Of a stretch of DNA of 64,000 bases, positions 1 to 64,000 are shown piece after piece. The notes under the pieces were generated by a model. It made no database searches. It had not been told where the DNA came from and was given only the letters and a program-made list of their open reading frames with translations. This stretch comes from Crossiella sp. CA-258035 (GTDB lineage Bacteria; Actinomycetota; Actinomycetes; Mycobacteriales; Pseudonocardiaceae), in NCBI RefSeq assembly GCF_030064675.1, contig NZ_CP116413.1, forward strand, positions 2,016,001 to 2,080,000, given 5' to 3'. The number at the start of each line of letters is the position of its first letter. The first letter of the stretch is position 1. A program made the position numbers and the translations under genes.

Positions 1-1313
1 CCGAGCAGCAGCGGCTGTTCCTGGACCGGGTCGGCGACACCAGCCGGTTCGCCAGCCTGGCGCAGAACCCGCTGCTGGCGGACAAACCGGACCTGATGCG
101 GCCCGAGCTCCAGCGCTACCAGCAGGTGCACGGCATCTCGGTGCTGGTCACCGACCGGGAGAACCACTTCCTGGTCACCTCCGACGACTCGGTCAAAGTG
201 GACGATCCGCGCATCGCCGAGCGGCTGAAGCTGGCCCTGGCCGGGCGGGTGCCGGAGACCGGCTCCACCCTGATGCCCTGGGACCGCACCCCGCTGGTGC
301 TGGCCGAGCCGGTGCGGGTGGGCGGCGAGGTCCGCGGCGCGGTGGTCACCGTCTCGCCCACCGGCGCGAGCAGGCTGCGGGTGCTGGTCTGGTGGAGCGT
401 GCTGGCGCTGGCCAGCGTGGCCGTGCTGAGCCTGGGCGTGCTGCTCGCGCTGCCCGTGGTGCGCTGGATCCTGCGCCCGGTGCGCCGCCTGGACGAGGCC
501 ACCGGCCGGATGGTGGCCAGCGTGGTCAGCGGCCGCCCGGTGGAGGCCGTCGGCGGCGAGACCGGCCCGCCGGAGCTGCGGCACCTGACCCGCTCCTTCG
601 ACCAGATGGCCGCCAGCGTCAGCGATGTGCTGGCCGCCCAGCGCGCCTTCGTCGCCGACGCCTCGCACCAGCTGCGCAACCCGCTCACCGCGCTCCGGCT
701 GCGGCTGGGCAACCTCGAAGGGCACGTGCACGAGGACTCGGTGGAGCAGCACCACGCGGCCATGGAGGAGACCGTCCGGCTGAACCAGATCCTGGACGAG
801 CTGCTGTCCATGGCGCGGGCCGAGGCCAGCTCGGTCGAGCCGGTGCCCGCCGAGGTGGACGGGGCGGTGGCCGAACGGGTGGACGCCTGGCGGGTGGTCG
901 CGGCCGCGCGCGGCATCGCGCTGTCCACCCGCACCGAGCCGGACCTGTTCGCGCTGGCCCCGCCGCGCGGGGTGGAGACGGTGCTGGACGCGCTGCTGGA
1001 CAACGCGCTCAAGTTCAGCCCCGACCACTCCTCGGTCGTGGTCAGCGCGGAGCAGTCCGGCCAGCACGTGGTGCTCACCGTGCGCGACCACGGGCCGGGG
1101 CTCACCGCGGAGGAGCTGGAGCGGGCCACCGACCGGTTCTGGCGCTCGCCCAGCCACCAGAACATCACCGGCTCCGGCCTCGGCCTGGCCATCGTGCGCC
1201 GGGTGGTGGAACGGGCGGGCGGCGCGGTCCGCCTGGAGCTGCCCGAGGGCGGCGGCCTGGCCGTGGTGGTCGAGCTGCCGGTGATCGAGTTCGAGCCCCT
1301 GGAAGGCGACTAG
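1..1313 (+). CDS. Sensor histidine kinase, 5' end outside window
   Basis: Membrane sensor kinase of a two-component system. The frame is open from base 3, so the N-terminus (first membrane segment and part of the sensor domain) lies upstream. Visible in order: an extracytoplasmic sensor region, one transmembrane segment near bases 385-470, a HAMP linker, the HisKA dimerisation helix with phospho-acceptor His in ASHQLRNPLTAL (codon 666-668), then HATPase_c with the N box DNALKFSP, the G1 box DHGPGL and the G2 box GSGLGLAIV. The response regulator is not in the window and probably lies upstream. The stop overlaps the convergent TAXI gene by 4 bases. The kinase call is secure; the ligand is unknown. 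The neighbouring orphan TAXI protein is a candidate accessory sensor. Confidence 0.92.
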   Translation, partial: EQQRLFLDRVGDTSRFASLAQNPLLADKPDLMRPELQRYQQVHGISVLVTDRENHFLVTSDDSVKVDDPRIAERLKLALAGRVPETGSTLMPWDRTPLVLAEPVRVGGEVRGAVVTVSPTGASRLRVLVWWSVLALASVAVLSLGVLLALPVVRWILRPVRRLDEATGRMVASVVSGRPVEAVGGETGPPELRHLTRSFDQMAASVSDVLAAQRAFVADASHQLRNPLTALRLRLGNLEGHVHEDSVEQHHAAMEETVRLNQILDELLSMARAEASSVEPVPAEVDGAVAERVDAWRVVAAARGIALSTRTEPDLFALAPPRGVETVLDALLDNALKFSPDHSSVVVSAEQSGQHVVLTVRDHGPGLTAEELERATDRFWRSPSHQNITGSGLGLAIVRRVVERAGGAVRLELPEGGGLAVVVELPVIEFEPLEGD

Positions 1314-2248
1314 ACCTTCGTCCCCCGGTAGTAGCGCAAGGCCCCCTCGTGCAGGTCGATCGGGGCGGTCTCGATCGCCGAGCGGGTGTCCAGGGACAGC
1401 GCCACCTGGTTCGCCCTGATCAGGTCGTCCCTGGCGGCGAACATGCCCTCGGTGAGCGCGGCCGCGGTGTCGGCGGCCAGCGCCTCGGTGGTCAGCAGGA
1501 AGTTGCGCACCACCAGCGTGGTGATCGGGCCGTTGTGCATGCCGTAGGTGGAGGCGGGCACGGTGGCGCTGCCGTAGACGGAGGAATATTTGTCCAGCAG
1601 TCCGGGCAGCACATCGCTCAGGTCGATCATCCGCAGCGACAGGCTCGCCGCCGCCTCGCGCACCGTCGGGGTGGGCAGGCCGCCGGACCAGAAGAACCCG
1701 TCCAACTCGCCGCGCTTGAGCGCGATGATCGAGTCCTGGAGGTCGGTCGGCGACTGGCGCAGGTCCGCCGCGGAGAGTTTCGCCTGCTCGAGCAGCCGGT
1801 CGGCGATCAAGCGGGTGCCCGACTCGGCCGAGCCGGTGGCGATCCGCAGCCCGCGCAGGTCGGCCAGCCTGGTGGCCGGGATCTCCGCGCGGACGATCAC
1901 GTGGAAGAAGTCGTCGTGCATCCGGGCCAGCGCGCGCAGCCGCCGGTTCGGGCGCTGCTGGTCGAAGGCGCGCACCGCGGCGTCGGCGGCGGCGAAGGCC
2001 AGGTCGGCCTCGCCCGCCTCCAGCTTGCCCAGCGCGTCCACCGAGCCCGCGGTGGGCAGCACGGTCGGCCTCGGCATGCCCAGGTCCCGCTCCCAGGCCC
2101 CGGACAGCGCCTTGCCCAGCTGGTAGTAGACACCCGCGGTGCCACCGGTGGCGATGGTCAGCCGCACGCCCTCCAACTGCCCACCGCAGCCACCCAGGGT
2201 GAGCGCGGTGGCCATGGCGAGCAGCAGACTCAGGAGTCGGCGGGACAC
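1310..2248 (-). CDS. TAXI-family TRAP solute-binding lipoprotein (orphan)
   Basis: Periplasmic-type binding protein of the TRAP-associated extracytoplasmic immunogenic (TAXI) family, 312 aa. It starts with a lipoprotein signal peptide ending in the lipobox LGGC (Cys21), so it should be anchored outside the membrane. The TIATGGTAGVYYQLG segment near residues 31-45 is the family hallmark, followed by the GLRIATGSAESGTR binding motif. No TRAP membrane subunits (DctQM) lie nearby, so transport by this protein alone is unlikely. Start GTG 2248 is preceded by CAGGAT (2255-2260) with a 6-base spacer, as in a leaderless promoter. It converges on the kinase gene with a 4-base CTAG overlap, which suggests the pair forms a sensory unit (inference). 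Confidence 0.88.
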   Translation of the reverse strand: MSRRLLSLLLAMATALTLGGCGGQLEGVRLTIATGGTAGVYYQLGKALSGAWERDLGMPRPTVLPTAGSVDALGKLEAGEADLAFAAADAAVRAFDQQRPNRRLRALARMHDDFFHVIVRAEIPATRLADLRGLRIATGSAESGTRLIADRLLEQAKLSAADLRQSPTDLQDSIIALKRGELDGFFWSGGLPTPTVREAAASLSLRMIDLSDVLPGLLDKYSSVYGSATVPASTYGMHNGPITTLVVRNFLLTTEALAADTAAALTEGMFAARDDLIRANQVALSLDTRSAIETAPIDLHEGALRYYRGTKV

Positions 2249-2318
2249 CGGTTCATCCTGCCAGGCGGAGCGCTCTACCCTGGACTCTTGAACCGGGAAA
2301 CCGGGAAAGGACGAGCGG

Positions 2319-3797
2319 GTGACACGCAGCTACCAGATCCGTACCTACGGTTGTCAGATGAACGTGCACGACTCCGAACGGCTCGCGGGCCTGATGGAGG
2401 ACGCGGGATACGTGCGCGCCGCCGACGACAACGCCGACATCGTCGTGTTCAACACCTGCGCGGTGCGGGAGAACGCGGACAACCGGCTGTACGGCAACCT
2501 GGGGCACCTGCGCCCGGTCAAGGACGCGCACCCCGGCATGCAGATCGCGGTCGGCGGCTGCCTCGCGCAGAAGGACCGCGGCGAGATCGTCAAGCGCGCG
2601 CCCTGGGTGGACGTGGTCTTCGGCACGCACAACATCGGCTCGCTGCCGGTGCTGCTGGAACGCGCCCGGCACAACGCCGAGGCCCAGGTGGAGATCCTGG
2701 AGTCCCTCGAAACCTTCCCGTCCACCCTGCCCGCCCGGCGCGACTCCGCGCACTCGGCCTGGGTGTCGATCTCGGTGGGCTGCAACAACACCTGCACCTT
2801 CTGCATCGTGCCCGCCCTGCGCGGCAAGGAGAAGGACCGCCGCCCCGGCGACATCCTGGCCGAGGTGCAGGCCCTGGTCGCCGAGGGCGTGCTGGAGGTG
2901 ACCCTGCTCGGGCAGAACGTCAACTCCTACGGCGCCGAGTTCGGCCAGCGCACCGCCTTCTCCGAGCTGCTGCGCGCCTGCGGCGAGATCGACGGCTTGG
3001 AGCGGGTCCGGTTCACCTCCCCGCACCCCAGGGACTTCACCGACGACGTCATCGCCGCCATGGCCGAGACGCCGAACGTGTGCCCGCAGCTGCACATGCC
3101 CTTGCAGTCCGGCTCCGACCGGGTGCTCAAGGCGATGCGCCGCTCCTACCGCAGCGACCGCTACCTGTCCATTGTGGACAAGGTGCGGGCCGCGATCCCG
3201 GACGCGGCGATCACCACCGACATCATCGTCGGCTTCCCCGGCGAGACCGAGGAGGACTTCCAGGGCACCCTGGACGTGGTCGCGGCCTCCCGGTTCTCCT
3301 CCGCCTTCACCTTCCAGTACTCCAAGCGTCCCGGCACCCCCGCGGCGACCATGGACGGCCAGCTGCCCAAGCAGGTCGTGCAGGAGCGCTACGAGCGGCT
3401 GATCGCGTTGCAGGAGCAGATCTCCTGGGACCTCAACCGCGAGCAGGAAGGCCGCGTGGTCGAGGTCGTGGTGTCCGAGGGCGAGGGCCGCAAGGACACC
3501 GCCACCCGCCGCCTGTCCGGCCGGGCCCGCGACGGCCGCCTGGTGCACTTCAACCCGGCCGGCGCGGCCGACGGCGAGATCCGGCCGGGTGACGTGGTCA
3601 CCACCGCGATCACCTACGGCGCCCCGCACAACCTGATCGCCGACGGCGACCTGCTCTCCCACCGCCGCACCAGGGCCGGTGACAACTGGGCGGAAGGCAA
3701 GCGCCCCAAGACTTCCGGCGTGACCCTGGGCCTGCCGTCCTTCGGCGCCCCGGCCACGCCCCAGCCCGCGGCGGTGAGTGGATGCGGCAGCCGATGA
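2319..3797 (+). CDS. miaB: tRNA-2-methylthio-N6-dimethylallyladenosine synthase MiaB
   Basis: Radical-SAM methylthiotransferase that adds the 2-methylthio group to i6A37 of tRNAs reading UNN codons; 492 aa, cytoplasmic. UPF0004 domain with auxiliary-cluster cysteines Cys12, Cys47 and Cys81. The radical-SAM CxxxCxxC is Cys155, Cys159 and Cys162 in [11 protein letters not shown]-terminal TRAM domain with a basic tail follows. GTG start behind AAAGGA. The next gene starts inside its stop codon (ATGA at 3794-3797), so the two are probably translationally coupled. miaA, which makes its i6A substrate, lies 10 kb downstream as in mycobacteria. Confidence 0.96.
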
Positions 3798-4282
3798 ACG
3801 CCGGGGCGCAGGACGGACGGGATGACATGGCTGAGTTCGCCGAGGAGCTGAAGCAGGTCGAGCGCCGGGTGGTGCGCCGGGTCGAACCCGCGCCGCGCAG
3901 CGCCATGGTGATCGCGGGCGCGGTGCTCGTGCTGCTGGTCTCGGCGCTGCTGCCCTGGGTCGGCGACGCGGCCGGCTGGCAGGTGCTGCTCGGCCAGACC
4001 GACCCGGCGCTCAAGATCGGCGTGCTGCCCAGGCTGTTCGGCGGCTTCGCGGTCTTCTTCGGCGTGCTGCTCACCGCGGCCACGCTCAGCCTGCGCCTGT
4101 GGGCGCTGGCCTGGGTGTCCACGCTGGGCTGCTGGCTGTCGGTGATGCTGGGCCTGCTCTCGGTGTGGACCCGGCAGACCGTGTTCCAGGCCCCCGGCCC
4201 CGGCGTCGGGCTCTACGTGGCGGTGCTGCCGCTGGCGGTGCTCGGCATCCAGTGGTTCCGGCTGTCCTGGTCCCGCCCGTAA
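3794..4282 (+). CDS. Membrane protein, Rv2732c-like
   Basis: Hypothetical integral membrane protein of 162 aa with a charged cytoplasmic N-terminus (about 35 residues) and four predicted hydrophobic segments (roughly residues 35-55, 73-93, 97-123 and 133-152). The start chosen is the ATG overlapping the miaB stop (ATGA). An in-frame ATG at 3782 would give four more residues. Its position directly after miaB matches the mycobacterial Rv2733c-Rv2732c order, which supports orthology. No catalytic motif is visible and no function is assigned. Confidence 0.82.
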
Positions 4283-4332
4283 AACGTCAACGCCGTAAAT
4301 TGTAAATTCTGTTCGGCCGCGCGGATTTCTCC

Positions 4333-4361
4333 TAGGCTCGGAATTGTCACCAAGCAATTCC
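4333..4361 (+). promoter_or_regulatory. Putative -10 and inverted repeat ahead of subtilase gene
   Basis: TAGGCT (4333-4338) fits an actinobacterial -10, about 40 bases before the start codon. Just after it, GGAATTG and CAATTCC (4340-4346 and 4355-4361) are perfect 7-base arms around 8 bases. Lying at the likely transcription start, this could be a repressor operator or a short 5' hairpin. No -35 is evident. Confidence 0.35.
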
Positions 4362-4377
4362 CTGCCAAGGAGAAACA

Positions 4378-5541
4378 ATGTCGAAAACCACCCGTGCGCT
4401 CAGCCTCGCAGCGCTGACCGCACTCGCCGTCAGCGGCCTCGCGGCCCTGCCCGCCCAGGCCGCCGAGGGCGCGGTCCGGGGCGCCGACTCGGCCACCGCG
4501 GTGCCCGGCAGCTACCTGGTCGTGCTCAACGGCCAGGCCGCCCCGGCCGACTTGTCAGCCAAGGTGAACGCCCAGGTCAGACGAACATTCTCGGCCGCTC
4601 TGAACGGCTTCGAGGTCACCGCCGACGCCCGCGCCGCCCGCCGCCTGGCCGCGGACCCGAACGTGGCCTACGTCGAGCAGAACCAGGTGGTCTCGCTGAC
4701 CGCCACCCAGCCCAACCCGCCGTCCTGGGGCCTGGACCGCATCGACCAGCGCAACCTCCCCCTGAACAACTCCTACACCTACCCGAACACCGCGGCGAAT
4801 GTGCACATCTACATTCTCGACACCGGAATCCGGGCCAGTCATCAGCAGTTCTCCGGCCGGGTCGGAAATGGCTACGACTTCGTCGACAACGACACCAACC
4901 CGGACGACGCCAACGGCCACGGCACACACGTCGCGGGCACCGCGGCCGGCACCGGCTACGGCGTGGCCAAGGGCGCGAAGCTGCACGGCGTCCGGGTGCT
5001 CAACGCCCAGGGCAGCGGCACCACCGCCGGCGTGATCGCGGGCGTGGACTGGATCACCAAGAACGCGGTGAAGCCCGCGGTGGCCAACGTCAGCCTGGGC
5101 GGCGGCGTGTCCGCCACCCTGGACGCCGCCGTGCAGCGCTCGATCGCCGCCGGCGTGACCTACTCGATCGCCGCGGGCAACAACGGCGTGGACGCGGTGA
5201 ACAACTCCCCGGCCAGGGTCGAGCAGGCCATCACGGTCGGCGCGACCAGCCGCACCGACGCCAGGGCCAGCTGGTCCGCCTTCGGCCCCAGGGTCGACCT
5301 GTTCGCCCCGGGCGTGGACATCACCTCGTCCTGGCGTACCGGCGACACCGCCACCTACACCGGCAGCGGCACCAGCTTCGCCGCCCCACACGTCACCGGC
5401 GCCGCCGCCCTGTACCTCTCCGCCAACCCGGCCGCCACCCCGCAACAGGTCCGCGACGCCCTGGTCGCCGCCGCCACCCCCGGCAAGGTCACCAGCCCCG
5501 GCACAGGTTCCCCCAACCGCCTCCTCCACACCCCCGCCTAA
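4378..5541 (+). CDS. Secreted S8 subtilisin-family peptidase (proteinase K/aqualysin type)
   Basis: Extracellular serine endopeptidase, 387 aa. Sec signal peptide at residues 1-29 ending AQAAE, then an I9 inhibitor propeptide (about 43-108, PGSYLVVLNG to VEQNQVV), then the catalytic domain. Triad: Asp148 (ILDTG), His181 (GHGTHVAGT) and Ser333 (GTSFAAPHVTG), with oxyanion Asn268 in AAGNNG. It lacks a C-terminal P-domain or other accessory module. Strong AAGGAG (4367-4372) six bases before ATG. Single gene ending in a dense inverted-repeat region. Likely a nutritional protease, presumably secreted as a zymogen that cleaves its own propeptide. Confidence 0.94.
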   Translation: MSKTTRALSLAALTALAVSGLAALPAQAAEGAVRGADSATAVPGSYLVVLNGQAAPADLSAKVNAQVRRTFSAALNGFEVTADARAARRLAADPNVAYVEQNQVVSLTATQPNPPSWGLDRIDQRNLPLNNSYTYPNTAANVHIYILDTGIRASHQQFSGRVGNGYDFVDNDTNPDDANGHGTHVAGTAAGTGYGVAKGAKLHGVRVLNAQGSGTTAGVIAGVDWITKNAVKPAVANVSLGGGVSATLDAAVQRSIAAGVTYSIAAGNNGVDAVNNSPARVEQAITVGATSRTDARASWSAFGPRVDLFAPGVDITSSWRTGDTATYTGSGTSFAAPHVTGAAALYLSANPAATPQQVRDALVAAATPGKVTSPGTGSPNRLLHTPA

Positions 5542-5543
5542 CC

Positions 5544-5712
5544 GCCAACACCCCGTCCATAACCGCCAACACCCCGTCCCACTCCGGCCAACACAGCGTC
5601 CACAACGGCCAACACGCCGCCCATAACGGCCAACACGCCCGGGAGGACCTCCTCCCGGGCGTGTTGGCCGTTTTCGTACGGGGTGTTGGCTGGAGTGGGA
5701 CAGGGTGTTGGC
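5544..5712. repeat. Helically phased GCCAACAC array 1
   Basis: Eight copies of the octamer GCCAACAC in the gap between two convergent genes. Forward copies begin at 5544, 5565, 5587, 5608 and 5629. Reverse copies (GTGTTGGC) begin at 5661, 5683 and 5705. Spacing is 21-22 bases throughout, two turns of B-DNA. The bases between copies vary, with GTACG recurring in one. A second array with the same unit lies at 35211-35444. It is not CRISPR: the conserved unit and the spacers are far too short. Confidence 0.85.
5625..5672. terminator. Bidirectional terminator hairpin with 23-bp perfect stem
   Basis: Arms 5625-5647 and 5650-5672 are exact reverse complements with only two bases between them. In RNA the top few pairs would open to form the loop. 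The right arm runs into TTTT, and the whole sits between convergent genes. The stem incorporates one forward and one reverse unit of the GCCAACAC array. Confidence 0.75.
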
Positions 5713-5721
5713 TGTTGTGGG

Positions 5722-6666
5722 TCAGACCGGGATGCCGTCCCAGCGGATGGCGAAGGTGCGGGGGCCGATGTCCTGGGCGGTGGCGTGCACCGAGCCGGAG
5801 GGCGAGACGGACAGGGCCCGGCGGCGGGTGCCGGTCGGCGAGCTGAGCGGGCTGGTGACCTGGTAGGCGCGTTGCGGCAGGGCGTCCGGGTGGAAGCGGA
5901 TCTCGGCCAGGTAGTCGCGGACCGGGCGGCGGAACTTGCGGCAGAACATCTCGCCCTGGCGGGGCGGCGAGCCCGCCGGGCTGAGGATCTCGAACTCCAT
6001 CATCACCGTCTCGCCCCTGGCCAGCGGGGCGTCGAAGAGCAGCTCGGCGGCCATCAGCCCGCTCTCCGGATCGACCGCGACCGTGCCCAGCCGGCAGTGC
6101 CGCAACGGGACCAGGTCGGCGGCCAGGCCGCGTGGGTGCCGCGGGTCGAAGACCACCAGCCAGCGGTCCGCGCCGTCGGCGTCGGCGCGCAGCACCTGCT
6201 TGACCCGCAGGCTCCGCTGCCGCCCGTCCGCGCCGACCTCGACCAGGTCGTGCTGGCTCAGCCTGGTCAGCAGACCGTCCGAGCTGGTGTCCACAGTGGA
6301 CAGCAGCGCGCCGAGTCGGTCCGGGCGGGACCAGAGCTGTTCCACCGGCGGCGCGGGAACCGGGGTCATGGCGTGCCTGCCGCGCGGGCGGGGCGGGCCG
6401 ACCAGGATGCGCAGCGCGGCCTCCGGCAGCCCGAGCACGGACTCCAGGTGCGCCAGCACCAGGAAGGAGTCCTCGCGTTCGGGCTGGCGGCGGCCGGACT
6501 GCCAGTTGCTCAGGGTCGCCACGCTCACCGCGGCGCCGCGGACGCGTAATCGGTGCCGCACCCGGTCCAGGCTCAGGCCGCTGGCCTGGATCGCGGCGCG
6601 CAGCGCGGCCGGGAACGGTCCGGTGCGGAGCAGGGTGGGCAGGTCGGGGGAAACGGCCAGCGTCAT
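5722..6666 (-). CDS. XRE-family helix-turn-helix regulator
   Basis: 314 aa DNA-binding protein. An N-terminal HTH (about residues 20-65) contains SVATLSNWQSGRRQPER, the recognition-helix region typical of XRE/Cro folds. A long C-terminal region with no recognised enzymatic motif follows and is probably a ligand or partner domain. No good ribosome binding site is seen before ATG 6666. A 24-codon cysteine-type leader peptide lies 50 bases upstream on the same strand under a strong promoter, so expression is probably attenuated. Target genes are unknown; the downstream side is the repeat array and terminator. Confidence 0.75.
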   Translation of the reverse strand: MTLAVSPDLPTLLRTGPFPAALRAAIQASGLSLDRVRHRLRVRGAAVSVATLSNWQSGRRQPEREDSFLVLAHLESVLGLPEAALRILVGPPRPRGRHAMTPVPAPPVEQLWSRPDRLGALLSTVDTSSDGLLTRLSQHDLVEVGADGRQRSLRVKQVLRADADGADRWLVVFDPRHPRGLAADLVPLRHCRLGTVAVDPESGLMAAELLFDAPLARGETVMMEFEILSPAGSPPRQGEMFCRKFRRPVRDYLAEIRFHPDALPQRAYQVTSPLSSPTGTRRRALSVSPSGSVHATAQDIGPRTFAIRWDGIPV

Positions 6667-6716
6667 GGAGTTGGTCCCGTCAGTCTCTGGTGGCAGGGGA
6701 GACTCGCGTTACGGGA

Positions 6717-6791
6717 TCAGCGACAGGCCGCGGAAGCCACCCGGACGAGGTCGATGTGACCCCGGGTGGTCAGGAATGCCTGCGGTGCCAT
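6717..6791 (-). CDS. Putative cysteine-type leader peptide (attenuator)
   Basis: A 24-codon ORF ending in HIDLVRVASAACR then TGA. The basic-H-[IV]-D-L-x-R-V-A-S-A-x-C-R pattern is that of the small actinobacterial leader peptides found ahead of cysteine and sulfate assimilation genes, where ribosome stalling at Cys tunes the downstream message. It has a clear promoter placing transcription start at or next to the ATG, so the leader is probably leaderless itself. The next gene downstream is the XRE regulator rather than a sulfur enzyme, which is unusual. The ORF is short, but peptide pattern and promoter agree. Confidence 0.72.
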   Translation of the reverse strand: MAPQAFLTTRGHIDLVRVASAACR

Positions 6792-6798
6792 GGGTTCG

Positions 6799-6828
6799 AC
6801 GCTAGGGGCGATCGTTTCGAGGTGTCAA
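6799..6828 (-). promoter_or_regulatory. Promoter of leader peptide / XRE transcript
   Basis: On the minus strand: -35 TTGACA (6823-6828), an 18-base spacer, -10 TAGCGT (6799-6804), then 7 bases to the ATG of the leader peptide. This is among the best consensus promoters seen in the window. Confidence 0.75.
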
Positions 6829-7010
6829 CGGGCTCTCAGCCCCTGGACGCCTGGCCGCGTTCCTGGTGGCCAGGTACGCAGCCAGGCTCGCCAGACGGCC
6901 CAGTGGCGGCGGGAATGCGTTCTCCCGTGGCGGCGGGAGACTTGCAATCCTGGGCCAGCACACCGCCGATCGATGCGGGCCATCCGAGTGATGTGGTTAG
7001 GCCATCGGCA
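6829..7010. other. Non-coding gap with 11-bp direct repeat
   Basis: The gap between the XRE gene and the GH27 gene runs from 6667 to 7010. Apart from the leader peptide and its promoter, the only structure seen is the direct repeat TGGCGGCGGGA at 6904-6914 and 6928-6938, 24 bases apart. It lies upstream of the leader promoter and could be an activator site. No gene is supported. Confidence 0.4.
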
Positions 7011-8666
7011 TCAGGCGCAGGTCAACTTGGCCTCCGCCCAGTCCGCGTGGTCGTGGTTGATGTTGTCCCCGCCGTCGGTGACCACCAGCCGAAGCGCTTC
7101 CGCGCCAACGACATCCGCGGTGATCGCGGTCGGCCCGCTGGCCCCGGTGAGCACCCCGGTGGCCGCCTTCCGGACCCCGTCCGCGTGCACCTCGAACACC
7201 ACCGAGCCGTTGCCGCCCGCCACCTCGTCGTCGATGCCGACCTGCGCGGTGAACGTGGAGCACCGGCGCCCCAGGTACACCGTGACCTCGCTGCGCGCGT
7301 GCACGCCGAGGCCCTTGGCGTAGCTGGTGCCGCCGATGGTCAGCGGCTTGCCGTCACCGGCGGCCTGGTTGCCGTTGCTGCGGTCCTTCTCCGCCGGGCC
7401 CCAGCCGTTGGCCACGCCCTGCCAGTCCAGGTCCGAGACCTGCGAGACACCCGCGGGCGGCGGGGTCTGCGCGCCGACCCGGCTGACCCGGTACATCGCC
7501 GTGCCGTGGGCGGGCACCGAGGCGCTGATCGCGCCGGTGCTGGTGCTGGTGGCCTTGGACCACAGGTCCTTGAGCCGGAAGTTGTTGCCGGACAGGCCGA
7601 TCTCCGCGGCGGTGGTGCTGATGGTCCGGGCCGAGGAGTTCTCGTTGAACAGCGCCACCGCGACATCGCCGTTGGCCAGCGGCTTGGCGATCACGTACGT
7701 GCCACCGGATGCCTTGACCTGCCTGCCCTGCACGCCCTTGGCGTCCTGGTCCACGTCGATGACGTCCTTGTTCAGCAGGGTGGCGAAGTTCTCCTGGCTG
7801 ACCTTGCGCAGGTCCGCGCCGATCAGCAGCGGCGCGGCCATGATCGCCCACAGGCTGAAGTGCGAGCGGTACTCCGTCGGGGTCATGCCGCCGTTGCCGA
7901 CCTCCAGCATGTCCGGGTCGTTCCACGCGCCGGGCTTGGCGTACTGGGCCAGCGGCAGGTTCTTCTTGAAGATCTGCACCATCTTGGCCCAGGTGTCGTT
8001 GATGTCACCGGTGGTGCGCCACAGGTTGCCCACGTCCTGCGCCCACTCCCACGGCTTGTTCTGGCCCCACTCGCAGATGGAGAACACGATCGGGCGGCCG
8101 GTGGCCTTCAGCGCGTCGCGCATCTTGCGGTAGCGCTGCTTGGCGTCCACGCCCTGGTTGTTGCAGTTGTCGTACTTCAGGTAGTCCACGCCCCAGGAGG
8201 CGAACAGCCTGGCGTCCTGCTCCTCGTGGCCGAGGCCGCCGGGGAAGCCGAGCGCGTTGCAGGTCTTGGTGCCCGCACTGGTGTAGATGCCGAACTTGAG
8301 CCCCTTGCTGTGCACGTAGTCGGCGACGAACTTGATGCCGCGCGGGAACCGCTTCGGGTCGGGTTCCAGGTCGCCCTTGGCGTTGCGGGAGGTCTTGGCC
8401 CAGCAGTCGTCGATGTTGACGTACTGGTAGCCCACGTCCTTGAGGCCCTTGCTGACGAAGATGTCAGCCATGTCCATGACCATCTTCTCGTTGAACTCCG
8501 CGCGGCAGTGCGTGGTGTTCCAGTTGTTGAAGCCCATCGGGGGTGTGCGGGCCAGTCCGTTCTCCAGTGCCTCGGCCTGCGGTGCGGCCACGGTGGTCAG
8601 CACGAGCCCGGTCGCGGCGACCACGGTGGACGCCGCGGCTAGCACGGCCGTCAGTCTTCTGCGCAC
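7011..8666 (-). CDS. Secreted GH27 alpha-galactosidase with C-terminal NPCBM domain
   Basis: Hydrolyses terminal alpha-galactosides outside the cell; 551 aa. Start GTG 8666 chosen because GGAGGAAGGAG precedes it and a signal peptide follows (about residues 1-32, ending PQAEA). The GH27 barrel begins TPPMGFNNWN (41-50), with YVNIDDCW (82-89). Nucleophile Asp166 is in YLKYDNC, acid/base Asp221 is in RTTGDINDTW, and NDPDML is at 249-254. A beta-sandwich follows, then a galactose-binding-like NPCBM module (about 425-551). It lies 44 bases after the GH95 gene, probably in one operon. The beta-L-arabinopyranosidase activity known in GH27 cannot be excluded. Confidence 0.93.
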   Translation of the reverse strand: MRRRLTAVLAAASTVVAATGLVLTTVAAPQAEALENGLARTPPMGFNNWNTTHCRAEFNEKMVMDMADIFVSKGLKDVGYQYVNIDDCWAKTSRNAKGDLEPDPKRFPRGIKFVADYVHSKGLKFGIYTSAGTKTCNALGFPGGLGHEEQDARLFASWGVDYLKYDNCNNQGVDAKQRYRKMRDALKATGRPIVFSICEWGQNKPWEWAQDVGNLWRTTGDINDTWAKMVQIFKKNLPLAQYAKPGAWNDPDMLEVGNGGMTPTEYRSHFSLWAIMAAPLLIGADLRKVSQENFATLLNKDVIDVDQDAKGVQGRQVKASGGTYVIAKPLANGDVAVALFNENSSARTISTTAAEIGLSGNNFRLKDLWSKATSTSTGAISASVPAHGTAMYRVSRVGAQTPPPAGVSQVSDLDWQGVANGWGPAEKDRSNGNQAAGDGKPLTIGGTSYAKGLGVHARSEVTVYLGRRCSTFTAQVGIDDEVAGGNGSVVFEVHADGVRKAATGVLTGASGPTAITADVVGAEALRLVVTDGGDNINHDHADWAEAKLTCA

Positions 8667-8710
8667 GACAACTCCTTCCTCCGGCAACGGGTTTCGCGGC
8701 GGCGAGGTGA

Positions 8711-11008
8711 CTAGGGCAGGCCCCACGGCTTGCCGGGAGCGGAAATCTTGACCGGTGCGATGGTCAGGTCCGGCAGCGCGCCCTGCGGGTGGACCACCGC
8801 GGTGCCGCCGCGCGGCAGGTCGATCTCGACCACACCGCCGGGCCGCTCGCGGAACAGGACCGGTGAGCCGTCCGGACGGCTCACCTGGATCGGCCGCAGG
8901 ATCCCGTGCCGCACCTTGCACGGCGAACCCGCCAAGCTGTGCAAGGAAACCCACCGCGTCCGCCCGCCCTTGCGGACCGCGCTGACCTCGAACGCGCCCT
9001 CGGTGAGGAACTTGTCCACCGTGACATCGGCCCAGCCGCGCGGCACCGCCGGGAAGATCCGGATGAGCTCGCCCCAGCTCTGCACCAGCATGTCGTGCAA
9101 GGACTGCGCGGCCGACAGCGGTGTCTCCACCACCGGACTGCCCTCGCGGTACATGGTGTTCTCGGTGACCGGGTACCTGGTGCTGGGGTCGAAGAACTTC
9201 AGCAGGTAGGCCAGCGCCTCGTCACCGCGGCCGAGCCCGGCCAGCATGGAGGCGGCCCCGGTGTAGCTGTAGCCGCGGTGCGCGCCCTGCAAGGCGTGCC
9301 AGTGCTTGATGGAGGTCTCGATCAACGCGCGCTCGGCGGGGTCCTCGCCGGTGATCTCGTAGAGCGGGTACACCATCAGCAGGTGCGAGTAGTGCCGGTG
9401 CGACTTCTCGTACGGCACCCCCGCGCCGATCATGAACCCGTTCTTGTCCTTCGGATAGGACACCAGCTCGCGCAGCACCTGCCGCCACTTCGCCGCCAGC
9501 GGATCGTTCTTGCCAAGTTTCTCGTTGGCGTACAACAGGGTTCGGCAGCCCCAGCGGATCAGCGCCAGGTCGTAGTTGCAGTCCGGCGCGTTGCCGTACT
9601 CGGGGGAGTGGGTCTCCGGCAGGTGCAGCTTGCCGTCGGCGCCCGGCTTGAGGAAGTGCAGGTAGTAGTTGATCGCCCGGCACAGGATCGGGAAGATCGT
9701 CTCGCGCAGGATCGAGCTGTCCATGGTGTGCCGGTAGGTCAGCCACACGTTGTGCAGCGCCCAGGTCAGGTTGCCGACCTCGGGGCTGCCGCCGCCGTCG
9801 CCGGGCCGGGCCACGTAGCTGCCCTTGAGCGTGGTGCGGTCCGTGCTGCGGCCCACGCCTGCCGAATCATGTTGGTACTCCGGCCGGACGTTCTTGATCA
9901 GCTGCGCCTGGTTGTCCCGCAGCGTGCTGGTGATCGCGTCCAGCTCGACGTGGTTGCTGCCGTGGATGAGCCAGTACTCCAGCTGCACGTTGAGGTTCCA
10001 CCACACCGCGGGCCAGCCGGTCGGCTCGAACCACGGCCCGCAGGTGGCCATCACGGTGCCGCCGGCCCTGGTGCCGGTGGCGGTCTTGTACAGCTGGATC
10101 CACCAGAAGCTCTGCAACCGCTCATCCGGCAGCGAGACGAAACTCTTGCGGTAGAAGGCGTGCCACCACTCCCGGTGGCTGGCGACCAGTCCGGCGACCC
10201 CGGCCGCGGCCGCCTCCCTGACCAGCTTGAGCGCCTCGGCCTCGGCGGTGCGCGCCGGGAAGCTGTGCGCCACCGCGAGCAGCAGGGTGTGCTCGCCGGA
10301 GGTCCAGGCCGGGTTCCGGTAGGCGGTCGCGGTCTGGCCACCCGCCAGCAGCTCCTGCCGCACCACGTTTTCCGCGCCGCTGGTGTCCAGCACCGGGTCC
10401 GGGTTGGGGGTGTAGCCCGCCGGCGGGTCGGGCCGGGTGCTGACCGCGGGTTCGGGGTGGAAGACCCAGCGCACCCGCTCACCACCGCTGGGCGTCACCT
10501 GGGCCAGCAGCACTGAGCGGGTGGTGTGCACGAACGCGCGCAGCCTCAGCGTGCCCGCGGAGGTGGTGACGGTGCCGGTGAACTCGCCGTGCCACAGGTC
10601 CAGCCGCCAGTCCACGCCGGTGATGGTGCCCGCCGGTTCCAGGGTCAGGTGGCCCACCGGCAGGCGGCACACGCCGTGCCCGCTGCCGAACTGCGGCCGG
10701 TGGTCCTGCACCTCGGCGTGCTGCACGCTGAACCGGATCGCGTTGCGGCCCGGCTCCTTGCGGATGATCGAGCCCAGCCTGCCGTCACCGAGGAACGGCC
10801 CCTGCCACCACTCGGCGGGCAGCTTGCGCCACACCGGGTCCTGCGCCGCCAGGAACTTCGCCCAGTCCACTTCGGACAGACCGGTGATCCCGGCGCTGTC
10901 GGCTGCCGCCGCGACTCCCGGCACGGCCGCGCCCGCCACTCCGGCCGCCGCGGTGGCCGCCAGGAAGGTCCGCCGAGAAAGGTCCCATCTCTGCTCATCC
11001 ATCGACAA
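8711..11008 (-). CDS. Secreted GH95-like glycoside hydrolase (alpha-L-fucosidase/galactosidase type)
   Basis: 765 aa exported enzyme. The N-terminus carries a Tat-type signal (SRRTFLAATAAAG, about residues 11-23), so it should be exported folded. An N-terminal beta domain with the GDGRLGSI substrate-loop segment is followed by an (alpha/alpha)6 barrel. WWNLNVQLEYWL and HRHYSHLLMVYPLYEI correspond to the conserved NxNxQxxYW and HRHxSHLxxxYP segments of GH95. Family members cleave alpha-1,2-fucosyl or alpha-galactosyl residues; which applies here cannot be told. First gene of an operon with the GH27 gene, under a good promoter. Fucosyl/galactosyl chain trimming is the likely joint role. Confidence 0.82.
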   Translation of the reverse strand: MSMDEQRWDLSRRTFLAATAAAGVAGAAVPGVAAAADSAGITGLSEVDWAKFLAAQDPVWRKLPAEWWQGPFLGDGRLGSIIRKEPGRNAIRFSVQHAEVQDHRPQFGSGHGVCRLPVGHLTLEPAGTITGVDWRLDLWHGEFTGTVTTSAGTLRLRAFVHTTRSVLLAQVTPSGGERVRWVFHPEPAVSTRPDPPAGYTPNPDPVLDTSGAENVVRQELLAGGQTATAYRNPAWTSGEHTLLLAVAHSFPARTAEAEALKLVREAAAAGVAGLVASHREWWHAFYRKSFVSLPDERLQSFWWIQLYKTATGTRAGGTVMATCGPWFEPTGWPAVWWNLNVQLEYWLIHGSNHVELDAITSTLRDNQAQLIKNVRPEYQHDSAGVGRSTDRTTLKGSYVARPGDGGGSPEVGNLTWALHNVWLTYRHTMDSSILRETIFPILCRAINYYLHFLKPGADGKLHLPETHSPEYGNAPDCNYDLALIRWGCRTLLYANEKLGKNDPLAAKWRQVLRELVSYPKDKNGFMIGAGVPYEKSHRHYSHLLMVYPLYEITGEDPAERALIETSIKHWHALQGAHRGYSYTGAASMLAGLGRGDEALAYLLKFFDPSTRYPVTENTMYREGSPVVETPLSAAQSLHDMLVQSWGELIRIFPAVPRGWADVTVDKFLTEGAFEVSAVRKGGRTRWVSLHSLAGSPCKVRHGILRPIQVSRPDGSPVLFRERPGGVVEIDLPRGGTAVVHPQGALPDLTIAPVKISAPGKPWGLP

Positions 11009-11065
11009 GCCTCTTCCGCTGACGTGGATGGGCCGATGGCGGCTTCGACCCCGATGTCGTGCACG

Positions 11066-11094
11066 AAGCTAGGAGCGTGGCCCCGGCGAGTCAA
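11066..11094 (-). promoter_or_regulatory. Promoter of GH95-GH27 operon
   Basis: On the minus strand: TTGACT (-35, 11089-11094), a 17-base spacer and TAGCTT (-10, 11066-11071). Transcription should start near 11059, giving about 50 bases of leader with GGAAGAGG before the GH95 start. Confidence 0.7.
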
Positions 11095-11151
11095 TGCGCC
11101 GACCAGGTAAGAGATCGGATGTATAGGTTTTCGAACTGGCGTATCGCGGAC

Positions 11152-11184
11152 AAAAAAGACCCCCGGTCCGCGATGGACCGGGGG
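11152..11184 (-). terminator. Rho-independent terminator after the DUF349 gene
   Basis: CCCCCGGTCC (11160-11169) and GGACCGGGGG (11175-11184) are perfect 10-bp arms around a 5-base loop. Read on the minus strand the hairpin is followed by TCTTTTTT, a good U-tract. Confidence 0.85.
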
Positions 11185-11199
11185 CCTAGATGTCGCTGG

Positions 11200-12519
11200 T
11201 CAGCGGCTCGCGAGGGAGTCCTCGGCGGCGGCCAGCCACTCCCGCCACTGCGCGGCCTGGGCCTCGGCCTCCTTGGCCTTGCGGTCGTTGCCCGCCGAGC
11301 GCGCCTTGGCCGCCTGGGACTCGAACTGCTCGACCCGCTCGCGGAACTGGGCGACCCTGGCCTCGGCCTCCGGGTCGGAGCGGCGCCACTGCGCGTCCAC
11401 CGCGCCGCGCACCTTCTCCTCGACCGCGCGCAGCCGGCCCTCCAGCTCGCGGACCCGCTCCCTGGGCACCTTGCCGATCTCGTCCCACCGCTCCTGCAGC
11501 TTGTACAGCTGGGCGCGCGCGGCCTCCAGGCCACCGGGACCGGCCGGGTCGATCTGCTCGGCCTCGGCCAGCAGCTCTTCCTTGCGCCGGGCGTTCTCGC
11601 CGAACTCGGCGTCCCGCTCGGAGAACGCCTCGGAGCGGCGGGCGAAGAACCGGTCCTGCGCGCCGCGGAAACGCTGCCAGAGCGCGTCATCGGCGTCCTT
11701 GGGAGCCCGGCCCGCGGCCTTCCACTCCGTCATCAGGTCCTTGTAGCGGGTGGCCGTGTCGCCCCAGTCGTCGGAGTCGGCGATCCGCTCGGCCTCCTCC
11801 ACGATCTCCTGCTTGCGCTGCTTCGCGGTGGCCCGCTGCCGGTCCAGGTCCGCGAAGTGCGAGCCGCGCCGCCGGTTGAAGGCGTCGCGGGCCTTGGCGA
11901 AGCGCCGCCACAGCTGCTCGTCGGTCTTGCGGTCGACCCCGCGCACGGCCTTCCACTCGTCCAGCATCTGGCGCAGCCGGTCCCCGGCCACCTTCCACTG
12001 GGTGGAGTCGTTGGCGATCTGCTCGGCCTCGTCGACCAGCGCCTGCTTCTTGGCCACCGCCTCGATCCGGGCGGCCTCCTTGGCGGCCTTGCCCGCCTCG
12101 ACCGCGGCCTCGGCCTTGACGATCAGCGCCTCCAGCTTCGCGGCCAGCGACGCCAGGTCGCCGACCACGTGCGCCTCGGCCAGGCTGTCCTTGATCGTGC
12201 GCACGCTGGCCAGCGCCTGCTTCGGGTCACCGGCGCCGGAGGTCAGCCGGGTGTCCAGCAGCTCGACCTCGGTGCGCACGTCGTCGAAGCGGCGCGCGAA
12301 GTGCGCCAGCCCCTCGGCGGGCTCGCCCGCCTGCCACGACCCGACCGAACGCTCGCCCTCTTCGGTGCGCACGTACACGGTGCCATCGGCATCGACCCTG
12401 CCCCAGCGGCCTGGATCGTCGGACGCGACCGGCACCGATGGTGCCGGGCCCGCGCCGCCTGGGTGCTGCGCCGGTGTGGCCGCAGCTACAGTCGCCAGGT
12501 TCGTGTCCTGGTCCGTCAT
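11200..12519 (-). CDS. DUF349 repeat protein
   Basis: 439 aa cytoplasmic protein rich in charged helices. After an N-terminal low-complexity part and a WGRVDADGTVYVRT segment come several tandem DUF349 units of about 70 residues, each with a W/LxxxG/A.. helical hairpin, strongly coiled-coil in character. Start at ATG 12519 because AGGAGG (12528-12533) is well placed; the frame is open further upstream without support. Position beside the LigB-like gene, miaA, dapF and hflX matches the mycobacterial Rv2731 neighbourhood. The biochemical role is not established. Confidence 0.88.
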   Translation of the reverse strand: MTDQDTNLATVAAATPAQHPGGAGPAPSVPVASDDPGRWGRVDADGTVYVRTEEGERSVGSWQAGEPAEGLAHFARRFDDVRTEVELLDTRLTSGAGDPKQALASVRTIKDSLAEAHVVGDLASLAAKLEALIVKAEAAVEAGKAAKEAARIEAVAKKQALVDEAEQIANDSTQWKVAGDRLRQMLDEWKAVRGVDRKTDEQLWRRFAKARDAFNRRRGSHFADLDRQRATAKQRKQEIVEEAERIADSDDWGDTATRYKDLMTEWKAAGRAPKDADDALWQRFRGAQDRFFARRSEAFSERDAEFGENARRKEELLAEAEQIDPAGPGGLEAARAQLYKLQERWDEIGKVPRERVRELEGRLRAVEEKVRGAVDAQWRRSDPEAEARVAQFRERVEQFESQAAKARSAGNDRKAKEAEAQAAQWREWLAAAEDSLASR

Positions 12520-12735
12520 CGCCGGCTCCTCCTTGACTGCCCGCCTCGCTCGCCCGCGTCTGATCGCGGGCGCCCCGCAGCAGCGGGGCCAGTGCACGTC
12601 GCCGAGGACCGGCACTCGCGGTCCTCGACGCCGCATTCAAACAGGTCAGGGCCGCTCGTGGTACTCCTGGGCCAGGTTGTGACCTTGCTTTTGCCTGCGG
12701 TCGGCCCTCGGCGAGCCCCACTAGCCTTGATGCTC

Positions 12736-13449
12736 GTGATCGCCCGAGTCGCCTTCGCGCCCCATCCACCCCTGTTGGTACCCGAACTGGTGACCGGCGC
12801 CGCCGCCGAGACCGAAGCGTTGCGCCAGGCCTGCCTGCGCGCCGCCCGCACCCTCACCGAAGAGGTCGACCACTGGTGGGTGATCGCGGTTGACCAGGCC
12901 GGACCCGCCACCATCGGCCCGGACGCCAGGGGCACCTTCGCCGGGTTCGGGGCCGACGTCGAGGTCGACCTCGGCGAGGGCAGCGGGCCGGCCGACCCGA
13001 TGCTGCCGGTCCCGGCGCTGGTCGCGGGCTGGCTGCGGGCGCACGCCGGCGCACGTTCGGCGGCCGTGCACCTGCTCCCGCCCGGCCTGTCCCCGGCTGA
13101 GTGTCACGAGTTCGGGCGAAAGCTGGCCACCAACTGCATCCCGATCGGCCTGTTCGTGCTCGCCGACTCCTCGGCCCGGCTCACCCCGCGCTCCCCGGTC
13201 CCGCCCGACGAGCGCGCCCCGGCCTTCGACGCGACGATCTCGCAGGCCCTGGCCGCGGGCGAGCCGGCCCCGCTGACCGGGCTGGACCCGGAGCTGGCGG
13301 CCGAGCTGTGGGCGCACGGCCGGGCCGCATACCAGGTCGCGGGGGCCGCCACGGCGGGCCAGCGCTGGGACGCCGAGCTGCTGTACTCGGACTGCCCCTA
13401 CGGCGTGGGGTACCACGTGGCCACCTGGCGGGAGCGCGCGGAGTTCTAG
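12736..13449 (+). CDS. LigB-superfamily (class III extradiol dioxygenase-like) protein
   Basis: 237 aa. N-terminus VAFAPHPPLLVPEL is the signature of the class III extradiol dioxygenase fold; the His in APHPP is the usual first iron ligand. The start is uncertain: GTG 12736 has TAGCCT (12722-12727) 8 bases before it and gives the usual short N-terminus, while ATG 12730 would add two residues. No ribosome binding site is visible, so the message may be leaderless. Position matches Rv2728c next to miaA. Its substrate in this conserved tRNA/DAP neighbourhood is unknown. Confidence 0.8.
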   Translation: MIARVAFAPHPPLLVPELVTGAAAETEALRQACLRAARTLTEEVDHWWVIAVDQAGPATIGPDARGTFAGFGADVEVDLGEGSGPADPMLPVPALVAGWLRAHAGARSAAVHLLPPGLSPAECHEFGRKLATNCIPIGLFVLADSSARLTPRSPVPPDERAPAFDATISQALAAGEPAPLTGLDPELAAELWAHGRAAYQVAGAATAGQRWDAELLYSDCPYGVGYHVATWRERAEF

Positions 13450-13452
13450 GCT
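13447..13452 (+). promoter_or_regulatory. -10 element for leaderless miaA
   Basis: TAGGCT overlaps the end of the preceding gene and stands exactly 6 bases before the GTG start of miaA. This is the spacing expected if transcription starts at the start codon. No Shine-Dalgarno is present. Confidence 0.45.
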
Positions 13453-13458
13453 GTTCGG

Positions 13459-14361
13459 GTGCCTCCCCCGCGCCCCATCGCGATCGTCGGTCCCACCGCC
13501 TCCGGCAAGTCCGGGCTGGGCGTGCGGCTGGCCAAGCGGCTGGGCGGCGAGGTGGTCAACGCGGACGCCTCCCAGCTCTACCGGGGCATGGACATCGGCA
13601 CCGCCAAGCTCACCGAGGCCGAGCGGGAGGGCGTGCCGCACCACCTGCTCGACGTCCTGGAGGTCACCGAGACCGCCGCGGTGGCCGCCTACCAGCGCGC
13701 GGCCAGGGCCTGTGTGGAGCAGTTGCTGGCGGCGGGCCGGGTGCCGATCCTGGTCGGCGGGTCCGGGCTGTACGTGCAGTCCGTGCTGGACGACCTGGAG
13801 TTCCCCGGCACCGATCCCGAGCTGCGCGCCGAGCTGGAGGCCGAGCTGGCCGAGGTCGGCTCGGCGGTGTTGCACGACCGGCTGGCCGAGCAGGACCCGG
13901 TGGCCGCCGCGGCCATCCTGCCCAGCAACGGGCGCCGGGTGGTGCGCGCGCTGGAGGTCATCCGGCTCACCGGGCAGCCGTTCTCCGCGACCCTGCCCAC
14001 GCCAGGGCCACCCCGCTACGACACGGTGATCATCGGCCTGGCCCCCGAGCTGCCCGCGCTGGACGCCCGGATCGAGCAGCGCACGGCCGGGATGTTCGCG
14101 GGCGGGCTGGTCGAGGAGGTGCGCGCGCTGGAGGCGGCCGGGCTGCGGGACGGGCTCACCGCGTCCAGGGCGCTGGGCTACCAGCAGGTGCTGGCCGCCT
14201 TCGACGGCGAGCACGACCTGGCGACCGCGGCCGAGCTGACCACCCGGGCCACCCGGCGGTTCGTCCGGCGGCAGCGTTCCTGGTTCCGCAGGGACAAGCG
14301 CACGCACTGGTTCGACCCGGCGGACCCCGGCCTTGACCAGGCCGTGCTGGACGTAGTCTGA
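13459..14361 (+). CDS. miaA: tRNA dimethylallyltransferase MiaA
   Basis: Transfers dimethylallyl from DMAPP to N6 of A37 in tRNAs reading UNN codons, the step before MiaB; 300 aa, cytoplasmic. P-loop GPTASGKS (residues 10-17), the [17 protein letters not shown] segment with the catalytic Asp, GGSGLYVQ, and the C-terminal Arg-rich [14 protein letters not shown] stretch for tRNA contact. GTG start 9 bases after the upstream stop, no Shine-Dalgarno but a -10 at 13447. dapF follows after 4 bases. Confidence 0.97.
14354..14359 (+). promoter_or_regulatory. -10 element for leaderless dapF
   Basis: TAGTCT lies in the last codons of miaA, 6 bases before the GTG of dapF. It would allow dapF expression independent of miaA. 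Confidence 0.4.
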
Positions 14362-14365
14362 ACGG

Positions 14366-15208
14366 GTGGCTGGTGTGGAGTTCGCCAAGTGGCACGGCAC
14401 TGAGAACGACTTCGTGGTCCTGCCCGACGAGGACGGGGAGCTGGAGCTGACCGAGGCGCTGGTGCGCGCGCTGTGCGACCGGCAGCGCGGGCTGGGCGCG
14501 GACGGGGTGCTGCGCGTGGTGCGCACCGCCAAGCTCGCCGACGCCCCGGCCGGGGTGGACTCCGCCGAGTGGTTCATGGACTACCGCAACGCCGACGGCT
14601 CCATCGCCGAGATGTGCGGCAACGGCGTCCGCGTCTTCGCCCGTTACCTGGTCGACCAGGGCCTGGCCGGGGCTGGCGAGTTCGCGGTGGGCACCAGGGC
14701 CGGGATCCGGCCGGTGCGCACGCACGCCGACGGCACGGTCACCGTGGACATGGGCCCGGTCACCGTGTTCGGCCGCTCCACCGCCACCCTGGGCGGCCGG
14801 GAGTACCCGGGGGTCGCGGTCGACGTGGGCAACCCGCACCTGGTCTGCCCGCTGGACGGCGGGCTGGACGAGCTCGACCTGAGCACCGCGCCCGGCCACG
14901 ACCCGGCGGTGTTCCCGCGCGGGGTCAACGTGGAGTTCGTGCGCACCCTGGGCCCCGGCGCGCTGCGCATGCGGGTCTACGAGCGCGGCGTGGGGGAGAC
15001 CCGCTCCTGCGGCACCGGCACGGTGGCCACCGCGGCCGCCGCGCTGCACCTGACCGGGCGCGGCACCGGCGAGGTCACCGTGGACATCCCCGGCGGCCAG
15101 GTCAGGGTCGCGGTGGAGGCCCAGCGGGCCACGCTCACCGGCCCGGCGGTCGAGGTCGCCAGGGGTGTGCTGGCTCAGTCCTGGTGGGACTCGGTCCGCG
15201 CGTCGTAA
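14366..15208 (+). CDS. dapF: Diaminopimelate epimerase DapF
   Basis: Converts LL- to meso-diaminopimelate, the precursor for lysine and for the DAP that MurE adds to peptidoglycan; 280 aa. The two catalytic cysteines are Cys84 in MCGNGVR and Cys215 in SCGTGT, both intact, with GTENDFV near the N-terminus. GTG start. The last 34 bases overlap the convergent HxlR gene. The link to the meso-DAP-type murE at 22.7 kb is functional. Confidence 0.97.
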   Translation: MAGVEFAKWHGTENDFVVLPDEDGELELTEALVRALCDRQRGLGADGVLRVVRTAKLADAPAGVDSAEWFMDYRNADGSIAEMCGNGVRVFARYLVDQGLAGAGEFAVGTRAGIRPVRTHADGTVTVDMGPVTVFGRSTATLGGREYPGVAVDVGNPHLVCPLDGGLDELDLSTAPGHDPAVFPRGVNVEFVRTLGPGALRMRVYERGVGETRSCGTGTVATAAAALHLTGRGTGEVTVDIPGGQVRVAVEAQRATLTGPAVEVARGVLAQSWWDSVRAS

Positions 15209-15588
15209 CCCGCGCGGGCCAGGTACACCTCGTCCATGTTGGCCTCGGCCCACAGCTTGAGCTGCTGCACGGTGGCGTGCAGGCTCACGCCCAGCGGGGT
15301 CAGCGCGTAGTCCACCCGCACCGGCACCGACGGGGTCACCTCCCGGGTGACCAGGCCGTCGCGCTCCAGCGTGCGCAGGGTCTGGGTGAGCATCTTCTGG
15401 CTGATCCCGGCCAGTTTGCGGGAGAGCTCGTTGTACCGGCGCGGCCCGTCCTCCAGCGCGCACAGCAGCAGGGTGACCCACTTGTCGCTGATCCGGTCCA
15501 GCAGGTTCCGGGTCGGGCAGGCCGCCAGGTAGGCGTCGTAGGCCTCGCGTTCGGCTTCTCTGCGCTGGGCCGCGGTCAACGTGGCCAT
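15175..15588 (-). CDS. HxlR-family winged-helix regulator
   Basis: 137 aa. HxlR winged helix with CPTRNLLDRISDKW at about residues 24-37 and KLAGISQKMLTQTLRTLERDGLVTR (about 63-87) as the recognition region. The single conserved Cys24 at the start of the domain is the redox or electrophile sensor in several relatives (YodB and QorR type). Divergent from an MDR/quinone oxidoreductase gene across 77 bases holding repeats, so it very probably controls that gene and itself. Its 3' end overlaps dapF by 34 bases. Confidence 0.88.
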   Translation of the reverse strand: MATLTAAQRREAEREAYDAYLAACPTRNLLDRISDKWVTLLLCALEDGPRRYNELSRKLAGISQKMLTQTLRTLERDGLVTREVTPSVPVRVDYALTPLGVSLHATVQQLKLWAEANMDEVYLARAGYDARTESHQD

Positions 15589-15607
15589 CGCTCTCCTCTG
15601 GGTTAGA

Positions 15608-15658
15608 TACGCACTTCCAGGTACGTACTTCCCGATGGAGAGTAGCTCACTCTACGTT
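15608..15658. promoter_or_regulatory. HxlR/MDR divergent operator-promoter region
   Basis: Two direct repeats TACGCACTTCC (15608-15618) and TACGTACTTCC (15622-15632) spaced 14 bases, then the inverted repeat AGAGT/ACTCT (15639-15653), then TACGTT (15653-15658), which sits 7 bases before the MDR ATG and fits a leaderless -10. The repeats are candidate HxlR sites. Confidence 0.5.
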
Positions 15659-15665
15659 TTGCGTC

Positions 15666-16580
15666 ATGCGAGCGATTCTGATCAAGAAGTTCGGCGGCCC
15701 CGAGGTGCTGGAGGTCGCGGAGGTGGCTGTGCCCGAGCCCGGCGCGGGCCAGGTGCGGATCAAGGTGGAGGCGGCCGCCCTCAACCCGGTGGACCTGCTC
15801 AGCGCGAACGGGTTCTTCGTCAAGAGGGGCCAGTTGCCCGAGGCCGAGGCCTACGGCGTGGGCTGGGACGTGGCCGGGGTGGTGGACGCGGTCGGCGAGG
15901 GCGTCACCGGCTACGCGGCCGGCGACCGGGTGATCGGCCTGTCCGACCAGGTGGACCGGGTGCCGGACGTGCAGGCCGAGTACGCGGTGCTGCCCGCGAC
16001 CGCCCTCGCCCCGTTCCCGGCTGGCAGGACCGCCGCGGAGGCGGCCAGCCTGCCGCTGAACTCGCTGACCGCGGACCAGTCCATCGACCTGCTGGAGCTG
16101 GCAGAGGGCAGCACGCTGCTGGTCACCGGCGCGGCGGGCGGGGTCGGCGGGTACGCGGTGGAGCTGGGCACGGCGCGCGGGCTGCGGGTGATCGCCACCG
16201 CCGGTGCCGCTGACGAGGAGCTGGTGCGTGGCTTCGGCGCGGCCGAGTTCATCCCGCGCGGCGCGTCGCTGACCACGTTCGGGCAGGTGGACGGCGTGAT
16301 CGACGCGGCGAACGTGGGGGAGGCGGCGCTCGCCGCGGTGCGCGGGGGCGGCGGTTTCATCAGCGTGGACGGCAGCAAGCCGGACAGCGACCGGGACGTG
16401 CGGGTGTTCGCGGTGCTGGCCACCGCGGACGGGGCCCGGCTGGCCGAGCTGTCCGAGCTGGTGGCCAAGGGCGAGCTGAGCGTGCGGGTGTCCGAGGTGC
16501 TGCCGTTCGAGCAGGTCACCGAGGCCTACACGAAGCTGGCGGCCGGTGGGTACCGCGGCCGGATCGTGCTGGCCCCCTGA
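15666..16580 (+). CDS. Zinc-free MDR / quinone oxidoreductase-like NADP-dependent reductase
   Basis: 304 aa cytoplasmic oxidoreductase. N-terminal GroES-like domain (AALNPVDLLSANG and GWDVAGVVDAVGEGV), then a Rossmann NADP-binding domain with LLVTGAAGGVGGYAVEL at about residues 149-165. It lacks the structural zinc cysteine cluster, as expected of QOR-type reductases that detoxify quinones or enals. Divergent HxlR gene. An electrophile-inducible detoxification pair is the most likely role (inference). Confidence 0.88.
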   Translation: MRAILIKKFGGPEVLEVAEVAVPEPGAGQVRIKVEAAALNPVDLLSANGFFVKRGQLPEAEAYGVGWDVAGVVDAVGEGVTGYAAGDRVIGLSDQVDRVPDVQAEYAVLPATALAPFPAGRTAAEAASLPLNSLTADQSIDLLELAEGSTLLVTGAAGGVGGYAVELGTARGLRVIATAGAADEELVRGFGAAEFIPRGASLTTFGQVDGVIDAANVGEAALAAVRGGGGFISVDGSKPDSDRDVRVFAVLATADGARLAELSELVAKGELSVRVSEVLPFEQVTEAYTKLAAGGYRGRIVLAP

Positions 16581-16588
16581 CTCACCCG

Positions 16589-16622
16589 TTCGGGTCACCC
16601 ATCCGGTGGTGGGTGACCCGAA
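16589..16622 (+). terminator. Hairpin terminator between MDR gene and hflX
   Basis: Perfect 13-bp arms 16589-16601 (TTCGGGTCACCCA) and 16610-16622 around an 8-base loop, just after the oxidoreductase stop. No U-tract, as is common in actinomycetes. Confidence 0.6.
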
Positions 16623-16675
16623 ACCCCCGCTTCGCCCCGGAAATCGCTGGCGGAACGTGGGATACTGGGTGGCGT

Positions 16676-18100
16676 ATGACGGAATTCATGACACAGGCCG
16701 ACGAGACGGACATCCTCTCGACCGGCGAGATGGAACTGGCCGACCGTGCCGCGCTCCGCAGGGTCGCCGGGCTGTCCACCGAACTCGCGGACATCAGCGA
16801 GGTCGAGTACCGGCAGCTCCGGCTCGAGCGGGTAGTGCTGGTCGGCGTGTGGACCGAGGGCGACGCCGAGGAGGCGGAAGCCTCGCTCGCGGAGCTGGCC
16901 CGGCTGGCCGAGACCGCGGGCGCGGAGGTCCTGGAAGGACTCATCCAGCGCCGCCAGAAACCGGACCCGGCCACCTACATCGGCTCGGGCAAGGTCCTGG
17001 AGCTGCGCGAGTCGGTCATCGCGACCGGCGCCGACACGGTCATCTGCGACGGTGAGCTCTCGCCCGGCCAGCTGCGTCAGCTGGAGGAGAAGCTCAAGGT
17101 CAAGGTGGTCGACCGGACCGCGCTGATCCTGGACATCTTCGCCCAGCACGCCAGCTCGCGGGCCGGCAAGGTGCAGGTCGAGCTGGCCCAGTTGCAGTAC
17201 CTGCTGCCCAGGCTGCGCGGCTGGGGTGAGTCGCTGTCCAGGCAGGCCGGCGGCCGCGCCGGTGGCAACGCCGGTGTGGGTCTGCGTGGTCCCGGTGAGA
17301 CCAAGCTGGAGACCGACCGCAGGCGGATCACCAAGCGGATGGCCAAGCTGCGCAAGGAGATCCGTGCGATGGGCACGGTCAGGGAGACCAAACGCGGCAT
17401 GCGGGTGGCCAACCTGGTGCCGAACGTGGCCATCGCCGGGTACACCAACGCGGGCAAGTCCAGCCTGCTCAACGCGCTCACCAACGCCGGTGTGCTGGTC
17501 GAGGACGCGCTGTTCGCGACTCTGGACCCGACCACCCGGCGCGCGGTGACCCCGGACGGCCGCGGCTTCACCCTGACCGACACGGTCGGCTTCGTGCGGC
17601 ACCTGCCGCACCAGCTGGTCGAGTCCTTCCGCTCCACCCTGGAGGAGGTCGCCGACGCGGACCTCATCCTGCACGTGGTGGACGGTTCGGACCCGCTGCC
17701 GGAACGCCAGGTCTCCGCGGTGCGCGAGGTCTTCACCGAGATCATCGCCAACCGGGAAACGCCGATGCCGCCGGAGATCCTGGTGGTGAACAAGCTGGAC
17801 CAGGCCGACGAGCTGACCGCGACCCGGCTGCGCCACCTGTTCCCGGACGCGGTGTTCGTCTCCGCGCACACCGGAGCGGGCATCGACTCCCTGCGCGCCC
17901 TGCTCGCCGACCGCATCCCGCGGCCGGAGGTATTGGTGGAGCTGCTCATCCCGTACAGCAGGGGCGAGCTGGTCTCCCGGGTGCACACCGAGGGCGAGGT
18001 GCTGACCGAGAAGCACACCGAGGACGGCACCGAGCTGCGCGCCAGGGTCAAGCCGGAACTGGCCGGACAACTGGGCGAGTTCGCGGACCACCGCGCGTGA
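16676..18100 (+). CDS. hflX: Ribosome-associated GTPase HflX
   Basis: GTPase that binds the 50S subunit and splits stalled ribosomes; 474 aa. N-terminal HflX domain with YIGSGKVLELRE and the glycine-rich AGGNAGVGLRGPGETKLETD linker, then the G domain: G1 GYTNAGKSS, G3 DTVGFVRHLP and G4 NKLD. Start ATG 16676 chosen; the frame is open upstream, but that would run into the terminator hairpin. Its stop overlaps the next gene by GTGA. It keeps the mycobacterial dapF-hflX order, with two genes inserted between. Confidence 0.95.
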   Translation: MTEFMTQADETDILSTGEMELADRAALRRVAGLSTELADISEVEYRQLRLERVVLVGVWTEGDAEEAEASLAELARLAETAGAEVLEGLIQRRQKPDPATYIGSGKVLELRESVIATGADTVICDGELSPGQLRQLEEKLKVKVVDRTALILDIFAQHASSRAGKVQVELAQLQYLLPRLRGWGESLSRQAGGRAGGNAGVGLRGPGETKLETDRRRITKRMAKLRKEIRAMGTVRETKRGMRVANLVPNVAIAGYTNAGKSSLLNALTNAGVLVEDALFATLDPTTRRAVTPDGRGFTLTDTVGFVRHLPHQLVESFRSTLEEVADADLILHVVDGSDPLPERQVSAVREVFTEIIANRETPMPPEILVVNKLDQADELTATRLRHLFPDAVFVSAHTGAGIDSLRALLADRIPRPEVLVELLIPYSRGELVSRVHTEGEVLTEKHTEDGTELRARVKPELAGQLGEFADHRA

Positions 18101-19155
18101 GAAGGCTGCTGACCCGCACAACAGCGCTGCTGGCAACCACAGTGGCGCTGTTGTGCACGTCAGCGGCCCCCGCACTGGCCGAGGCCGACCCCCCGGCCCC
18201 GGTCGAGAAGTGCCGCTACACCGACAAACGCCTGAAGGAGCTCAGCGGCCTGGCCAGCGACGGCAAACGCTGGTACGCCATGGCCGACGGCGGTTCACGC
18301 CTCCAGGTCCTGGTCCTCACCCCGGACTGCAAGGTCGAGCGCACCATCACCAACGCCACCGACCCCTTCGACGTCGAAGACCTGGCCAGAGCCGCCGACG
18401 GCACCCTGTGGCTGGCCGACACCGGCGACAACGCCAAAAAACGCGACAACATCGCCCTGCACGCCCTGTCCCCCAACGGCAAGGCCACCCTCTACCGCCT
18501 GACCTACCCCGACGGCCCCCACGACGCCGAGGCCCTGCTGCTGGACCGCAAAGGCACCCCGTACATCGTCACCAAAGAGCCCTTCGCGGCGGCGGGCATC
18601 TACCGCCCCGGAAAGGCACTGACCGCTCCCGGCCCCACCGCGCTGGAAAAGGTCGGCACCATCCGCATCCCCACCACCAGCACCCCCGGCGGCCCGGTAG
18701 GCGGCATCGGCTCAGTCCTGGTAACCGGCGGCGCGGTGAACCAAGACGGCACCATGGCCGCCTTGCGCACCTACACCGACGCCCTCCTGTTCCCAGCCCC
18801 GGACGGCGACCTGGCCGAGGCACTGAAACGCGACCCGGTGCGAATCCCGTTGCCGAACGAGTCCCAGGGCGAAGCCATCGCATTCGAACCAGACGGCACC
18901 CTGCTCTCCGGCTCCGAGGAAATGGACCCCATCCGAGCGGTCCCCGGCGCGGTGAAGTTCGCCAGCGGCAACGCCCCAGCCCCAGCCCAGAAGTCGGAGA
19001 CGAAGGCCCCGAACGGCACCGGGAACCAGGCAGCGGGCCAACCCACAGAAGAGGGCGGCACCGGCGGCACATCCTGGGGCGCGATCCTGCTGGCCGGAGT
19101 TGGCGCGGCCGCAGTGGTTTTCCTAGTCAGCCGCACGCGAAAAGCAAAGCGCTAG
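18097..19155 (+). CDS. Secreted beta-propeller-like protein with C-terminal membrane anchor
   Basis: 352 aa, unknown function. Sec signal peptide (residues 1-28, ending APALAEA). Then a propeller-like region of short repeats (LSGLASDGKRWYAMADGG, LWLADTGDN, HDAEALLLD, GEAIAFEPDGTLL) resembling secreted phytase/esterase-like propellers. Then a Gly/Pro/Thr-rich linker, one hydrophobic helix and a basic RKAKR tail, so the protein is likely anchored with the propeller outside. It overlaps the hflX stop by 4 bases (GTGA), so translation is coupled. No catalytic residues are claimed. Confidence 0.72.
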   Translation: MRRLLTRTTALLATTVALLCTSAAPALAEADPPAPVEKCRYTDKRLKELSGLASDGKRWYAMADGGSRLQVLVLTPDCKVERTITNATDPFDVEDLARAADGTLWLADTGDNAKKRDNIALHALSPNGKATLYRLTYPDGPHDAEALLLDRKGTPYIVTKEPFAAAGIYRPGKALTAPGPTALEKVGTIRIPTTSTPGGPVGGIGSVLVTGGAVNQDGTMAALRTYTDALLFPAPDGDLAEALKRDPVRIPLPNESQGEAIAFEPDGTLLSGSEEMDPIRAVPGAVKFASGNAPAPAQKSETKAPNGTGNQAAGQPTEEGGTGGTSWGAILLAGVGAAAVVFLVSRTRKAKR

Positions 19156-19209
19156 CGAACAACCCAGCGACGGGCTCGCGACGGGGTAGCTTTTCAAACA
19201 TCCACCGAA

Positions 19210-19371
19210 GTCTTGAGGTTCCCCATGCCCGTCAACCTGGAGACATCACACCGCATCCCAGCCCACGGACGCACACAGCAACCGCCGCCAAGGCCACGCA
19301 ACGCGAGGGCGGCCGTGGGCTGGGATGTGGTTTGATTTCGGAGGGTTGACGGGCATGGGGAACCTCAAGAC
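19210..19371. repeat. Module A of copy 1: 162-base long hairpin
   Basis: Outer arms 19210-19237 and 19344-19371 are perfect 28-bp complements. An inner perfect 15-bp stem pairs 19254-19268 with 19313-19327. The 44-base apex holds a segment conserved in copy 2 (reverse strand: GCGTGGCCTTGGCGGCGG). Confidence 0.88.
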
Positions 19372-19418
19372 CCGCCTGCGTCTTGGCCTTTGATTTTCCC
19401 CCCCCATGCTTTGATTCC

Positions 19419-19506
19419 TGCCCGTCCGGCGAGGACGCTCTTGACTTTGATCTTCGCCTGAAAACCTAAGATCAAAAGCGAAAAGAATGTCCTCGCCGGA
19501 CGGGCA
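19419..19506. repeat. Module B of copy 1: 18-bp-arm hairpin
   Basis: Perfect arms 19419-19436 (TGCCCGTCCGGCGAGGAC) and 19489-19506 enclose a 52-base AT-richer loop. Confidence 0.85.
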
Positions 19507-19601
19507 GACCACCGGAGGGGTGTGACAGATCAAAAGCCGGAGATGAGCAGGTTGCGGGGCGGGGTCTGGGCTGCCGGGGCCGATTCCAGCGTGCTCGCGA
19601 C

Positions 19602-19753
19602 CCTCTCGTCTTCTCCGCACGACCTTCCGACAGCAAACCACACCTCCCCACCCGGCCCCCGTCACATTGGGCGGCTAGGGCGGCGACAGGTTGCAGGGGC
19701 CGGGCGGGGAGGCGCGGTCAGCAGTCTCCAGGCCGTACGGAGAAGACGAGAGG
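19602..19753. repeat. Module C of copy 1: 152-base hairpin
   Basis: Outer arms 19602-19621 and 19734-19753 pair at 19 of 20 positions. An inner stem pairs 19643-19659 with 19696-19712 (16 of 17). Against copy 2 only three of 152 positions differ, by my count. Confidence 0.85.
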
Positions 19754-19824
19754 CCCGCTTTGTGGGTTTTCACCCCCGGGCTGCGCCCGAACCCCGGCGC
19801 ATCGGTGCTCCTAACATGGCGCAA

Positions 19825-20532
19825 ATGACGACGCGCATGGAGACCGTCACCGTCTCCGACGGCACCTTCGACCTCACCGTCTGGCTTCCCGAAGCCCCCG
19901 CTCCGCGCCCCGGCATCCTGCTCGTCCAGGAGATCTTCGGCGTCGGCCCCTACGTCAAGGCGGTGGCCGAGGATCTGGCCGCCCTCGGTTACGTGGTCGC
20001 CGCTCCCGACCTCTTCTGGCGGCAGCACCGCAACTGGGCCGCCGGTCACGACGACGCCGGTCTGCAAGCCTCCATGGCGCTCGTCGGCCAGTACGACTTC
20101 CCCCGTGGCGTCGTCGACTGCCAGGCTTCCCTCGACGTCCTGCGCGGACTGCCCGAGGTCGCCGGTCAGCCCGTCGGCGCGCTGGGCTTCTGCTTCGGGG
20201 GGTCGATGACCTTCTTCCTTGGCGCGCAGGGAAACCCGGATGCCGTGGTCTCCTTCTACGGCTCCGTTGTGCCGGACAATGCGGCCCTGCTCGACAAGAT
20301 CAGCGTGCCCACGCTGATGCACTTCGGCGGCGACGACCCCTACATCGCCCGCGCGGACATCGCCAAGGTGGAAGCCGCGGCCGAGGGCAAGCCGCATGTT
20401 GAGCTGCACGTCCAGGAGGACGCTGGGCACGCCTTCCACAACCGCATGGCCCCGGCTTTCCACCACCCGGAGGCGGCGGCCAGGGCCTGGCGGTTGACGG
20501 AGGAGTTCCTGGGGCGGGTGTTGCCGGTCTAG
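19825..20532 (+). CDS. Dienelactone hydrolase-family alpha/beta hydrolase
   Basis: 235 aa cytoplasmic hydrolase. The nucleophile elbow GFCFGG carries Cys instead of Ser, as in dienelactone hydrolases. The acid Asp is in GGDDPY, His in AGHAFHN, and QEIFGV carries the conserved Glu that orients Cys. ATG 19825 is preferred because TAACAT (19812-19817) stands 7 bases before it; ATG 19816 would add three residues. The frame stays open far upstream through the palindromic element, but that stretch is repeat DNA, so a longer protein is not supported. The stop overlaps the convergent ceramidase gene by 4 bases. Confidence 0.87.
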   Translation: MTTRMETVTVSDGTFDLTVWLPEAPAPRPGILLVQEIFGVGPYVKAVAEDLAALGYVVAAPDLFWRQHRNWAAGHDDAGLQASMALVGQYDFPRGVVDCQASLDVLRGLPEVAGQPVGALGFCFGGSMTFFLGAQGNPDAVVSFYGSVVPDNAALLDKISVPTLMHFGGDDPYIARADIAKVEAAAEGKPHVELHVQEDAGHAFHNRMAPAFHHPEAAARAWRLTEEFLGRVLPV

Positions 20533-22556
20533 TTCACCGTGAACTCCGGCGACGTGCCTGTGAACGCGGTGATCTTGGTGGACAAGGCTTTCGCGTCGCC
20601 GGAGTACACGATTCGGTACTTCCCGGGCTGGGTGTTGGCTGGGATGTCCCAGGTGACCGTGACGCGGGAGGCGGCCACGCCCCAGCGGGCCCAGTGGAAC
20701 TTGGTGGACCAGTCGCCGTCGTCGGCGACCCGCTTCCAACCGCTGCCCTCCTGGCGCTGGACCTCCAGGTAGCTGCCGCCGCGGTGCAGGTTGTTGTTCG
20801 GGTGTGCGCCGGCGAACTCGACCTTCACCTGCTGGCCCTTGGTGTAGGCGGCCGACGGGGGAGTGACCGTGTCGCCGAAGTTGTGGCCGATGGGCGGGGC
20901 GTCCAGGACCACGCCGGGCTGCACGGTCCACTTCGAGCCGGACAGGTCCGGCACCGCGGGGCCGGGGCTGGTGCCGCGTCCGGCCTTCAGGTCGGCCGCG
21001 ACCCTGGCGAACTCCTGCTGGTAGGCAGGCAGCGCCCAGCGGCCGAACATGGTGTGGCCGCCCTCGTAGTCCTGCTGGTCGTACTCCTCCGGCGTGGTCA
21101 GGTAACCCGAGTAGTCGTTGGTGTAGCCCGAGACCAGCACGTTCTCCAGCGGGGCCCCGGTCGCCGCGGCCACCGTCCTGCGCAGCCGCAGGCCGGCCAC
21201 GATGGTGGTCTCCTTGGACAGGGTGGCCAGGTAGAACTGGCCGATCTTGAGCACCTGCACCGGCAGGATCTTCGGGGTCAGGCCCAGCGCGCCGGTGTCC
21301 AGCAGGATGTCCTTGGGCGCCTGGCAGGCCCGCAGCTCCGGCGATGCCTGGTAGCGGGCCTTGGTGACCAGCTCGATCAGCGGGTTGTTGCCGACCCCCT
21401 CCTTGAAGATGTCCGGACCCGGCCCGTCCTCGGTGCTGCCCGCGGCGAAGGCCGCGCCCATGGCCGCGCCGCAGGTCTGGTGCGCCGCGCCGTCGCCGGT
21501 GAACTCCGGGCGCACCGCGACGTTGCTGAAGTCCACGAAGGACATCCGGGAGCCGATGCTGCCGGTGACCGCGGTGCCGCCGCCGTCCAGCAGCCGCTTG
21601 GCCGCGGCGAACTGGCGCTCGCCGATGATCTTCGTGTTCGCGATGTGGTCGCCGGTGGGACCGGTGCCCGGCTTCAGCGCCAGGTTCGGGCTCATGTCAC
21701 CGGCGCTGGTCTGCGCGAAGGCCGCGATGAAACCGGGCGAGCCGCTGAGGTAGTCCACCCCGCTGACATCGCGCTCCCAGTGGTAGGACGCGTAACCCTT
21801 GTTGTCACCGGAGATCAGCTTGTGGTCGCCGCGCAGGCTGGTGCCGTGGGTGGCGAAGAAGTTCAGCGCGCCCACCGGCTTGCCGCCGCGCTCGAAGCGC
21901 AGCAACGTGGTCTGCGGGTCGATGCCCTCCGGGAAGTACGCCTTGTCCGCGGCCGGGTTCCGGTCGAAGGCCCGCCGCGACCGGTTCACGCTGGCATCCC
22001 GCAGCTCGCCCTTGCCCAGCCGCACCGTGCCCGGCGCCAGGTCCTGGTGCGCCAGCTTCACCGACTGCACGATGCCGTCCACGATCGCCTTGAACGTGTC
22101 GTCGTGGTAGCCGAAAGTCGTGATGTTGTAGAGCGAGTAGTGCGAGTACCCGCCCGGCCCGGAGTGGGTGTGCGTGGCCGACAGCGACAGGTTCGCGTCG
22201 GTGTACTGCCCGCCCAGCTCCTGCCCGAGCCGCTTGAGCACCGCCTGCCGGACACTGGCGAAGATCTGCCCCACGTCCACCGTGACCAGCGCGACCCGTT
22301 GCGCCCCACCGGAGTCGGCCACCACGAACGCCCTGGACCGCTGCCGCTGGTGGATCCCGGCGGTCTGCTGGTCCAGCTTGGCGTAGCCCATCATGCCGCG
22401 CTCGGCCGGTTCACCCGTCACATCGGCGATGCCCCGGCCCACCAGGTAGGTGTCCGCGGGCTCGGCCGACGCCGGGTCCAGCTGGGTCAGCACCCCGGCG
22501 CCGAGCAGGGCGGCCAGGGCGAGGGTCAGGGCAGGTCTGATGCGGTGCAGGCGCAT
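20529..22556 (-). CDS. Secreted neutral/alkaline ceramidase
   Basis: Zinc amidase splitting ceramide into sphingosine and fatty acid; 675 aa. Start ATG 22556 behind GGAAGGG, followed by a signal peptide (about residues 1-30). The YLVGRGIADVTGEPAERGMMGYA opening and the SATHTHSGPGGYS metal site are family hallmarks. Nucleophile Ser lies in SAGDMSPN, the counterpart of NxGDVSPN. A C-terminal immunoglobulin-like domain follows. The organism itself is not expected to make sphingolipids, so host or environmental lipids are the probable substrates. Good promoter upstream; convergent CTAG overlap with the hydrolase gene. Confidence 0.92.
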   Translation of the reverse strand: MRLHRIRPALTLALAALLGAGVLTQLDPASAEPADTYLVGRGIADVTGEPAERGMMGYAKLDQQTAGIHQRQRSRAFVVADSGGAQRVALVTVDVGQIFASVRQAVLKRLGQELGGQYTDANLSLSATHTHSGPGGYSHYSLYNITTFGYHDDTFKAIVDGIVQSVKLAHQDLAPGTVRLGKGELRDASVNRSRRAFDRNPAADKAYFPEGIDPQTTLLRFERGGKPVGALNFFATHGTSLRGDHKLISGDNKGYASYHWERDVSGVDYLSGSPGFIAAFAQTSAGDMSPNLALKPGTGPTGDHIANTKIIGERQFAAAKRLLDGGGTAVTGSIGSRMSFVDFSNVAVRPEFTGDGAAHQTCGAAMGAAFAAGSTEDGPGPDIFKEGVGNNPLIELVTKARYQASPELRACQAPKDILLDTGALGLTPKILPVQVLKIGQFYLATLSKETTIVAGLRLRRTVAAATGAPLENVLVSGYTNDYSGYLTTPEEYDQQDYEGGHTMFGRWALPAYQQEFARVAADLKAGRGTSPGPAVPDLSGSKWTVQPGVVLDAPPIGHNFGDTVTPPSAAYTKGQQVKVEFAGAHPNNNLHRGGSYLEVQRQEGSGWKRVADDGDWSTKFHWARWGVAASRVTVTWDIPANTQPGKYRIVYSGDAKALSTKITAFTGTSPEFTVN

Positions 22557-22616
22557 GGGGTTCAGCCCTTCCGGCCAGTGGTGGCTGTGACCTGGGACAC
22601 GGCAAGCGTTGGCTTG

Positions 22617-22645
22617 AAGGTAGCGAGGGTCCCGGTAAATGTGAA
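22617..22645 (-). promoter_or_regulatory. Ceramidase promoter
   Basis: Minus strand: TTCACA (22640-22645), a 17-base spacer and TACCTT (22617-22622), about 60 bases before the start codon. Confidence 0.55.
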
Positions 22646-22722
22646 CCCATCTCACGTATGGCGGCGGTGGATCACGCCCAGTAGCACAGTCGGGCCGTGC
22701 TAGGCCACTCAGCGCACGCCGG

Positions 22723-22728
22723 TAGCCT
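22723..22728 (+). promoter_or_regulatory. -10 element of the dcw operon (leaderless murE)
   Basis: TAGCCT stands 7 bases before the GTG of murE. No Shine-Dalgarno is seen. A leaderless start would put the main dcw promoter here, divergent from the ceramidase gene. Confidence 0.45.
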
Positions 22729-22735
22729 CTCGCGC

Positions 22736-24322
22736 GTGCCATCAGTGGTCGCTACAGCCCCGCCTCGTCCCTCGCTGACCGAGCCGGTCCGACTGGACGA
22801 GCTAGCCGGCATGGTCGGCGCCGTTCTCGCTGGTGACAACGGACGCGAGCACGCAGCGGTCCGGGTCACCGGCGCCACCCTGCGCGCCCAGCAGGCCCAG
22901 CCAGGAGATCTTTTCGCCGGTCTGCCCGGCGCCCGCGCGCACGGGGCCGCGTTCACCGCCCAGGCGGTGCGGGGCGGCGCGGTCGCGGTGCTCACCGACG
23001 CCGCGGGCGCGGAACTGCCCGAGGTGCGCGAGTCCGGCCTGCCCGTGCTGGTGCACCCCGATCCGCGGGCAGTGCTGGGCGCGCTGGCCGCGCGGATCTA
23101 CGGCAACCCCTCCGACCGGCTGTCCATCATCGGCATCACCGGCACCTCGGGGAAGACCACCGTCAGCACGCTGATCGAGGCCGGGCTGCGCGCCGCCGGC
23201 CGCACCACCGGGCTGATCGGCACGGTCGCCACCGTGATCGCCGGGCAGCGCCTGGACAGCGCGTTCACCACCCCGGAAGCCCCTGACCTGCAAGCGCTGT
23301 TCGCGCTGATGCTGGAGCGCGGGGTCAGCGACGTGGCGATGGAGGTCTCCAGCCACGCGCTGTCCCTCGGCCGGGTCGCCGGCACCCACTTCGCGGTCGG
23401 CGCCTTCACCAACCTGTCCCAGGACCACCTGGACTTCCACGCCGACATGGAGGACTACTTCGCCGCCAAGGCCAAGCTGTTCGACGGCCGCGCGGACAAG
23501 GCGGTCGTGGTGGTGGACAACGAGTGGGGCCGCAGGCTGGTCACCGAGGACACCGTCACCGTCTCCCTCGGCGGCGAGGCGACCTGGCGGGCACTGGAGA
23601 TCAGCACCGAGACCACCGGCATCCAGCGCTTCCGCGCGGTCGGCCCGGACGGCATCGAGCTGAAGCTGGCCATCCGGCTGCCCGGCGACTTCAACGTGGC
23701 CAACGCGCTGCTGGCCGCGGCCTGCCTGCACGCGGCCGGGGTGCCGGACGCGGCCATCATCGAGGGCCTATCCAGTGTGGACGTGCCCGGCCGGATGGAA
23801 CGGGTGGTGCGCGGCCAGGACTTCACCGCCGTGGTCGACTACTCGCACAAGCCCGGCGCGGTGGCCGCGGTGCTGGACTCGGTGCGCGAACAGGCCAAGG
23901 ACAGCCGGATCATCCTGGTGCTGGGCTGCGGCGGCGACCGGGACAGCGCCAAGCGCCCGCTGATGGGCGAGGCCGCGGCCCGCCGCGCCGAGCTGACCAT
24001 CGTCACCGACGACAACCCGCGCACCGAGGATCCTGCCGAGATCAGGGCCGCCATGCTGGCCGGCGCGCGCGCCGTGCCGGAGAGCGAGCGCGGCGAGGTC
24101 GTCGAGGTCGGCGACCGCGGCGCGGCCATCCGCGAGGCGGTCCGCCGCGCGGGACCCGGCGACGTGGTGGTGGTCGCGGGCAAGGGCCACGAGACGGGGC
24201 AGGAGATCAACGGGGTCGTGCATCCGTTCGACGACCGCCAGGTACTGGCCGAGGCCATTGACGCGCGGCTGACTGACAACCCGGGCGCCGCTTCCGGCGT
24301 CCACCCCACGGAGGGTTCATGA
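22736..24322 (+). CDS. murE: UDP-MurNAc-L-Ala-D-Glu:meso-DAP ligase MurE
   Basis: ATP-dependent addition of meso-diaminopimelate to the peptidoglycan precursor; 528 aa, cytoplasmic. P-loop GTSGKTT (136-142). The DNPR motif (426-429) is the meso-DAP specificity signature, so the wall is DAP-type, consistent with dapF nearby. GTG 22736 preferred over an in-frame GTG at 22697 because of the -10 spacing. First gene of the dcw cluster, coupled to murF by ATGA. Confidence 0.96.
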   Translation: MPSVVATAPPRPSLTEPVRLDELAGMVGAVLAGDNGREHAAVRVTGATLRAQQAQPGDLFAGLPGARAHGAAFTAQAVRGGAVAVLTDAAGAELPEVRESGLPVLVHPDPRAVLGALAARIYGNPSDRLSIIGITGTSGKTTVSTLIEAGLRAAGRTTGLIGTVATVIAGQRLDSAFTTPEAPDLQALFALMLERGVSDVAMEVSSHALSLGRVAGTHFAVGAFTNLSQDHLDFHADMEDYFAAKAKLFDGRADKAVVVVDNEWGRRLVTEDTVTVSLGGEATWRALEISTETTGIQRFRAVGPDGIELKLAIRLPGDFNVANALLAAACLHAAGVPDAAIIEGLSSVDVPGRMERVVRGQDFTAVVDYSHKPGAVAAVLDSVREQAKDSRIILVLGCGGDRDSAKRPLMGEAAARRAELTIVTDDNPRTEDPAEIRAAMLAGARAVPESERGEVVEVGDRGAAIREAVRRAGPGDVVVVAGKGHETGQEINGVVHPFDDRQVLAEAIDARLTDNPGAASGVHPTEGS

Positions 24323-25794
24323 TTCCGCTCAGTCTCGCCGAGATCGCCGAGGCGGTCGGCGGGCGCCTGCACAACACCGACGGCAGCCCGAAGATCACCG
24401 GCAGCGTGGAGTTCGACTCCCGCCAGCTGACCCAGGGCGGCCTGTTCCTGGCGCTGCCCGGTCAGCAGGTGGACGGCCACGACTTCGCCGCCGCCGCCGT
24501 CCAGGCGGGCGCGGCCGGGGTGCTGGCCGCCAGGGAGGTGGACGCGCCCGCGGTGATCGTGCCGCCGGTGGCCGAGGCCAACCACAGCTCCTACGTGCTC
24601 ACCGGCGACACCGACGGCTCCGGCGCCGCGGTACTTGCCGCGCTCAGCAAGCTCGCCCGGCTCTCCGTGGACACCCTGGCCCGCGCGGGCCTGGCCGTGG
24701 TCGGGGTCACCGGCTCCTCCGGCAAGACCTCGACCAAGGACCTCATCGCCCAGGTCCTGGAGCCGATGGGCCCCACGGTCGCGCCACCCGGCTCGTTCAA
24801 CAACGAGCTCGGCCACCCGTGGACCGCGCTGCGCGCCGACGCGGCCACCCGCTTCCTGGTGCTGGAGCTCTCCGCCCGCGGCGTCGGCCACATCGGCCAG
24901 CTGTGCCGGACCGCGCCGCCGCGGATCGGCGTGGTGACCAACGTGGGCTCCGCGCACCTGGGCGAGTTCGGCTCCCAGGAGGCGGTCGCCCAGACCAAGG
25001 GCGAGCTGCCCGAGTCGCTGCCCTCGGCCGCGGAGGGCGGGGTCGCCGTGCTCAACGCCGACGACCCGCTGGTCGCCGCGATGGCCGAGCGCAGCAAAGC
25101 CAAGATCGTCTTCTTCGGGACCGACCCGAAGGCCACCGTGCGCGCCGAGGACGTCGACCTCGACGAGCAGGCCCGCGCCACCTTCCGCCTGGTCTCCCCG
25201 CAGGGGGAGGCGGAGGTGAAGCTCGGCCTGCACGGCGTGCACCACGTGTCCAACGCGCTGGCCGCCGCCGCGGTCGCGCTGGAACTGGGCGCGACACCCG
25301 CGGAGGTCGCCGACCGGCTCTCCGCGGCGCGACGGGTCTCCGCCCGCCGCATGGAGGTCACCACCCGCGACGACGGCGTCACGGTGGTCAACGATTCGTA
25401 CAACGCCAACCCGGAGTCGGTGCGCGCCGCGCTCAAGACCCTGGCCGCCATGAGCCGCACGGAGCCGCGCCGCCGCAGCTGGGCCGTGCTCGGCGTGATG
25501 GCCGAACTGGGCGAGGACAGCATCGCCGCGCACGACGCGATCGGCCGGTACGCGGTCCGGTTGGACGTCAACCGGCTCGTCGTGATCGGCGAGCAGGCAG
25601 CCGCGATGCACCAGGGCGCGTACCTCGAAGGGTCATGGGGAGAGGAGTCCGTACTCGTGCCGGACGTCGACGCCGCCATCGCGCTGCTGCGCGAACAGGT
25701 GCGGCCAGGGGACGTCGTGCTGGTGAAGGCGAGCAAGGCGGCCGCGCTGTGGCGGGTCGCCGACGCGCTGCTCGATGGCGGTGACACCGCGTGA
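24319..25794 (+). CDS. murF: UDP-MurNAc-tripeptide:D-Ala-D-Ala ligase MurF
   Basis: Adds D-Ala-D-Ala to complete the UDP-MurNAc-pentapeptide; 491 aa. N-terminal uridine-binding domain with [18 protein letters not shown]-loop GSSGKTS (132-138), and the C-terminal [11 protein letters not shown] segment typical of Mur ligases. ATG overlaps the murE stop (ATGA) and the stop overlaps mraY (GTGA). Confidence 0.96.
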
Positions 25795-26885
25795 AGGGCA
25801 TTCTCGTCGCGGCCGCGATCGCGCTGATGGTCTCCATCCTGCTCACCCCCTACCTGATCAAGGTCTTCTCCCGGCAGGGCTTCGGCCAGGAGATCAGGGA
25901 AGAGGGTCCCCAGCACCACCAGACCAAGCGCGGCACCCCCACCATGGGCGGTATCGCGATCCTGCTGGCCATGTGGGCCGGCTACGGGACCAGCCACCTG
26001 TTCGTCTACCTGACCAGGGGAGCGAACGAGCAGGTCGGCCCGACCGCCTCCGGCATCCTGGTGCTGTTCCTGACCACCGGCCTCGGCCTGGTCGGCTTCC
26101 TGGACGACTTCATCAAGATCCGCAAGGCCCGCAACCTGGGCCTGTCCGGCACCGCGAAGATCGTCGGCCAGGTGCTCACCGCGACCATCTTCGGCTACCT
26201 CGTCTTGCAGTTCCCGGACGCCAGCGACTACCACCTCACCCCTGCCTCGGTGAACCTGTCCTTCGTCCGGGACATCTCGATCATCTCCTTCGGCGCCATC
26301 GGGTTCATCATCTTCTGCAACCTGCTGGTGGCCGGCTGGTCCAACGCGGTCAACCTGACCGACGGCCTGGACGGCCTGGCCGCGGGCACCGCGGCGATGG
26401 TGCTGGGCACCTACGTGGTCATCTCGTTCTGGCAGTTCCGGCTGGACTGCTCCGAGCGCCTCAACCCGGCCTGCTACTACGTCCGCGACCCGCTGGACCT
26501 GGCGATCGTGGCCGCCGCGGCGATGGCCGGCTGCGTCGGCTTCCTCTGGTGGAACGCGGCCCCGGCCAAGATCTTCATGGGCGACACCGGCTCGCTGGCC
26601 CTCGGCGGCCTGGTCGCCGGTCTGGCCATCACCACCCGCACCGAGCTGCTGATGTTCGTGGTGGGCGGCCTGTTCGTGGTCGAGGTGCTCTCGGTCAGCC
26701 TGCAGATCATGGTCTTCCGCACCACCAAACGAAGACTGTTCCGGATGGCGCCGTTCCACCACCACTTCGAGCTGGCCGGCTGGGCGGAAACCACGGTGAT
26801 CATCAGGTTCTGGCTGATGGGCGGCATCTGCTGCATGATCGGCCTCGGCCTGTTCTACAGCGAGTGGCTGGCCTCGGGCGGATGA
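25791..26885 (+). CDS. mraY: Phospho-MurNAc-pentapeptide transferase MraY
   Basis: Polytopic membrane enzyme making lipid I from UDP-MurNAc-pentapeptide and undecaprenyl phosphate; 364 aa, about ten membrane segments. Conserved cytoplasmic motifs: [14 protein letters not shown] with the DD pair, [17 protein letters not shown] and the histidine loop [11 protein letters not shown] start within GTGA overlap; stop within ATGA of murD. A natural target of nucleoside antibiotics. Confidence 0.97.
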
Positions 26886-28249
26886 GCCCGTCCCAGTTCA
26901 GCGGCGCCTCGGTCCTCGTCGCGGGGGCCGGGGTGTCCGGCCTGTCCGCCGCCCAGGCCCTGGCCGAGCTCGGCGCCAAGGTCACCGTCACCGACGGCAA
27001 CGAGGCCAGGCTGGCCGCGATCACCGAGCACCCTGCCGCGCTCGCGCTCACCGAGCCGCCGCCGGGCACCGACCTGGTGGTCACCAGCCCGGGCTGGCGG
27101 CCGGACACCCCGCTGCTGGCCGCGGCCGCCGCCGTGGGCATCGAGGTCATCGGCGAGGTCGAGCTGGCCTGGCGGCTGGACCAGGAGGCCCCGGACGGCC
27201 CGCGTGAATGGCTGGTGGTCACCGGCACCAACGGCAAGACCACCACCGTCGGCATGCTGGAACACATCCTGCGCGCGGCCGGCGCGGACGTGGTGGCCTG
27301 CGGCAACGTCGGGCTGCCGGTGGTGGACGCGGTCCGCGCTGGGCACCGGGTGCTCGCCGTGGAGCTGTCCAGCTTCCAGCTGCACTGGTCGCCCTCGGTG
27401 CGGCCCAGCGCGGGCGCGCTGCTCAACATCGCCGAGGACCACCTGGACTGGCACGGGTCCCTGGACGCCTACGCGGGCGCCAAGGCCGCGGTGCTCACCG
27501 GCAAGGTCGCCATCGGCAACCTGGACGACCCGATCGTGGCCGGGCTGCTGGCCGGGTGCCCGGCTCCGCGCAAGATCGGCGTCACCCTGGGCGAGCCGGA
27601 ACCCGGCCAGTTCGGCGTCTCCGGCGGCAACCTGGTGGACCGGGTGGACGAGGCCGTGCTCACCGAGGCCGCCGCGATCCGCCCGCCGGGACCGCCCGGC
27701 ATCGCGGACGCGCTCATCGCCGCCGCGCTGGCCCGCGCGCACGGCGTCCCCGCCGAGGCGGTGCGCACCGGACTGGCGAACTTCCAGCCGATCGCGCACC
27801 GGGCCAGCCCGGTCGCCGAGGTCAACGGTGTCCGCTACATCGACGACTCCAAGGCCACCAACCCGCACGCGGCCGCCTCCTCCCTGCACGCCCACGACCG
27901 GGTGATCTGGGTGGCCGGCGGCCTGCTCAAGGGCGCCTCGGTGGAGCAGCTGGTCGCCGAGGCCGCGCCCCGGCTGGCCGGTGTGGTGCTGATCGGCCAG
28001 GACCGGGAGGTGATCGCCGCCGCGCTGGCGCGACACGCCCCCGAGGTCCCCGTGCACACGGTGACGGAGGGGGACGATAAGGCCATGGTCTCGGTGGTGA
28101 GAGCGGCGAGCGCAATGGCACGACCGGGTGATGTTGTCCTACTGGCGCCCGCGGCTGCCTCGATGGACATGTTCACCGACTACACCCACCGGGGCCGCGC
28201 CTTCGCGCAGGCCGTGCGAGAGGTGCTCCAAGCTCCTGAGGCGGGGTGA
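26882..28249 (+). CDS. murD: UDP-MurNAc-L-Ala:D-Glu ligase MurD
   Basis: Adds D-glutamate to UDP-MurNAc-L-Ala; 455 aa. N-terminal Rossmann segment [16 protein letters not shown]-loop GTNGKTT (115-121), [10 protein letters not shown], and the C-terminal [11 protein letters not shown] motif. Start at the ATGA overlap with mraY rather than the longer open frame. Seven bases separate it from ftsW. Confidence 0.96.
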
Positions 28250-28256
28250 AGCCGGG

Positions 28257-29675
28257 ATGCCCCGACGGACCCGCCGGACCTCCCGGGTCTCCTGGCGCTC
28301 GGCGCTGACCGCCTGGCTGAGCAGGCCGCTGGCCGACTTCCACCTGGTGCTGGCGATCTTCGGCCTGCTCACCATCCTCGGCCTGGTCATGGTGCTGTCG
28401 GCCTCGATCCCGGACAGCCTGAACAAGTTCAACTCCGGCTACGTGATCTTCGGCAAGCAGCTGGCCTACGTGGTGGTCGGTCTGGTGCTGTTCTGGATCG
28501 CGCTGCGGCTGCCGGCCAGAACCCTGCGCCGGCTGAGCATCCCGGCCATGGTGGTCAGCCTGCTGCTGCTCATCCTGGTGCTGGTGCCGGGCATCGGCGC
28601 CGAGCTGAACAAGGCGCGCAGCTGGTTCAAGCTCGGCCCGCTGTCGTTCCAGCCGGTGGAACCGGCCAAGGTCGCGCTGGTGCTCTGGGGCGCGCACGTG
28701 CTGGCCACCAAACGCGCCATGCTGCACCAGTGGCGGCACCTGCTGGTGCCACTGGTGCCCGCGGCGCTGATGATGTTCGCCCTGCTCATGCTGCAACCCG
28801 ACCTCGGCTCCACCATCACCCTCGCGGTGATCGTGCTGTCCCTGCTGTGGTTCGCCGGCGCGCCGCTGCGGCTGTTCGGCGTGATCGCCCTCGGCGCGGT
28901 CACCGGCGCGATCGCGCTGGCCATGTCCGCGGCCTACCGGCTGGAACGCCTGACCTCCTTCTTCGACCCCACCGCGGACCCGACCGCCTCCTACCAGTCC
29001 ACGCAGGCGCTCTACGCCCTCGGCGACGGCGGCATCTTCGGGGTCGGCCTCGGCCAGGGCAAGGCCAAGTGGAGCTACCTGCCCAACGTGCACAACGACT
29101 TCATCTACGCGGTGATCGGCGAGGAGCTCGGCCTGATCGGCGCACTGCTGGTGCTGGTGCTCTTCGGCCTGCTCGCCTACGTCGGCCTGCGCATCTCCCA
29201 GCGCAACACCGACCCCTGGATCCGGCTGGTCTCGGCCACCCTCACGGTGTGGCTGGTGGCCCAGGCCGCGATCAACATCGGCTACGTGGTCGGCCTGCTC
29301 CCGGTCACCGGCCTGACCCTGCCGATGATCTCCTCCGGCGGCACCTCGGCCGCGGTGACCATGCTGGTCTTCGGCATCCTGGCCAACAACACCCGGCACG
29401 AGCCAGAGGCCGTGGCCGCGCTGCGCACCCTCGGCCCCGGCCGGGTCGGCAAGCTGCTCCGCCTGCCCGCCCCCGAGCCCTACCGGCCACCGGCCAAGCG
29501 CAAGCCGGTCCGCCCGTCCACCCCGCCCCGCCAGGCCGGCCGCCCGGTGCGCGCGGCCGCCCACCAGGCCGCCACGGCCCAGGACGACCGGCGGCGCACC
29601 AGGCGCAACACCGGCAGCCCCGATCCGCGGCGCAGAGCGGGATACCCGAACAGCCGGGAAGGCCGCATCCGCTGA
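28257..29675 (+). CDS. ftsW: SEDS glycosyltransferase FtsW
   Basis: Septal peptidoglycan polymerase of the SEDS family, 472 aa, with about ten membrane segments. Conserved: WFKLGPLSFQPVEPAK, YQSTQALYALGDGGIFGVGLG, and PTGLTLP-like VTGLTLPMISSGGTS near the C-terminal end. The last 70 or so residues are a basic Pro/Arg-rich cytoplasmic tail, typical of actinobacterial FtsW. ATG 28257 chosen; GCCGGG is a weak ribosome binding site, and translation may be coupled to murD seven bases before. Confidence 0.95.
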   Translation: MPRRTRRTSRVSWRSALTAWLSRPLADFHLVLAIFGLLTILGLVMVLSASIPDSLNKFNSGYVIFGKQLAYVVVGLVLFWIALRLPARTLRRLSIPAMVVSLLLLILVLVPGIGAELNKARSWFKLGPLSFQPVEPAKVALVLWGAHVLATKRAMLHQWRHLLVPLVPAALMMFALLMLQPDLGSTITLAVIVLSLLWFAGAPLRLFGVIALGAVTGAIALAMSAAYRLERLTSFFDPTADPTASYQSTQALYALGDGGIFGVGLGQGKAKWSYLPNVHNDFIYAVIGEELGLIGALLVLVLFGLLAYVGLRISQRNTDPWIRLVSATLTVWLVAQAAINIGYVVGLLPVTGLTLPMISSGGTSAAVTMLVFGILANNTRHEPEAVAALRTLGPGRVGKLLRLPAPEPYRPPAKRKPVRPSTPPRQAGRPVRAAAHQAATAQDDRRRTRRNTGSPDPRRRAGYPNSREGRIR

Positions 29676-29803
29676 TCGACACCGGCCATGGCACTGCGTA
29701 GCGCACCGGGCGCACGCAGTGTCACAGGCGGATTTTGTTACCCTCGCGGCCATCCGCACCCCCCATGTCGATGCCTGGGATACCGGGCTGGAGGACTTCC
29801 GCA

Positions 29804-30907
29804 GTGTCTGGTGAAACCGTCCGAAGTGGACCCTGTGTCGTCGTCGCCGGAGGCGGCACCGCCGGGCACATCGAGCCCGCGCTGGCCCTGGCCGACGCGG
29901 TGCGCCGGATCCGGCCCGATGTCAGGGTGATCGCACTGGGCACCGAGCGGGGCCTGGAGACCAAGATCGTGCCGGCCCGCGGCTACCAGCTGGAGTTGAT
30001 CCCGCCGGTGCCGATGCCGCGCAAGCCCACCCCCGAGCTGCTCCGGCTGCCGCTGAAGGTCAGGGACGCGGTCCGCCGCACCCGCGAGATCTTCGACCGG
30101 CACGGCGCGGACGTGGTGGTCGGCTTCGGCGGCTACGTGGCGCTGCCGGCCTACCTGGCCGCCCGCGGCCGGGTGCCGATCGTGGTGCACGAGGCCAACG
30201 CGCGCACCGGCCTGGCCAACAAGGTCGGCGCCCGCTTCGCCGCCGCGGTGGCCGCCGCGGTGCCCGGCAGCGGCCTGCCCGGCGCCAAGGTCATCGGCAT
30301 CCCGCTGCGCCAGTCCATCACCACCCTGGACCGGGCCGCGCTGCGCAACGAGGCCCGCCGGTTCTTCGGCCTGCACCCCACCGCCCCCTGCCTGCTGGTG
30401 GTCGGCGGCTCCCAGGGCGCGCGCTCGATCAACACCGCGGTCTCCGCATCGGCCGGGCAGTTCGCCGCCGCCGGCATCGGCGTGCTGCACGCGCACGGGC
30501 CCAAGAACACCGTGGCCGTGCAGCAGGTGCCGCACGCGCCCGCCTACGTGCCGGTGCCCTACCTGGAGCGGATGGACCTGGCCTACGCCGCCGCGGACGC
30601 GGTGCTCTGCCGCTCCGGCGCGATGACCGTGGCCGAGGTCTCCGCGCTCGGCCTGCCCGCGGTGTTCGTGCCGCTGCCGATCGGCAACGGCGAGCAGGCG
30701 CTCAACGCCAACCCGGTGGTGGACAACGGCGGCGGCCTGCTCATCCCGGACAGCGAGCTGACCGCGCAGCGGATCTCCGATCAGGTCATCCCGATGCTGC
30801 GGGACCCGGAGCGGCTGGCCAAGATGGGCGCGGCGGCCCAGTCCGGCGGACACCGCGAGGCCGACATGGTGCTGGCCCGCATGGTGCTGGACCAGGTGCG
30901 CCGGTGA
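29804..30907 (+). CDS. murG: Lipid II-forming N-acetylglucosaminyltransferase MurG
   Basis: Transfers GlcNAc from UDP-GlcNAc to lipid I at the inner membrane face; 367 aa GT-B (GT28). [15 protein letters not shown] near the N-terminus, [26 protein letters not shown] and the UDP-GlcNAc site [23 protein letters not shown] 29804 chosen because GGAGG stands 9 bases before it; the frame is open further up with no signal. The 128-base gap after ftsW is the largest inside murE-ftsQ. Coupled to murC by GTGA. Confidence 0.95.
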
Positions 30908-32337
30908 GCGCCCCGGAGGTCGGCCCGCTGGACGAGCGCCTGGCCCGGACCCACCTGGTGGGCATCGGCGGCGCCGGGATGAGCGGCATCGCCCGGATCC
31001 TGCTGGCCCGCGGCGCGCGGGTGTCCGGCTCCGACGCCAAGGACTCGCCCACCGTGCTGGCCCTGCGCGCGCAGGGCGCGGAGATCAGCACCGGGCACCT
31101 GGCGGAGAACCTGGACCAGCTCGACGGCGGCCCGACCGCGGTGGTCGTCTCCACCGCGATCCGGCCGAGCAACCCGGAGCTGGCCGCGGCCCGGGAACGC
31201 GGCATCACCGTGCTGCGCCGGGCGGAGGCGCTGGGCGCGCTGATGGCCGGGCACCGGGTGGCCTGCATCGCGGGCACGCACGGCAAGACCTCGACCACCT
31301 CGATGCTCACCGTGGCCCTGCAGCACTGCCGGCTGGACCCCTCCTTCGCCATCGGCGGCGACCTCAACGACTCCGGCGCCAACGCCCACCACGGCAGCGG
31401 CGGCGCGTTCGTGGCCGAGGCCGACGAGTCCGACGGCTCGTTCCTGGTGTTCAGCCCCTCGGTCGCGGTGGTCACCAACGTGGAGGCCGACCACCTGGAC
31501 CACCACGGCACGGTCGAGGCCTACGTGGCGGTCTTCGACGAGTTCGTCACCCGGATCGAGCCCGGCGGCGTGCTGATCGCCAACGCCGACGACCCGGGCT
31601 CGGCCGCGCTGGCCGAGCGCGCCACCGCCCAGGGCGTGCGGGTGCTGCGCTACGGCCGCGCTGAGGGCGCGGACGCCCGCATCCTGGTGCACCGGCCCAC
31701 CGCGACCGGCGGCGAGGTGGACATCGAGCACAACGGCGAGCAGGTCACCGTCACGGTGGCCGTTCCCGGCGAGCACATGGCGGGCAACGCGGTCGCCGCG
31801 CTGCTGGCCGGGCTGGAGCTGGGCGCGCCGCTGGACGGCCTGCGCAACGGCCTGGCCGCCTTCGGTGGCGTCCGGCGGCGGTTCGAGTTCAAGGGCCAGG
31901 CTGCCGGGGTGCGGGTCTACGACGACTACGCCCACCACCCCACCGAGGTGGACGCCCAGCTGCGTGCCGCCCGGCCGGTGGTCGGTGGCACGGGCAGGCT
32001 GGTGGTGGTCTTCCAGCCGCACCTGTACTCGCGCACCAAGGCCTTCTGCGCCGAGTTCGCCCAGGCGCTGGCGCTGGCCGACGAGGTGGTGGTGCTCGAC
32101 GTCTACGGCGCCCGCGAGGAGCCCGAGCCCGGCGTGACCGGCGAGCTGGTGGCCGAGAGCGTGCCACTGCCGCAGGGCAGGGTGCACTACGAGTCCTCGA
32201 TCAGCCACGCGCCCAAGCTGGTGGCCGGCCTGGTCCAGGCCGGTGACCTGGTGATCACCATGGGCGCGGGCGATGTCACCATGCTCGGCCCGGAGATCCT
32301 CGGCGAGCTGGCCGGCGGCGAGGACGCCGGACGATGA
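30904..32337 (+). CDS. murC: UDP-MurNAc:L-alanine ligase MurC
   Basis: First amino-acid ligase of the peptidoglycan stem; 477 aa. N-terminal [16 protein letters not shown]-loop GTHGKTS (about 124-130), [10 protein letters not shown], and the C-terminal [11 protein letters not shown] motif. Overlaps murG by GTGA and ftsQ by ATGA. Confidence 0.97.
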
Positions 32338-33113
32338 GCGCGACGCCGCAGCGCGGCAAGCGGTACAGCGACCCCCGCAGGGCCGCCCGGCCGCGCCCGG
32401 CGTCCGTGCGGGGCCGCCGTCCGGCCGGGCGGCGGCGGGTGGCCAAGCTGCGCAGGCTGCTGCGGCCCTGGGTGCTGATGTCGGTGGTGACCGTGCTGGT
32501 CGGCCTCGGCTACCTGCTCTACTACACCGGGCTGTTCGCGGTCAGGGAGGTGCGGATCGACGGCCTCAAGGCGCTCAGCGCCGAGGAGATCCGCACCGCG
32601 GCCAACGTGCCGGAGGGCACCCCGCTGCTCCAGGTGGACACCGCCGAGGTGGCCGCCAGGATCGGCACCGTGCCCAGGGTGTTCACGGTGAACGTGGAGC
32701 GCTCCTTCCCGAGCAGCCTGGTGGTCACCGTGGACGAGCGCACCCCGGTCGGGGTGTTCAACGGCGCCGAGGGCCCGCAGCTGGTGGACGGCACCGGCCG
32801 GGCCTACGCCACCGTGCCCAAGCCGCCGGACGGCCTGCCGGTGGTCAAGGTGCGCAGCGCCGCGCCGGACGACCCGGCGGCCAAGGCGGCGGTGGACGTG
32901 CTGGCCGCGGTGCCGGACAAGCTCAAGCCGGAGGTGCTGGAGGTCTCCGCCGAGGTGCCCGGCGACGTCCGGTTGCAGCTCATCGGCGGCCGGGAGGTGC
33001 GCTGGGGCAGCACCGCCGACTCCGGCCGCAAGGCGCAGGTGCTGGAGCCGTTGCTGGGACGACCTGGGAAAATCTTCAACATCTCCAGCCCGGACCTGCC
33101 TACTGTCGTCTGA
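32334..33113 (+). CDS. ftsQ: Cell division protein FtsQ (POTRA)
   Basis: Bitopic divisome protein that, with DivIC/FtsL partners, regulates septal synthesis; 259 aa. Basic cytoplasmic N-terminus (about 40 residues, Arg-rich), one transmembrane helix ([20 protein letters not shown]), a POTRA domain starting [20 protein letters not shown], then the FtsQ beta domain with [18 protein letters not shown]. The stop shares one base with the next gene, which is not ftsZ but a DinB-like gene. Confidence 0.93.
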
Positions 33114-33616
33114 TGACCGACACCCGTCCCGAACCGCCACTGGTCGCCGACGAGCGCGACACCCTGTGCGGCTTCCTGGACTTCCTGCGCGCCACCGTGG
33201 TCCTGAAGGCCACCGGACTGTCCGAAGTGGACGCCCGGAAACCGTTGATCCCCAGCTCACCGCTGATGACGGTGATCGGACTGGTCAACCACCTGCGCTG
33301 GGTGGAGTGGGCCTGGTTCAGCAACCGGGTGGACGACCAGCCCGGCGAACCGCCGTGGGCGGGCGAGGATCCGGACGCCGAGTTCCGGGTGCCCGCCGAG
33401 CAGACACTGGCCGATGTGCTGGCCGGGTACGAGCGGGAATGCGCGGTCAGCCGGGAGGTCCTGGCCCGAAAGGACCTGTCGGCGACATTCGCTCATCCGC
33501 GACTCGGTAACGTAAGCGTGCGCTGGGTGCTGACCCACATGATCGAGGAGACCGGACGCCATGCCGGTCATCTCGACCTCATTCGCGAGCTGCTCGACGG
33601 TGTGACCGGAGAGTGA
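33113..33616 (+). CDS. DinB-like (DUF664) four-helix-bundle protein
   Basis: 167 aa cytoplasmic protein of the DinB/YfiT-like superfamily, DUF664 type. It opens with ERDTLCGFLDFLRATVV, has the metal-ligand His in LVNHLRWVEWAW, and near the end HMIEETGRHAGHLDLIRE, which supplies further histidines of the usual three-His metal site. Relatives include thiol-dependent S-transferases (bacillithiol or mycothiol); the substrate is not predictable. It starts at TGATG on the ftsQ stop, so it is cotranslated with ftsQ. Its place between ftsQ and ftsZ is unusual. Confidence 0.82.
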   Translation: MTDTRPEPPLVADERDTLCGFLDFLRATVVLKATGLSEVDARKPLIPSSPLMTVIGLVNHLRWVEWAWFSNRVDDQPGEPPWAGEDPDAEFRVPAEQTLADVLAGYERECAVSREVLARKDLSATFAHPRLGNVSVRWVLTHMIEETGRHAGHLDLIRELLDGVTGE

Positions 33617-33735
33617 CGAAGGAGTGGGGGCGTGCCTACAAGTTTCCATCGTGGGTTACGTGTGCGGGTTCACTCGGCGTGGCTGCTGGACGGAGAACAC
33701 CGACGGTGCATAACGTCCCGTTCGATGGTCAGGGG

Positions 33736-33763
33736 TTGACATAACTCTCAACCGACAGTTGAG
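33736..33763 (+). promoter_or_regulatory. ftsZ upstream control region
   Basis: TTGACA (33736-33741) is followed by the inverted repeat CTCAAC / GTTGAG (33747-33752 and 33758-33763) with a 5-base centre. The 246-base gap before ftsZ is the first sizeable non-coding space in the cluster after murG and is the likely place of ftsZ promoters. No clear -10 goes with the TTGACA. Confidence 0.4.
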
Positions 33764-33862
33764 GCTGAGGGTTTCGAGACGGGGCTGGCGCCGGGTGGCG
33801 ACGGTCCAGACCCGCGAGCCACAGCACTGGAACACACAGCCACGATCAGGAAGGCGGACCCG

Positions 33863-35200
33863 ATGACGCCCCCGCACAACTACCTCGCGGTGATCAAGGT
33901 CGTCGGAATCGGCGGCGGCGGCGTGAACGCGGTGAACCGCATGATCGAGGTTGGGCTCAAGGGCGTCGAGTTCATCGCGGTGAACACCGACGCCCAGGCT
34001 TTGCTGATGTCAGACGCCGACGTGAAGCTCGACATCGGCCGTGAGCTGACCCGCGGTCTTGGCGCAGGCGCCAACCCCGAGGTCGGCCAGCGCGCCGCCG
34101 AGGACCACCGGGAAGAGATCGAAGAGGTCATCAAGGGCGCCGACATGGTCTTCGTGACCGCAGGCGAGGGCGGTGGCACGGGCACCGGCGGCGCGCCGGT
34201 GGTCGCCTCGATCGCCCGCAAGCTCGGCGCGCTGACCATCGGCGTGGTCACCCGCCCGTTCTCCTTCGAGGGCAAGCGGCGGGCCAAGCAGGCCGAGGAC
34301 GGCATCCAGGCGCTGCGCAACGAGTGCGACACCTTGATCGTCATCCCGAACGACCGGCTGCTGCAGCTGGGCGACATCGGCGTCAGCCTGATGGACGCCT
34401 TCCGCTCGGCCGATGAGGTGCTGCTCTCCGGTGTGCAGGGCATCACCGACCTGATCACCACCCCCGGTCTGATCAACCTGGACTTCGCCGACGTCAAGAG
34501 CGTCATGTCCGGCGCGGGCAGCGCGCTGATGGGCATCGGCTCGGCCAGGGGCGAGGGCCGCGCGGTGCAGGCCGCGGGCAAGGCGATCAACTCGCCACTG
34601 CTGGAAGCCTCGATGGAGGGCGCGCACGGCGTGCTGCTCTCGATCGCGGGTGGCTCGGACCTCGGCCTGTTCGAGATCAACGAGGCCGCCTCGCTGGTCC
34701 AGGAGGCCGCGCACCCCGAGGCCAACATCATCTTCGGTACGGTCATCGACGACTCGCTCGGCGACGAGGTCAGGGTCACCGTGATAGCCGCTGGGTTCGA
34801 CGGCGGCACGCCGACGCACAAGAAGCTGGAGCCCGCCCCGGTCAGCTCGCGGGCCCCGGTCGCCCCGGCCCAGGCCGGCCAGGTCGGCGGCAACCCCCAG
34901 CAGGCCGAGGAACCGCAGCAGGCGGCTCCCCAGCCCCAGCAGCAGACCTACCAGCCGGCTCCGCAGCCGCAGACCTACCAGCAGCCGCAGGCCCAGCCCG
35001 CGCCGCAGCCGGTCGTGCAGCAGCCCCCGGCCCCGCAGCCGCCGCAGGCCAACCCGATGAACCCGCTGCCGCCGCGCACCTCCGCCGGCCTGCCCCCGGT
35101 CAGCTCCGGCCTCGGCGGCAGCCTGCCGTCCCGCTCGGTCCCGATCACCGACGAGCCGGACGACGACGAGGTCGACGTCCCCCCCTTCATGCGCCGCTGA
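33863..35200 (+). CDS. ftsZ: Tubulin-like division GTPase FtsZ
   Basis: Polymerises into the Z-ring; 445 aa. GTPase core with [10 protein letters not shown], tubulin signature [11 protein letters not shown]7 loop region [11 protein letters not shown], then a Gln/Pro-rich intrinsically disordered linker of about 100 residues and the conserved C-terminal peptide VDVPPFMRR that binds SepF. The linker is longer than in mycobacteria. GGAAGGCGG precedes ATG 33863. Followed by a hairpin and the phased repeat array. Confidence 0.98.
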
Positions 35201-35210
35201 CCCAAACCCC

Positions 35211-35444
35211 GCCAACACGCCGTGCCGCCCAGCGACACGGCGTGTTCGCGTTCCCGAGTGTTGGCCGATCTCGTACGCCGTGTTGGCCGTTGTGGCACCC
35301 GTGTTGGCCGATCTCGTACCCGGTGTTGGCCGAGGCCGCGCCAATCCGGCCAAGACCTTGTACGAGAACGGCCAACACCCCGTACGACTTCGGCCAACAC
35401 TCGGTGCGGGATCGGCCAACACGGGGTACCGGTTCGGCCAACAC
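35211..35444. repeat. Helically phased GCCAACAC array 2
   Basis: Non-coding gap between ftsZ and pgeF. Forward octamers at 35211, 35349 (degenerate, GCCAAGAC), 35371, 35393, 35415 and 35437. Reverse octamers at 35258, 35280, 35301 and 35323. Within each block the spacing is 21-22 bases. The extended unit is GGCCAACAC plus about 13 bases, often containing GTAC and ending in TC. The reverse block (35258-35330) can pair with the forward block (35349-35444) as one long imperfect hairpin. Same unit as the array at 5544. Confidence 0.85.
35214..35246 (+). terminator. ftsZ terminator hairpin
   Basis: AACACGCCGTG (35214-35224) pairs perfectly with 35236-35246 around an 11-base loop, 14 bases after the ftsZ stop. 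The left arm uses part of the first array octamer. Confidence 0.6.
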
Positions 35445-35466
35445 GGGGGTGGGGGGTGGGGTGGGG
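35445..35466 (+). other. G-quadruplex motif upstream of pgeF
   Basis: Four G-runs of 5, 6, 4 and 4 bases (35445-35449, 35451-35456, 35458-35461 and 35463-35466) separated by single T loops, on the coding strand 17 bases before the pgeF start. Single-base loops give the most stable parallel G4 type. The run sits where a -35 would be expected. Confidence 0.7.
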
Positions 35467-35471
35467 CGCGC

Positions 35472-35477
35472 TAACGT
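35472..35477 (+). promoter_or_regulatory. -10 element for leaderless pgeF
   Basis: TAACGT followed by exactly 6 bases and the GTG start of pgeF. No Shine-Dalgarno is present. Confidence 0.5.
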
Positions 35478-35483
35478 TCGGGC

Positions 35484-36191
35484 GTGCGCATTCGTCGGGT
35501 TATCACCACGCGGGCGGGCGGGGCTTCGCTTGCGCCGTACGAGTCCTTCAACCTCGGCGACCACGTCGGGGACGCGCCGGAGGCGGTGAGCGCGAACCGG
35601 AAGCGGCTGGCCGAGGGGATCGGGCTGACCGCGGACCGGCTGGTCTGGATGGAGCAGGTGCACGGGCGCACGGTCACCACCGTGGACGGGCCGAGCGACA
35701 CGCCTGCCGAGGCGACCGACGCGCTGGTCACCGCGCAACCCGGGCTGGCGCTGGTGGCGCTGACCGCGGACTGCGTGCCGGTGCTGCTCGGCGACGCCGA
35801 GGCCGGGGTGGTCGCCGCGGTGCACGCCGGCCGGGTGGGCGCCAGGGTGGGCGTGCTGCCCGCGGCGCTGCGCGCGATGGACGCGGCCGGCGCCCGGATC
35901 GACCGGGTGGAGGCGTTGCTCGGGCCCTCCGTGTGCGGGGAGTGCTACGAGGTGCCGCAGGCCATGCAGGACGACGTGGCCGCGCACCTGCCCGGCGCGG
36001 CCTGCAAGACGCGCAAGGGCACGCCGGGGCTGGACCTGCGGGCCGGGCTCTGGCAGCAGCTCGCCGACGCCGGGGTGGCCAAGGTCGGGCTGGACCCGCG
36101 CTGCACGGTGGAGGACAAGACCCTGTTCAGCCACCGGCGGGACGGTCATACCGGCCGGCTGGCCTCGGTGGTCTGGGTGGAGGCGGAATGA
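35484..36191 (+). CDS. pgeF: Peptidoglycan editing factor PgeF (YfiH/laccase-domain)
   Basis: 235 aa multicopper-polyphenol-oxidase-fold protein. Bacterial homologues act as purine nucleoside phosphorylase/deaminase, and as an amidase removing misincorporated L-Ser from UDP-MurNAc peptides. Zinc/catalytic site residues are visible: MEQVHG, TADCVPVLL and AVHAGRVG. GTG start with no ribosome binding site but a -10 six bases upstream, so probably leaderless and separately transcribed from ftsZ. ATGA overlap with yggS follows, as in mycobacteria. Confidence 0.92.
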   Translation: MRIRRVITTRAGGASLAPYESFNLGDHVGDAPEAVSANRKRLAEGIGLTADRLVWMEQVHGRTVTTVDGPSDTPAEATDALVTAQPGLALVALTADCVPVLLGDAEAGVVAAVHAGRVGARVGVLPAALRAMDAAGARIDRVEALLGPSVCGECYEVPQAMQDDVAAHLPGAACKTRKGTPGLDLRAGLWQQLADAGVAKVGLDPRCTVEDKTLFSHRRDGHTGRLASVVWVEAE

Positions 36192-36916
36192 GCCGACAGG
36201 AGCGCAAGGCCGAGCTGGCCGCGGCGCTGACCGAGATCCAGGAGCGGATCGCCACCGCCTGCGCCAAGGCCGGGCGGGACCCGGGCGAGGTCCAGCTGCT
36301 GCCCATCACCAAGAACTTCCCGGCCTCCGACGTGGCCCTGCTGACCGAGCTGGGCTGCACCGAGTTCGGCGAGTCCCGGGAGCAGGAGGCCAGCGCCAAG
36401 GCCGCCGAGCTGGCCGCGGCGGGCATCCACCCGCGCTGGCACCTGATCGGCAGGCTCCAGCGCAACAAGGCCCGCGCGGTGCTCCGCTGGGCCGGAGTCA
36501 TCCAGACGGTGGACAGCGTCCGGCTGGCCGACGCGCTCGCCAAGGCGGTGGCCAAGGCCCGCGCCGAGGGGGAGCGGGAGGACCCGCTGGACGTGCTCGT
36601 GCAGCTGAGCCTGGACGGTGATCCACAGCGCGGCGGGGTTCCGCAAGATCAACTCGCTGAACTGGTGGCAAAGATCACGCGATCGGGTGAACTGACCCTG
36701 AAAGGTGTGATGGCCGTCGCACCCCTAGGTAGTAATCCCCATGACGCTTTCGGGGAACTCGCTGAGGTGTCCGCGCGTCTAAGGAACGAGCATGCAGGTG
36801 CCGTCGTGGTGTCCGCAGGCATGAGCGGGGACTTGGAAGCGGCGATTGACCACGGCTCGACCTGTGTGCGTGTCGGAACCTCGTTGCTCGGCGGACGGCG
36901 GCTAACCTCGCCTTAG
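36188..36916 (+). CDS. PLP homeostasis protein YggS/PLPBP
   Basis: 242 aa single-domain pyridoxal-phosphate-binding protein with the alanine-racemase N-terminal barrel fold. PLP Lys42 lies in LLPITKNFPA. GESREQEASAK, HLIGRLQRNKA and the C-terminal phosphate-binding SAGMSGDLEAAI and RVGTSLLGGR are intact. Not an enzyme in known cases; it buffers PLP and affects amino-acid pools. Start at the ATGA overlap with pgeF. Confidence 0.93.
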   Translation: MSRQERKAELAAALTEIQERIATACAKAGRDPGEVQLLPITKNFPASDVALLTELGCTEFGESREQEASAKAAELAAAGIHPRWHLIGRLQRNKARAVLRWAGVIQTVDSVRLADALAKAVAKARAEGEREDPLDVLVQLSLDGDPQRGGVPQDQLAELVAKITRSGELTLKGVMAVAPLGSNPHDAFGELAEVSARLRNEHAGAVVVSAGMSGDLEAAIDHGSTCVRVGTSLLGGRRLTSP

Positions 36917-36972
36917 CCCGTGGAGCGGAGGCCACGGTGGGTGAGGTCGACCAGAAGTAGGAAGGGCTGGCG

Positions 36973-37668
36973 ATGAGCGCGCTCCAGAAGCTGAAGGCCT
37001 ACTTCGGAATGGTCCCTGCCGACGAAGTCGACCGGTACGCCACCGAAGAGGACGACCGCTACCACGGCCGCAGCCGGGAGTACGCGGACGACTACGGCGA
37101 CCGGGACTACGGAGACCGCCGCTACGCCGAGGCCGACTACGAGTCCTACCCCGAGCGGGGCTCGCGCCGGCGCCGGTTCGGCACCTACCGCCCTGAGCTG
37201 GTCGAGGACGTCGACGACTACGAGCCGGAACCCGAGCCCGCGCGCACGCGCAGGCCCTGGGCGGCCACCACGTCGACACCGAGCGTCTCCAGTGTGCCGC
37301 CCACCCGCGGCGCGCTGGCCGTCGACCCGAAGACCCAGCACGAGCCCGCCCCGCGGACCCGTGCCGTCATCGAGCACCCCTCGCACCCGCTCAGCCGGAT
37401 CACCACCCTGGCCCCGCGCAGCTACCTGGAGGCGCGGACCATCGGCGAGCACTACCGCGAGGGCACCCCGGTGATCATCAACCTGACCGGCATGGCGGAC
37501 GCCGACGCGCGCCGTCTGGTGGACTTCGCGGCCGGTCTGGCCTTCGCTCTGCGGGGCGACATCGACAAGGTCACCAACAAGGTGTTCCTTCTCTCACCAC
37601 CCAACGTCGACGTCACGGCGGAAGATCGCCGGCGGTTGGCGGAGGGTGGCTACTTCAGTCAGAGCTAG
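36973..37668 (+). CDS. sepF: Cell division protein SepF
   Basis: Membrane-tethering partner of FtsZ; 231 aa. An N-terminal amphipathic helix (MSALQKLKAYFGMVP), a long acidic Tyr/Arg/Asp-rich linker (about residues 18-100), then the conserved SepF core with ITTLAPRSYLEARTIGEHYR and GLAFALRGDIDKVTNKVFLLSP. It binds the FtsZ C-terminal peptide and replaces FtsA/ZipA in actinobacteria. GGAAGG ribosome binding site. Confidence 0.95.
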   Translation: MSALQKLKAYFGMVPADEVDRYATEEDDRYHGRSREYADDYGDRDYGDRRYAEADYESYPERGSRRRRFGTYRPELVEDVDDYEPEPEPARTRRPWAATTSTPSVSSVPPTRGALAVDPKTQHEPAPRTRAVIEHPSHPLSRITTLAPRSYLEARTIGEHYREGTPVIINLTGMADADARRLVDFAAGLAFALRGDIDKVTNKVFLLSPPNVDVTAEDRRRLAEGGYFSQS

Positions 37669-37687
37669 AAAGTGGCAGAGTGGAGGC

Positions 37688-37972
37688 GTGCAACCGGTCT
37701 GGGTCATCGCCTATTACCTGCTTTTCGCCTTCTGGCTGCTGCTGACCGCCAGGGTGGTCGTCGAGCTCGTCCGATCGTTCGCCAGAGAGTGGCGGCCGGC
37801 GGGCGGGGTTGCGGTGACGCTGGAGACCATCTACACAGTGACCGACCCCCCGGTCTCCCTGGCTCGTCGGGTGATCCCGATGGTCCGGATCGGGGGCATC
37901 GGACTGGACTTGTCGATTATGGTGCTGCTGCTGGTCGTGTTCATCCTGATGCGGCTGGTGCCGATCTCGTGA
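37688..37972 (+). CDS. YggT-family membrane protein
   Basis: 94 aa with two hydrophobic segments (about residues 3-25 and 65-88) joined by the loop RSFAREWRPAGG. The start chosen is GTG 37688, behind GTGGAGG; the longer frame from 37646 is not supported. Fixed neighbour of sepF and wag31 in actinobacteria, so a membrane role at the division or polar growth site is likely. Function unproven. Confidence 0.87.
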   Translation: MQPVWVIAYYLLFAFWLLLTARVVVELVRSFAREWRPAGGVAVTLETIYTVTDPPVSLARRVIPMVRIGGIGLDLSIMVLLLVVFILMRLVPIS

Positions 37973-38018
37973 CGGGGAACGAGATCAAAAAGCTGCCCCG
38001 AGTGCGTGAGGTGATCTG

Positions 38019-38846
38019 ATGGGCTTGACCCCCGCCGACGTTCATAATGTGGCGTTCAGTAAGCCGCCGATAGGCAAGCGGGGCTACAACGAGGACGAGG
38101 TCGATGCCTTCCTCGACCTCATCGAGGCCGAGCTCGCCAGGCTGATCGAGGAGAACAACGACCTGCGCCAGCAGGTCGAACAGCTCGACAGCCAGCTGAG
38201 CAACGCCCGCGTTGAGCTCGAGGACGCGCGGACCAAGACCGTCGCGGGCGGGCACTCCCCGGTCCGCTCGGTCGACGAGCCGCGTCGCCTCACCCCCGTG
38301 CCCCCGCCCAGCGTGATGGAGCAGACCTCTCCCGGAGGCGACCACCACGTGCAGGCAGCCAAGGTCCTCGGCCTGGCTCAGGAGATGGCCGACCGGCTCA
38401 CCGGTGAGGCCAAGGCAGAGTCCGACGGCATGCTGTCGGAAGCCCGGACCAAGTCCGAGCAGCTGCTCTCCGAGGCCCGTGCCAAGGCCGACAGCATGGT
38501 CAACGAGGCCCGTACCAGGGCGGAGACCATGCTCAACGACGCGCGCACCCGTGCCGAGACCCTGGAGCGTCAGGCCAGGGAGAAGGCTTCGGCCCTCGAA
38601 CGGGACGCCCAGCGCAAGCACACCGAGGTGATGGGCTCCATCACCCAGGAGAAGAACGCGCTGGAGAAGAAGCTCGACACGCTGCGCACCTTCGAGCGTG
38701 AGTACCGCACCAGGTTGAAGACCTTCCTGGAGTCCCGCCTGCAGGAACTGATCGACCAGGGTTCGGCCGCACCCGCGGCGCCGACGGAGAGCCGGGCCAA
38801 CCAGTCCGGGTACACCTTCGGCACCCGTGCGGCAGAGGCCGGCTGA
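38019..38846 (+). CDS. wag31: Polar growth protein Wag31/DivIVA
   Basis: 275 aa coiled-coil protein that marks poles and directs tip growth. N-terminal membrane-binding DivIVA domain [31 protein letters not shown], first coiled coil to about residue 70, a Pro-rich linker, then a long coiled coil with repeated [14 protein letters not shown] heptads (about 115-245). ATG 38019 has GTGAGGTGAT upstream. Threonines in the linker are candidates for Ser/Thr-kinase control, as known in mycobacteria. Confidence 0.95.
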
Positions 38847-38871
38847 TCCCGGGCAGTAGGGAGTAGGTCAG

Positions 38872-39453
38872 GTGCTGTACCTGGTCCTGCTGCTGGTGCT
38901 GGCCGCCTTCGGGCTGCTGGTCACCGCCCTGGTCTCCGGGGTGACCGCCTGGGCGTGGGGTTCGGTCGTCGCGAGCGTGGCAGCCGCGCTGCTGCTGTTC
39001 GCGGACTGGGTCCTGCGCCGACGCCGGGCGCTCGCCACGGATCCGGAGCCGGCTGCTGATGGGGAAGTCGGCCGTCCGGATGCTGGAGAACACGCCGAGG
39101 CGGTCAGCACCGCGCGGGAGAAGGTCGCAACCGGGCCTGAGGACGACGAGGACGCCGGGGACGCCACTGTGAAGGTGGCGTCCCCGGCCAAGCCGTCCAC
39201 GGGCGCTGCGGCCGAACCTGGCGAGGAGGACACCGACGCGGCCGACCTGCTGATCGTCAGCTCGCTGGCCGATGAGGTCAGGGTGGTTGACGAGCACCCG
39301 CGCTACCACCTGGCCGAGTGCACCTGGCTCACCGGCTCGGCCACGCTGCGCCTGCCCGTGCGGGAGGCCCGCGAGCTGGGCTTCACCCCCTGCGGGCGCT
39401 GCACCCCGGACCGCGGTCTCGCGGCAGCGCACCGGGCCGGACGCACCCGCTGA
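38872..39453 (+). CDS. Membrane protein with C-terminal Cys motif (Rv2144c-like)
   Basis: 193 aa. Two close transmembrane helices (about residues 1-20 and 25-46), a basic RRRR stop, an acidic low-complexity linker, then a compact domain: YHLAECTWL and about 20 residues later GFTPCGRCTPDRG. The His/Cys spacing resembles the Ada-type zinc-binding knuckle (inference). Directly after wag31, as Rv2144c in mycobacteria. GTG start behind GGGAG. Function unknown. Confidence 0.8.
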   Translation: MLYLVLLLVLAAFGLLVTALVSGVTAWAWGSVVASVAAALLLFADWVLRRRRALATDPEPAADGEVGRPDAGEHAEAVSTAREKVATGPEDDEDAGDATVKVASPAKPSTGAAAEPGEEDTDAADLLIVSSLADEVRVVDEHPRYHLAECTWLTGSATLRLPVREARELGFTPCGRCTPDRGLAAAHRAGRTR

Positions 39454-39637
39454 GCCGGCCGCACGGTCCAAGTCGCATCCCGTCTGATCACTCTCAAGTT
39501 GCCTAAGTAGTACCAACTCACCCACAGTGACCCCATTCGGGGGAGCACAACGGGTTTCGCAACCTGTATGGCCTAACGGACCCTCAGCCCGGCCAGGGTG
39601 GCAACCGATTTGCCCGCCCGGCTACTCTTGACAACAC
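39454..39637. other. Non-coding gap before the ileS T-box
   Basis: No gene supported. TACTCT (39623-39628) fits a -10 that would start transcription near 39635, right at the T-box. A consensus TTGACA at 39628-39633 is too close to serve as its -35. A small hairpin-like GACCCC/GGGGGA segment lies near 39530-39545. Confidence 0.35.
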
Positions 39638-39862
39638 AGGCACCGATCCGGCCATCACCGGGGAGCCTCCGGAAGAACAGGCGGTCCGCCGCCCCAGTAG
39701 AACCGGACGGGACGGCCCGTCACAGCCGGGAAACGAGTGGCCAGACCCGCGAGGGCCTGGCAAGCGGGGTGGTACCGCGGAGCGCCGGCCACGGCGCGTC
39801 GTCCCCGTGTGGGCACGAGCCCGTACGAGACCGGACGAACCGCACGCGAGGAGCACCCCTCC
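39638..39862 (+). promoter_or_regulatory. T-box riboswitch (isoleucine, translational type)
   Basis: tRNA-sensing leader of ileS. A short Stem I of the actinobacterial ultrashort type spans about 39641-39680, with specifier ATC (Ile) at 39654-39656 in CCGGCCATCACCGG. The T-box core AAGCGGGGTGGTACCGCGG is at 39762-39780, whose UGGU loop pairs with the uncharged tRNA acceptor end. The ribosome binding site GAGGAG (39848-39853) is followed by CCCTC that can mask it, and no U-tract is present, so control is probably at translation. Confidence 0.9.
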
Positions 39863-39863
39863 C

Positions 39864-42800
39864 ATGGCCTACCCCAAGGTCCAACTCGACAGCGCGCCGG
39901 GCGTGCCAGCCCAGCCGTCCTTCCCCGTGCTGGAGCAGGACGTGCTGGCCTACTGGGCCGCCGACCGGACCTTCGAGGCGAGCATCGACAACCGCCCGGC
40001 CGGGGAGAACGGCCGCAACGAGTTCGTCTTCTACGACGGCCCGCCCTTCGCCAACGGCCTGCCGCACTACGGGCACCTGCTCACCGGCTACGTCAAGGAC
40101 GTGGTGCCGCGCTACCAGACCATGCTGGGCCGCCGGGTCGAGCGCCGCTTCGGCTGGGACTGCCACGGCATGCCCGCCGAGGTCGCGGTGGAGAAGGAGC
40201 TCGGCATCACGCACAAGTCCGAGATCGAGCAGCTGGGCATCGAGAAGTTCAACGACGCCTGCCGCACCTCGGTGCTGCGCTTCACCGGCGACTGGCGGGA
40301 CTACGTCACCCGGCAGGCCCGCTGGGTGGACTTCGACAACGACTACAAGACCCTGGACCTCCCATACATGGAGAGCGTCATGTGGGCCTTCAAGTCGCTG
40401 TGGGACAAGGGCCTGGTCTACGAGGGCTTCCGGGTGCTCTGGTACTGCTGGCGCTGCGAGACGCCGCTGTCCAACACCGAGACCAAGATGGACGACGTCT
40501 ACCGCGACCGGCAGGACCCCGCGGTCACCGTGGGCATGCGGCTGGAGTCCGGCGAGCTGGCCCTGGTCTGGACGACCACGCCGTGGACGCTGCCCAGCAA
40601 CCTGGCCATGGCCGTGCACCCGGACGTGGACTACGTGGTGGTCGAGCACGAGGGCGAGCAGTACCTGCTGGCCGAGGCCAGGCTGGCCGCCTACGCCCGC
40701 GAGCTGGGCGAGGACGCCGCCGAGCGGGTGGTGCGCCGCTACACCGGGGCCGAGCTGCTCGGCCGCAAGTACACCCCGGTGTTCCCGTTCTTCGCCGGGC
40801 GGGAGAACGCGCACCAGATCCTCGGCGCGGACTACGTGACCACCGAGGACGGCACCGGCCTTGTGCACATCGCGCCCGCCTTCGGTGAGGACGACAAGGC
40901 CGTCACCGACGCCGCCGGCATCGAGGTGGTCGTCCCGGTCGACGCCAGGGGCGAGTTCACCAGCGAGGTGCCGCCGTACGCGGGCACGCACGTCTTCGAG
41001 GCGAACAAGCAGATCATCCGCGACCTCAAGGCCGCGGGCGTGCTGCTGCGGCACGAGACCTACGACCACCCGTACCCGCACTGCTGGCGCTGCGACAGCC
41101 CGCTGATCCAGCGCGCGGTGACCTCCTGGTTCGTCGCGGTCAGCCAGTTCAAGGACCGGATGGTCGAGCTGAACCAGCAGATCAACTGGGTGCCCGAGCA
41201 CATCAAGGACGGGCAGTTCGGCAAGTGGCTGGAGAACGCCCGCGACTGGTCGATCTCGCGCAACCGGTACTGGGGCTCGCCGATCCCGGTGTGGGTCTCC
41301 GACGACCCGGCCTACCCGAGGATGGACGTCTACGGCTCGCTGGATGAGCTGGAGCGGGACTTCGGCGTGCGCCCGACCGACCTGCACCGGCCGGTGGTGG
41401 ACGACCTGGTGCGGCCGAACCCGGACGACCCGACCGGCAGGTCGATGATGCGCCGGGTGCCGGAGGTGCTGGACTGCTGGTTCGAGTCCGGCTCGATGTC
41501 CTTCGCCCAGGTGCACTACCCGTTCGAGAACCGCGAGTGGTTCGACGACCACTACCCTGGCGACTTCATCGTGGAGTACACCGCGCAGACCCGCGGCTGG
41601 TTCTACACCATGCACGTGCTGGCCACCGCGCTGTTCGACCGGCCGGCCTTCCGCAACTGCCTGGTGCACGGCACCGTGCTGGGCGACGACGGGCAGAAGA
41701 TGTCCAAGTCGAAGCAGAACTACCCGGACGTCCGGGAGGTCTTCGACCGGGACGGCTCCGACGCCATGCGCTGGTTCCTGCTGGCCAGCCCGGTGTCCCG
41801 GGGCGGCGACCTGAGCGTGACCGAGCGCGGCATCAGGGACGCGGTGCGCCAGGCCGTGCTGCCGCTGTGGAACTCCTGGTACTTCCTCTCCCTCTACGCC
41901 AACGCGGCCGGGGTGGAAGGGAAGTGGCGGGTCGACAGTGCGCACGTGCTGGACCGGTACGTGCTGGCCAAGACGCACGACCTGGTCAAGGCGGTGCGCA
42001 CCTCGCTGGACGGCTACGACCTGTCCACCGCGCACCAGGCGGTCCGGGAGTTCCTGGAGGTGCTGACCAACTGGTACGTGCGCCGTTCCCGGGAGCGGTT
42101 CTGGGCCGGCGAGCAGGACGCGGTGGACACCCTGCACACCGTGCTGGAGGTGGTCTGCCGGACGGTGGCGCCGCTGCTGCCGCTGACCACCGAGGCGGTC
42201 TGGCGCGGGCTGACCGGCGAGCGCTCGGTGCACCTCACCGACTTCCCCGAGGTGGCCGGCCTGCCCGCCGATGACAAGCTGGTCGCGGCCATGGACGAGG
42301 TGCGGCAGGTCTGCTCCACCGCGCTGTCGCTGCGCAAGGCGAACAAGCTGCGGGTCCGGCTGCCGCTGGCCAAGCTGGTGGTGGCCGCGCCCTACGCCGG
42401 GGACCTGGCCCCGTTCCAGGAGCTGATCCGGGACGAGGTCAACGTCAAGGACGTGGTGCTGACCACCGACGTGGCCGCGCATGGCCGGGTCGAGCTGGCG
42501 GTCAACGCCCGCGTCTGCGGCCCCCGGCTGGGCAAGGACGTGCAGAAGGTGATCAAGGCGGTCAAGGCCGGGGAGTGGACCACCAGCGAGACCGGCGCGG
42601 TGGTGGCGGCCGGGATCGAGCTGCTGCCCGCCGAGTACGAGCAGCGGCTGGTCTCCTCCGACCCGGGCGCGGCGACCGCGCTGCCCGGCGGCTCCGGCCT
42701 GGTCGTGCTGGACACCGAGGTGACCGAGGAACTGGCCGCCGAGGGCCTGGCCCGCGACCTGGTCCGGGTGATCCAGCAGGCCCGCCGGGAGGCGGCGCTG

Positions 42801-42992
42801 GACGTCTCGGACCGGATCGCGCTGACCGTGGAGGTGCCGGATGAGGTGCGCCCGGCGGTGGAGCGCTTCGCCGAGTTCATCGCGGCGGAGACGCTGGCCG
42901 TGGCGCTGACCCACGGCCCGGCCGGGGAGGCCGGGTTCGGCGGCTCGGTGGGCGAGGGCACCGCGGTGCGGGTCGCGGTCGCCAAGTCCTGA
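39864..42992 (+). CDS. ileS: Isoleucyl-tRNA synthetase
   Basis: Charges tRNA-Ile; 1042 aa class Ia synthetase. HIGH motif appears as [14 protein letters not shown] (residues 53-66), an editing CP1 domain with [24 protein letters not shown] for ATP, and a C-terminal anticodon-binding region. The SPHC.RC-like HCWRC and W.C.R motifs suggest the eukaryote-like clade often tolerant to mupirocin (inference). Start ATG 39864 follows GAGGAG inside the T-box expression platform. Confidence 0.97.
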
Positions 42993-43004
42993 CGGTGCTT
43001 GGCC

Positions 43005-43036
43005 GGCACGACCGTACGGTACCGTACGGTCGTGCC
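43005..43036. promoter_or_regulatory. Perfect 32-bp palindromic operator over TetR start
   Basis: Arms 43005-43020 and 43021-43036 are exact reverse complements. The core contains two ACCGTACGGT half-palindromes. TACCGT (43020-43025) inside it stands 6 bases before GTG 43032, so the operator covers the -10, the start point and the start codon of a leaderless gene. Confidence 0.75.
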
Positions 43037-43613
43037 AGCCAAGATCAGGAAGACCCGCGCGGACTGGACCACCGCCGCGCTGGCCGCACTCGCCGAGGGC
43101 GGCCTCGCCGCGGTGGCCATCGAACCGCTGGCCGTCCGGGTCGGCGCCACCAAAGGCAGTGCCTACTGGCATTTCGCCAACCGGGAGGCGCTGCTGGTGG
43201 CCACCCTGGAGCGCTGGGAGCTGGAGCACACCGAGGCCGTGATCGCGCTGGCCGAACAGGAAACCGATCCGGCGCACCGGTTGCGGCTGCTCTTCGCCAG
43301 CGTGCTGGACCGGCCCGAGGGCAACGCGGTCGAGCTGGCCCTGCTGGCGGCAGGCGACGATCCGGTCATCCGCCCGGTGCTGGACCGGGTGACCGACCGC
43401 CGGATCGCTTACCTGTCAACGCTTTTCGCTCAGTGCGGCTTCGGCAAGGCGGATGCCAGGCGGCGCGCGGTGCTGGCCTACAGCGCCTACCTCGGGCACG
43501 CGCACCTGTTCCGGATGGCCCCGGCCGCGATGCCCCGTTCGCGCGCGCAGCGGCGGGCGCACCTGGACGCCTCGATGGCGGCATTGCTCAGCAAGGAGAA
43601 CGGTTCGGGGTGA
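43032..43613 (+). CDS. TetR-family regulator
   Basis: 193 aa. N-terminal TetR HTH (about residues 8-55: WTTAALAALAEGG, then VGATKGSAYWHFANREALL), with a helical ligand domain after it. The start is GTG 43032, within a perfect palindrome and behind a -10, so the protein probably represses its own leaderless message. It lies 39 bases after ileS; the antiporter gene 130 bases downstream is a possible second target. Ligand unknown. Confidence 0.88.
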   Translation: MPAKIRKTRADWTTAALAALAEGGLAAVAIEPLAVRVGATKGSAYWHFANREALLVATLERWELEHTEAVIALAEQETDPAHRLRLLFASVLDRPEGNAVELALLAAGDDPVIRPVLDRVTDRRIAYLSTLFAQCGFGKADARRRAVLAYSAYLGHAHLFRMAPAAMPRSRAQRRAHLDASMAALLSKENGSG

Positions 43614-43745
43614 TTCCCCAAGCTTATCCCGGTCAGCGCCTCTGGGTACAGAGTCATGCACGATTCATCGCAATTCCCGAAAAATGGGTTCTGAGCAGCC
43701 ACAATGGACACGCCAGAGTTTTAGTCTGATGTCCGGAGGCGCCGT

Positions 43746-45227
43746 ATGACCGACCTGACGACCGTGCTCGGAATCGGCGCCGGGGTGCTCCTGGTGGCGG
43801 TGCTCGCCGTGCGCGTGTCCGTCCGGCTCGGCCTACCGTCTCTGTTGCTGTACCTCGGAATCGGGCTCGTCATCGGCGAGTCCGGCTTCGGCATCCAGTT
43901 CTCCGACGCCGACCTCACCCAGTCCCTCGGCATCGCCGCGCTGGTGCTGATCCTGGCCGAGGGTGGCCTCACCACCCGCTGGTCGGCGGTGAAACCCGCG
44001 CTGGGCCTGGGGATCGCACTGTCCACAGTGGCCGTCGCGGTGAGCATCGCGGTCACCGGCGGGCTGCTGCACCTGATCCTGGACCTGGAGTGGCGCACCG
44101 CGCTGCTGTGGGGCGCGGTGCTCTCCTCCACCGACGCGGCCGCGGTGTTCAGCGTGCTGCGCGGGGTCGGGGTGAGCAAACGGCTGGCCGGCGCGCTGGA
44201 ACTGGAGTCGGGGCTCAACGACGCGCCGGTGTACCTGGCCGTGGTGCTGCTGGCCGGCACCGACCCGTTCACCTGGTGGACACCGGCGCTGGTGGTCTAC
44301 GAGCTGGTGGTCGGCGCCGCGCTGGGCATCGGGCTGGGCTGGCTGGGCGCGGCCGCGTTGCGCCGGGCGGCGCTGCCGGCCACCGGTCTCTATCCACTCG
44401 CGACGGTCGGGGTGTGCGTGCTGGCCTACGCCGCCGCCCAGGGCGTGCACGGCGCGGGCCTGCTCTCGGCCTACGTGGCCGGGCTGGTGCTGGGCAACGC
44501 CCGGCTGCCGCATCGCGCGGACACGCTCTCCTTCGCCGAGGGCCTGGGCTGGCTGGCCCAGATCGGCCTGTTCGTGCTGCTGGGCCTGTACGCCTCGCCG
44601 TCCCGGCTGTTCGACGTGCTGATCCCGGCCCTGGTCGCCGGTGGCGTGCTGCTGCTGGTGGCCCGACCGCTGTCGGTGGCGCTCTCGGCCACCCCGTTCC
44701 GGCTGCCCTGGCGGGAACAGACCTTCCTGGCCTGGTCCGGCCTGCGCGGCGCGGTGCCCATCGTGCTGGCGATGATCCCGGTGACCCAGGGCGTGGCAGG
44801 CGCGCAGACCCTGGTGGACGTGGTGTTCGTGCTGGTGGTGCTGCTTACCCTGATCCAGGGCAGCACGCTGCCGGTGCTGGCCCGCTGGCTGGGGCTGGTG
44901 CGCCGGGGCGAGATGCAGGAGGTCCAGGTGGACGCCGGTCCGCTGGACGAGCTGGGCGCGGAGCTGCTGCAGATCCGCATCCCGAAGGGCTCCAAGCTGC
45001 ACGGCGTCTACGTCTCCGAGCTGCGCCTGCCGGGCGGGTCCACGGTGAGCCTGGTGGTCCGCGCGGGCAAGGGCTTCACCCCGCAGCCGGTGACCCGGCT
45101 CCAGTTCGACGACCAGCTGCTGGTGGTCACCACCGAGACCGCCCGTGACGAGGCGGAGAAACGCATCCGCGCCATCGACCGGGCCGGCCGCTACGCGCAC
45201 TGGCGCGGCGAGCGCGGCGACGGTTAG
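43746..45227 (+). CDS. CPA1-type K+(Na+)/H+ antiporter with RCK_C domain
   Basis: 493 aa. About 12-13 membrane segments of the Na+/H+ exchanger fold, with the ion-site motifs SSTDAAAVFS and ELESGLNDAP. A cytosolic tail ends in a TrkA_C (RCK_C) domain (about residues 395-470), the layout of NhaP2/CvrA-type K+/H+ antiporters. The RCK_C domain suggests nucleotide or ion gating. CCGGAGG ribosome binding site. The upstream 130 bases are less GC-rich than the surroundings. The stop overlaps the convergent gene by TTAG. Confidence 0.88.
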   Translation: MTDLTTVLGIGAGVLLVAVLAVRVSVRLGLPSLLLYLGIGLVIGESGFGIQFSDADLTQSLGIAALVLILAEGGLTTRWSAVKPALGLGIALSTVAVAVSIAVTGGLLHLILDLEWRTALLWGAVLSSTDAAAVFSVLRGVGVSKRLAGALELESGLNDAPVYLAVVLLAGTDPFTWWTPALVVYELVVGAALGIGLGWLGAAALRRAALPATGLYPLATVGVCVLAYAAAQGVHGAGLLSAYVAGLVLGNARLPHRADTLSFAEGLGWLAQIGLFVLLGLYASPSRLFDVLIPALVAGGVLLLVARPLSVALSATPFRLPWREQTFLAWSGLRGAVPIVLAMIPVTQGVAGAQTLVDVVFVLVVLLTLIQGSTLPVLARWLGLVRRGEMQEVQVDAGPLDELGAELLQIRIPKGSKLHGVYVSELRLPGGSTVSLVVRAGKGFTPQPVTRLQFDDQLLVVTTETARDEAEKRIRAIDRAGRYAHWRGERGDG

Positions 45228-45664
45228 CCGGTGCAGTCGGTCGGCACCCACTCCGCGGTCACGTCCGCGGCGATGACCACGATGTCCCCGGTCAGGCAGA
45301 CGATCTCGTGCCGCACCCCGCGCTCGTGCGGCAGCAGCTCGTCCAGGAACACTTCCCTGGGCAGCTCGCCCGACGGGTCGACGGAGTGCTCGGCGACGCC
45401 GGTGTAGCGCAGCACCAGGTCCGCGTCGTGCTTCCAGCAGTTGTGCCGCAGCTCCAGCACGAGCTGGTCGCCGTCGGCGCGGAGCTCGGCGGGCTTGAGG
45501 TCCTTCACGCACCGCTTGCCGAAGAAGTCGTAGTGCTCCGGGTCGGTGGCGAAGGCCCGGGCACCCGGCGGCAGCTGGGGCGCGAGGGTGGGCAGCAGCT
45601 CCAGGTAGGGCTCGGGGTCGCTGTAGGTGCCGCCTTCGTCGAAGCGCACGATCACGTGTTCCAT
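45224..45664 (-). CDS. Hypothetical protein
   Basis: 146 aa, cytoplasmic by composition, acidic. No recognised family. Visible: MEHVIVRFDEGGTYSDPEPYL at the start, HYDFFGKRCVKDL and LRHNCWKHDADLVLRY in the middle, and a beta-rich end CLTGDIVVIAADVTAEW. Two starts are possible (45664 chosen, 45682 in frame); neither has a clear ribosome binding site. Converges on the antiporter with a 4-base overlap and is divergent from the next gene. Confidence 0.65.
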   Translation of the reverse strand: MEHVIVRFDEGGTYSDPEPYLELLPTLAPQLPPGARAFATDPEHYDFFGKRCVKDLKPAELRADGDQLVLELRHNCWKHDADLVLRYTGVAEHSVDPSGELPREVFLDELLPHERGVRHEIVCLTGDIVVIAADVTAEWVPTDCTG

Positions 45665-45750
45665 CGGGGCTGAGTGTGCCATCCGGGCCAAGCCGTTTTC
45701 CTGGCCGGTTTCATCAAGCCGGGGCTGCGCGCGGCGGCCACCATGGCCGG

Positions 45751-46623
45751 GTGCGACTCGACGAGGCATCCCGGTTCCTGACCACCCACGGCCGCCTGCT
45801 GGAGCGCCGCCGGTTCGGCTTGCTGACCGGGCAGCCGGACCGCGCCGCGCTGCGCACCGCGCTGGCTGCCTACCGCAACCCCGACGGCGGCTTCGGCTGG
45901 GCGCTGGAACCCGATCTGCGCTCGCCGGAGAGCCAGCCGCTCAACGCCATGCACGCCTTCGAGGTGCTCGCCGAGGCCGGCGGTGACCCCGAGCTGAGCC
46001 GCGGCCTGTGCGACTGGCTGGGCGCGGTCAGCCTGCCCGACGGCGGCCTGCCGTTCGTGCTGCCCATGCGCGAGACCGCCGGCACCGCGCCCTGGTTCGC
46101 CGGAGCCGACCCCGCGGAGTCCTCACTGCACCTGACCGCCGCCGTGCTCAGCCAGGCCCTGCCGGTGGCCGCCCTCGACCCGGCGGTGGCCGCGCACCCG
46201 TGGCTGGCCGCCGCGGTGGACTACTGCTGGCACCGGATCACCACCCAGCCGGAACCCGGCGGCACCCTGGAGCTGCGTTACTCACTGGCCGTGCTGGACG
46301 CGCTGTGCGACACCCGGCCGGAAGCGTTGCCGGAGCTGCGGCGGCTGGCCGAGCACCTGCCGGCCAACGGGATCCGGCCGGTCGAAGGCGGCCAGGCCGA
46401 CGAAGCCCTGTACCCCTTGGACTTCGCGCCCGAACCGCACCGCCCACTGCGGGAGCTGTTGCCGCCCAACGTGATCACCCGGGACCTGGACCGGCTGGCC
46501 GGGCTCCAGCAGGCCGACGGCGGCTGGCTGGTGGACTTCGCCTCCGCCTCGCCCGCAGGCGCGCTGGAGTGGCGGGGCTACGCGACCGTGCACGCGGTGA
46601 AGACCCTGCTGGCCAACGGCTAG
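45751..46623 (+). CDS. Terpene-cyclase/prenyltransferase-like alpha/alpha-toroid protein
   Basis: 290 aa. Repeats with the QW-like pattern NPDGGFGWALEPDLRSP, LPDGGLPFVLP and QADGGWLVDF point to the (alpha/alpha)6 barrel shared by squalene-hopene cyclases and protein prenyltransferases. The catalytic DxDD is not apparent and the protein is half a cyclase in length, so cyclase activity is doubtful. GTG 45751 chosen; CACCAT lies 6 bases before it. Often annotated only as hypothetical. Followed closely by an SDR gene. Confidence 0.7.
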   Translation: MRLDEASRFLTTHGRLLERRRFGLLTGQPDRAALRTALAAYRNPDGGFGWALEPDLRSPESQPLNAMHAFEVLAEAGGDPELSRGLCDWLGAVSLPDGGLPFVLPMRETAGTAPWFAGADPAESSLHLTAAVLSQALPVAALDPAVAAHPWLAAAVDYCWHRITTQPEPGGTLELRYSLAVLDALCDTRPEALPELRRLAEHLPANGIRPVEGGQADEALYPLDFAPEPHRPLRELLPPNVITRDLDRLAGLQQADGGWLVDFASASPAGALEWRGYATVHAVKTLLANG

Positions 46624-46636
46624 GCAGAATGGCGGC

Positions 46637-47311
46637 ATGTCCCGCACCGTGCTGATCACCGGAGCCAACCGCGGCATCGGCCTGGCCACCGCCCGGCTGC
46701 TCGCCGCCGAGGGCGACCGGGTGATCATGACCGCCCGCCGCCCGGAAACCCTGTCAGCGGACGGCTTCGCCGCCGACCGCCGTCAGCTCGACGTCACCGA
46801 CCCGGCCTCGATCGCCCGCCTGGCCGAGGAACTGCGGGCCGACTACGGCCACCTGGACGTCCTGGTCAACAACGCCGCCATCGACTACGACACCGACGCG
46901 CTGGCCAGCGCCGCCGACCTGGACCGCGTCCGGAAAGCTTTCGACACCAACCTCTTCGGCGCCTGGCAGGTCACCCTCGCCCTGCTGCCGCTGCTGCGGG
47001 GGAGCGCGCACCCGCGGATCGTGAACGTCTCCAGCGAGTCCGGCTCGATCAGCCAGCTCGGCGCGGGCACGCCCGGCTACAGCACCAGCAAGGCCGCCCT
47101 GAACGCCCTCACCTGGATCATGGCCGCCGAGCTCGGCCGGCAGAACTTCCTGGTCAACGCGGTCTGCCCGGGCTGGGTGGCCACCGACATGGGCGGCGCG
47201 GGCGGCGGCCCGGTGCCCGAGGGCGCGGCCAGCGTCGCCTGGGCCGTCCGACTGCCCGATGGCGGCCCCACCGGCGGCTTCTTCCGGCACGGCGAGCCCT
47301 TGCCCTGGTAG
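46637..47311 (+). CDS. Short-chain dehydrogenase/reductase
   Basis: 224 aa classical SDR. NAD(P) motif TGANRGIG (residues 8-15), NNAA (78-81), catalytic Ser133 region (VSSESGS), Tyr148 and Lys152 in GYSTSKAA, and CPGWVATDM. It resembles carbonyl-reductase-like SDRs; Arg12 in the glycine motif and a basic TARR after strand 2 favour NADPH. CAGAAT stands 6 bases before ATG, so leaderless expression is possible. Substrate unknown. Confidence 0.9.
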   Translation: MSRTVLITGANRGIGLATARLLAAEGDRVIMTARRPETLSADGFAADRRQLDVTDPASIARLAEELRADYGHLDVLVNNAAIDYDTDALASAADLDRVRKAFDTNLFGAWQVTLALLPLLRGSAHPRIVNVSSESGSISQLGAGTPGYSTSKAALNALTWIMAAELGRQNFLVNAVCPGWVATDMGGAGGGPVPEGAASVAWAVRLPDGGPTGGFFRHGEPLPW

Positions 47312-47350
47312 CAGCCCAGATTAGACCGTTCGGCCGACATCGTTCGGGGC

Positions 47351-47379
47351 CTGACGGCTCGCGCCCAACTGGCTAACTT
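47351..47379 (+). promoter_or_regulatory. Promoter of M23 peptidase gene
   Basis: CTGACG (47351-47356), a 17-base spacer and TAACTT (47374-47379), about 47 bases before the start codon. A small CACCC-GAAA-GGGTG hairpin lies in the leader. Confidence 0.5.
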
Positions 47380-47425
47380 CATGGGCTCCTTCACCCGAAA
47401 GGGTGCTCCCGGTAAGGAGTCCACG

Positions 47426-48079
47426 ATGTCGGGGAACCGCCGTCCCACCTGGCTGCTCGCCGCCGCGCTGCTCTCCGGCGGCCTGCTGCTCGCGCCGGCC
47501 GCGGTCGCCGCCCCACTGGCGGATCCGGTGCTCGCGCTGCCCTTCGCCACCGGCCAGCAGACCTACTCGGCCGGGGTGCACTCGGACAACGGGCAGAGCG
47601 GGGTCAAGAACGCGATCGACTTCTCGCCCGGTGACGGCGTCGCCCGCTCGGCGGCCGAGGGCACGGTGCGGATCCAGCGCTGCTCCGGCGGCGACTGGGT
47701 CACCGTGGACCACGCGGGCGGCTGGCGCACCGGCTACTACCACCTGGAGGACATCCAGGTCCACGACGGGCAGTCCGTCTCGGCCGGGACCCCGTTGGGG
47801 CGCACCGGGAACGCGCTGCCCTGCGGCGGGTCCAGCAGCGGCGCGCACGTGCACTTCACGCTGTGGCAGCTGGGCGCGGCGCCCGGCACGGAGGCCGACT
47901 GGAGCGGACTGTCCTATGCGGAGGTGAGCACCAGGGTCGCGGCCGAGGCCGGGGTGCCGGTGGACGGCAAGGTGCTGGGCGCCTGGCGGTTCCGCGCCGG
48001 GTCGCGGCAGTACTCCGGGCGCGCGGAGCGGGTCGGCGACGGGTTCAGCGTGTCGCTGCCCGGCCGGTTCCGGGTCTGA
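47426..48079 (+). CDS. Secreted M23-family metallopeptidase
   Basis: 217 aa. Signal peptide about residues 1-29 (ending AVAAPLA) and a lysostaphin/LasA-type peptidase domain. Zinc ligands: His in SAGVHSDNG, Asp in NAIDFSPGDG, and HVHFTLW near the end. The EGTVRIQRCSGGDWVTVDHAGGWRT-like core matches peptidoglycan endopeptidases of the LasA/beta-lytic group. Start ATG 47426 with AAGGAG six bases before it; the frame opens further upstream without signal. Likely wall cross-link hydrolysis. Confidence 0.9.
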   Translation: MSGNRRPTWLLAAALLSGGLLLAPAAVAAPLADPVLALPFATGQQTYSAGVHSDNGQSGVKNAIDFSPGDGVARSAAEGTVRIQRCSGGDWVTVDHAGGWRTGYYHLEDIQVHDGQSVSAGTPLGRTGNALPCGGSSSGAHVHFTLWQLGAAPGTEADWSGLSYAEVSTRVAAEAGVPVDGKVLGAWRFRAGSRQYSGRAERVGDGFSVSLPGRFRV

Positions 48080-48085
48080 GCGCGG

Positions 48086-48117
48086 ACCGGGACGGCCTCG
48101 TCGCGGGCCGTCCCGGT
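48086..48117. terminator. Bidirectional terminator after M23 peptidase gene
   Basis: ACCGGGACGGCC (48086-48097) pairs perfectly with 48106-48117 around an 8-base loop, between two convergent genes. Confidence 0.7.
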
Positions 48118-48136
48118 GTTGTGCGTCACGCCGCCA

Positions 48137-48721
48137 TCAGCCGCGGTGGAACCATTCCTGCACTTCGTAGTCCGGCCGGTTCGGGTCGACGAAATCAGTT
48201 CGCCAGGCAATCCACAGCTGGCCCGGACGGTATTGCGACATCTTCGCCCAGACGTGCCGCTTGGCGTATCCCTGGTCGTAGAAGGCGTGGATGTGACCGG
48301 TGGACTGGCGGAACTCGGAATTGCTCCAGCCCCAGTCGCAGTTTGTCGGTGAGCACTTCCCGAACAGGCGCATGGTCCAGCCCGCGTCGTGCACGATGCG
48401 GCAGATCGAGCCCTCGCAGACGGTGACCGACTGGCAGTCCCGCAGCTCGGCCCTGGCGATGCCGGTGGCGTTCGGGTCCGCGTTGTTCCAGTTGCCGTGC
48501 TCGACCGCGTGACCACTGCAAAGCAGCGGCGCGGCGACGCCGTTGGGTGCCACGAGCTTGGTCGTGACCCCGGCCGGCGCGGTCTCCGCCGGGATCGGCG
48601 GTGCGGCTGGTGCGGCCTGTGCCGCGGCCGCCGCGCCCAGCACCGCGCTGCTCATCATCATCGTCGCCACGGCCAATCGCACGAAGCCGCGCCGAATTCT
48701 GCTCGTGCCGTTTCTCTCCAT
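48137..48721 (-). CDS. Secreted protein of unknown function
   Basis: 194 aa. Signal peptide (about residues 1-37, ending AAAAQAAPA). The mature part carries HGNWNNADPNATGIARAEL, FGKCSPTNCDWGW and a Trp-rich C-terminus (QYRPGQLWIAWRTDF). The GNWxNxDPNTxxI plus GKCxPTxCDWG pattern recurs in secreted bacterial and fungal hypothetical proteins. Cysteines are suited to disulfides. No catalytic signature is seen. Single gene convergent to the M23 peptidase gene. Confidence 0.78.
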   Translation of the reverse strand: MERNGTSRIRRGFVRLAVATMMMSSAVLGAAAAAQAAPAAPPIPAETAPAGVTTKLVAPNGVAAPLLCSGHAVEHGNWNNADPNATGIARAELRDCQSVTVCEGSICRIVHDAGWTMRLFGKCSPTNCDWGWSNSEFRQSTGHIHAFYDQGYAKRHVWAKMSQYRPGQLWIAWRTDFVDPNRPDYEVQEWFHRG

Positions 48722-48917
48722 GAAAGCCCCCTGCTGCGGAATTCCCGGGCGGATTCACCCGTCCGGCCAGGTTAGGGCGGGTGGAAATATCAACTCGGCG
48801 TCGCGCGGGAATTCGCCCCAACCGGTGCCCGGCCAGCTGCCCGTTCGGCGAAGCCGGGTGGACCAGCGGCTTCCCGGTATCTGGAAAGGGGGCTTCCCAA
48901 GTCGCCGGTCCGTCGGC
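48722..48917. other. Non-coding gap before the SAM-IV riboswitch
   Basis: No gene supported. It holds the upstream region of the minus-strand secreted-protein gene. No strong promoter or repeat was recognised apart from the -10 at 48918. Confidence 0.35.
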
Positions 48918-49082
48918 TAACTTCGGGGCCAAGGTCATGAGTACCAGCGCACAGCCCCGGCTTGCTGGTCGGCAACCCTCCTACCGCGGTGGGGTGCTCC
49001 GGGTGAGGACCTGGTCCGTCGCGAGGTGCGGCGGGCAAGCGCGGACCTCCTGGCAGGTCCGATCAGGACCCCGGAGGGTTGT
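48918..49082 (+). promoter_or_regulatory. SAM-IV riboswitch with promoter and RBS-masking platform
   Basis: TAACTT (48918-48923) is a suitable -10. The aptamer runs about 48933-49043: GGTCATGAGTACCAGC, then the SAM core AGCCCCGGCTTGCTGG, CGGCAACCCTCC, CCGCGGTGGGGTGC, CCGGGTGAGGACC closing P1, and further on GGCAAGCGC. These blocks fit the actinobacterial SAM-IV class. CCTCC (49046-49050) can pair with the ribosome binding site GGAGG (49073-49077), so translation would be shut off when SAM is bound. Confidence 0.88.
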
Positions 49083-50435
49083 ATGTCGCTCGCTGTCATC
49101 CCCGCGCAGGCCACCGCCACCACCGCTGCCGTGCCCGCCGTCGTCGGTGCGCACACCGCGGTGCCGCTGGTCACCGGGGAGCGGGTGACCTACGCCAACC
49201 TCGACCACGCGGCCAGCGCGCCGTGCCTGGCCGCGGTGCGCGACGCGGTGGACGAGCTGCTGCCCTACTACGCCAGCGTGCACCGCGGCGCCGGGTTCGC
49301 CTCGCAGGTGTGCACCAAGGTCTACGAGCAGGCCAGGGACGTGGTGCGGCGGTTCGTCGGGGCGCACGCCAGCGACGTGGTGGTCTTCACCCGCAACAGC
49401 ACCGACGCGCTGAACCTGCTGGCCCGCAGCGTGCCCAGGGGCACCAGCGTGGTCACCTTCGACACCGACCACCACGCCGCGCTGCTGCCGTGGCGCGGCC
49501 CCAGGGTCACCCGGATCGCCACCCCGGACACCCCGCAGGGCGCCATCGGCGCGCTGGCCGAGGCGCTGCGGAACACGCTGGAGGGCGCGCGGCTGGTGGT
49601 GCTGACCGGGGCGTCCAACGTGACCGGTGAGCTGTGGCCGGTGCGCGAGCTGGCCGCGGTGGCCCGCCGCTTCGGCGCGCGGATCGTGCTGGACGCCGCG
49701 CAGCTGGCCCCGCACCGCCCGGTGGACATCCAGCAGCTCGACGTGGACTACGTGGTGCTCTCCGCGCACAAGCTCTACGCCCCCTACGGCAGCGGCGCGC
49801 TGGTCGGCCGGGCGGACTGGCTGCACCAGGCCGAGCCGTACCTGGTCGGCGGCGGCGCCACCAAGCACGTGGTGGACTGGGGCGACCACCTGGGCGTGGG
49901 CTGGGCGCCCGCGCCGGAGCGGCACGAGGCCGGATCGCCGAACGTGGTCGGTGTGCACGCCTTCGCCAGCGCCTGCCAGGCCATCACCCAGCACGGCTGG
50001 GACGCGGTCATCGCGCACGAGGCCGAGCTGTTCGCCCGGCTGCGCGCCGGGCTCAAGGCCATTCCCGGTGTGCGGGAGCTGTCGATCTTCGGCGCGGGGC
50101 AGGACCGGGTCGGTGTGGTGAGCTTCACGGTGGACGGTCAGGACCCGGGGCTGCTGGCCGCCGCGCTGTCCGCCGAGTACGGGATCGGGGTCCGCGACGG
50201 CGCGTTCTGCGCGCACATCGCCACCCGGCGGCTGCTCGGCCAGGCCGGGTCGGACAGCGACCGCGCGCTGCGGGTCAGCCTGGGTCTGGGCACGAACGCC
50301 GAGCACGTGGACCGGGTGCTGCTGGCGCTGCGCGAGCTGGTCGAGCACGGGCCGGGCTGGAAGTACGAGATCGTGGACGGCCGGTGGGCCCCGGTGAACG
50401 ACCCCAGGCCGCTGCCGCCGTTCATCAACGCCTGA
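49083..50435 (+). CDS. Class V aminotransferase / cysteine desulfurase-like enzyme
   Basis: 450 aa PLP enzyme, fold type I. N-terminal NLDHAASAP, NSTDALNLLA, the Asp-Ala-Ala-Gln motif VLDAAQLAPH, and the PLP lysine in VLSAHKLYAPYGSGAL. A Cys is present in GAFCAHI, close to where desulfurases and selenocysteine lyases place theirs. The SAM-IV riboswitch ahead of it argues for a sulfur or methionine role rather than general transamination. ATG 49083 behind GGAGGG. The exact substrate (Cys, Sec or an isopenicillin-epimerase-like substrate) is open. Confidence 0.85.
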   Translation: MSLAVIPAQATATTAAVPAVVGAHTAVPLVTGERVTYANLDHAASAPCLAAVRDAVDELLPYYASVHRGAGFASQVCTKVYEQARDVVRRFVGAHASDVVVFTRNSTDALNLLARSVPRGTSVVTFDTDHHAALLPWRGPRVTRIATPDTPQGAIGALAEALRNTLEGARLVVLTGASNVTGELWPVRELAAVARRFGARIVLDAAQLAPHRPVDIQQLDVDYVVLSAHKLYAPYGSGALVGRADWLHQAEPYLVGGGATKHVVDWGDHLGVGWAPAPERHEAGSPNVVGVHAFASACQAITQHGWDAVIAHEAELFARLRAGLKAIPGVRELSIFGAGQDRVGVVSFTVDGQDPGLLAAALSAEYGIGVRDGAFCAHIATRRLLGQAGSDSDRALRVSLGLGTNAEHVDRVLLALRELVEHGPGWKYEIVDGRWAPVNDPRPLPPFINA

Positions 50436-50472
50436 GGTCAAGGGCGGTCCCGGCGTACGGGACAATGGGGCG

Positions 50473-51036
50473 GTGAGCACCGACGACAAGCCGCCCCGCC
50501 GCCTGGTGCCGTTCGCCCTGGTGGCGCTGGCGGCCTTCGCGGCGGACCTGATCACCAAGGACCTCGCGGTCGCCGCGCTCGACGGGCAGCCGCCGGTGCG
50601 GGTGGCCGGTGGCGCGCTGTACCTGGTGCTGCTGCACAACCCCGGCGCGGCGTTCTCGCTGTTCCCCGGCCAGACCTGGCTGCTGACGCTGATCACCACG
50701 CTGGTCGTGCTGGCCATCCTGATCTTCGCGCCCCGGCTGCGCTCCACCGGCTGGGCCGTGGGCATCGGCCTGGTGCTGGGCGGCGCGCTGGGCAACCTGG
50801 CCGACCGGCTGACCCGCCCGCCCGGCTTCGCCGAGGGACATGTGGTGGACTTCCTGTCACTGTTCGCCCCCGACGGCAGCGTGTGGCCGGTGTTCAACAT
50901 CGCCGACGCGGCCATCGTCAGCGGCGGCGTGCTCCTGGTGCTGCTGGCCCTCTTCGGCGTCGACTACGACGGCAAGCGGCCGGGGCGCCGAGCAGACCAG
51001 ACGAAGGCCGAGGCCACGGTGGAGGAAAACGCGTGA
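50473..51036 (+). CDS. lspA: Lipoprotein signal peptidase LspA
   Basis: Membrane aspartyl protease that removes prolipoprotein signal peptides; 187 aa with four transmembrane segments. Catalytic Asp126 (VVDFLSLF) and Asp145 (FNIADAAI), with GNLADR between. The C-terminal tail is Arg/Lys-rich. GTG 50473; GACAAT six bases before it suggests a leaderless start. The stop overlaps rluD by GTGA. It serves the lipoproteins seen at 2.2 and 53.8 kb. Confidence 0.95.
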
Positions 51037-51965
51037 GTGACCAGAGGACCCTGCCGGTGCCGGACGGCCTGGACGGCATGCGAGTGGACGCGGGCCTGTC
51101 CAAACTGCTGGGCCTGTCCCGCACGGTCGCGGCCGGCCTGGCCGAGACCGGCGGAGTCCTGCTCGACGGCCAGCCCGCGGGCAAGTCCGACCGCCTGGTA
51201 GCCGGTTCCTGGCTGGAGATCACCCTCCCCGAACCGGAACACCCCGTCCCGGTGCTCGCCGCCCCGGTGGACGGCATGGTCGTGCTGTACGAGGACGACG
51301 ACATCGTGGTCATCGACAAACCGGTAGGCGTCGCGGTGCACCCCAGCCCCGGCTGGACCGGCCCCACGGTCGTCGCGGGCCTGGCCGCAGCGGGCATCCA
51401 GATCGCCACCTCCGGCGCGGCCGAGCGCCAGGGCGTGGTGCACCGGCTGGACGTGGGCACCACCGGCGTGATGGTGGTGGCCAAGAGCGAACACGCGTAC
51501 TCGGTGCTGAAGCGGGCGTTCAAGGAACGGACCGTGGAGAAGCGCTACCACGCGCTGGTGCAAGGACACCCGGATCCCAGCCGGGGCACGATCGACGCCC
51601 CGATCGACCGGCACCCACGCCAGGACTACAAGTTCGCGGTGGTCGCCAGCGGCAAGCCGAGCGTCACGCACTACGAGGTGATGGAGGCGTTCCGGGCGGC
51701 ATCCCTGGTCGATGTGCGGCTGGAGACCGGCCGGACCCACCAGATCCGGGTGCACTTCTCGGCATTGCGACACCCGTGCGTGGGGGATTTGACCTATGGC
51801 GCGGATCCGGTACTGGCGAAGAAGTTGAACTTGACGCGGCAGTGGTTGCAGGCGCGGTCATTGGGATTCCACCACCCGGCGCATGAGGGATGGGTGGAGT
51901 TCACCAGCGAGTACCCGGCGGACTTGCAGACGGCGTTGGACTCACTGCGCGCAGACAGCTGGTGA
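51033..51965 (+). CDS. rluD: RluA/RluD-family 23S rRNA pseudouridine synthase
   Basis: Isomerises uridines in large-subunit rRNA; 310 aa. N-terminal S4 RNA-binding domain (about residues 14-65), then the catalytic domain with [15 protein letters not shown] (Asp140 nucleophile) and the C-terminal [10 protein letters not shown]. The RluD name is by similarity and genomic pairing with lspA. GTG start coupled to lspA. The composite palindromic element begins 14 bases after its stop. Confidence 0.93.
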
Positions 51966-52006
51966 GCGAAAAGCCCTTAGCCGGGGGTGAAAACCCACAA
52001 AGCGGG

Positions 52007-52158
52007 CCTCTCGTCTTCTCCGTACGGCCTGGAGACTGCTGACCGCGCCTCCCCGCCCGGCCCCTGCAACCTGCCGCCGCCCTAGCCTCCCAACGTGACG
52101 GGGGCCGGGTGGGGAGGTGTGGTTTGCTGTCGGAAGGTCGTGCGGAGAAGACGAGAGG
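52007..52158. repeat. Module C of copy 2
   Basis: Outer arms 52007-52026 and 52139-52158 (19 of 20 pairs). The mismatch is the same as in copy 1. Confidence 0.85.
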
Positions 52159-52251
52159 GTCGCGAGCACGCTGGTTCTTGAGTCGGCAACCCAAACCCCG
52201 CCCCGCAACCTGCTCGACCGGCTTCTGACTTGTCCCACCCCTCCGGTGGTC

Positions 52252-52338
52252 TGCCCGTCCGGCGAGGACATTCTTTTGCTTTTGATCTTAGGTTTTCAAG
52301 CAAGAGCGACAGTCAAGAGCGTCCTCGCCGGACGGGCA
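52252..52338. repeat. Module B of copy 2
   Basis: Perfect 18-bp arms 52252-52269 and 52321-52338, identical to copy 1. The loop is 51 bases and partly diverged, keeping TTTTGATCTTAGGTTTTCA-like sequence. Confidence 0.83.
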
Positions 52339-52397
52339 GAGATCAAAGCATGGGGGGGGAAAATCAAAGTCAAAGTCAAGGGCAGAGACGCAGGCAG

Positions 52398-52559
52398 GTC
52401 TTGAGGTTCCCCATGCCCGTCAACCTTCCGAAATCAAACCACATCCCAGCGAGCAGCCGCCGTCACGTGGCGTGGCCTTGGCGGCGGTTGCTGTGAGCGT
52501 CTGCTCGCTGGGATGTGGTGTGATGTCTCCAGGTTGACGGGCATGGGGAACCTCAAGAC
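52398..52559. repeat. Module A of copy 2 with compensated inner stem
   Basis: Outer perfect 28-bp arms 52398-52425 and 52532-52559. Inner perfect 15-bp stem 52442-52456 with 52501-52515. Compared with copy 1 the inner stem reads CGAGCAG instead of CCCACGG, with matching changes on the other arm. The apex is 44 bases in both copies. Confidence 0.88.
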
Positions 52560-52608
52560 TTCGGACAAGTTTTCGAAAAGCCAGCCCGGCTGCTGGTCCG
52601 GTGTCGCT

Positions 52609-53673
52609 CTAGTCCTCGATCGCCCAGGTGAGGCTGTGCGTGTCGTCGCCGGGATGTGGGCTCCACCGGATGTGGGTCAGCCGCAAGGACTCCGGCAGCA
52701 CGTAAACCGTGTGCCCGCCCGCCGTCTCGCCCGGTGCGACGCCGATCCGGTGCGGCGGCCGGGACGACAACGCCACCGGTGCCTTGGAGATCTGTTGTCC
52801 GTCCTCGGTGACCAGCACCAGGTACAGGTCCGGCAGGGACGCGAAGGGTACTGGGCCCCGGTTGTGGAGTTCGGTGTGCACGACCACCGAGCGCTCGCCC
52901 TCTTGCAGTCGGTAACCGGCGGCGGTGAACAGGAAGTCGGCCGGGTCGACCACCTCGACCAGTTGGATGACCAGTCGTTCGCCTTCCTGGCCTTCCGTTT
53001 CCAGTGCGCCGCCGACTACGCCGGTGCGGCTGCCCGCCGCTGGGGCGGTGGTCACCGTGGGCTGGTCGCCGCGTGCCCAGGTCGCCGACTGGGGTGGGCC
53101 CCAGGTGCTCATGGGGTCCGCGCCGGTTGCCGGGAACGGGGGCTGGGCGGGGAAGCCGCCGCTGGGCGGGTTGTAGACCGGGGGTGGGGGTGGGTAGGCG
53201 CCGGTGGGGACGCCGGGCTGGTGTGCGGGGTACGGGCCGCTCGGGGTGCCGTAGGGACCGCTGGGTGTCCCATGTGGACCGCCGGGTGTGCCGTACGGGC
53301 CGCTTGGGGTGCCGTAGGGGCCGCTGGGGGTGCCGTGCGCCGGGTAGACGCCGCTGGGGGTGCCGTGGGCGGGGCCGGGGCCGTAGACGGGGGGAGCGTA
53401 GGACGGGGGTGGCGCGGCGGGCGGGGGTGGGGAAGCGGCAGGGGGGAATCCGGCCCAGGCTCCGGCTGCGGCCAGTGCGCCGCGCAGGCCGTTGGGGTCG
53501 AACTCGACGCCGACGATCAGGGGCAGGCCGCTGGCCGAGAGGGCCACCAGTCTGGAGGCGGCCTCCCTGGGGTCCACGCCTGCCCTGGCGGCGATCTCGT
53601 GCACGGGAGCCGCGCGCCCCGACTCGGCCAGCAGGGCGAGCAGGCGCATGTCCACGGGATCCGGCGACACCAC
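52609..53673 (-). CDS. N-terminal winged-helix / Pro-Gly repeat / beta-sandwich protein
   Basis: 354 aa, family not recognised as a whole. Residues about 5-55 look like a winged helix (MRLLALLAESGRAAPVHEIAARAGVDPREAASRLVALSASG split over helices and wing). Residues 75-190 are a Pro/Gly/Tyr low-complexity stretch with tandem GTPSGPY heptads (at least five, encoded near 53230-53360). Residues about 220-350 form a DUF4352-like beta domain (HTELHNRGPVPFASLPDLYLVLV). No signal peptide. GTG 53673. Function unknown; possibly a regulatory or scaffold protein. Confidence 0.7.
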   Translation of the reverse strand: MVSPDPVDMRLLALLAESGRAAPVHEIAARAGVDPREAASRLVALSASGLPLIVGVEFDPNGLRGALAAAGAWAGFPPAASPPPPAAPPPSYAPPVYGPGPAHGTPSGVYPAHGTPSGPYGTPSGPYGTPGGPHGTPSGPYGTPSGPYPAHQPGVPTGAYPPPPPVYNPPSGGFPAQPPFPATGADPMSTWGPPQSATWARGDQPTVTTAPAAGSRTGVVGGALETEGQEGERLVIQLVEVVDPADFLFTAAGYRLQEGERSVVVHTELHNRGPVPFASLPDLYLVLVTEDGQQISKAPVALSSRPPHRIGVAPGETAGGHTVYVLPESLRLTHIRWSPHPGDDTHSLTWAIED

Positions 53674-53824
53674 GGAGCGAACCTACCCCTTCCTCACGAT
53701 CATTGCGGGGGCGCACCCGCCGACGGAAAAACCCGAGCTGTGACCCTTGTCATCTTCCGCCCGGTCTGGTGAGTATTTCACCCCACGTGGATCAGCCAGG
53801 TGAACCAGCCCCGGGAGGTGGCGG

Positions 53825-55213
53825 ATGCGCAGGGTCGCGACACCGCTGGTGATGGTCGCGTCGCTCGGGTTGCTCGCCGGATGTCTCGGCAGCCCCCAGC
53901 AGACCGATGTCACCCGCAACGCCGACGCGAAGGAGTTGTCCCTCACCATCACCGGCAACGCGGTGGCCGGTGGGAAGAACGCCACCCGCGCCGCCTGGGT
54001 CACCGACTGGGTGATCCCGAAGTTCACCGAGGCGCAGAAGGCCAAGGGCGTCACCGTGACGGTGAAGTTCGACGGCAACGGCGCGGGCGATGAGGACTAC
54101 AAGACCAAGGTCGCGCTGGACCTCAAGACCGGCGGCGGCGCGGACGTGCTCACCGTGGACGGCATCTGGATCGGCGAGTTCGCCGAGGCGGGACACCTGA
54201 AACCGCTGGACGACCTGGTTGGCAAGGCCAAGGTGGACGCCTGGGACGGCTGGAGCCAGGTCCCGCAGTCGGTGCAGGGGCTCGGCTCCTTCGGCGAGCG
54301 CCGCTACGGCATTCCGGACGGCACCGACGGGCGGGTGCTGTTCTTCAACAAGAAGCTGTTCGCCCAGGCCGGGCTGCCCGCGGACTGGCAGCCGAGGAGC
54401 TGGACCGACATCCTGGCCGCGGCCGGGGAGCTGAAAAAGCTGCCCGGAGTGACACCGTTGCAGGTCAACGCCGGCACCGCGATGGGCGAGGCGACCACCA
54501 TGCAGGGTGTGCTGCCACTGCTGGCCAGCGCCGGGAAACCGCTTCACCGGGACGGCAAGTGGCAGGCCGGGCCGGCGCTGGGCGAGGTGCTGGAGTTCTA
54601 CGCCAAGGTCTACCGCGAGGGCCTCGGCGACCCGCTCACGCAGCAGGAGGCCAAGGGGCGGGACAAGTCCTTCGCCCAGTTCGCCGAGGGCAAGCTCGGC
54701 ATCATGATCGAGAGCGACTACCTGTGGCGCGGGGTGGTCGAGCCGAACCGGGGTGTGGCCAAGATGGCCGACCGGGACCAGGCGGTCGGCTACGCCAAGA
54801 TCCCGGCCCGCCAGCCCGGGGTCGGCGGCCGGGACTTCGTCAGCATGTCCGGTGGCGCGGTCAACGTGCTCAACCCGGCCACCAAGTACCCGCAGCAGGC
54901 CTGGGAGCTGTTGCAGTTCATGAACTCCGCCGAGGCGCTCAAGGCCCGCGCCGCCGGCGGCGCGCAGGTCACCGCGCGCAACGACGTGAACAACCAGGTC
55001 CTGGCCGGGGACCCGATGCTGACCTATGTGGCGCAACAGGTCCTGCCGGTCACCCACTACCGGCCGCCGGTGGCCGGCTACCCGAGGGTCTCGGCCGCGT
55101 TGCAGCAGGCCACCGCGGACGTGATCGCCGGGCGGACCGTGGCCGAGGCGCTGTCGAACTACCGGGCCGCGCTGTCCAAGATCGTGGGCGAGGCCAATGT
55201 CGACGCCGGTTGA
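53825..55213 (+). CDS. ABC sugar importer, substrate-binding lipoprotein
   Basis: 462 aa family 1 (MalE/UgpB-like) binding protein. Lipoprotein signal with lipobox LLAGC (Cys20). The mature part has the DGIWIGEFAEAGHLKPLDDL and YGIPDGTDGRVLFFNKKLF segments typical of carbohydrate-binding proteins. GGGAGG ribosome binding site. First gene of a tight operon with two permeases, an ATPase and a PHP protein. The convergent GH38 mannosidase suggests mannose-containing oligosaccharides as cargo (inference). Confidence 0.92.
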   Translation: MRRVATPLVMVASLGLLAGCLGSPQQTDVTRNADAKELSLTITGNAVAGGKNATRAAWVTDWVIPKFTEAQKAKGVTVTVKFDGNGAGDEDYKTKVALDLKTGGGADVLTVDGIWIGEFAEAGHLKPLDDLVGKAKVDAWDGWSQVPQSVQGLGSFGERRYGIPDGTDGRVLFFNKKLFAQAGLPADWQPRSWTDILAAAGELKKLPGVTPLQVNAGTAMGEATTMQGVLPLLASAGKPLHRDGKWQAGPALGEVLEFYAKVYREGLGDPLTQQEAKGRDKSFAQFAEGKLGIMIESDYLWRGVVEPNRGVAKMADRDQAVGYAKIPARQPGVGGRDFVSMSGGAVNVLNPATKYPQQAWELLQFMNSAEALKARAAGGAQVTARNDVNNQVLAGDPMLTYVAQQVLPVTHYRPPVAGYPRVSAALQQATADVIAGRTVAEALSNYRAALSKIVGEANVDAG

Positions 55214-56120
55214 CCTGAAGCCCGCCGCGGAGCGGTCCGCGGCGGGCCGGGTCGCCGATGTGGCCGGACTGGGCATCGGGCGTGCGGTCGGGTTTGTGCT
55301 GCCCGCGCTGGCGCTGATTGGGCTGTTCCTGGTCTTCCCGGCGCTGTGGACGCTGTACATCGGCATCACCGACTACCAGTTGACCGGCCCGGCCGCGGCC
55401 AACCCGCAGGTCATCGGCTTCGACAACTTCCTGGCCGCGCTCAACGACGGGCTGTTCCGCAACTCGCTGTGGCTGACCGTGCTGTTCGTGCTCGGCTCCG
55501 CGGTGATCGGGCAGAACCTGCTCGGCTTCGGCCTGGCCTACCTGCTGCGCGGGGCCGTGCCCTGGCTGCGGCGGCTCACCGAGAGCCTGGTGCTGCTGGC
55601 CTGGATCCTGCCCAGCACCGTGGTCGCCTTCCTCTGGATCGCCGTGCTGGACCGGGACGGTGGCACGCTGAACCTGTTGCTGGCCAACGAGGGCACCGCC
55701 TGGCTGGTGCAGTACCCGCTGATCTCGATCATCCTGTTCAACACCTGGCGGGGCACCGCGTTCTCCATGCTGCTCTACTCCTCCGCACTCGCCGCGGTGC
55801 CGCCCTCCCAGTTGGAGACGGCGAGGCTGGTCGGCGCGAACGGCTGGCAGACCGTGCGGGACGTGGTGTTCCCGCACATCCGGGGGCACGTGCTGACCAA
55901 CACGCTGCTGATCAGCCTGTGGACGGCCAACGACTTCACCCCGTTCCTGCTCACCGCGGGCGGGCCCAACCACGCATCGGAGACGCTGCCGGTGTTCATC
56001 TACCGGCAGGCCCTGGAAGGCGGTCAGCTCGGCTACGCCTCGGCCATCTCGCTGCTGTTGCTGCTGGCGAACCTGCTGGTGGCCGGGCTGTACCTGCGGC
56101 TGCTGCGGAGGCGGGCATGA
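55197..56120 (+). CDS. ABC sugar importer permease 1 (MalF/UgpA type)
   Basis: 307 aa inner-membrane subunit with six predicted membrane segments. The EAA loop reads LETARLVGANGWQTVRDVVFPHIRG, docking the ATPase. It overlaps the binding-protein gene by 17 bases and permease 2 by ATGA. Confidence 0.93.
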   Translation: MSTPVDLKPAAERSAAGRVADVAGLGIGRAVGFVLPALALIGLFLVFPALWTLYIGITDYQLTGPAAANPQVIGFDNFLAALNDGLFRNSLWLTVLFVLGSAVIGQNLLGFGLAYLLRGAVPWLRRLTESLVLLAWILPSTVVAFLWIAVLDRDGGTLNLLLANEGTAWLVQYPLISIILFNTWRGTAFSMLLYSSALAAVPPSQLETARLVGANGWQTVRDVVFPHIRGHVLTNTLLISLWTANDFTPFLLTAGGPNHASETLPVFIYRQALEGGQLGYASAISLLLLLANLLVAGLYLRLLRRRA

Positions 56121-56938
56121 GCGTGAGGTTCCTGTTGCGGCGCATCGGCTTCTACACGCTGATCGCGGTGGTGCTGTTCTTCTTCGCGGTGCCCATGCTG
56201 TGGCTGGCCAGCGCGCCCTTCGACGCCCGCCCCGGACTCGGCCTGCGCTGGCCGGACTGGACGCTGGACAACGTCGGCAAGACCCTGGAACACCCGAACA
56301 CGCTGTCCTCGCTGCTGAACTCGCTGATCCTGTGCGGGATCGCCACCGCGGTGACCACGGTGTGCGCGGCGCTGGCCGCCTACGCCCTGTCCAGGGTGCG
56401 CATCCCCGGCCGGGACCTGTTGCTGTACCTGCTGTTGCTGCTCTCCAGCGTGGTCACCGGCACCGCGGCGATGGTGCCCATCTTCGTGATGATGTTCCAG
56501 CTCGGCCTGATCAACTCCCAGTACGGCACCGCGCTGGTGATCGCCGGCGGCATGCTGCCCGCGGCCATCTTCATCCTCAAGGACTTCATGGACTCGGTGC
56601 CGCGCTCCTACGAGGAGTCGGCCAGGGTCTTCGGCGCCTCGCCGGGCCAGGTGCTGCGGCACGTGGTGCTGCCGGTGGCGCGGCCGGGGATCGCGACCAT
56701 CCTGGTGTGGGCCTTCGTCAACGCCTGGGGCAACTTCCTGCTGCCGTTCCTGCTGCTGCGCGATGTCCAGGCGCAACCGGCCGCGGTGCTGTTGCGCACC
56801 CTGCAGGACGAGGGCGGCAGCGCCAACCTCACCGTGATCCCGGTGTTCTCACTGCTGTACTCGATACCGGTGGTGCTGCTGTACCTGGTCGTCAGCAAAC
56901 GCTACGGGTTCCGCTTCCACGGAGGGATCAAGAGCTGA
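56117..56938 (+). CDS. ABC sugar importer permease 2 (MalG/UgpE type)
   Basis: 273 aa with six membrane segments and the EAA loop YEESARVFGASPGQVLRHVVLPVARPG. Starts within the ATGA overlap with permease 1; its stop shares one base with the ATPase start (TGATG). Confidence 0.93.
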   Translation: MSVRFLLRRIGFYTLIAVVLFFFAVPMLWLASAPFDARPGLGLRWPDWTLDNVGKTLEHPNTLSSLLNSLILCGIATAVTTVCAALAAYALSRVRIPGRDLLLYLLLLLSSVVTGTAAMVPIFVMMFQLGLINSQYGTALVIAGGMLPAAIFILKDFMDSVPRSYEESARVFGASPGQVLRHVVLPVARPGIATILVWAFVNAWGNFLLPFLLLRDVQAQPAAVLLRTLQDEGGSANLTVIPVFSLLYSIPVVLLYLVVSKRYGFRFHGGIKS

Positions 56939-58023
56939 TGGCGGGTATCGGCATCACCGGACTGTCCACTGTGTACCCCAACGGGGTGCGCGCGGTGGAC
57001 GAGCTCGACCTGCGCATCGCCGACGGCGAGTTCTTCGCCCTGCTCGGCCCCTCCGGCTGCGGCAAGACCACGCTGCTGCGCACCATCGCGGGTCTGGAGC
57101 AGTCCAACGCGGGGTCGATCACCATCGATGGTGACGAGGTCACCTCGGCCGAGCCCGGCAAGCGCGGGGTGGCCATGGTGTTCCAGGACTACGCGCTGTT
57201 CCCGCACATGACGGTGGCGGAGAACATCGGCTACCCGCTGCGGGTGCGCGGGGAGAACAAGGCGGCGCAACGGAAGGTGGCCGAGTCCACCGCGGACGGG
57301 CTGAGCCTGGCCGGGCTGCTGGAACGCCGCCCCGGCCAGCTCTCCGGCGGCCAGCAGCAGCGGGTCGCGCTGGCCCGCGCCATCGCGATGGGCGCGCGGG
57401 TGCTGCTGCTGGACGAGCCACTGTCCAACTTGGACGCCCGGCTGCGGCTGGAGGCGCGCACGTTCCTCAAGCGGCTGCAACGGGAACTGGGCATCACCAC
57501 GGTCTTCGTCACCCACGACCAGGCCGAGGCGCTGGCCCTGGCCGACCGGATCGCGGTGATGGAGTCCGGCAAGATCCGGCAGCTGGGCAGCCCGCGTGAG
57601 GTGTTCCAGCGTCCGGCGAGTGTGTTCGTGGCCAACTTCATCGGGTCCACCCCGATGAACCTGCTTGACGCGATTGTTGTCGGTGACGAGGTGGAGGTGG
57701 CGGATGCGCGGCTGGGTCGGCCCCTGGGTCTGGCCGTGTCCGACGGCGACCAGGTCACGGCGGGCATCCGCCCCGAGTACCTGCGACTCGCCCCGCAGGG
57801 CACAACCGGCGGGATCACTGGCGTGGTGTCGACGGTGGAGAACCTCGGGGTGAGCTCGCTGGTGTCGCTGGAATGCGCGGGTGGCCTGCTGGTCGGGGTC
57901 ACCGTGCCGGAGCAGGACGAGCCACCGGTGGGCAGCACGGTCACCGCGGTCCCCGAACCCGGCAGGCTGCTGCTCTTCGACGCCGACGGCCTGTTGCTCA
58001 GCCCGGATCCGGTGCCCGCGTGA
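56938..58023 (+). CDS. ABC importer ATPase (UgpC/MsmK/MalK-like)
   Basis: 361 aa cytoplasmic ATPase. Walker A GPSGCGKTT (37-45), Q-loop MVFQDYALFPHM, signature LSGGQQQR, Walker B VLLLDEPLSNLD, H-loop VTHDQAEA, then a C-terminal TOBE/OB regulatory domain (from about 285). Encoded within the operon, so this importer need not borrow a shared MsiK-type ATPase. Coupled to the PHP gene by GTGA. Confidence 0.94.
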   Translation: MAGIGITGLSTVYPNGVRAVDELDLRIADGEFFALLGPSGCGKTTLLRTIAGLEQSNAGSITIDGDEVTSAEPGKRGVAMVFQDYALFPHMTVAENIGYPLRVRGENKAAQRKVAESTADGLSLAGLLERRPGQLSGGQQQRVALARAIAMGARVLLLDEPLSNLDARLRLEARTFLKRLQRELGITTVFVTHDQAEALALADRIAVMESGKIRQLGSPREVFQRPASVFVANFIGSTPMNLLDAIVVGDEVEVADARLGRPLGLAVSDGDQVTAGIRPEYLRLAPQGTTGGITGVVSTVENLGVSSLVSLECAGGLLVGVTVPEQDEPPVGSTVTAVPEPGRLLLFDADGLLLSPDPVPA

Positions 58024-59237
58024 TCGTCCACAGTGGACTGATCACCAGGGAGCTGCGCTCGGCGAGCCGCTGGCTGGAGCTCCCGTTCGAGGTGCCGCCC
58101 GGCTGCGCAGGGGTCACCGTCGAGCTGACCTACGCGGAACCGGCGATCCTGGACATCGGCTGTGCCGGACCGGCGGGCTGGCGCGGCTGGTCCGGTTCGG
58201 CCCGCCGCCGCTTCGCCATCGGCCCTGAGGCCGCCACCCCCGGCTACCTGCCCGGCGAGGTCGAGCCGGGGGAGTGGCGCGTTGTCCTTGGCCTGCACCG
58301 GATTCCGCCGGAGGGCGCGCACGCCCAGGTCGAGGTGACCCTCGGCCCGGCCTTCGTCGAGGTCGAGCGCCCGGCACCGCTGGCCCCCGCGCCACGCCCG
58401 CCGCGGCCCCTCCCGGCCAGTGCGGGCCTGCGCTGGATCCCGGCTGACCTGCACGCGCACACCCTGCACTCCGACGGCCAGCTGACCGTGCCGGAACTGG
58501 CCGCGCTCGCGGTGTCCAACGGCCTGTCCGCGCTGGCGGTCACCGACCACAACACCGTCGCCCACCACGCCGAGCTGGCCGAGGCAGGCAACCGGTACGG
58601 CATCGCGCTGATCCCCGGTCAGGAGGTCACCACGGACTCCGGCCACGCCAACGCTTTTGGCGACATCGGCTGGATCGACTTCCGCAGGCCGCCTGCCGAA
58701 TGGCTGACCGCGGTGCGCGAGCGCGGCGGCCTGCTGTCCATCAACCACCCGCTCTCCGGCGACTGCTCCTGGCGGGACCCGATGCCGGAACGCCCGCCGC
58801 TGGCCGAGATCTGGCACTCCAGCTGGTGGAGCCGGACCTGGGGCGGCCCGCTGGCCTGGTGGCGGTCCTGGGGCATGCAGGTCACCCCGGTCGGCGGCAG
58901 CGACTGGCACGGCCGCGGCGCCGACGCCGAGCCCGGCAACCCGACCACCTGGCTCGCCGTGGACGAGAACGCCTACGGCCCAACGGAACTGGCCACAGCC
59001 GCCCTGGACGCCCTGCGCTCGGGCCGCACCGCGATCAGCGCCAACGTGGACGCCCCAGTGCTGCTCCCGGTCGACGGCGAACTGGTCATGGTGGGCGCCT
59101 CGGACGCGCTGCTCTACGGCCCGGACGGCAGCCGGAGTGAAGCCAGGACCGAGGGCAGGCTGCCCGCCGCCGGTCCTGGCGGTCACGTGCTCACCGATCA
59201 CGAGGGCGGCGTGATCTCCCTCTGCGGCAACCCCTGA
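58020..59237 (+). CDS. PHP-domain phosphoesterase (CehA/McbA type) with N-terminal beta domain
   Basis: 405 aa. Residues about 1-130 form a beta-rich domain; the PHP barrel follows with metal motifs DLHAHTLHSDG, VTDHNTVAHH, SINHPLSGD and GSDWHG. Family members hydrolyse phosphodiesters or phosphomonoesters with a di- or trinuclear metal site. Its position as last gene of a sugar importer operon suggests processing of phosphorylated or phosphodiester-linked glycans such as phosphomannan (inference). No signal peptide. The last 40 bases overlap the convergent GH38 gene. Confidence 0.86.
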   Translation: MIVHSGLITRELRSASRWLELPFEVPPGCAGVTVELTYAEPAILDIGCAGPAGWRGWSGSARRRFAIGPEAATPGYLPGEVEPGEWRVVLGLHRIPPEGAHAQVEVTLGPAFVEVERPAPLAPAPRPPRPLPASAGLRWIPADLHAHTLHSDGQLTVPELAALAVSNGLSALAVTDHNTVAHHAELAEAGNRYGIALIPGQEVTTDSGHANAFGDIGWIDFRRPPAEWLTAVRERGGLLSINHPLSGDCSWRDPMPERPPLAEIWHSSWWSRTWGGPLAWWRSWGMQVTPVGGSDWHGRGADAEPGNPTTWLAVDENAYGPTELATAALDALRSGRTAISANVDAPVLLPVDGELVMVGASDALLYGPDGSRSEARTEGRLPAAGPGGHVLTDHEGGVISLCGNP

Positions 59238-61936
59238 CCGAGCCGCACGGTCGCGATCTCCCAGCCCCGCAACGACAACTCCACCGCGTCCTCGGCGACG
59301 TCCAGCTTCGCCAACGGGTTCCCGGCCAGGTCGGTGACCCGCGCGCTGACCAGGCCGGGCAGGTGCAGCACGGTGTGCACCGGCTCGTCGGAGTAGGCGA
59401 TGAGCCGCAGCTCCAGCTCGCCGTCCCGCTCCCGCAACCCGCTCAGCACCGCGCCCTGCACGCGCAGGCCGGTCGCCTCGGCCAGTTCGGCGGTCCCGGT
59501 CCCGGCCGCGCTCACCAGCGGCAGCGTGAACCGCTCCACCAGCCCCATCACCTCGGCGTCCGAGCGCCCGGTCCCCACCGCGATGCCGAACCGGGCCACC
59601 CGCGACCCCAGCTCCTGCGCCCCGGGGATCGGCGTGGTCGGCCCGGCGGGCTCGGCCCGCAGCGGGTGCAGGTTCCGGCTGATCGCGCCCACCGACCGCA
59701 GCACGGTCAGCGCCAGCTCCCCGCCGGTCACCTCGTACTCGGTGGCCTGTTCCAGCAACACCGTCGCCGCACCGGCCGCCACGAACCCCGAGGCCGGGAA
59801 GGTCGGCAGCGGCTCCTCCCCGTTGCCGCCCTCGTTGGTCAGCCCGCGCGCCTCCACACCGAACTGGCCCTCGGCCCGCGATCCGGTGACCGGTCCGACC
59901 GGCAGGTGCACCCGCACTCGGTGGTCCCGGCTGCGGTTCTCGAACCGGAGCTCCAGCCGCACAAAGGGTTCCCCCGCCCGCAGCTCCACCGCCATGGACA
60001 CCTCGGTCGCCACCGTGCCCGCCGCCCGCGCCGACCCGGCGGCATCGGCCAGCCCGGTCGGCCACTCGTAGGTCCGGTACACGGTGAACCCACCGGCCAG
60101 GGGTCCCGGCGCGTCCGGGCAGACCAGGGTGGCCACCGGCTCGTGCACCAGCAGGTCGGTCACCGGCGGGCCGTAGTTGTAGCTGTCCCCGGCGTCCCCG
60201 CCGTCGCAGATCCGCCCGACCCCGTCCAGCGCGAGGCCATCCGGGTCCTCGATCCGCAGCGTGCCGTCGTCCAGCACGCTCACCGCGACCAGGCCGTTGC
60301 TCAGCACACCGTCCACAATGGACACAGGATGCTCGACGGGCGCGGTCCCGGCCACCGGTCGCGCCGCGGTCCAGCCCAGCGCGGGCACCGGCACCGCGGC
60401 GAGCAGCTCGCGCCTCGGCTCGTCCACCACCCGCATCGTCCACACCGGGTGCTCAGCCGCCCGCGCCGCCAGCTCGGCCGCGAAGCGCTCCACGTCGTAG
60501 CCTGGATCGCCCAGCCGTCCCACCGCGAACTCCACCACGCCTGCCCCGATGACCGCCCGTTGGACTGCCCGGTCGTACATGACTTGGCCGAAGGTCCGCC
60601 GCCGCACCGCCTCGGCCACCTCGGCCGCCGGGAACTCCGCGGCCAGCAGCACCCGCTCCGGCCGCTCCACCTCCTGGGTCGCCGCCAGCCGCCCGTCCGG
60701 CAGTTGCAGCGCCACGGCGTCCCAGTCCTCCGGCGCGACCGCCGACACCCGCACCACGTCCTGCCGGAGCCACGGACTGGGGTTCACCACCAGCACCGCG
60801 TCCCCTGGCGCGCGGGTCGCCAGGGCGTCCACCACCCGGTCCCGCACCGCCGAGCCCAGCTGCTCGGCCTCGGCGATCCGGCCTGCCACCTGGGCCGCCG
60901 TGCTGTCCGCGCCGCAGCCGGTCACCGAGTCGTGACAGGAGGCGTCCACCAGTCGCTGCCAGGCCATCTCGGCGAAGGGCTGGGCCGCGGCCGGGAACCA
61001 CAGTGCGGCAAGGGGTTCGGCGTAGCGCTGCACCATCCGCTCGGCCTCGGCCATCGCCTGCTTCACCGGCGCGCGCACCGAGAGCACCCCGGGCAGCAGG
61101 TTCGCCCGCGCGTGGCTGCGCAGCTCGCCGCGCACCTCGGTCAGCCCGGCCACGTCCACCTCCCGCCCGGCCAGCGCCTCGGTCAGGGTGGCCAGCCGCA
61201 GGGTGACCGGGCCCTCCGCCGCGCTGACCGCCCTGACCTGCTCGGTCAGCGAGGGCAGCGGCGCGCCGTGGTCCGCGCCGTACATCGCCAGCACCTCGTC
61301 CGCGCCGAACCAGTCGCGCATCCGCTCGGCGAAGTCCTCGGCCCGGCCCCTGGTGGCCGAGGGGTCGGTGAACAGCACCGCCGCGTTGCCGTAGCCGCCG
61401 GGCAGGTACTCGGTGCGCACCGCCGAACCGTCGGGGGACACCCAGGAGAAGCCGTTGCTGTCCACTGTGGACGGAACACCGCGCCACAGGCAGGCCTGCC
61501 GGAAACCGAAGCCGCGCAACAGCTGGGGCAGCTGCGCCGCGTGCCCGAACTGGTCCGGCAGGTAGGCCACCGGCATCGCGCCGCCCAGCTCGGCCGAGCG
61601 GGCCAGTCCGATCTCCAGGTTGCGCACCAGGTTCTCGCCGGAGCAGAGGAAGGAGTCCGCGAGCACCCGCCACGGCCCGACCGCGAGCTGCCCGCGCGCC
61701 ACCAGCTCCCGCACCTGGCCGAGCGCGGCCGGCCGGATCTCCAGGTAGTCGTCCACCGCCGCGGTCTGCCCGTCCAGGGTGAACCGGAGCTCGGGATCGG
61801 CGGCCAGTCGCGGCAGCACCTCGTCCAGCAGGTCCACCAGGCGCAACCGGAACCGCTGGAACGGCTCGTACCACTCGCGATCCCAGTGCGTGTGCGGGAC
61901 GACATGGACGGTGCGGCGGAGTGACGTCGAAGGCAC
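59198..61936 (-). CDS. GH38 alpha-mannosidase
   Basis: 912 aa zinc-dependent retaining alpha-mannosidase, no signal peptide, so probably cytoplasmic and acting on imported oligosaccharides. N-terminal HTHWDREWY gives zinc ligands His17 and Asp19; nucleophile/zinc Asp128 is in YLPDQFGH. A helical middle domain and a large C-terminal beta domain follow. GTG 61936 chosen because TAACGT (61943-61948) stands exactly 6 bases before it; GTG 61942 would add two residues. Convergent with the importer operon, overlapping by 40 bases. Confidence 0.92.
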   Translation of the reverse strand: MPSTSLRRTVHVVPHTHWDREWYEPFQRFRLRLVDLLDEVLPRLAADPELRFTLDGQTAAVDDYLEIRPAALGQVRELVARGQLAVGPWRVLADSFLCSGENLVRNLEIGLARSAELGGAMPVAYLPDQFGHAAQLPQLLRGFGFRQACLWRGVPSTVDSNGFSWVSPDGSAVRTEYLPGGYGNAAVLFTDPSATRGRAEDFAERMRDWFGADEVLAMYGADHGAPLPSLTEQVRAVSAAEGPVTLRLATLTEALAGREVDVAGLTEVRGELRSHARANLLPGVLSVRAPVKQAMAEAERMVQRYAEPLAALWFPAAAQPFAEMAWQRLVDASCHDSVTGCGADSTAAQVAGRIAEAEQLGSAVRDRVVDALATRAPGDAVLVVNPSPWLRQDVVRVSAVAPEDWDAVALQLPDGRLAATQEVERPERVLLAAEFPAAEVAEAVRRRTFGQVMYDRAVQRAVIGAGVVEFAVGRLGDPGYDVERFAAELAARAAEHPVWTMRVVDEPRRELLAAVPVPALGWTAARPVAGTAPVEHPVSIVDGVLSNGLVAVSVLDDGTLRIEDPDGLALDGVGRICDGGDAGDSYNYGPPVTDLLVHEPVATLVCPDAPGPLAGGFTVYRTYEWPTGLADAAGSARAAGTVATEVSMAVELRAGEPFVRLELRFENRSRDHRVRVHLPVGPVTGSRAEGQFGVEARGLTNEGGNGEEPLPTFPASGFVAAGAATVLLEQATEYEVTGGELALTVLRSVGAISRNLHPLRAEPAGPTTPIPGAQELGSRVARFGIAVGTGRSDAEVMGLVERFTLPLVSAAGTGTAELAEATGLRVQGAVLSGLRERDGELELRLIAYSDEPVHTVLHLPGLVSARVTDLAGNPLAKLDVAEDAVELSLRGWEIATVRLGQGLPQREITPPS

Positions 61937-61942
61937 GCTCAC

Positions 61943-61948
61943 ACGTTA
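61943..61948 (-). promoter_or_regulatory. -10 element for leaderless GH38 gene
   Basis: TAACGT on the minus strand, 6 bases before GTG 61936. The same hexamer and spacing occur at pgeF. Confidence 0.5.
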
Positions 61949-62040
61949 GTGAGCCACGGTGGTTATGTGTATACCGTCAGGAACTTTCGCCTGGACGCAC
62001 ACGTTGGGCGGAGTAAGGTCGGCTTAGCGGAGTTAACAAC

Positions 62041-62067
62041 GTTCACAATACGGTGACGTATGTGAAC
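62041..62067. promoter_or_regulatory. Imperfect palindrome upstream of P450
   Basis: GTTCACAATACG and CGTATGTGAAC pair around GTGA, with one bulged base. It lies 30 bases before the P450 start in an AT-richer stretch, suiting a regulator operator. The ribosome binding site GGGGAG follows. Confidence 0.4.
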
Positions 62068-62095
62068 CCCGGTATCGAGTGGGGAGTAGGGCCGG

Positions 62096-63334
62096 ATGGG
62101 CACTGACACCGCGGCGGCGGAACCGCTGCCGGATCTGCAGATGTTCGACGACGCGTACATGAAGGACCCGTACCCGATCTACGCCCGGCTCCGGCAGCAG
62201 CTGCCGGTGCACCGGACCTCGCTGCCCAACCGCTCGTTCGACATGTGGGTGGTCACCAGGTACGAGGACGTCAAGATCGCGCTGACCGCGCCACAGGTCA
62301 GCAAGGACGCCAACGCCATGCGCGAGCTGATCCTCAAGGACGCGCCGGAGGGCGCCCCGCAGTTCACCGAACAGCTGGCCGGGCACATGCTCAACAGCGA
62401 CCCGCCGCAGCACACCCGGCTGCGCAAGCTGGTGGCCAAGGCGTTCACCCCGCGCCGGGTGGAGCAGCTGCGCCCGCGGATCGAGCAGATCACCACCGAG
62501 CTGCTGGACCGGGTCGCCGCCGGTGGCGAGGTGGTCGACCTGATGGAGACCTTGGCCTTCCCGCTGCCGGTCACGGTCATCTGCGAGCTGCTCGGCGTGC
62601 CAGAGGCCGACCAGGCCGACTTCCGCCGCTGGTCCAACTCGCTGCTGGGCAACAGCAACGCGCCGGAACAGCAGGCCAAGGACAGCCAGGACCTGGCCAT
62701 GTACCTGGTGCGGCTGATCGAGGACAAGCGCGCCACGCCCACCGACGACATGCTCTCCGACCTGATCCAGGTCAGCGAGGACAGCGACTCGCTGAGCCAG
62801 GGCGAGCTGGTCGCGATGGCCTTCCTGCTGCTGGTCGCCGGGCACGAGACCACGGCGAACCTGATCGGCAACGGGATGCGCGCGCTGCTCACCCACCCCG
62901 ACCAGCTGGCCGCCCTGCGGGACAAGCCCGAGCGCCTGCACAACGCGGTCGAGGAGCTGCTCCGCTACGACGGCCCGGTGATCACCGGCACCATCCGGAT
63001 GACCACCGAGCCGCTCACCCTCGGCGAGGTGACCGTGCCCGCCAACCAGCTGCTGCTGGTCGGCCTGGGCTCGGCCAACCGGGACGCCACCAAGTTCGAG
63101 AACCCGGACGAGCTGAACATCGACCGGGTGCTCGGCGGCCACTTCGGCTTCGGCCACGGCATCCACTACTGCGTGGGCGCGCCGCTGGCCCGGCTGGAGG
63201 CGGTCACCGCGATCGGCGGCCTGCTGGAGCGCTTCCCCGAGCTCACGCTGGCCGTGCCGCCGGAGGAGCTGAACTACCGCAGCAGCGTGCTGATCCGCTC
63301 GCTGATCGAGCTGCCGGTTCGCCCGAACGGCTGA
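62096..63334 (+). CDS. Cytochrome P450
   Basis: 412 aa soluble bacterial P450. I-helix oxygen-activation motif AGHETT (249-254), ExxR within EELLR (about 287-290), heme loop FGFGHGIHYCVG with proximal Cys359, and an HTRLRKLV C-helix. The type resembles CYP107/CYP105-like monooxygenases of actinomycetes. No ferredoxin or biosynthetic cluster is adjacent in the window, so substrate and redox partner are unknown. GGGGAG ribosome binding site. Confidence 0.95.
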   Translation: MGTDTAAAEPLPDLQMFDDAYMKDPYPIYARLRQQLPVHRTSLPNRSFDMWVVTRYEDVKIALTAPQVSKDANAMRELILKDAPEGAPQFTEQLAGHMLNSDPPQHTRLRKLVAKAFTPRRVEQLRPRIEQITTELLDRVAAGGEVVDLMETLAFPLPVTVICELLGVPEADQADFRRWSNSLLGNSNAPEQQAKDSQDLAMYLVRLIEDKRATPTDDMLSDLIQVSEDSDSLSQGELVAMAFLLLVAGHETTANLIGNGMRALLTHPDQLAALRDKPERLHNAVEELLRYDGPVITGTIRMTTEPLTLGEVTVPANQLLLVGLGSANRDATKFENPDELNIDRVLGGHFGFGHGIHYCVGAPLARLEAVTAIGGLLERFPELTLAVPPEELNYRSSVLIRSLIELPVRPNG

Positions 63335-63351
63335 TCCACACCCACCACAGC

Positions 63352-63386
63352 GACGGTGGCGTGTCCCCAGCGGGCACGCCATCGTC
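63352..63386. terminator. Bidirectional terminator after P450 gene
   Basis: GACGGTGGCGTGTCCC (63352-63367) pairs with 63372-63386 (with G-U pairs) around a short loop, followed by CTTTG, between convergent genes. Confidence 0.65.
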
Positions 63387-63398
63387 CTTTGTGGACAC

Positions 63399-64000
63399 TC
63401 AGCAGGACAGCCTTGCCTCGGCCCAGTCCGCGTGGTCGAAGTTGCGGCCGTCCTCGCCGTCGGTCACCCGCAGCGTCAGCGTGCGCGCCCCGGCCACGTC
63501 CACCGACAGCGGCACCGCGGCCTGCCCGGTGCGCAGCACGGCGGTCTCCTGCCGGAGCACGCCGTCGACGAGCACCTGGAAGACGGCCGAACCCGGCGAG
63601 CTGGTCTCGTCGTCCAGCCCGACCAGCGCGGTGAACCGGGTGCACCGGCCGCCCAGGTGCACCGAGATCTCGCTCGGCGCGTGCGTGCCGAGCCCCCTGG
63701 CGTGGTTGACCCCGTTGACCCGCAACGGGTTCCCGTCGCCACCGGCGGACTCGTTGTTGGAGCGGTCCCGCTCCACCGGGCCCCAGCCGTTGCTCTCCGC
63801 GGCGAACGGCAGCTCGCTCACCCACGGCTGCCCGGTCAGCGCGACCGCGGCCTTGACCCCCTGCTCCACGTGCACCCGCCGCCGCCCCTGCGGCAACGCG
63901 GCATCGGTGAACTCGGCGAACACCGGGATCTCCACCGGCCCGAACTTCGCCTCCGGCCCCACGGTGACCTGCCAGCGGCCGCGCAGCTGACCGCCGGGAG
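63399..64000 (-). CDS. C-terminal part of an NPCBM-containing protein (cut by window edge)
   Basis: The frame is open to base 64000, so the start and main domain lie beyond the window. About 200 residues are visible: a beta-sandwich end (GRWQVTVGPEAKFGPVEIPVF, likely a NEW3-type linker domain) followed by an NPCBM galactose-binding-like module (WGPVERDRSNN, RGLGTHAPSEISVHL, NFDHADWAEARLSC). The module closely resembles the one ending the GH27 enzyme at 7011. The missing part is probably a secreted glycoside hydrolase (inference). Confidence 0.8.
   Translation of the reverse strand, partial: PGGQLRGRWQVTVGPEAKFGPVEIPVFAEFTDAALPQGRRRVHVEQGVKAAVALTGQPWVSELPFAAESNGWGPVERDRSNNESAGGDGNPLRVNGVNHARGLGTHAPSEISVHLGGRCTRFTALVGLDDETSSPGSAVFQVLVDGVLRQETAVLRTGQAAVPLSVDVAGARTLTLRVTDGEDGRNFDHADWAEARLSC

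Follow-up and report, generated by a model that had tools for sequence, protein, structure and literature searches.

The BOX elements of Streptococcus pneumoniae are described as modular intergenic repeats of 67-637 bp that have a predicted RNA secondary structure, are over-represented between convergent genes and show slow turnover of their sites (PMC3049150). According to the same account, convergent siting of BOX and of other repeats is also the outcome of tolerated parasitic insertion. SPRITE, another pneumococcal repeat treated there, combines a hairpin resembling a Rho-independent terminator (18-bp duplex) with a U-rich stretch, and is likewise over-represented between convergent genes (PMC3049150). 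REP sequences and BIMEs, as characterized in PMC3733652, are extragenic palindromic units that occur singly or as inverted dimers, with proposed roles in termination and mRNA stability. The units given there measure 20-40 bp and have stems of 5-13 bp; those of the CGTC type are without a dedicated transposase, those of the GTAG type are tied to RAYT, and the five phyla listed for the CGTC repeats do not include Actinobacteria (PMC3733652).

We examined a window of 64,000 nucleotides (bases 2,016,001-2,080,000) from the genome of Crossiella sp. CA-258035 (G000; 9,170,171 bases in a single contig), in which the original prediction placed two copies of a composite palindromic element with three hairpins, A, B and C. 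Both copies are present, each with three inverted repeats, and the flanking called genes lie close on both sides, such that each copy fills an intergenic gap (Table 1). Copy 1 occupies that between called genes 18097-19155 and 19837-20532, and copy 2 that between the convergent genes named in the table. Although ORFs run across copy 1, our codon-usage gene caller placed no gene inside either copy. In copy 1, the arms of A are 63 nt long around a 36-nt loop and are 87% complementary, those of B are 25 nt (92%), and those of C are again 63 nt around 36 nt (79%); the four 63-nt pairs formed by A and C of both copies are the longest inverted repeats in the window at spacings of up to 300. The copies have 90% identity over 588 alignment columns. 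Aligned copies of the element have conserved outer and inner stems and a variable B loop, with CTTTGA-like repeats close by. Within G000, the inner stem of hairpin A occurs as two alternative complementary sequences. We are confident that the element is a dimeric, strand-constrained, 3′-end repeat, and our best reading is a self-spreading 3′-end RNA-hairpin repeat that resembles a giant BIME or BOX element.

Table 1. Parts of the two element copies, with positions in the window.
Feature	Position	Strand	Basis
Copy 1, whole dimeric element A-B-C	19187..19781	+	alignment, inverted-repeat search
Copy 1, left unit outer end (..GCTTTTC..), 31 nt past the stop codon of gene 18097-19155	19187..19209	+	
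Copy 1, left unit hairpin A: outer stem, purine internal loop, inner stem	19210..19371	+	
Copy 1, left spacer with CTTTGA and C-run	19372..19417	+	
Copy 1, left tail TGCCCGTCCGGCGAGGAC, then T-rich stretch	19419..19436	+	
Copy 1, mini hairpin GTCC-GGCGA-GGAC inside left tail	19424-19436	+	
Copy 1, 'hairpin B', the junction of two tails	19418..19507	.	
Copy 1, right tail, same 18-mer as left tail	19489..19506	-	
Copy 1, right spacer; by eye, rich in C on the strand of its unit	19508..19596	-	
Copy 1, hairpin C of the right unit (reversed homolog of A)	19597..19758	-	
Copy 1, right unit outer end	19759..19781	-	
Copy 2, complete dimer, flanked by convergent genes 51033-51965 (+) and 52609-53673 (-)	51979..52583	-	
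Copy 2, hairpin A, the other inner-stem version	52398..52559	-	
Copy 2, tail junction B	52250..52340	.	
Copy 2, hairpin C	52002..52163	+	

The element is a tail-to-tail dimer of a ~270-nt unit, which comprises a two-tier hairpin of ~160 nt, a spacer, and the conserved tail TGCCCGTCCGGCGAGGAC with a T-rich run. Hairpin C, when reverse-complemented, is homologous to A: the two share CCTGGA on the 5′ side, with either CGGAAGG or CGGAGGG on the 3′ side. Half copies end within the B loop (L020 and L023 in G000, L113-L118 in the sister species, G002), and the covariance-model matches included 21 further G002 A units without a partner, 20 of which were retrieved. The 18-base tail core was present in all 20, and at least one (L316) retains a remnant of C. 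Because half copies end in the B loop and unpartnered units bear a tail, the element resolves into two ~270-nt units joined tail to tail, with B as their junction. Thus, the three hairpins of the earlier description stand, but its reading of them as three modules does not, and B is not an independent module.

Tails in G002 are mostly GGCC-GGCGA-GGCC on the right and GTCC-GGCGA-GGAC on the left; each still folds on itself while B has mismatches, which makes the mini hairpin, rather than B, the likelier conserved structure. The GTCC/GGAC pairing is replaced by GGCC/GGCC in G002 and G001 and, once, by GCCC/GGGC in G003. The mini hairpin has four pairs only, with the T-rich stretch next to it, and a scan of 19100-19850 for the terminator consensus returned three sites against 0.8 by chance, one of the three being outside the element. 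By eye, the outer ends of the element have only a few letters in common (GGGGTKG). At L025 (G000:6749615 region), a single hairpin consists of C-outer and A-outer ends, with the same form at the same site in the Crossiella genome G103 (L194/L197), and looks as if the middle of a dimer was lost through recombination between palindromes. Separately, short direct repeats (like GGGGTTCGCGACCAAGGACCAGCGGTC) accumulate ahead of the A outer end in the left flank of L012.

Genome-wide, the 595-base element was located at no fewer than 25 places in G000, alongside one 69-base fragment at 2,954,041 (best 40 of 80 candidates scored), a count drawn from 88 matches that were mostly the two arms of one hairpin. 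It is thus not confined to the two sites in the window, which rules out a simple two-copy duplication. Thirteen places start with A-B (12 full A-B-C; C is altered in L013), eight start with an alternative left hairpin, D (CGGTCTGGGTGGTTCTG...), among which L024 is a D copy without C, and four are partial or recombinant (L018, L020, L023, L025). The order A-B-C, originally taken as fixed, therefore holds only in part, D standing in the place of A at 8 of the 25. By BLAST, G002 has at least 34 full and six half copies (best 40 scored), and G001 has about nine. The covariance model that had been proposed as a check was built and gave at least 149 matches in G002 (best 150 scored) and 80 in G000, both strands counted. 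The family is real and structured.

Among 41 genomes searched, seven had any match, with full or half elements in G000, G001 and G002, and short pieces only in G003 and three other genera (G016, G017, G019). The exact 18-base tail core was present in 28 of 100 genomes of the family (a draw that did not contain G001), numbering 35-68 in G000, G103, G002 and G081 and at most seven in the others, while its letters read backwards occurred in none of the 100. A longer tail pattern, with two mismatches allowed, was found in G000 only among 198 genomes of the phylum, a sample with no other member of the family. A tail-pattern scan of named genomes, which may omit records of the window's own genome, returned 69 stretches, all of them from four Amycolatopsis genomes, four of Saccharothrix and Crossiella sp. 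SN42, whose unit matches the C unit of the window. Copies also account for some assembly breaks: one G103 contig starts inside a copy, and in A. tucumanensis no fewer than three contigs (L248, L269, L298) break off about 30 bases or less from a tail.

Beyond Crossiella, the units are recognizable by tail and shape. In G081, from another genus, 41 exact tail cores were present and 40 loci were retrieved. A long two-tier hairpin of wholly different sequence stands ahead of the tail in all but one (L156) of the first 20, and a second, reversed hairpin follows in 25 of the 40, its tail being GCGCCGTGAGGCGC in the examples inspected. Folding of 13 units from the named genomes gave a long hairpin in 12, the exception being L245. 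Architecture is alike in three genera and the stems are unrelated. The covariance model of the Crossiella unit had no match in G003, G081, G024 or G021, and the link to other genera hence rests on the shared tail and architecture. Additionally, G081 loci L149-L168 and L210-L229 contain a second kind of unit, with the tail GCGCC-GTGA-GGCGC (GNRA-type loop), facing the GTCC/GGAC unit. In G003 (L203, L207), one orthologous site has hairpins of other sequence (CTTTGGCTGCGCAGCAGCC ...), and there is a single diverged tail, with GCCC/GGGC.

The stems have retained pairing through change. In 36 Crossiella hairpins, assessed against a hand-written structure of 52 pairs, 95.1% of cells were paired and 37 of the 52 pairs were altered on both sides, with a covariation score of 0.592 versus 0.215 for shuffled and 0.071-0.112 for slid partners; this covariation is largely the split between A and C together with shared ancestry, and hence reflects fewer independent events. 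A strand test on oriented units counted how many columns showed G·T and how many A·C when the sense strand was read from outer end to tail. Amycolatopsis and Saccharothrix units took their orientation from the tail, and 24 of 95 and one of six, respectively, fell outside the search pattern and were not counted. Since pairs were defined by Watson-Crick pairing only, neither strand was favored. The ratio of G·T to A·C columns was 6:1 (G000/G103) and 7:0 (G002) for Crossiella A units, 15:0 (G000/G103, all 30 units) and 8:0 (G002) for C units, 1:0 for D, and 9:0 for Saccharothrix, while Amycolatopsis, at 4:1, had too few columns to tell. The total was 50:2 (p = 6e-13), or 43:2 after hand-merging columns shared by two Crossiella species. 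In the columns as read, both A-to-G and C-to-T differences contribute, and deamination alone is thus no explanation of the bias. Predicted fold energy was better on the sense strand for all C units (21 of 21 and 28 of 28) and for Saccharothrix (5 of 5), was about equal on both strands for Crossiella A and D units, and was better on the sense strand in only 7 of 70 Amycolatopsis units. As G·T but not A·C is accepted, and on one strand only, a folded single strand is under selection in Crossiella and Saccharothrix, most likely RNA as the simplest form, with single-stranded DNA as a less likely alternative.

Gene orientation at the sites of the element, determined with a home-made codon-usage gene caller, was convergent at 41 of 65 copies (G000 and G002), co-directional at 22 and divergent at two, compared with 9, 36 and 8, respectively, among the 53 neighbor pairs in the window, its own two copies included (Fisher, p = 4e-7 for the convergent excess and 0.04 for the divergent deficit). 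The 15 gaps of over 100 bases in the window were convergent in two cases, co-directional in eight and divergent in five. An orientation run with a GC-position rule (34 of 65 convergent, five divergent) mis-called the gene left of copy 1 and was replaced by the codon-usage caller. Of 40 G081 loci, 25 were convergent, 10 co-directional, two divergent and three incomplete, and the corresponding numbers for the 69 loci of named genomes were 24, 19, 1 and 25. At nine of ten convergent G000 sites with a right unit, the end of that unit, which is approximate, lies 2-22 nt from the facing stop codon.

For single units, a convergent site gives a same-strand upstream gene in either orientation, and only co-directional sites are therefore informative. 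We consequently discarded as orientation evidence the same-strand upstream gene at 24 of 25 unpartnered units and, for the same flaw, a plus-strand left gene at 46 of 60 in the named set, where co-directional sites were 8 ++ versus 11 --. At co-directional sites, unpartnered units numbered seven for the sense orientation (L316, with its C remnant, among them) and two against. Some sites already have a terminator-like hairpin in the interval from stop codon to unit: 3 of 19 in G000 and, in G002, 12 of 35 with a dimer or half copy and 4 of 18 others; those in G002 are mostly of the GGCCAACAC family. Palindrome arrays of GGCCAACAC ... GTGTTGGCC at 5557-5720 and 35253-35449 of the window represent a second dispersed intergenic family, and such arrays adjoin several units in G002. 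CTAGCGA, considered as a stop-codon motif, was not enriched within the window.

A G103 copy of the element lies beside at least one flank at 22 of the 25 G000 sites, with both flanks on one locus at 16 of these, and flank identity between the two genomes is 93.7-99.3%. At L006, L018 and L022, no element copy was present beside the flanks among the G103 loci compared; about 2.5 kb of other DNA (G103:C64:11100-13750) occupies the L006 site. G000 and G002 have at least 5 of the 25 sites in common among the matches listed, one of them also in G001. Yet of 26 orthologous G000-G103 hairpins (only those fitting the search pattern), 21 have a better match elsewhere in G103, four match the ortholog best and one is tied, and some paralogous hairpins of G000 are identical. 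At the L019/L055 site, the flanking protein is 99% identical, yet G000 has D and G002 has A as its left hairpin. Units are exchanged between sites within a genome and undergo concerted evolution. Six sites were read among 17 in G003, two of which were cleanly empty, with stop codons 5 nt apart at the L012 site and 19 nt apart at the L003 site; the copy 2 site holds a different palindromic array (GGCCAACAC), and three more hold other sequence.

Measured against described repeats, the element is like BOX in being modular and intergenic, with predicted RNA structure, convergent sites and slow turnover. It is set apart from BOX by the description of the latter, which has boxA-boxB-boxC modules where here one unit forms a tail-to-tail dimer, and by host, the BOX hosts given being streptococci (PMC3049150) and ours Pseudonocardiaceae. 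With REP/BIME it shares inverted dimers, extragenic space and many copies, but it lacks defining features of REPs. Its unit has ~270 nt and about 50 base pairs (52 in the hairpin model), versus the 20-40 bp and 5-13 bp stems given for REPs (PMC3733652), and it has no unpaired GTAG or CGTC end tag; CGTC occurs in the tail, but its GTC sits in the paired GTCC/GGAC. Unlike for GTAG REPs, no RAYT gene was found in G000, which speaks against a RAYT-mobilized REP. SPRITE, as described (PMC3049150), resembles it in hairpin, following T/U-rich stretch and convergent siting, but is much smaller and simpler, with its 18-bp duplex. Searched over the whole window, no Rfam 15 family reached its gathering score on the element, the best sub-threshold matches on copy 1 being miRNA hairpin models, and a riboswitch or other catalogued RNA is ruled out at Rfam thresholds. 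A SAM-IV riboswitch (113.6 bits) lies at 48933-49047, just 5′ of the called start of the gene at 49083. We found no description of the element in the open-licence literature. The suggestion that it is undescribed and fits no known type is thus borne out in its first half, as a family of repeats that is apparently undescribed, and not in its second, as its general character is that of REP/BIME, BOX and SPRITE, the known broad kind of small interspersed repeats: numerous, intergenic and palindromic, and chiefly located between convergent genes.

Judging from position, fold and T-rich tail, the element may have a role at the ends of messages. The constrained strand reads from outer end to tail, which at a convergent site is the one read in transcription from the gene next to that end. 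The unit would be transcribed as the 3′ end of that neighbor's message. There, it may act as a barrier and 3′-end structure, protecting the end, causing RNA polymerase to pause or stop near the tail, and restricting read-through from one convergent gene into the other. Spread may be via a putative helper acting in trans, followed by homogenization through gene conversion. We consider it evenly balanced whether the element is, in full, a dispersed 3′-end repeat whose unit is a strand-specific folded RNA with such a 3′-end role and spread.

Siting and spread fit a parasite equally well, as has been argued for BOX (PMC3049150). Also counting against the preferred explanation are the terminator-like hairpins that some sites already have, the small size of the four-pair mini hairpin, the few co-directional sites of unpartnered units (seven for, two against), the fold energies of Amycolatopsis and of Crossiella A and D units, and the orthologous genes in G003 that lack the element. 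A selfish, non-autonomous small interspersed repeat, surviving where harmless, chiefly behind convergent genes, and affecting transcripts only incidentally, is a possible though less likely explanation. It would accommodate the patchy distribution and large copy-number differences between species, the empty G003 sites, the only five sites that G000 and G002 share among the matches listed, the terminator-like hairpins already at some sites, and siting like that of BOX, RUP and IS elements (PMC3049150). Pure tolerance, however, leaves the strand-specific, kept pairing unexplained, unless the folded strand is itself mobilized, and the 22 of 25 G000 sites with a G103 copy argue for infrequent jumping.

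Mobilization of the strand as DNA, with a one-strand hairpin recognized by a HUH-type enzyme as in REPs and IS200/IS605, is unlikely. Such recognition would also give the G·T/A·C bias, and the inverted dimers, as in REPs, and the conserved tail adjoining variable hairpins agree with it. However, the Y1 transposase domain PF01797 was absent from G000, G103, G003 and G081, the first, second and last of which carry many copies, and among these four, G001 and G002, it was matched only in G001 and G002; no copy was noticed to carry an enzyme inside. Moreover, no target duplication was seen by eye at the two empty G003 sites, where exact element ends are uncertain.

Conservation across genera is far higher in the tail than in the stems, as would be expected if the units were multi-copy small RNAs or protein-binding RNAs from mRNA 3′ ends with the tail as seed or binding site; against this very unlikely reading stands the lack of an Rfam match. 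We give little credence to a bacterial counterpart of SINEs, in which a trans-acting enzyme would copy a non-coding RNA unit, carried at the 3′ end of host messages, to new gene ends by way of the unit's folded RNA, such that the fold would be selected, stems swapped by gene conversion, and the enzyme-read tail fixed across genera. For all its 41 exact tails, G081 gave no PF00078 match, and a retroelement with a standard reverse transcriptase is therefore unsupported. G000 has one reverse-transcriptase gene, in a 477-aa frame at G000:C1:8357170-8357727, with a G103 match of similar score. BIMEs have roles in chromosome folding or supercoil control, and long palindromes acting likewise as double-stranded or cruciform DNA would suit convergent sites, where positive supercoils meet, but the G·T versus A·C asymmetry is unexpected for cruciforms, which need both strands, and makes this hardly credible.

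The element adds an apparently undescribed repeat family, whose units exceed REPs several times in size, to the Pseudonocardiaceae, which are mined for antibiotics. Because it combines a conserved tail, changing but mostly paired stems, a one-strand pairing bias, and reshuffling between fixed sites, it is a good test case for the old question of whether bacterial extragenic palindromes are parasites or host parts for ending and protecting messages.
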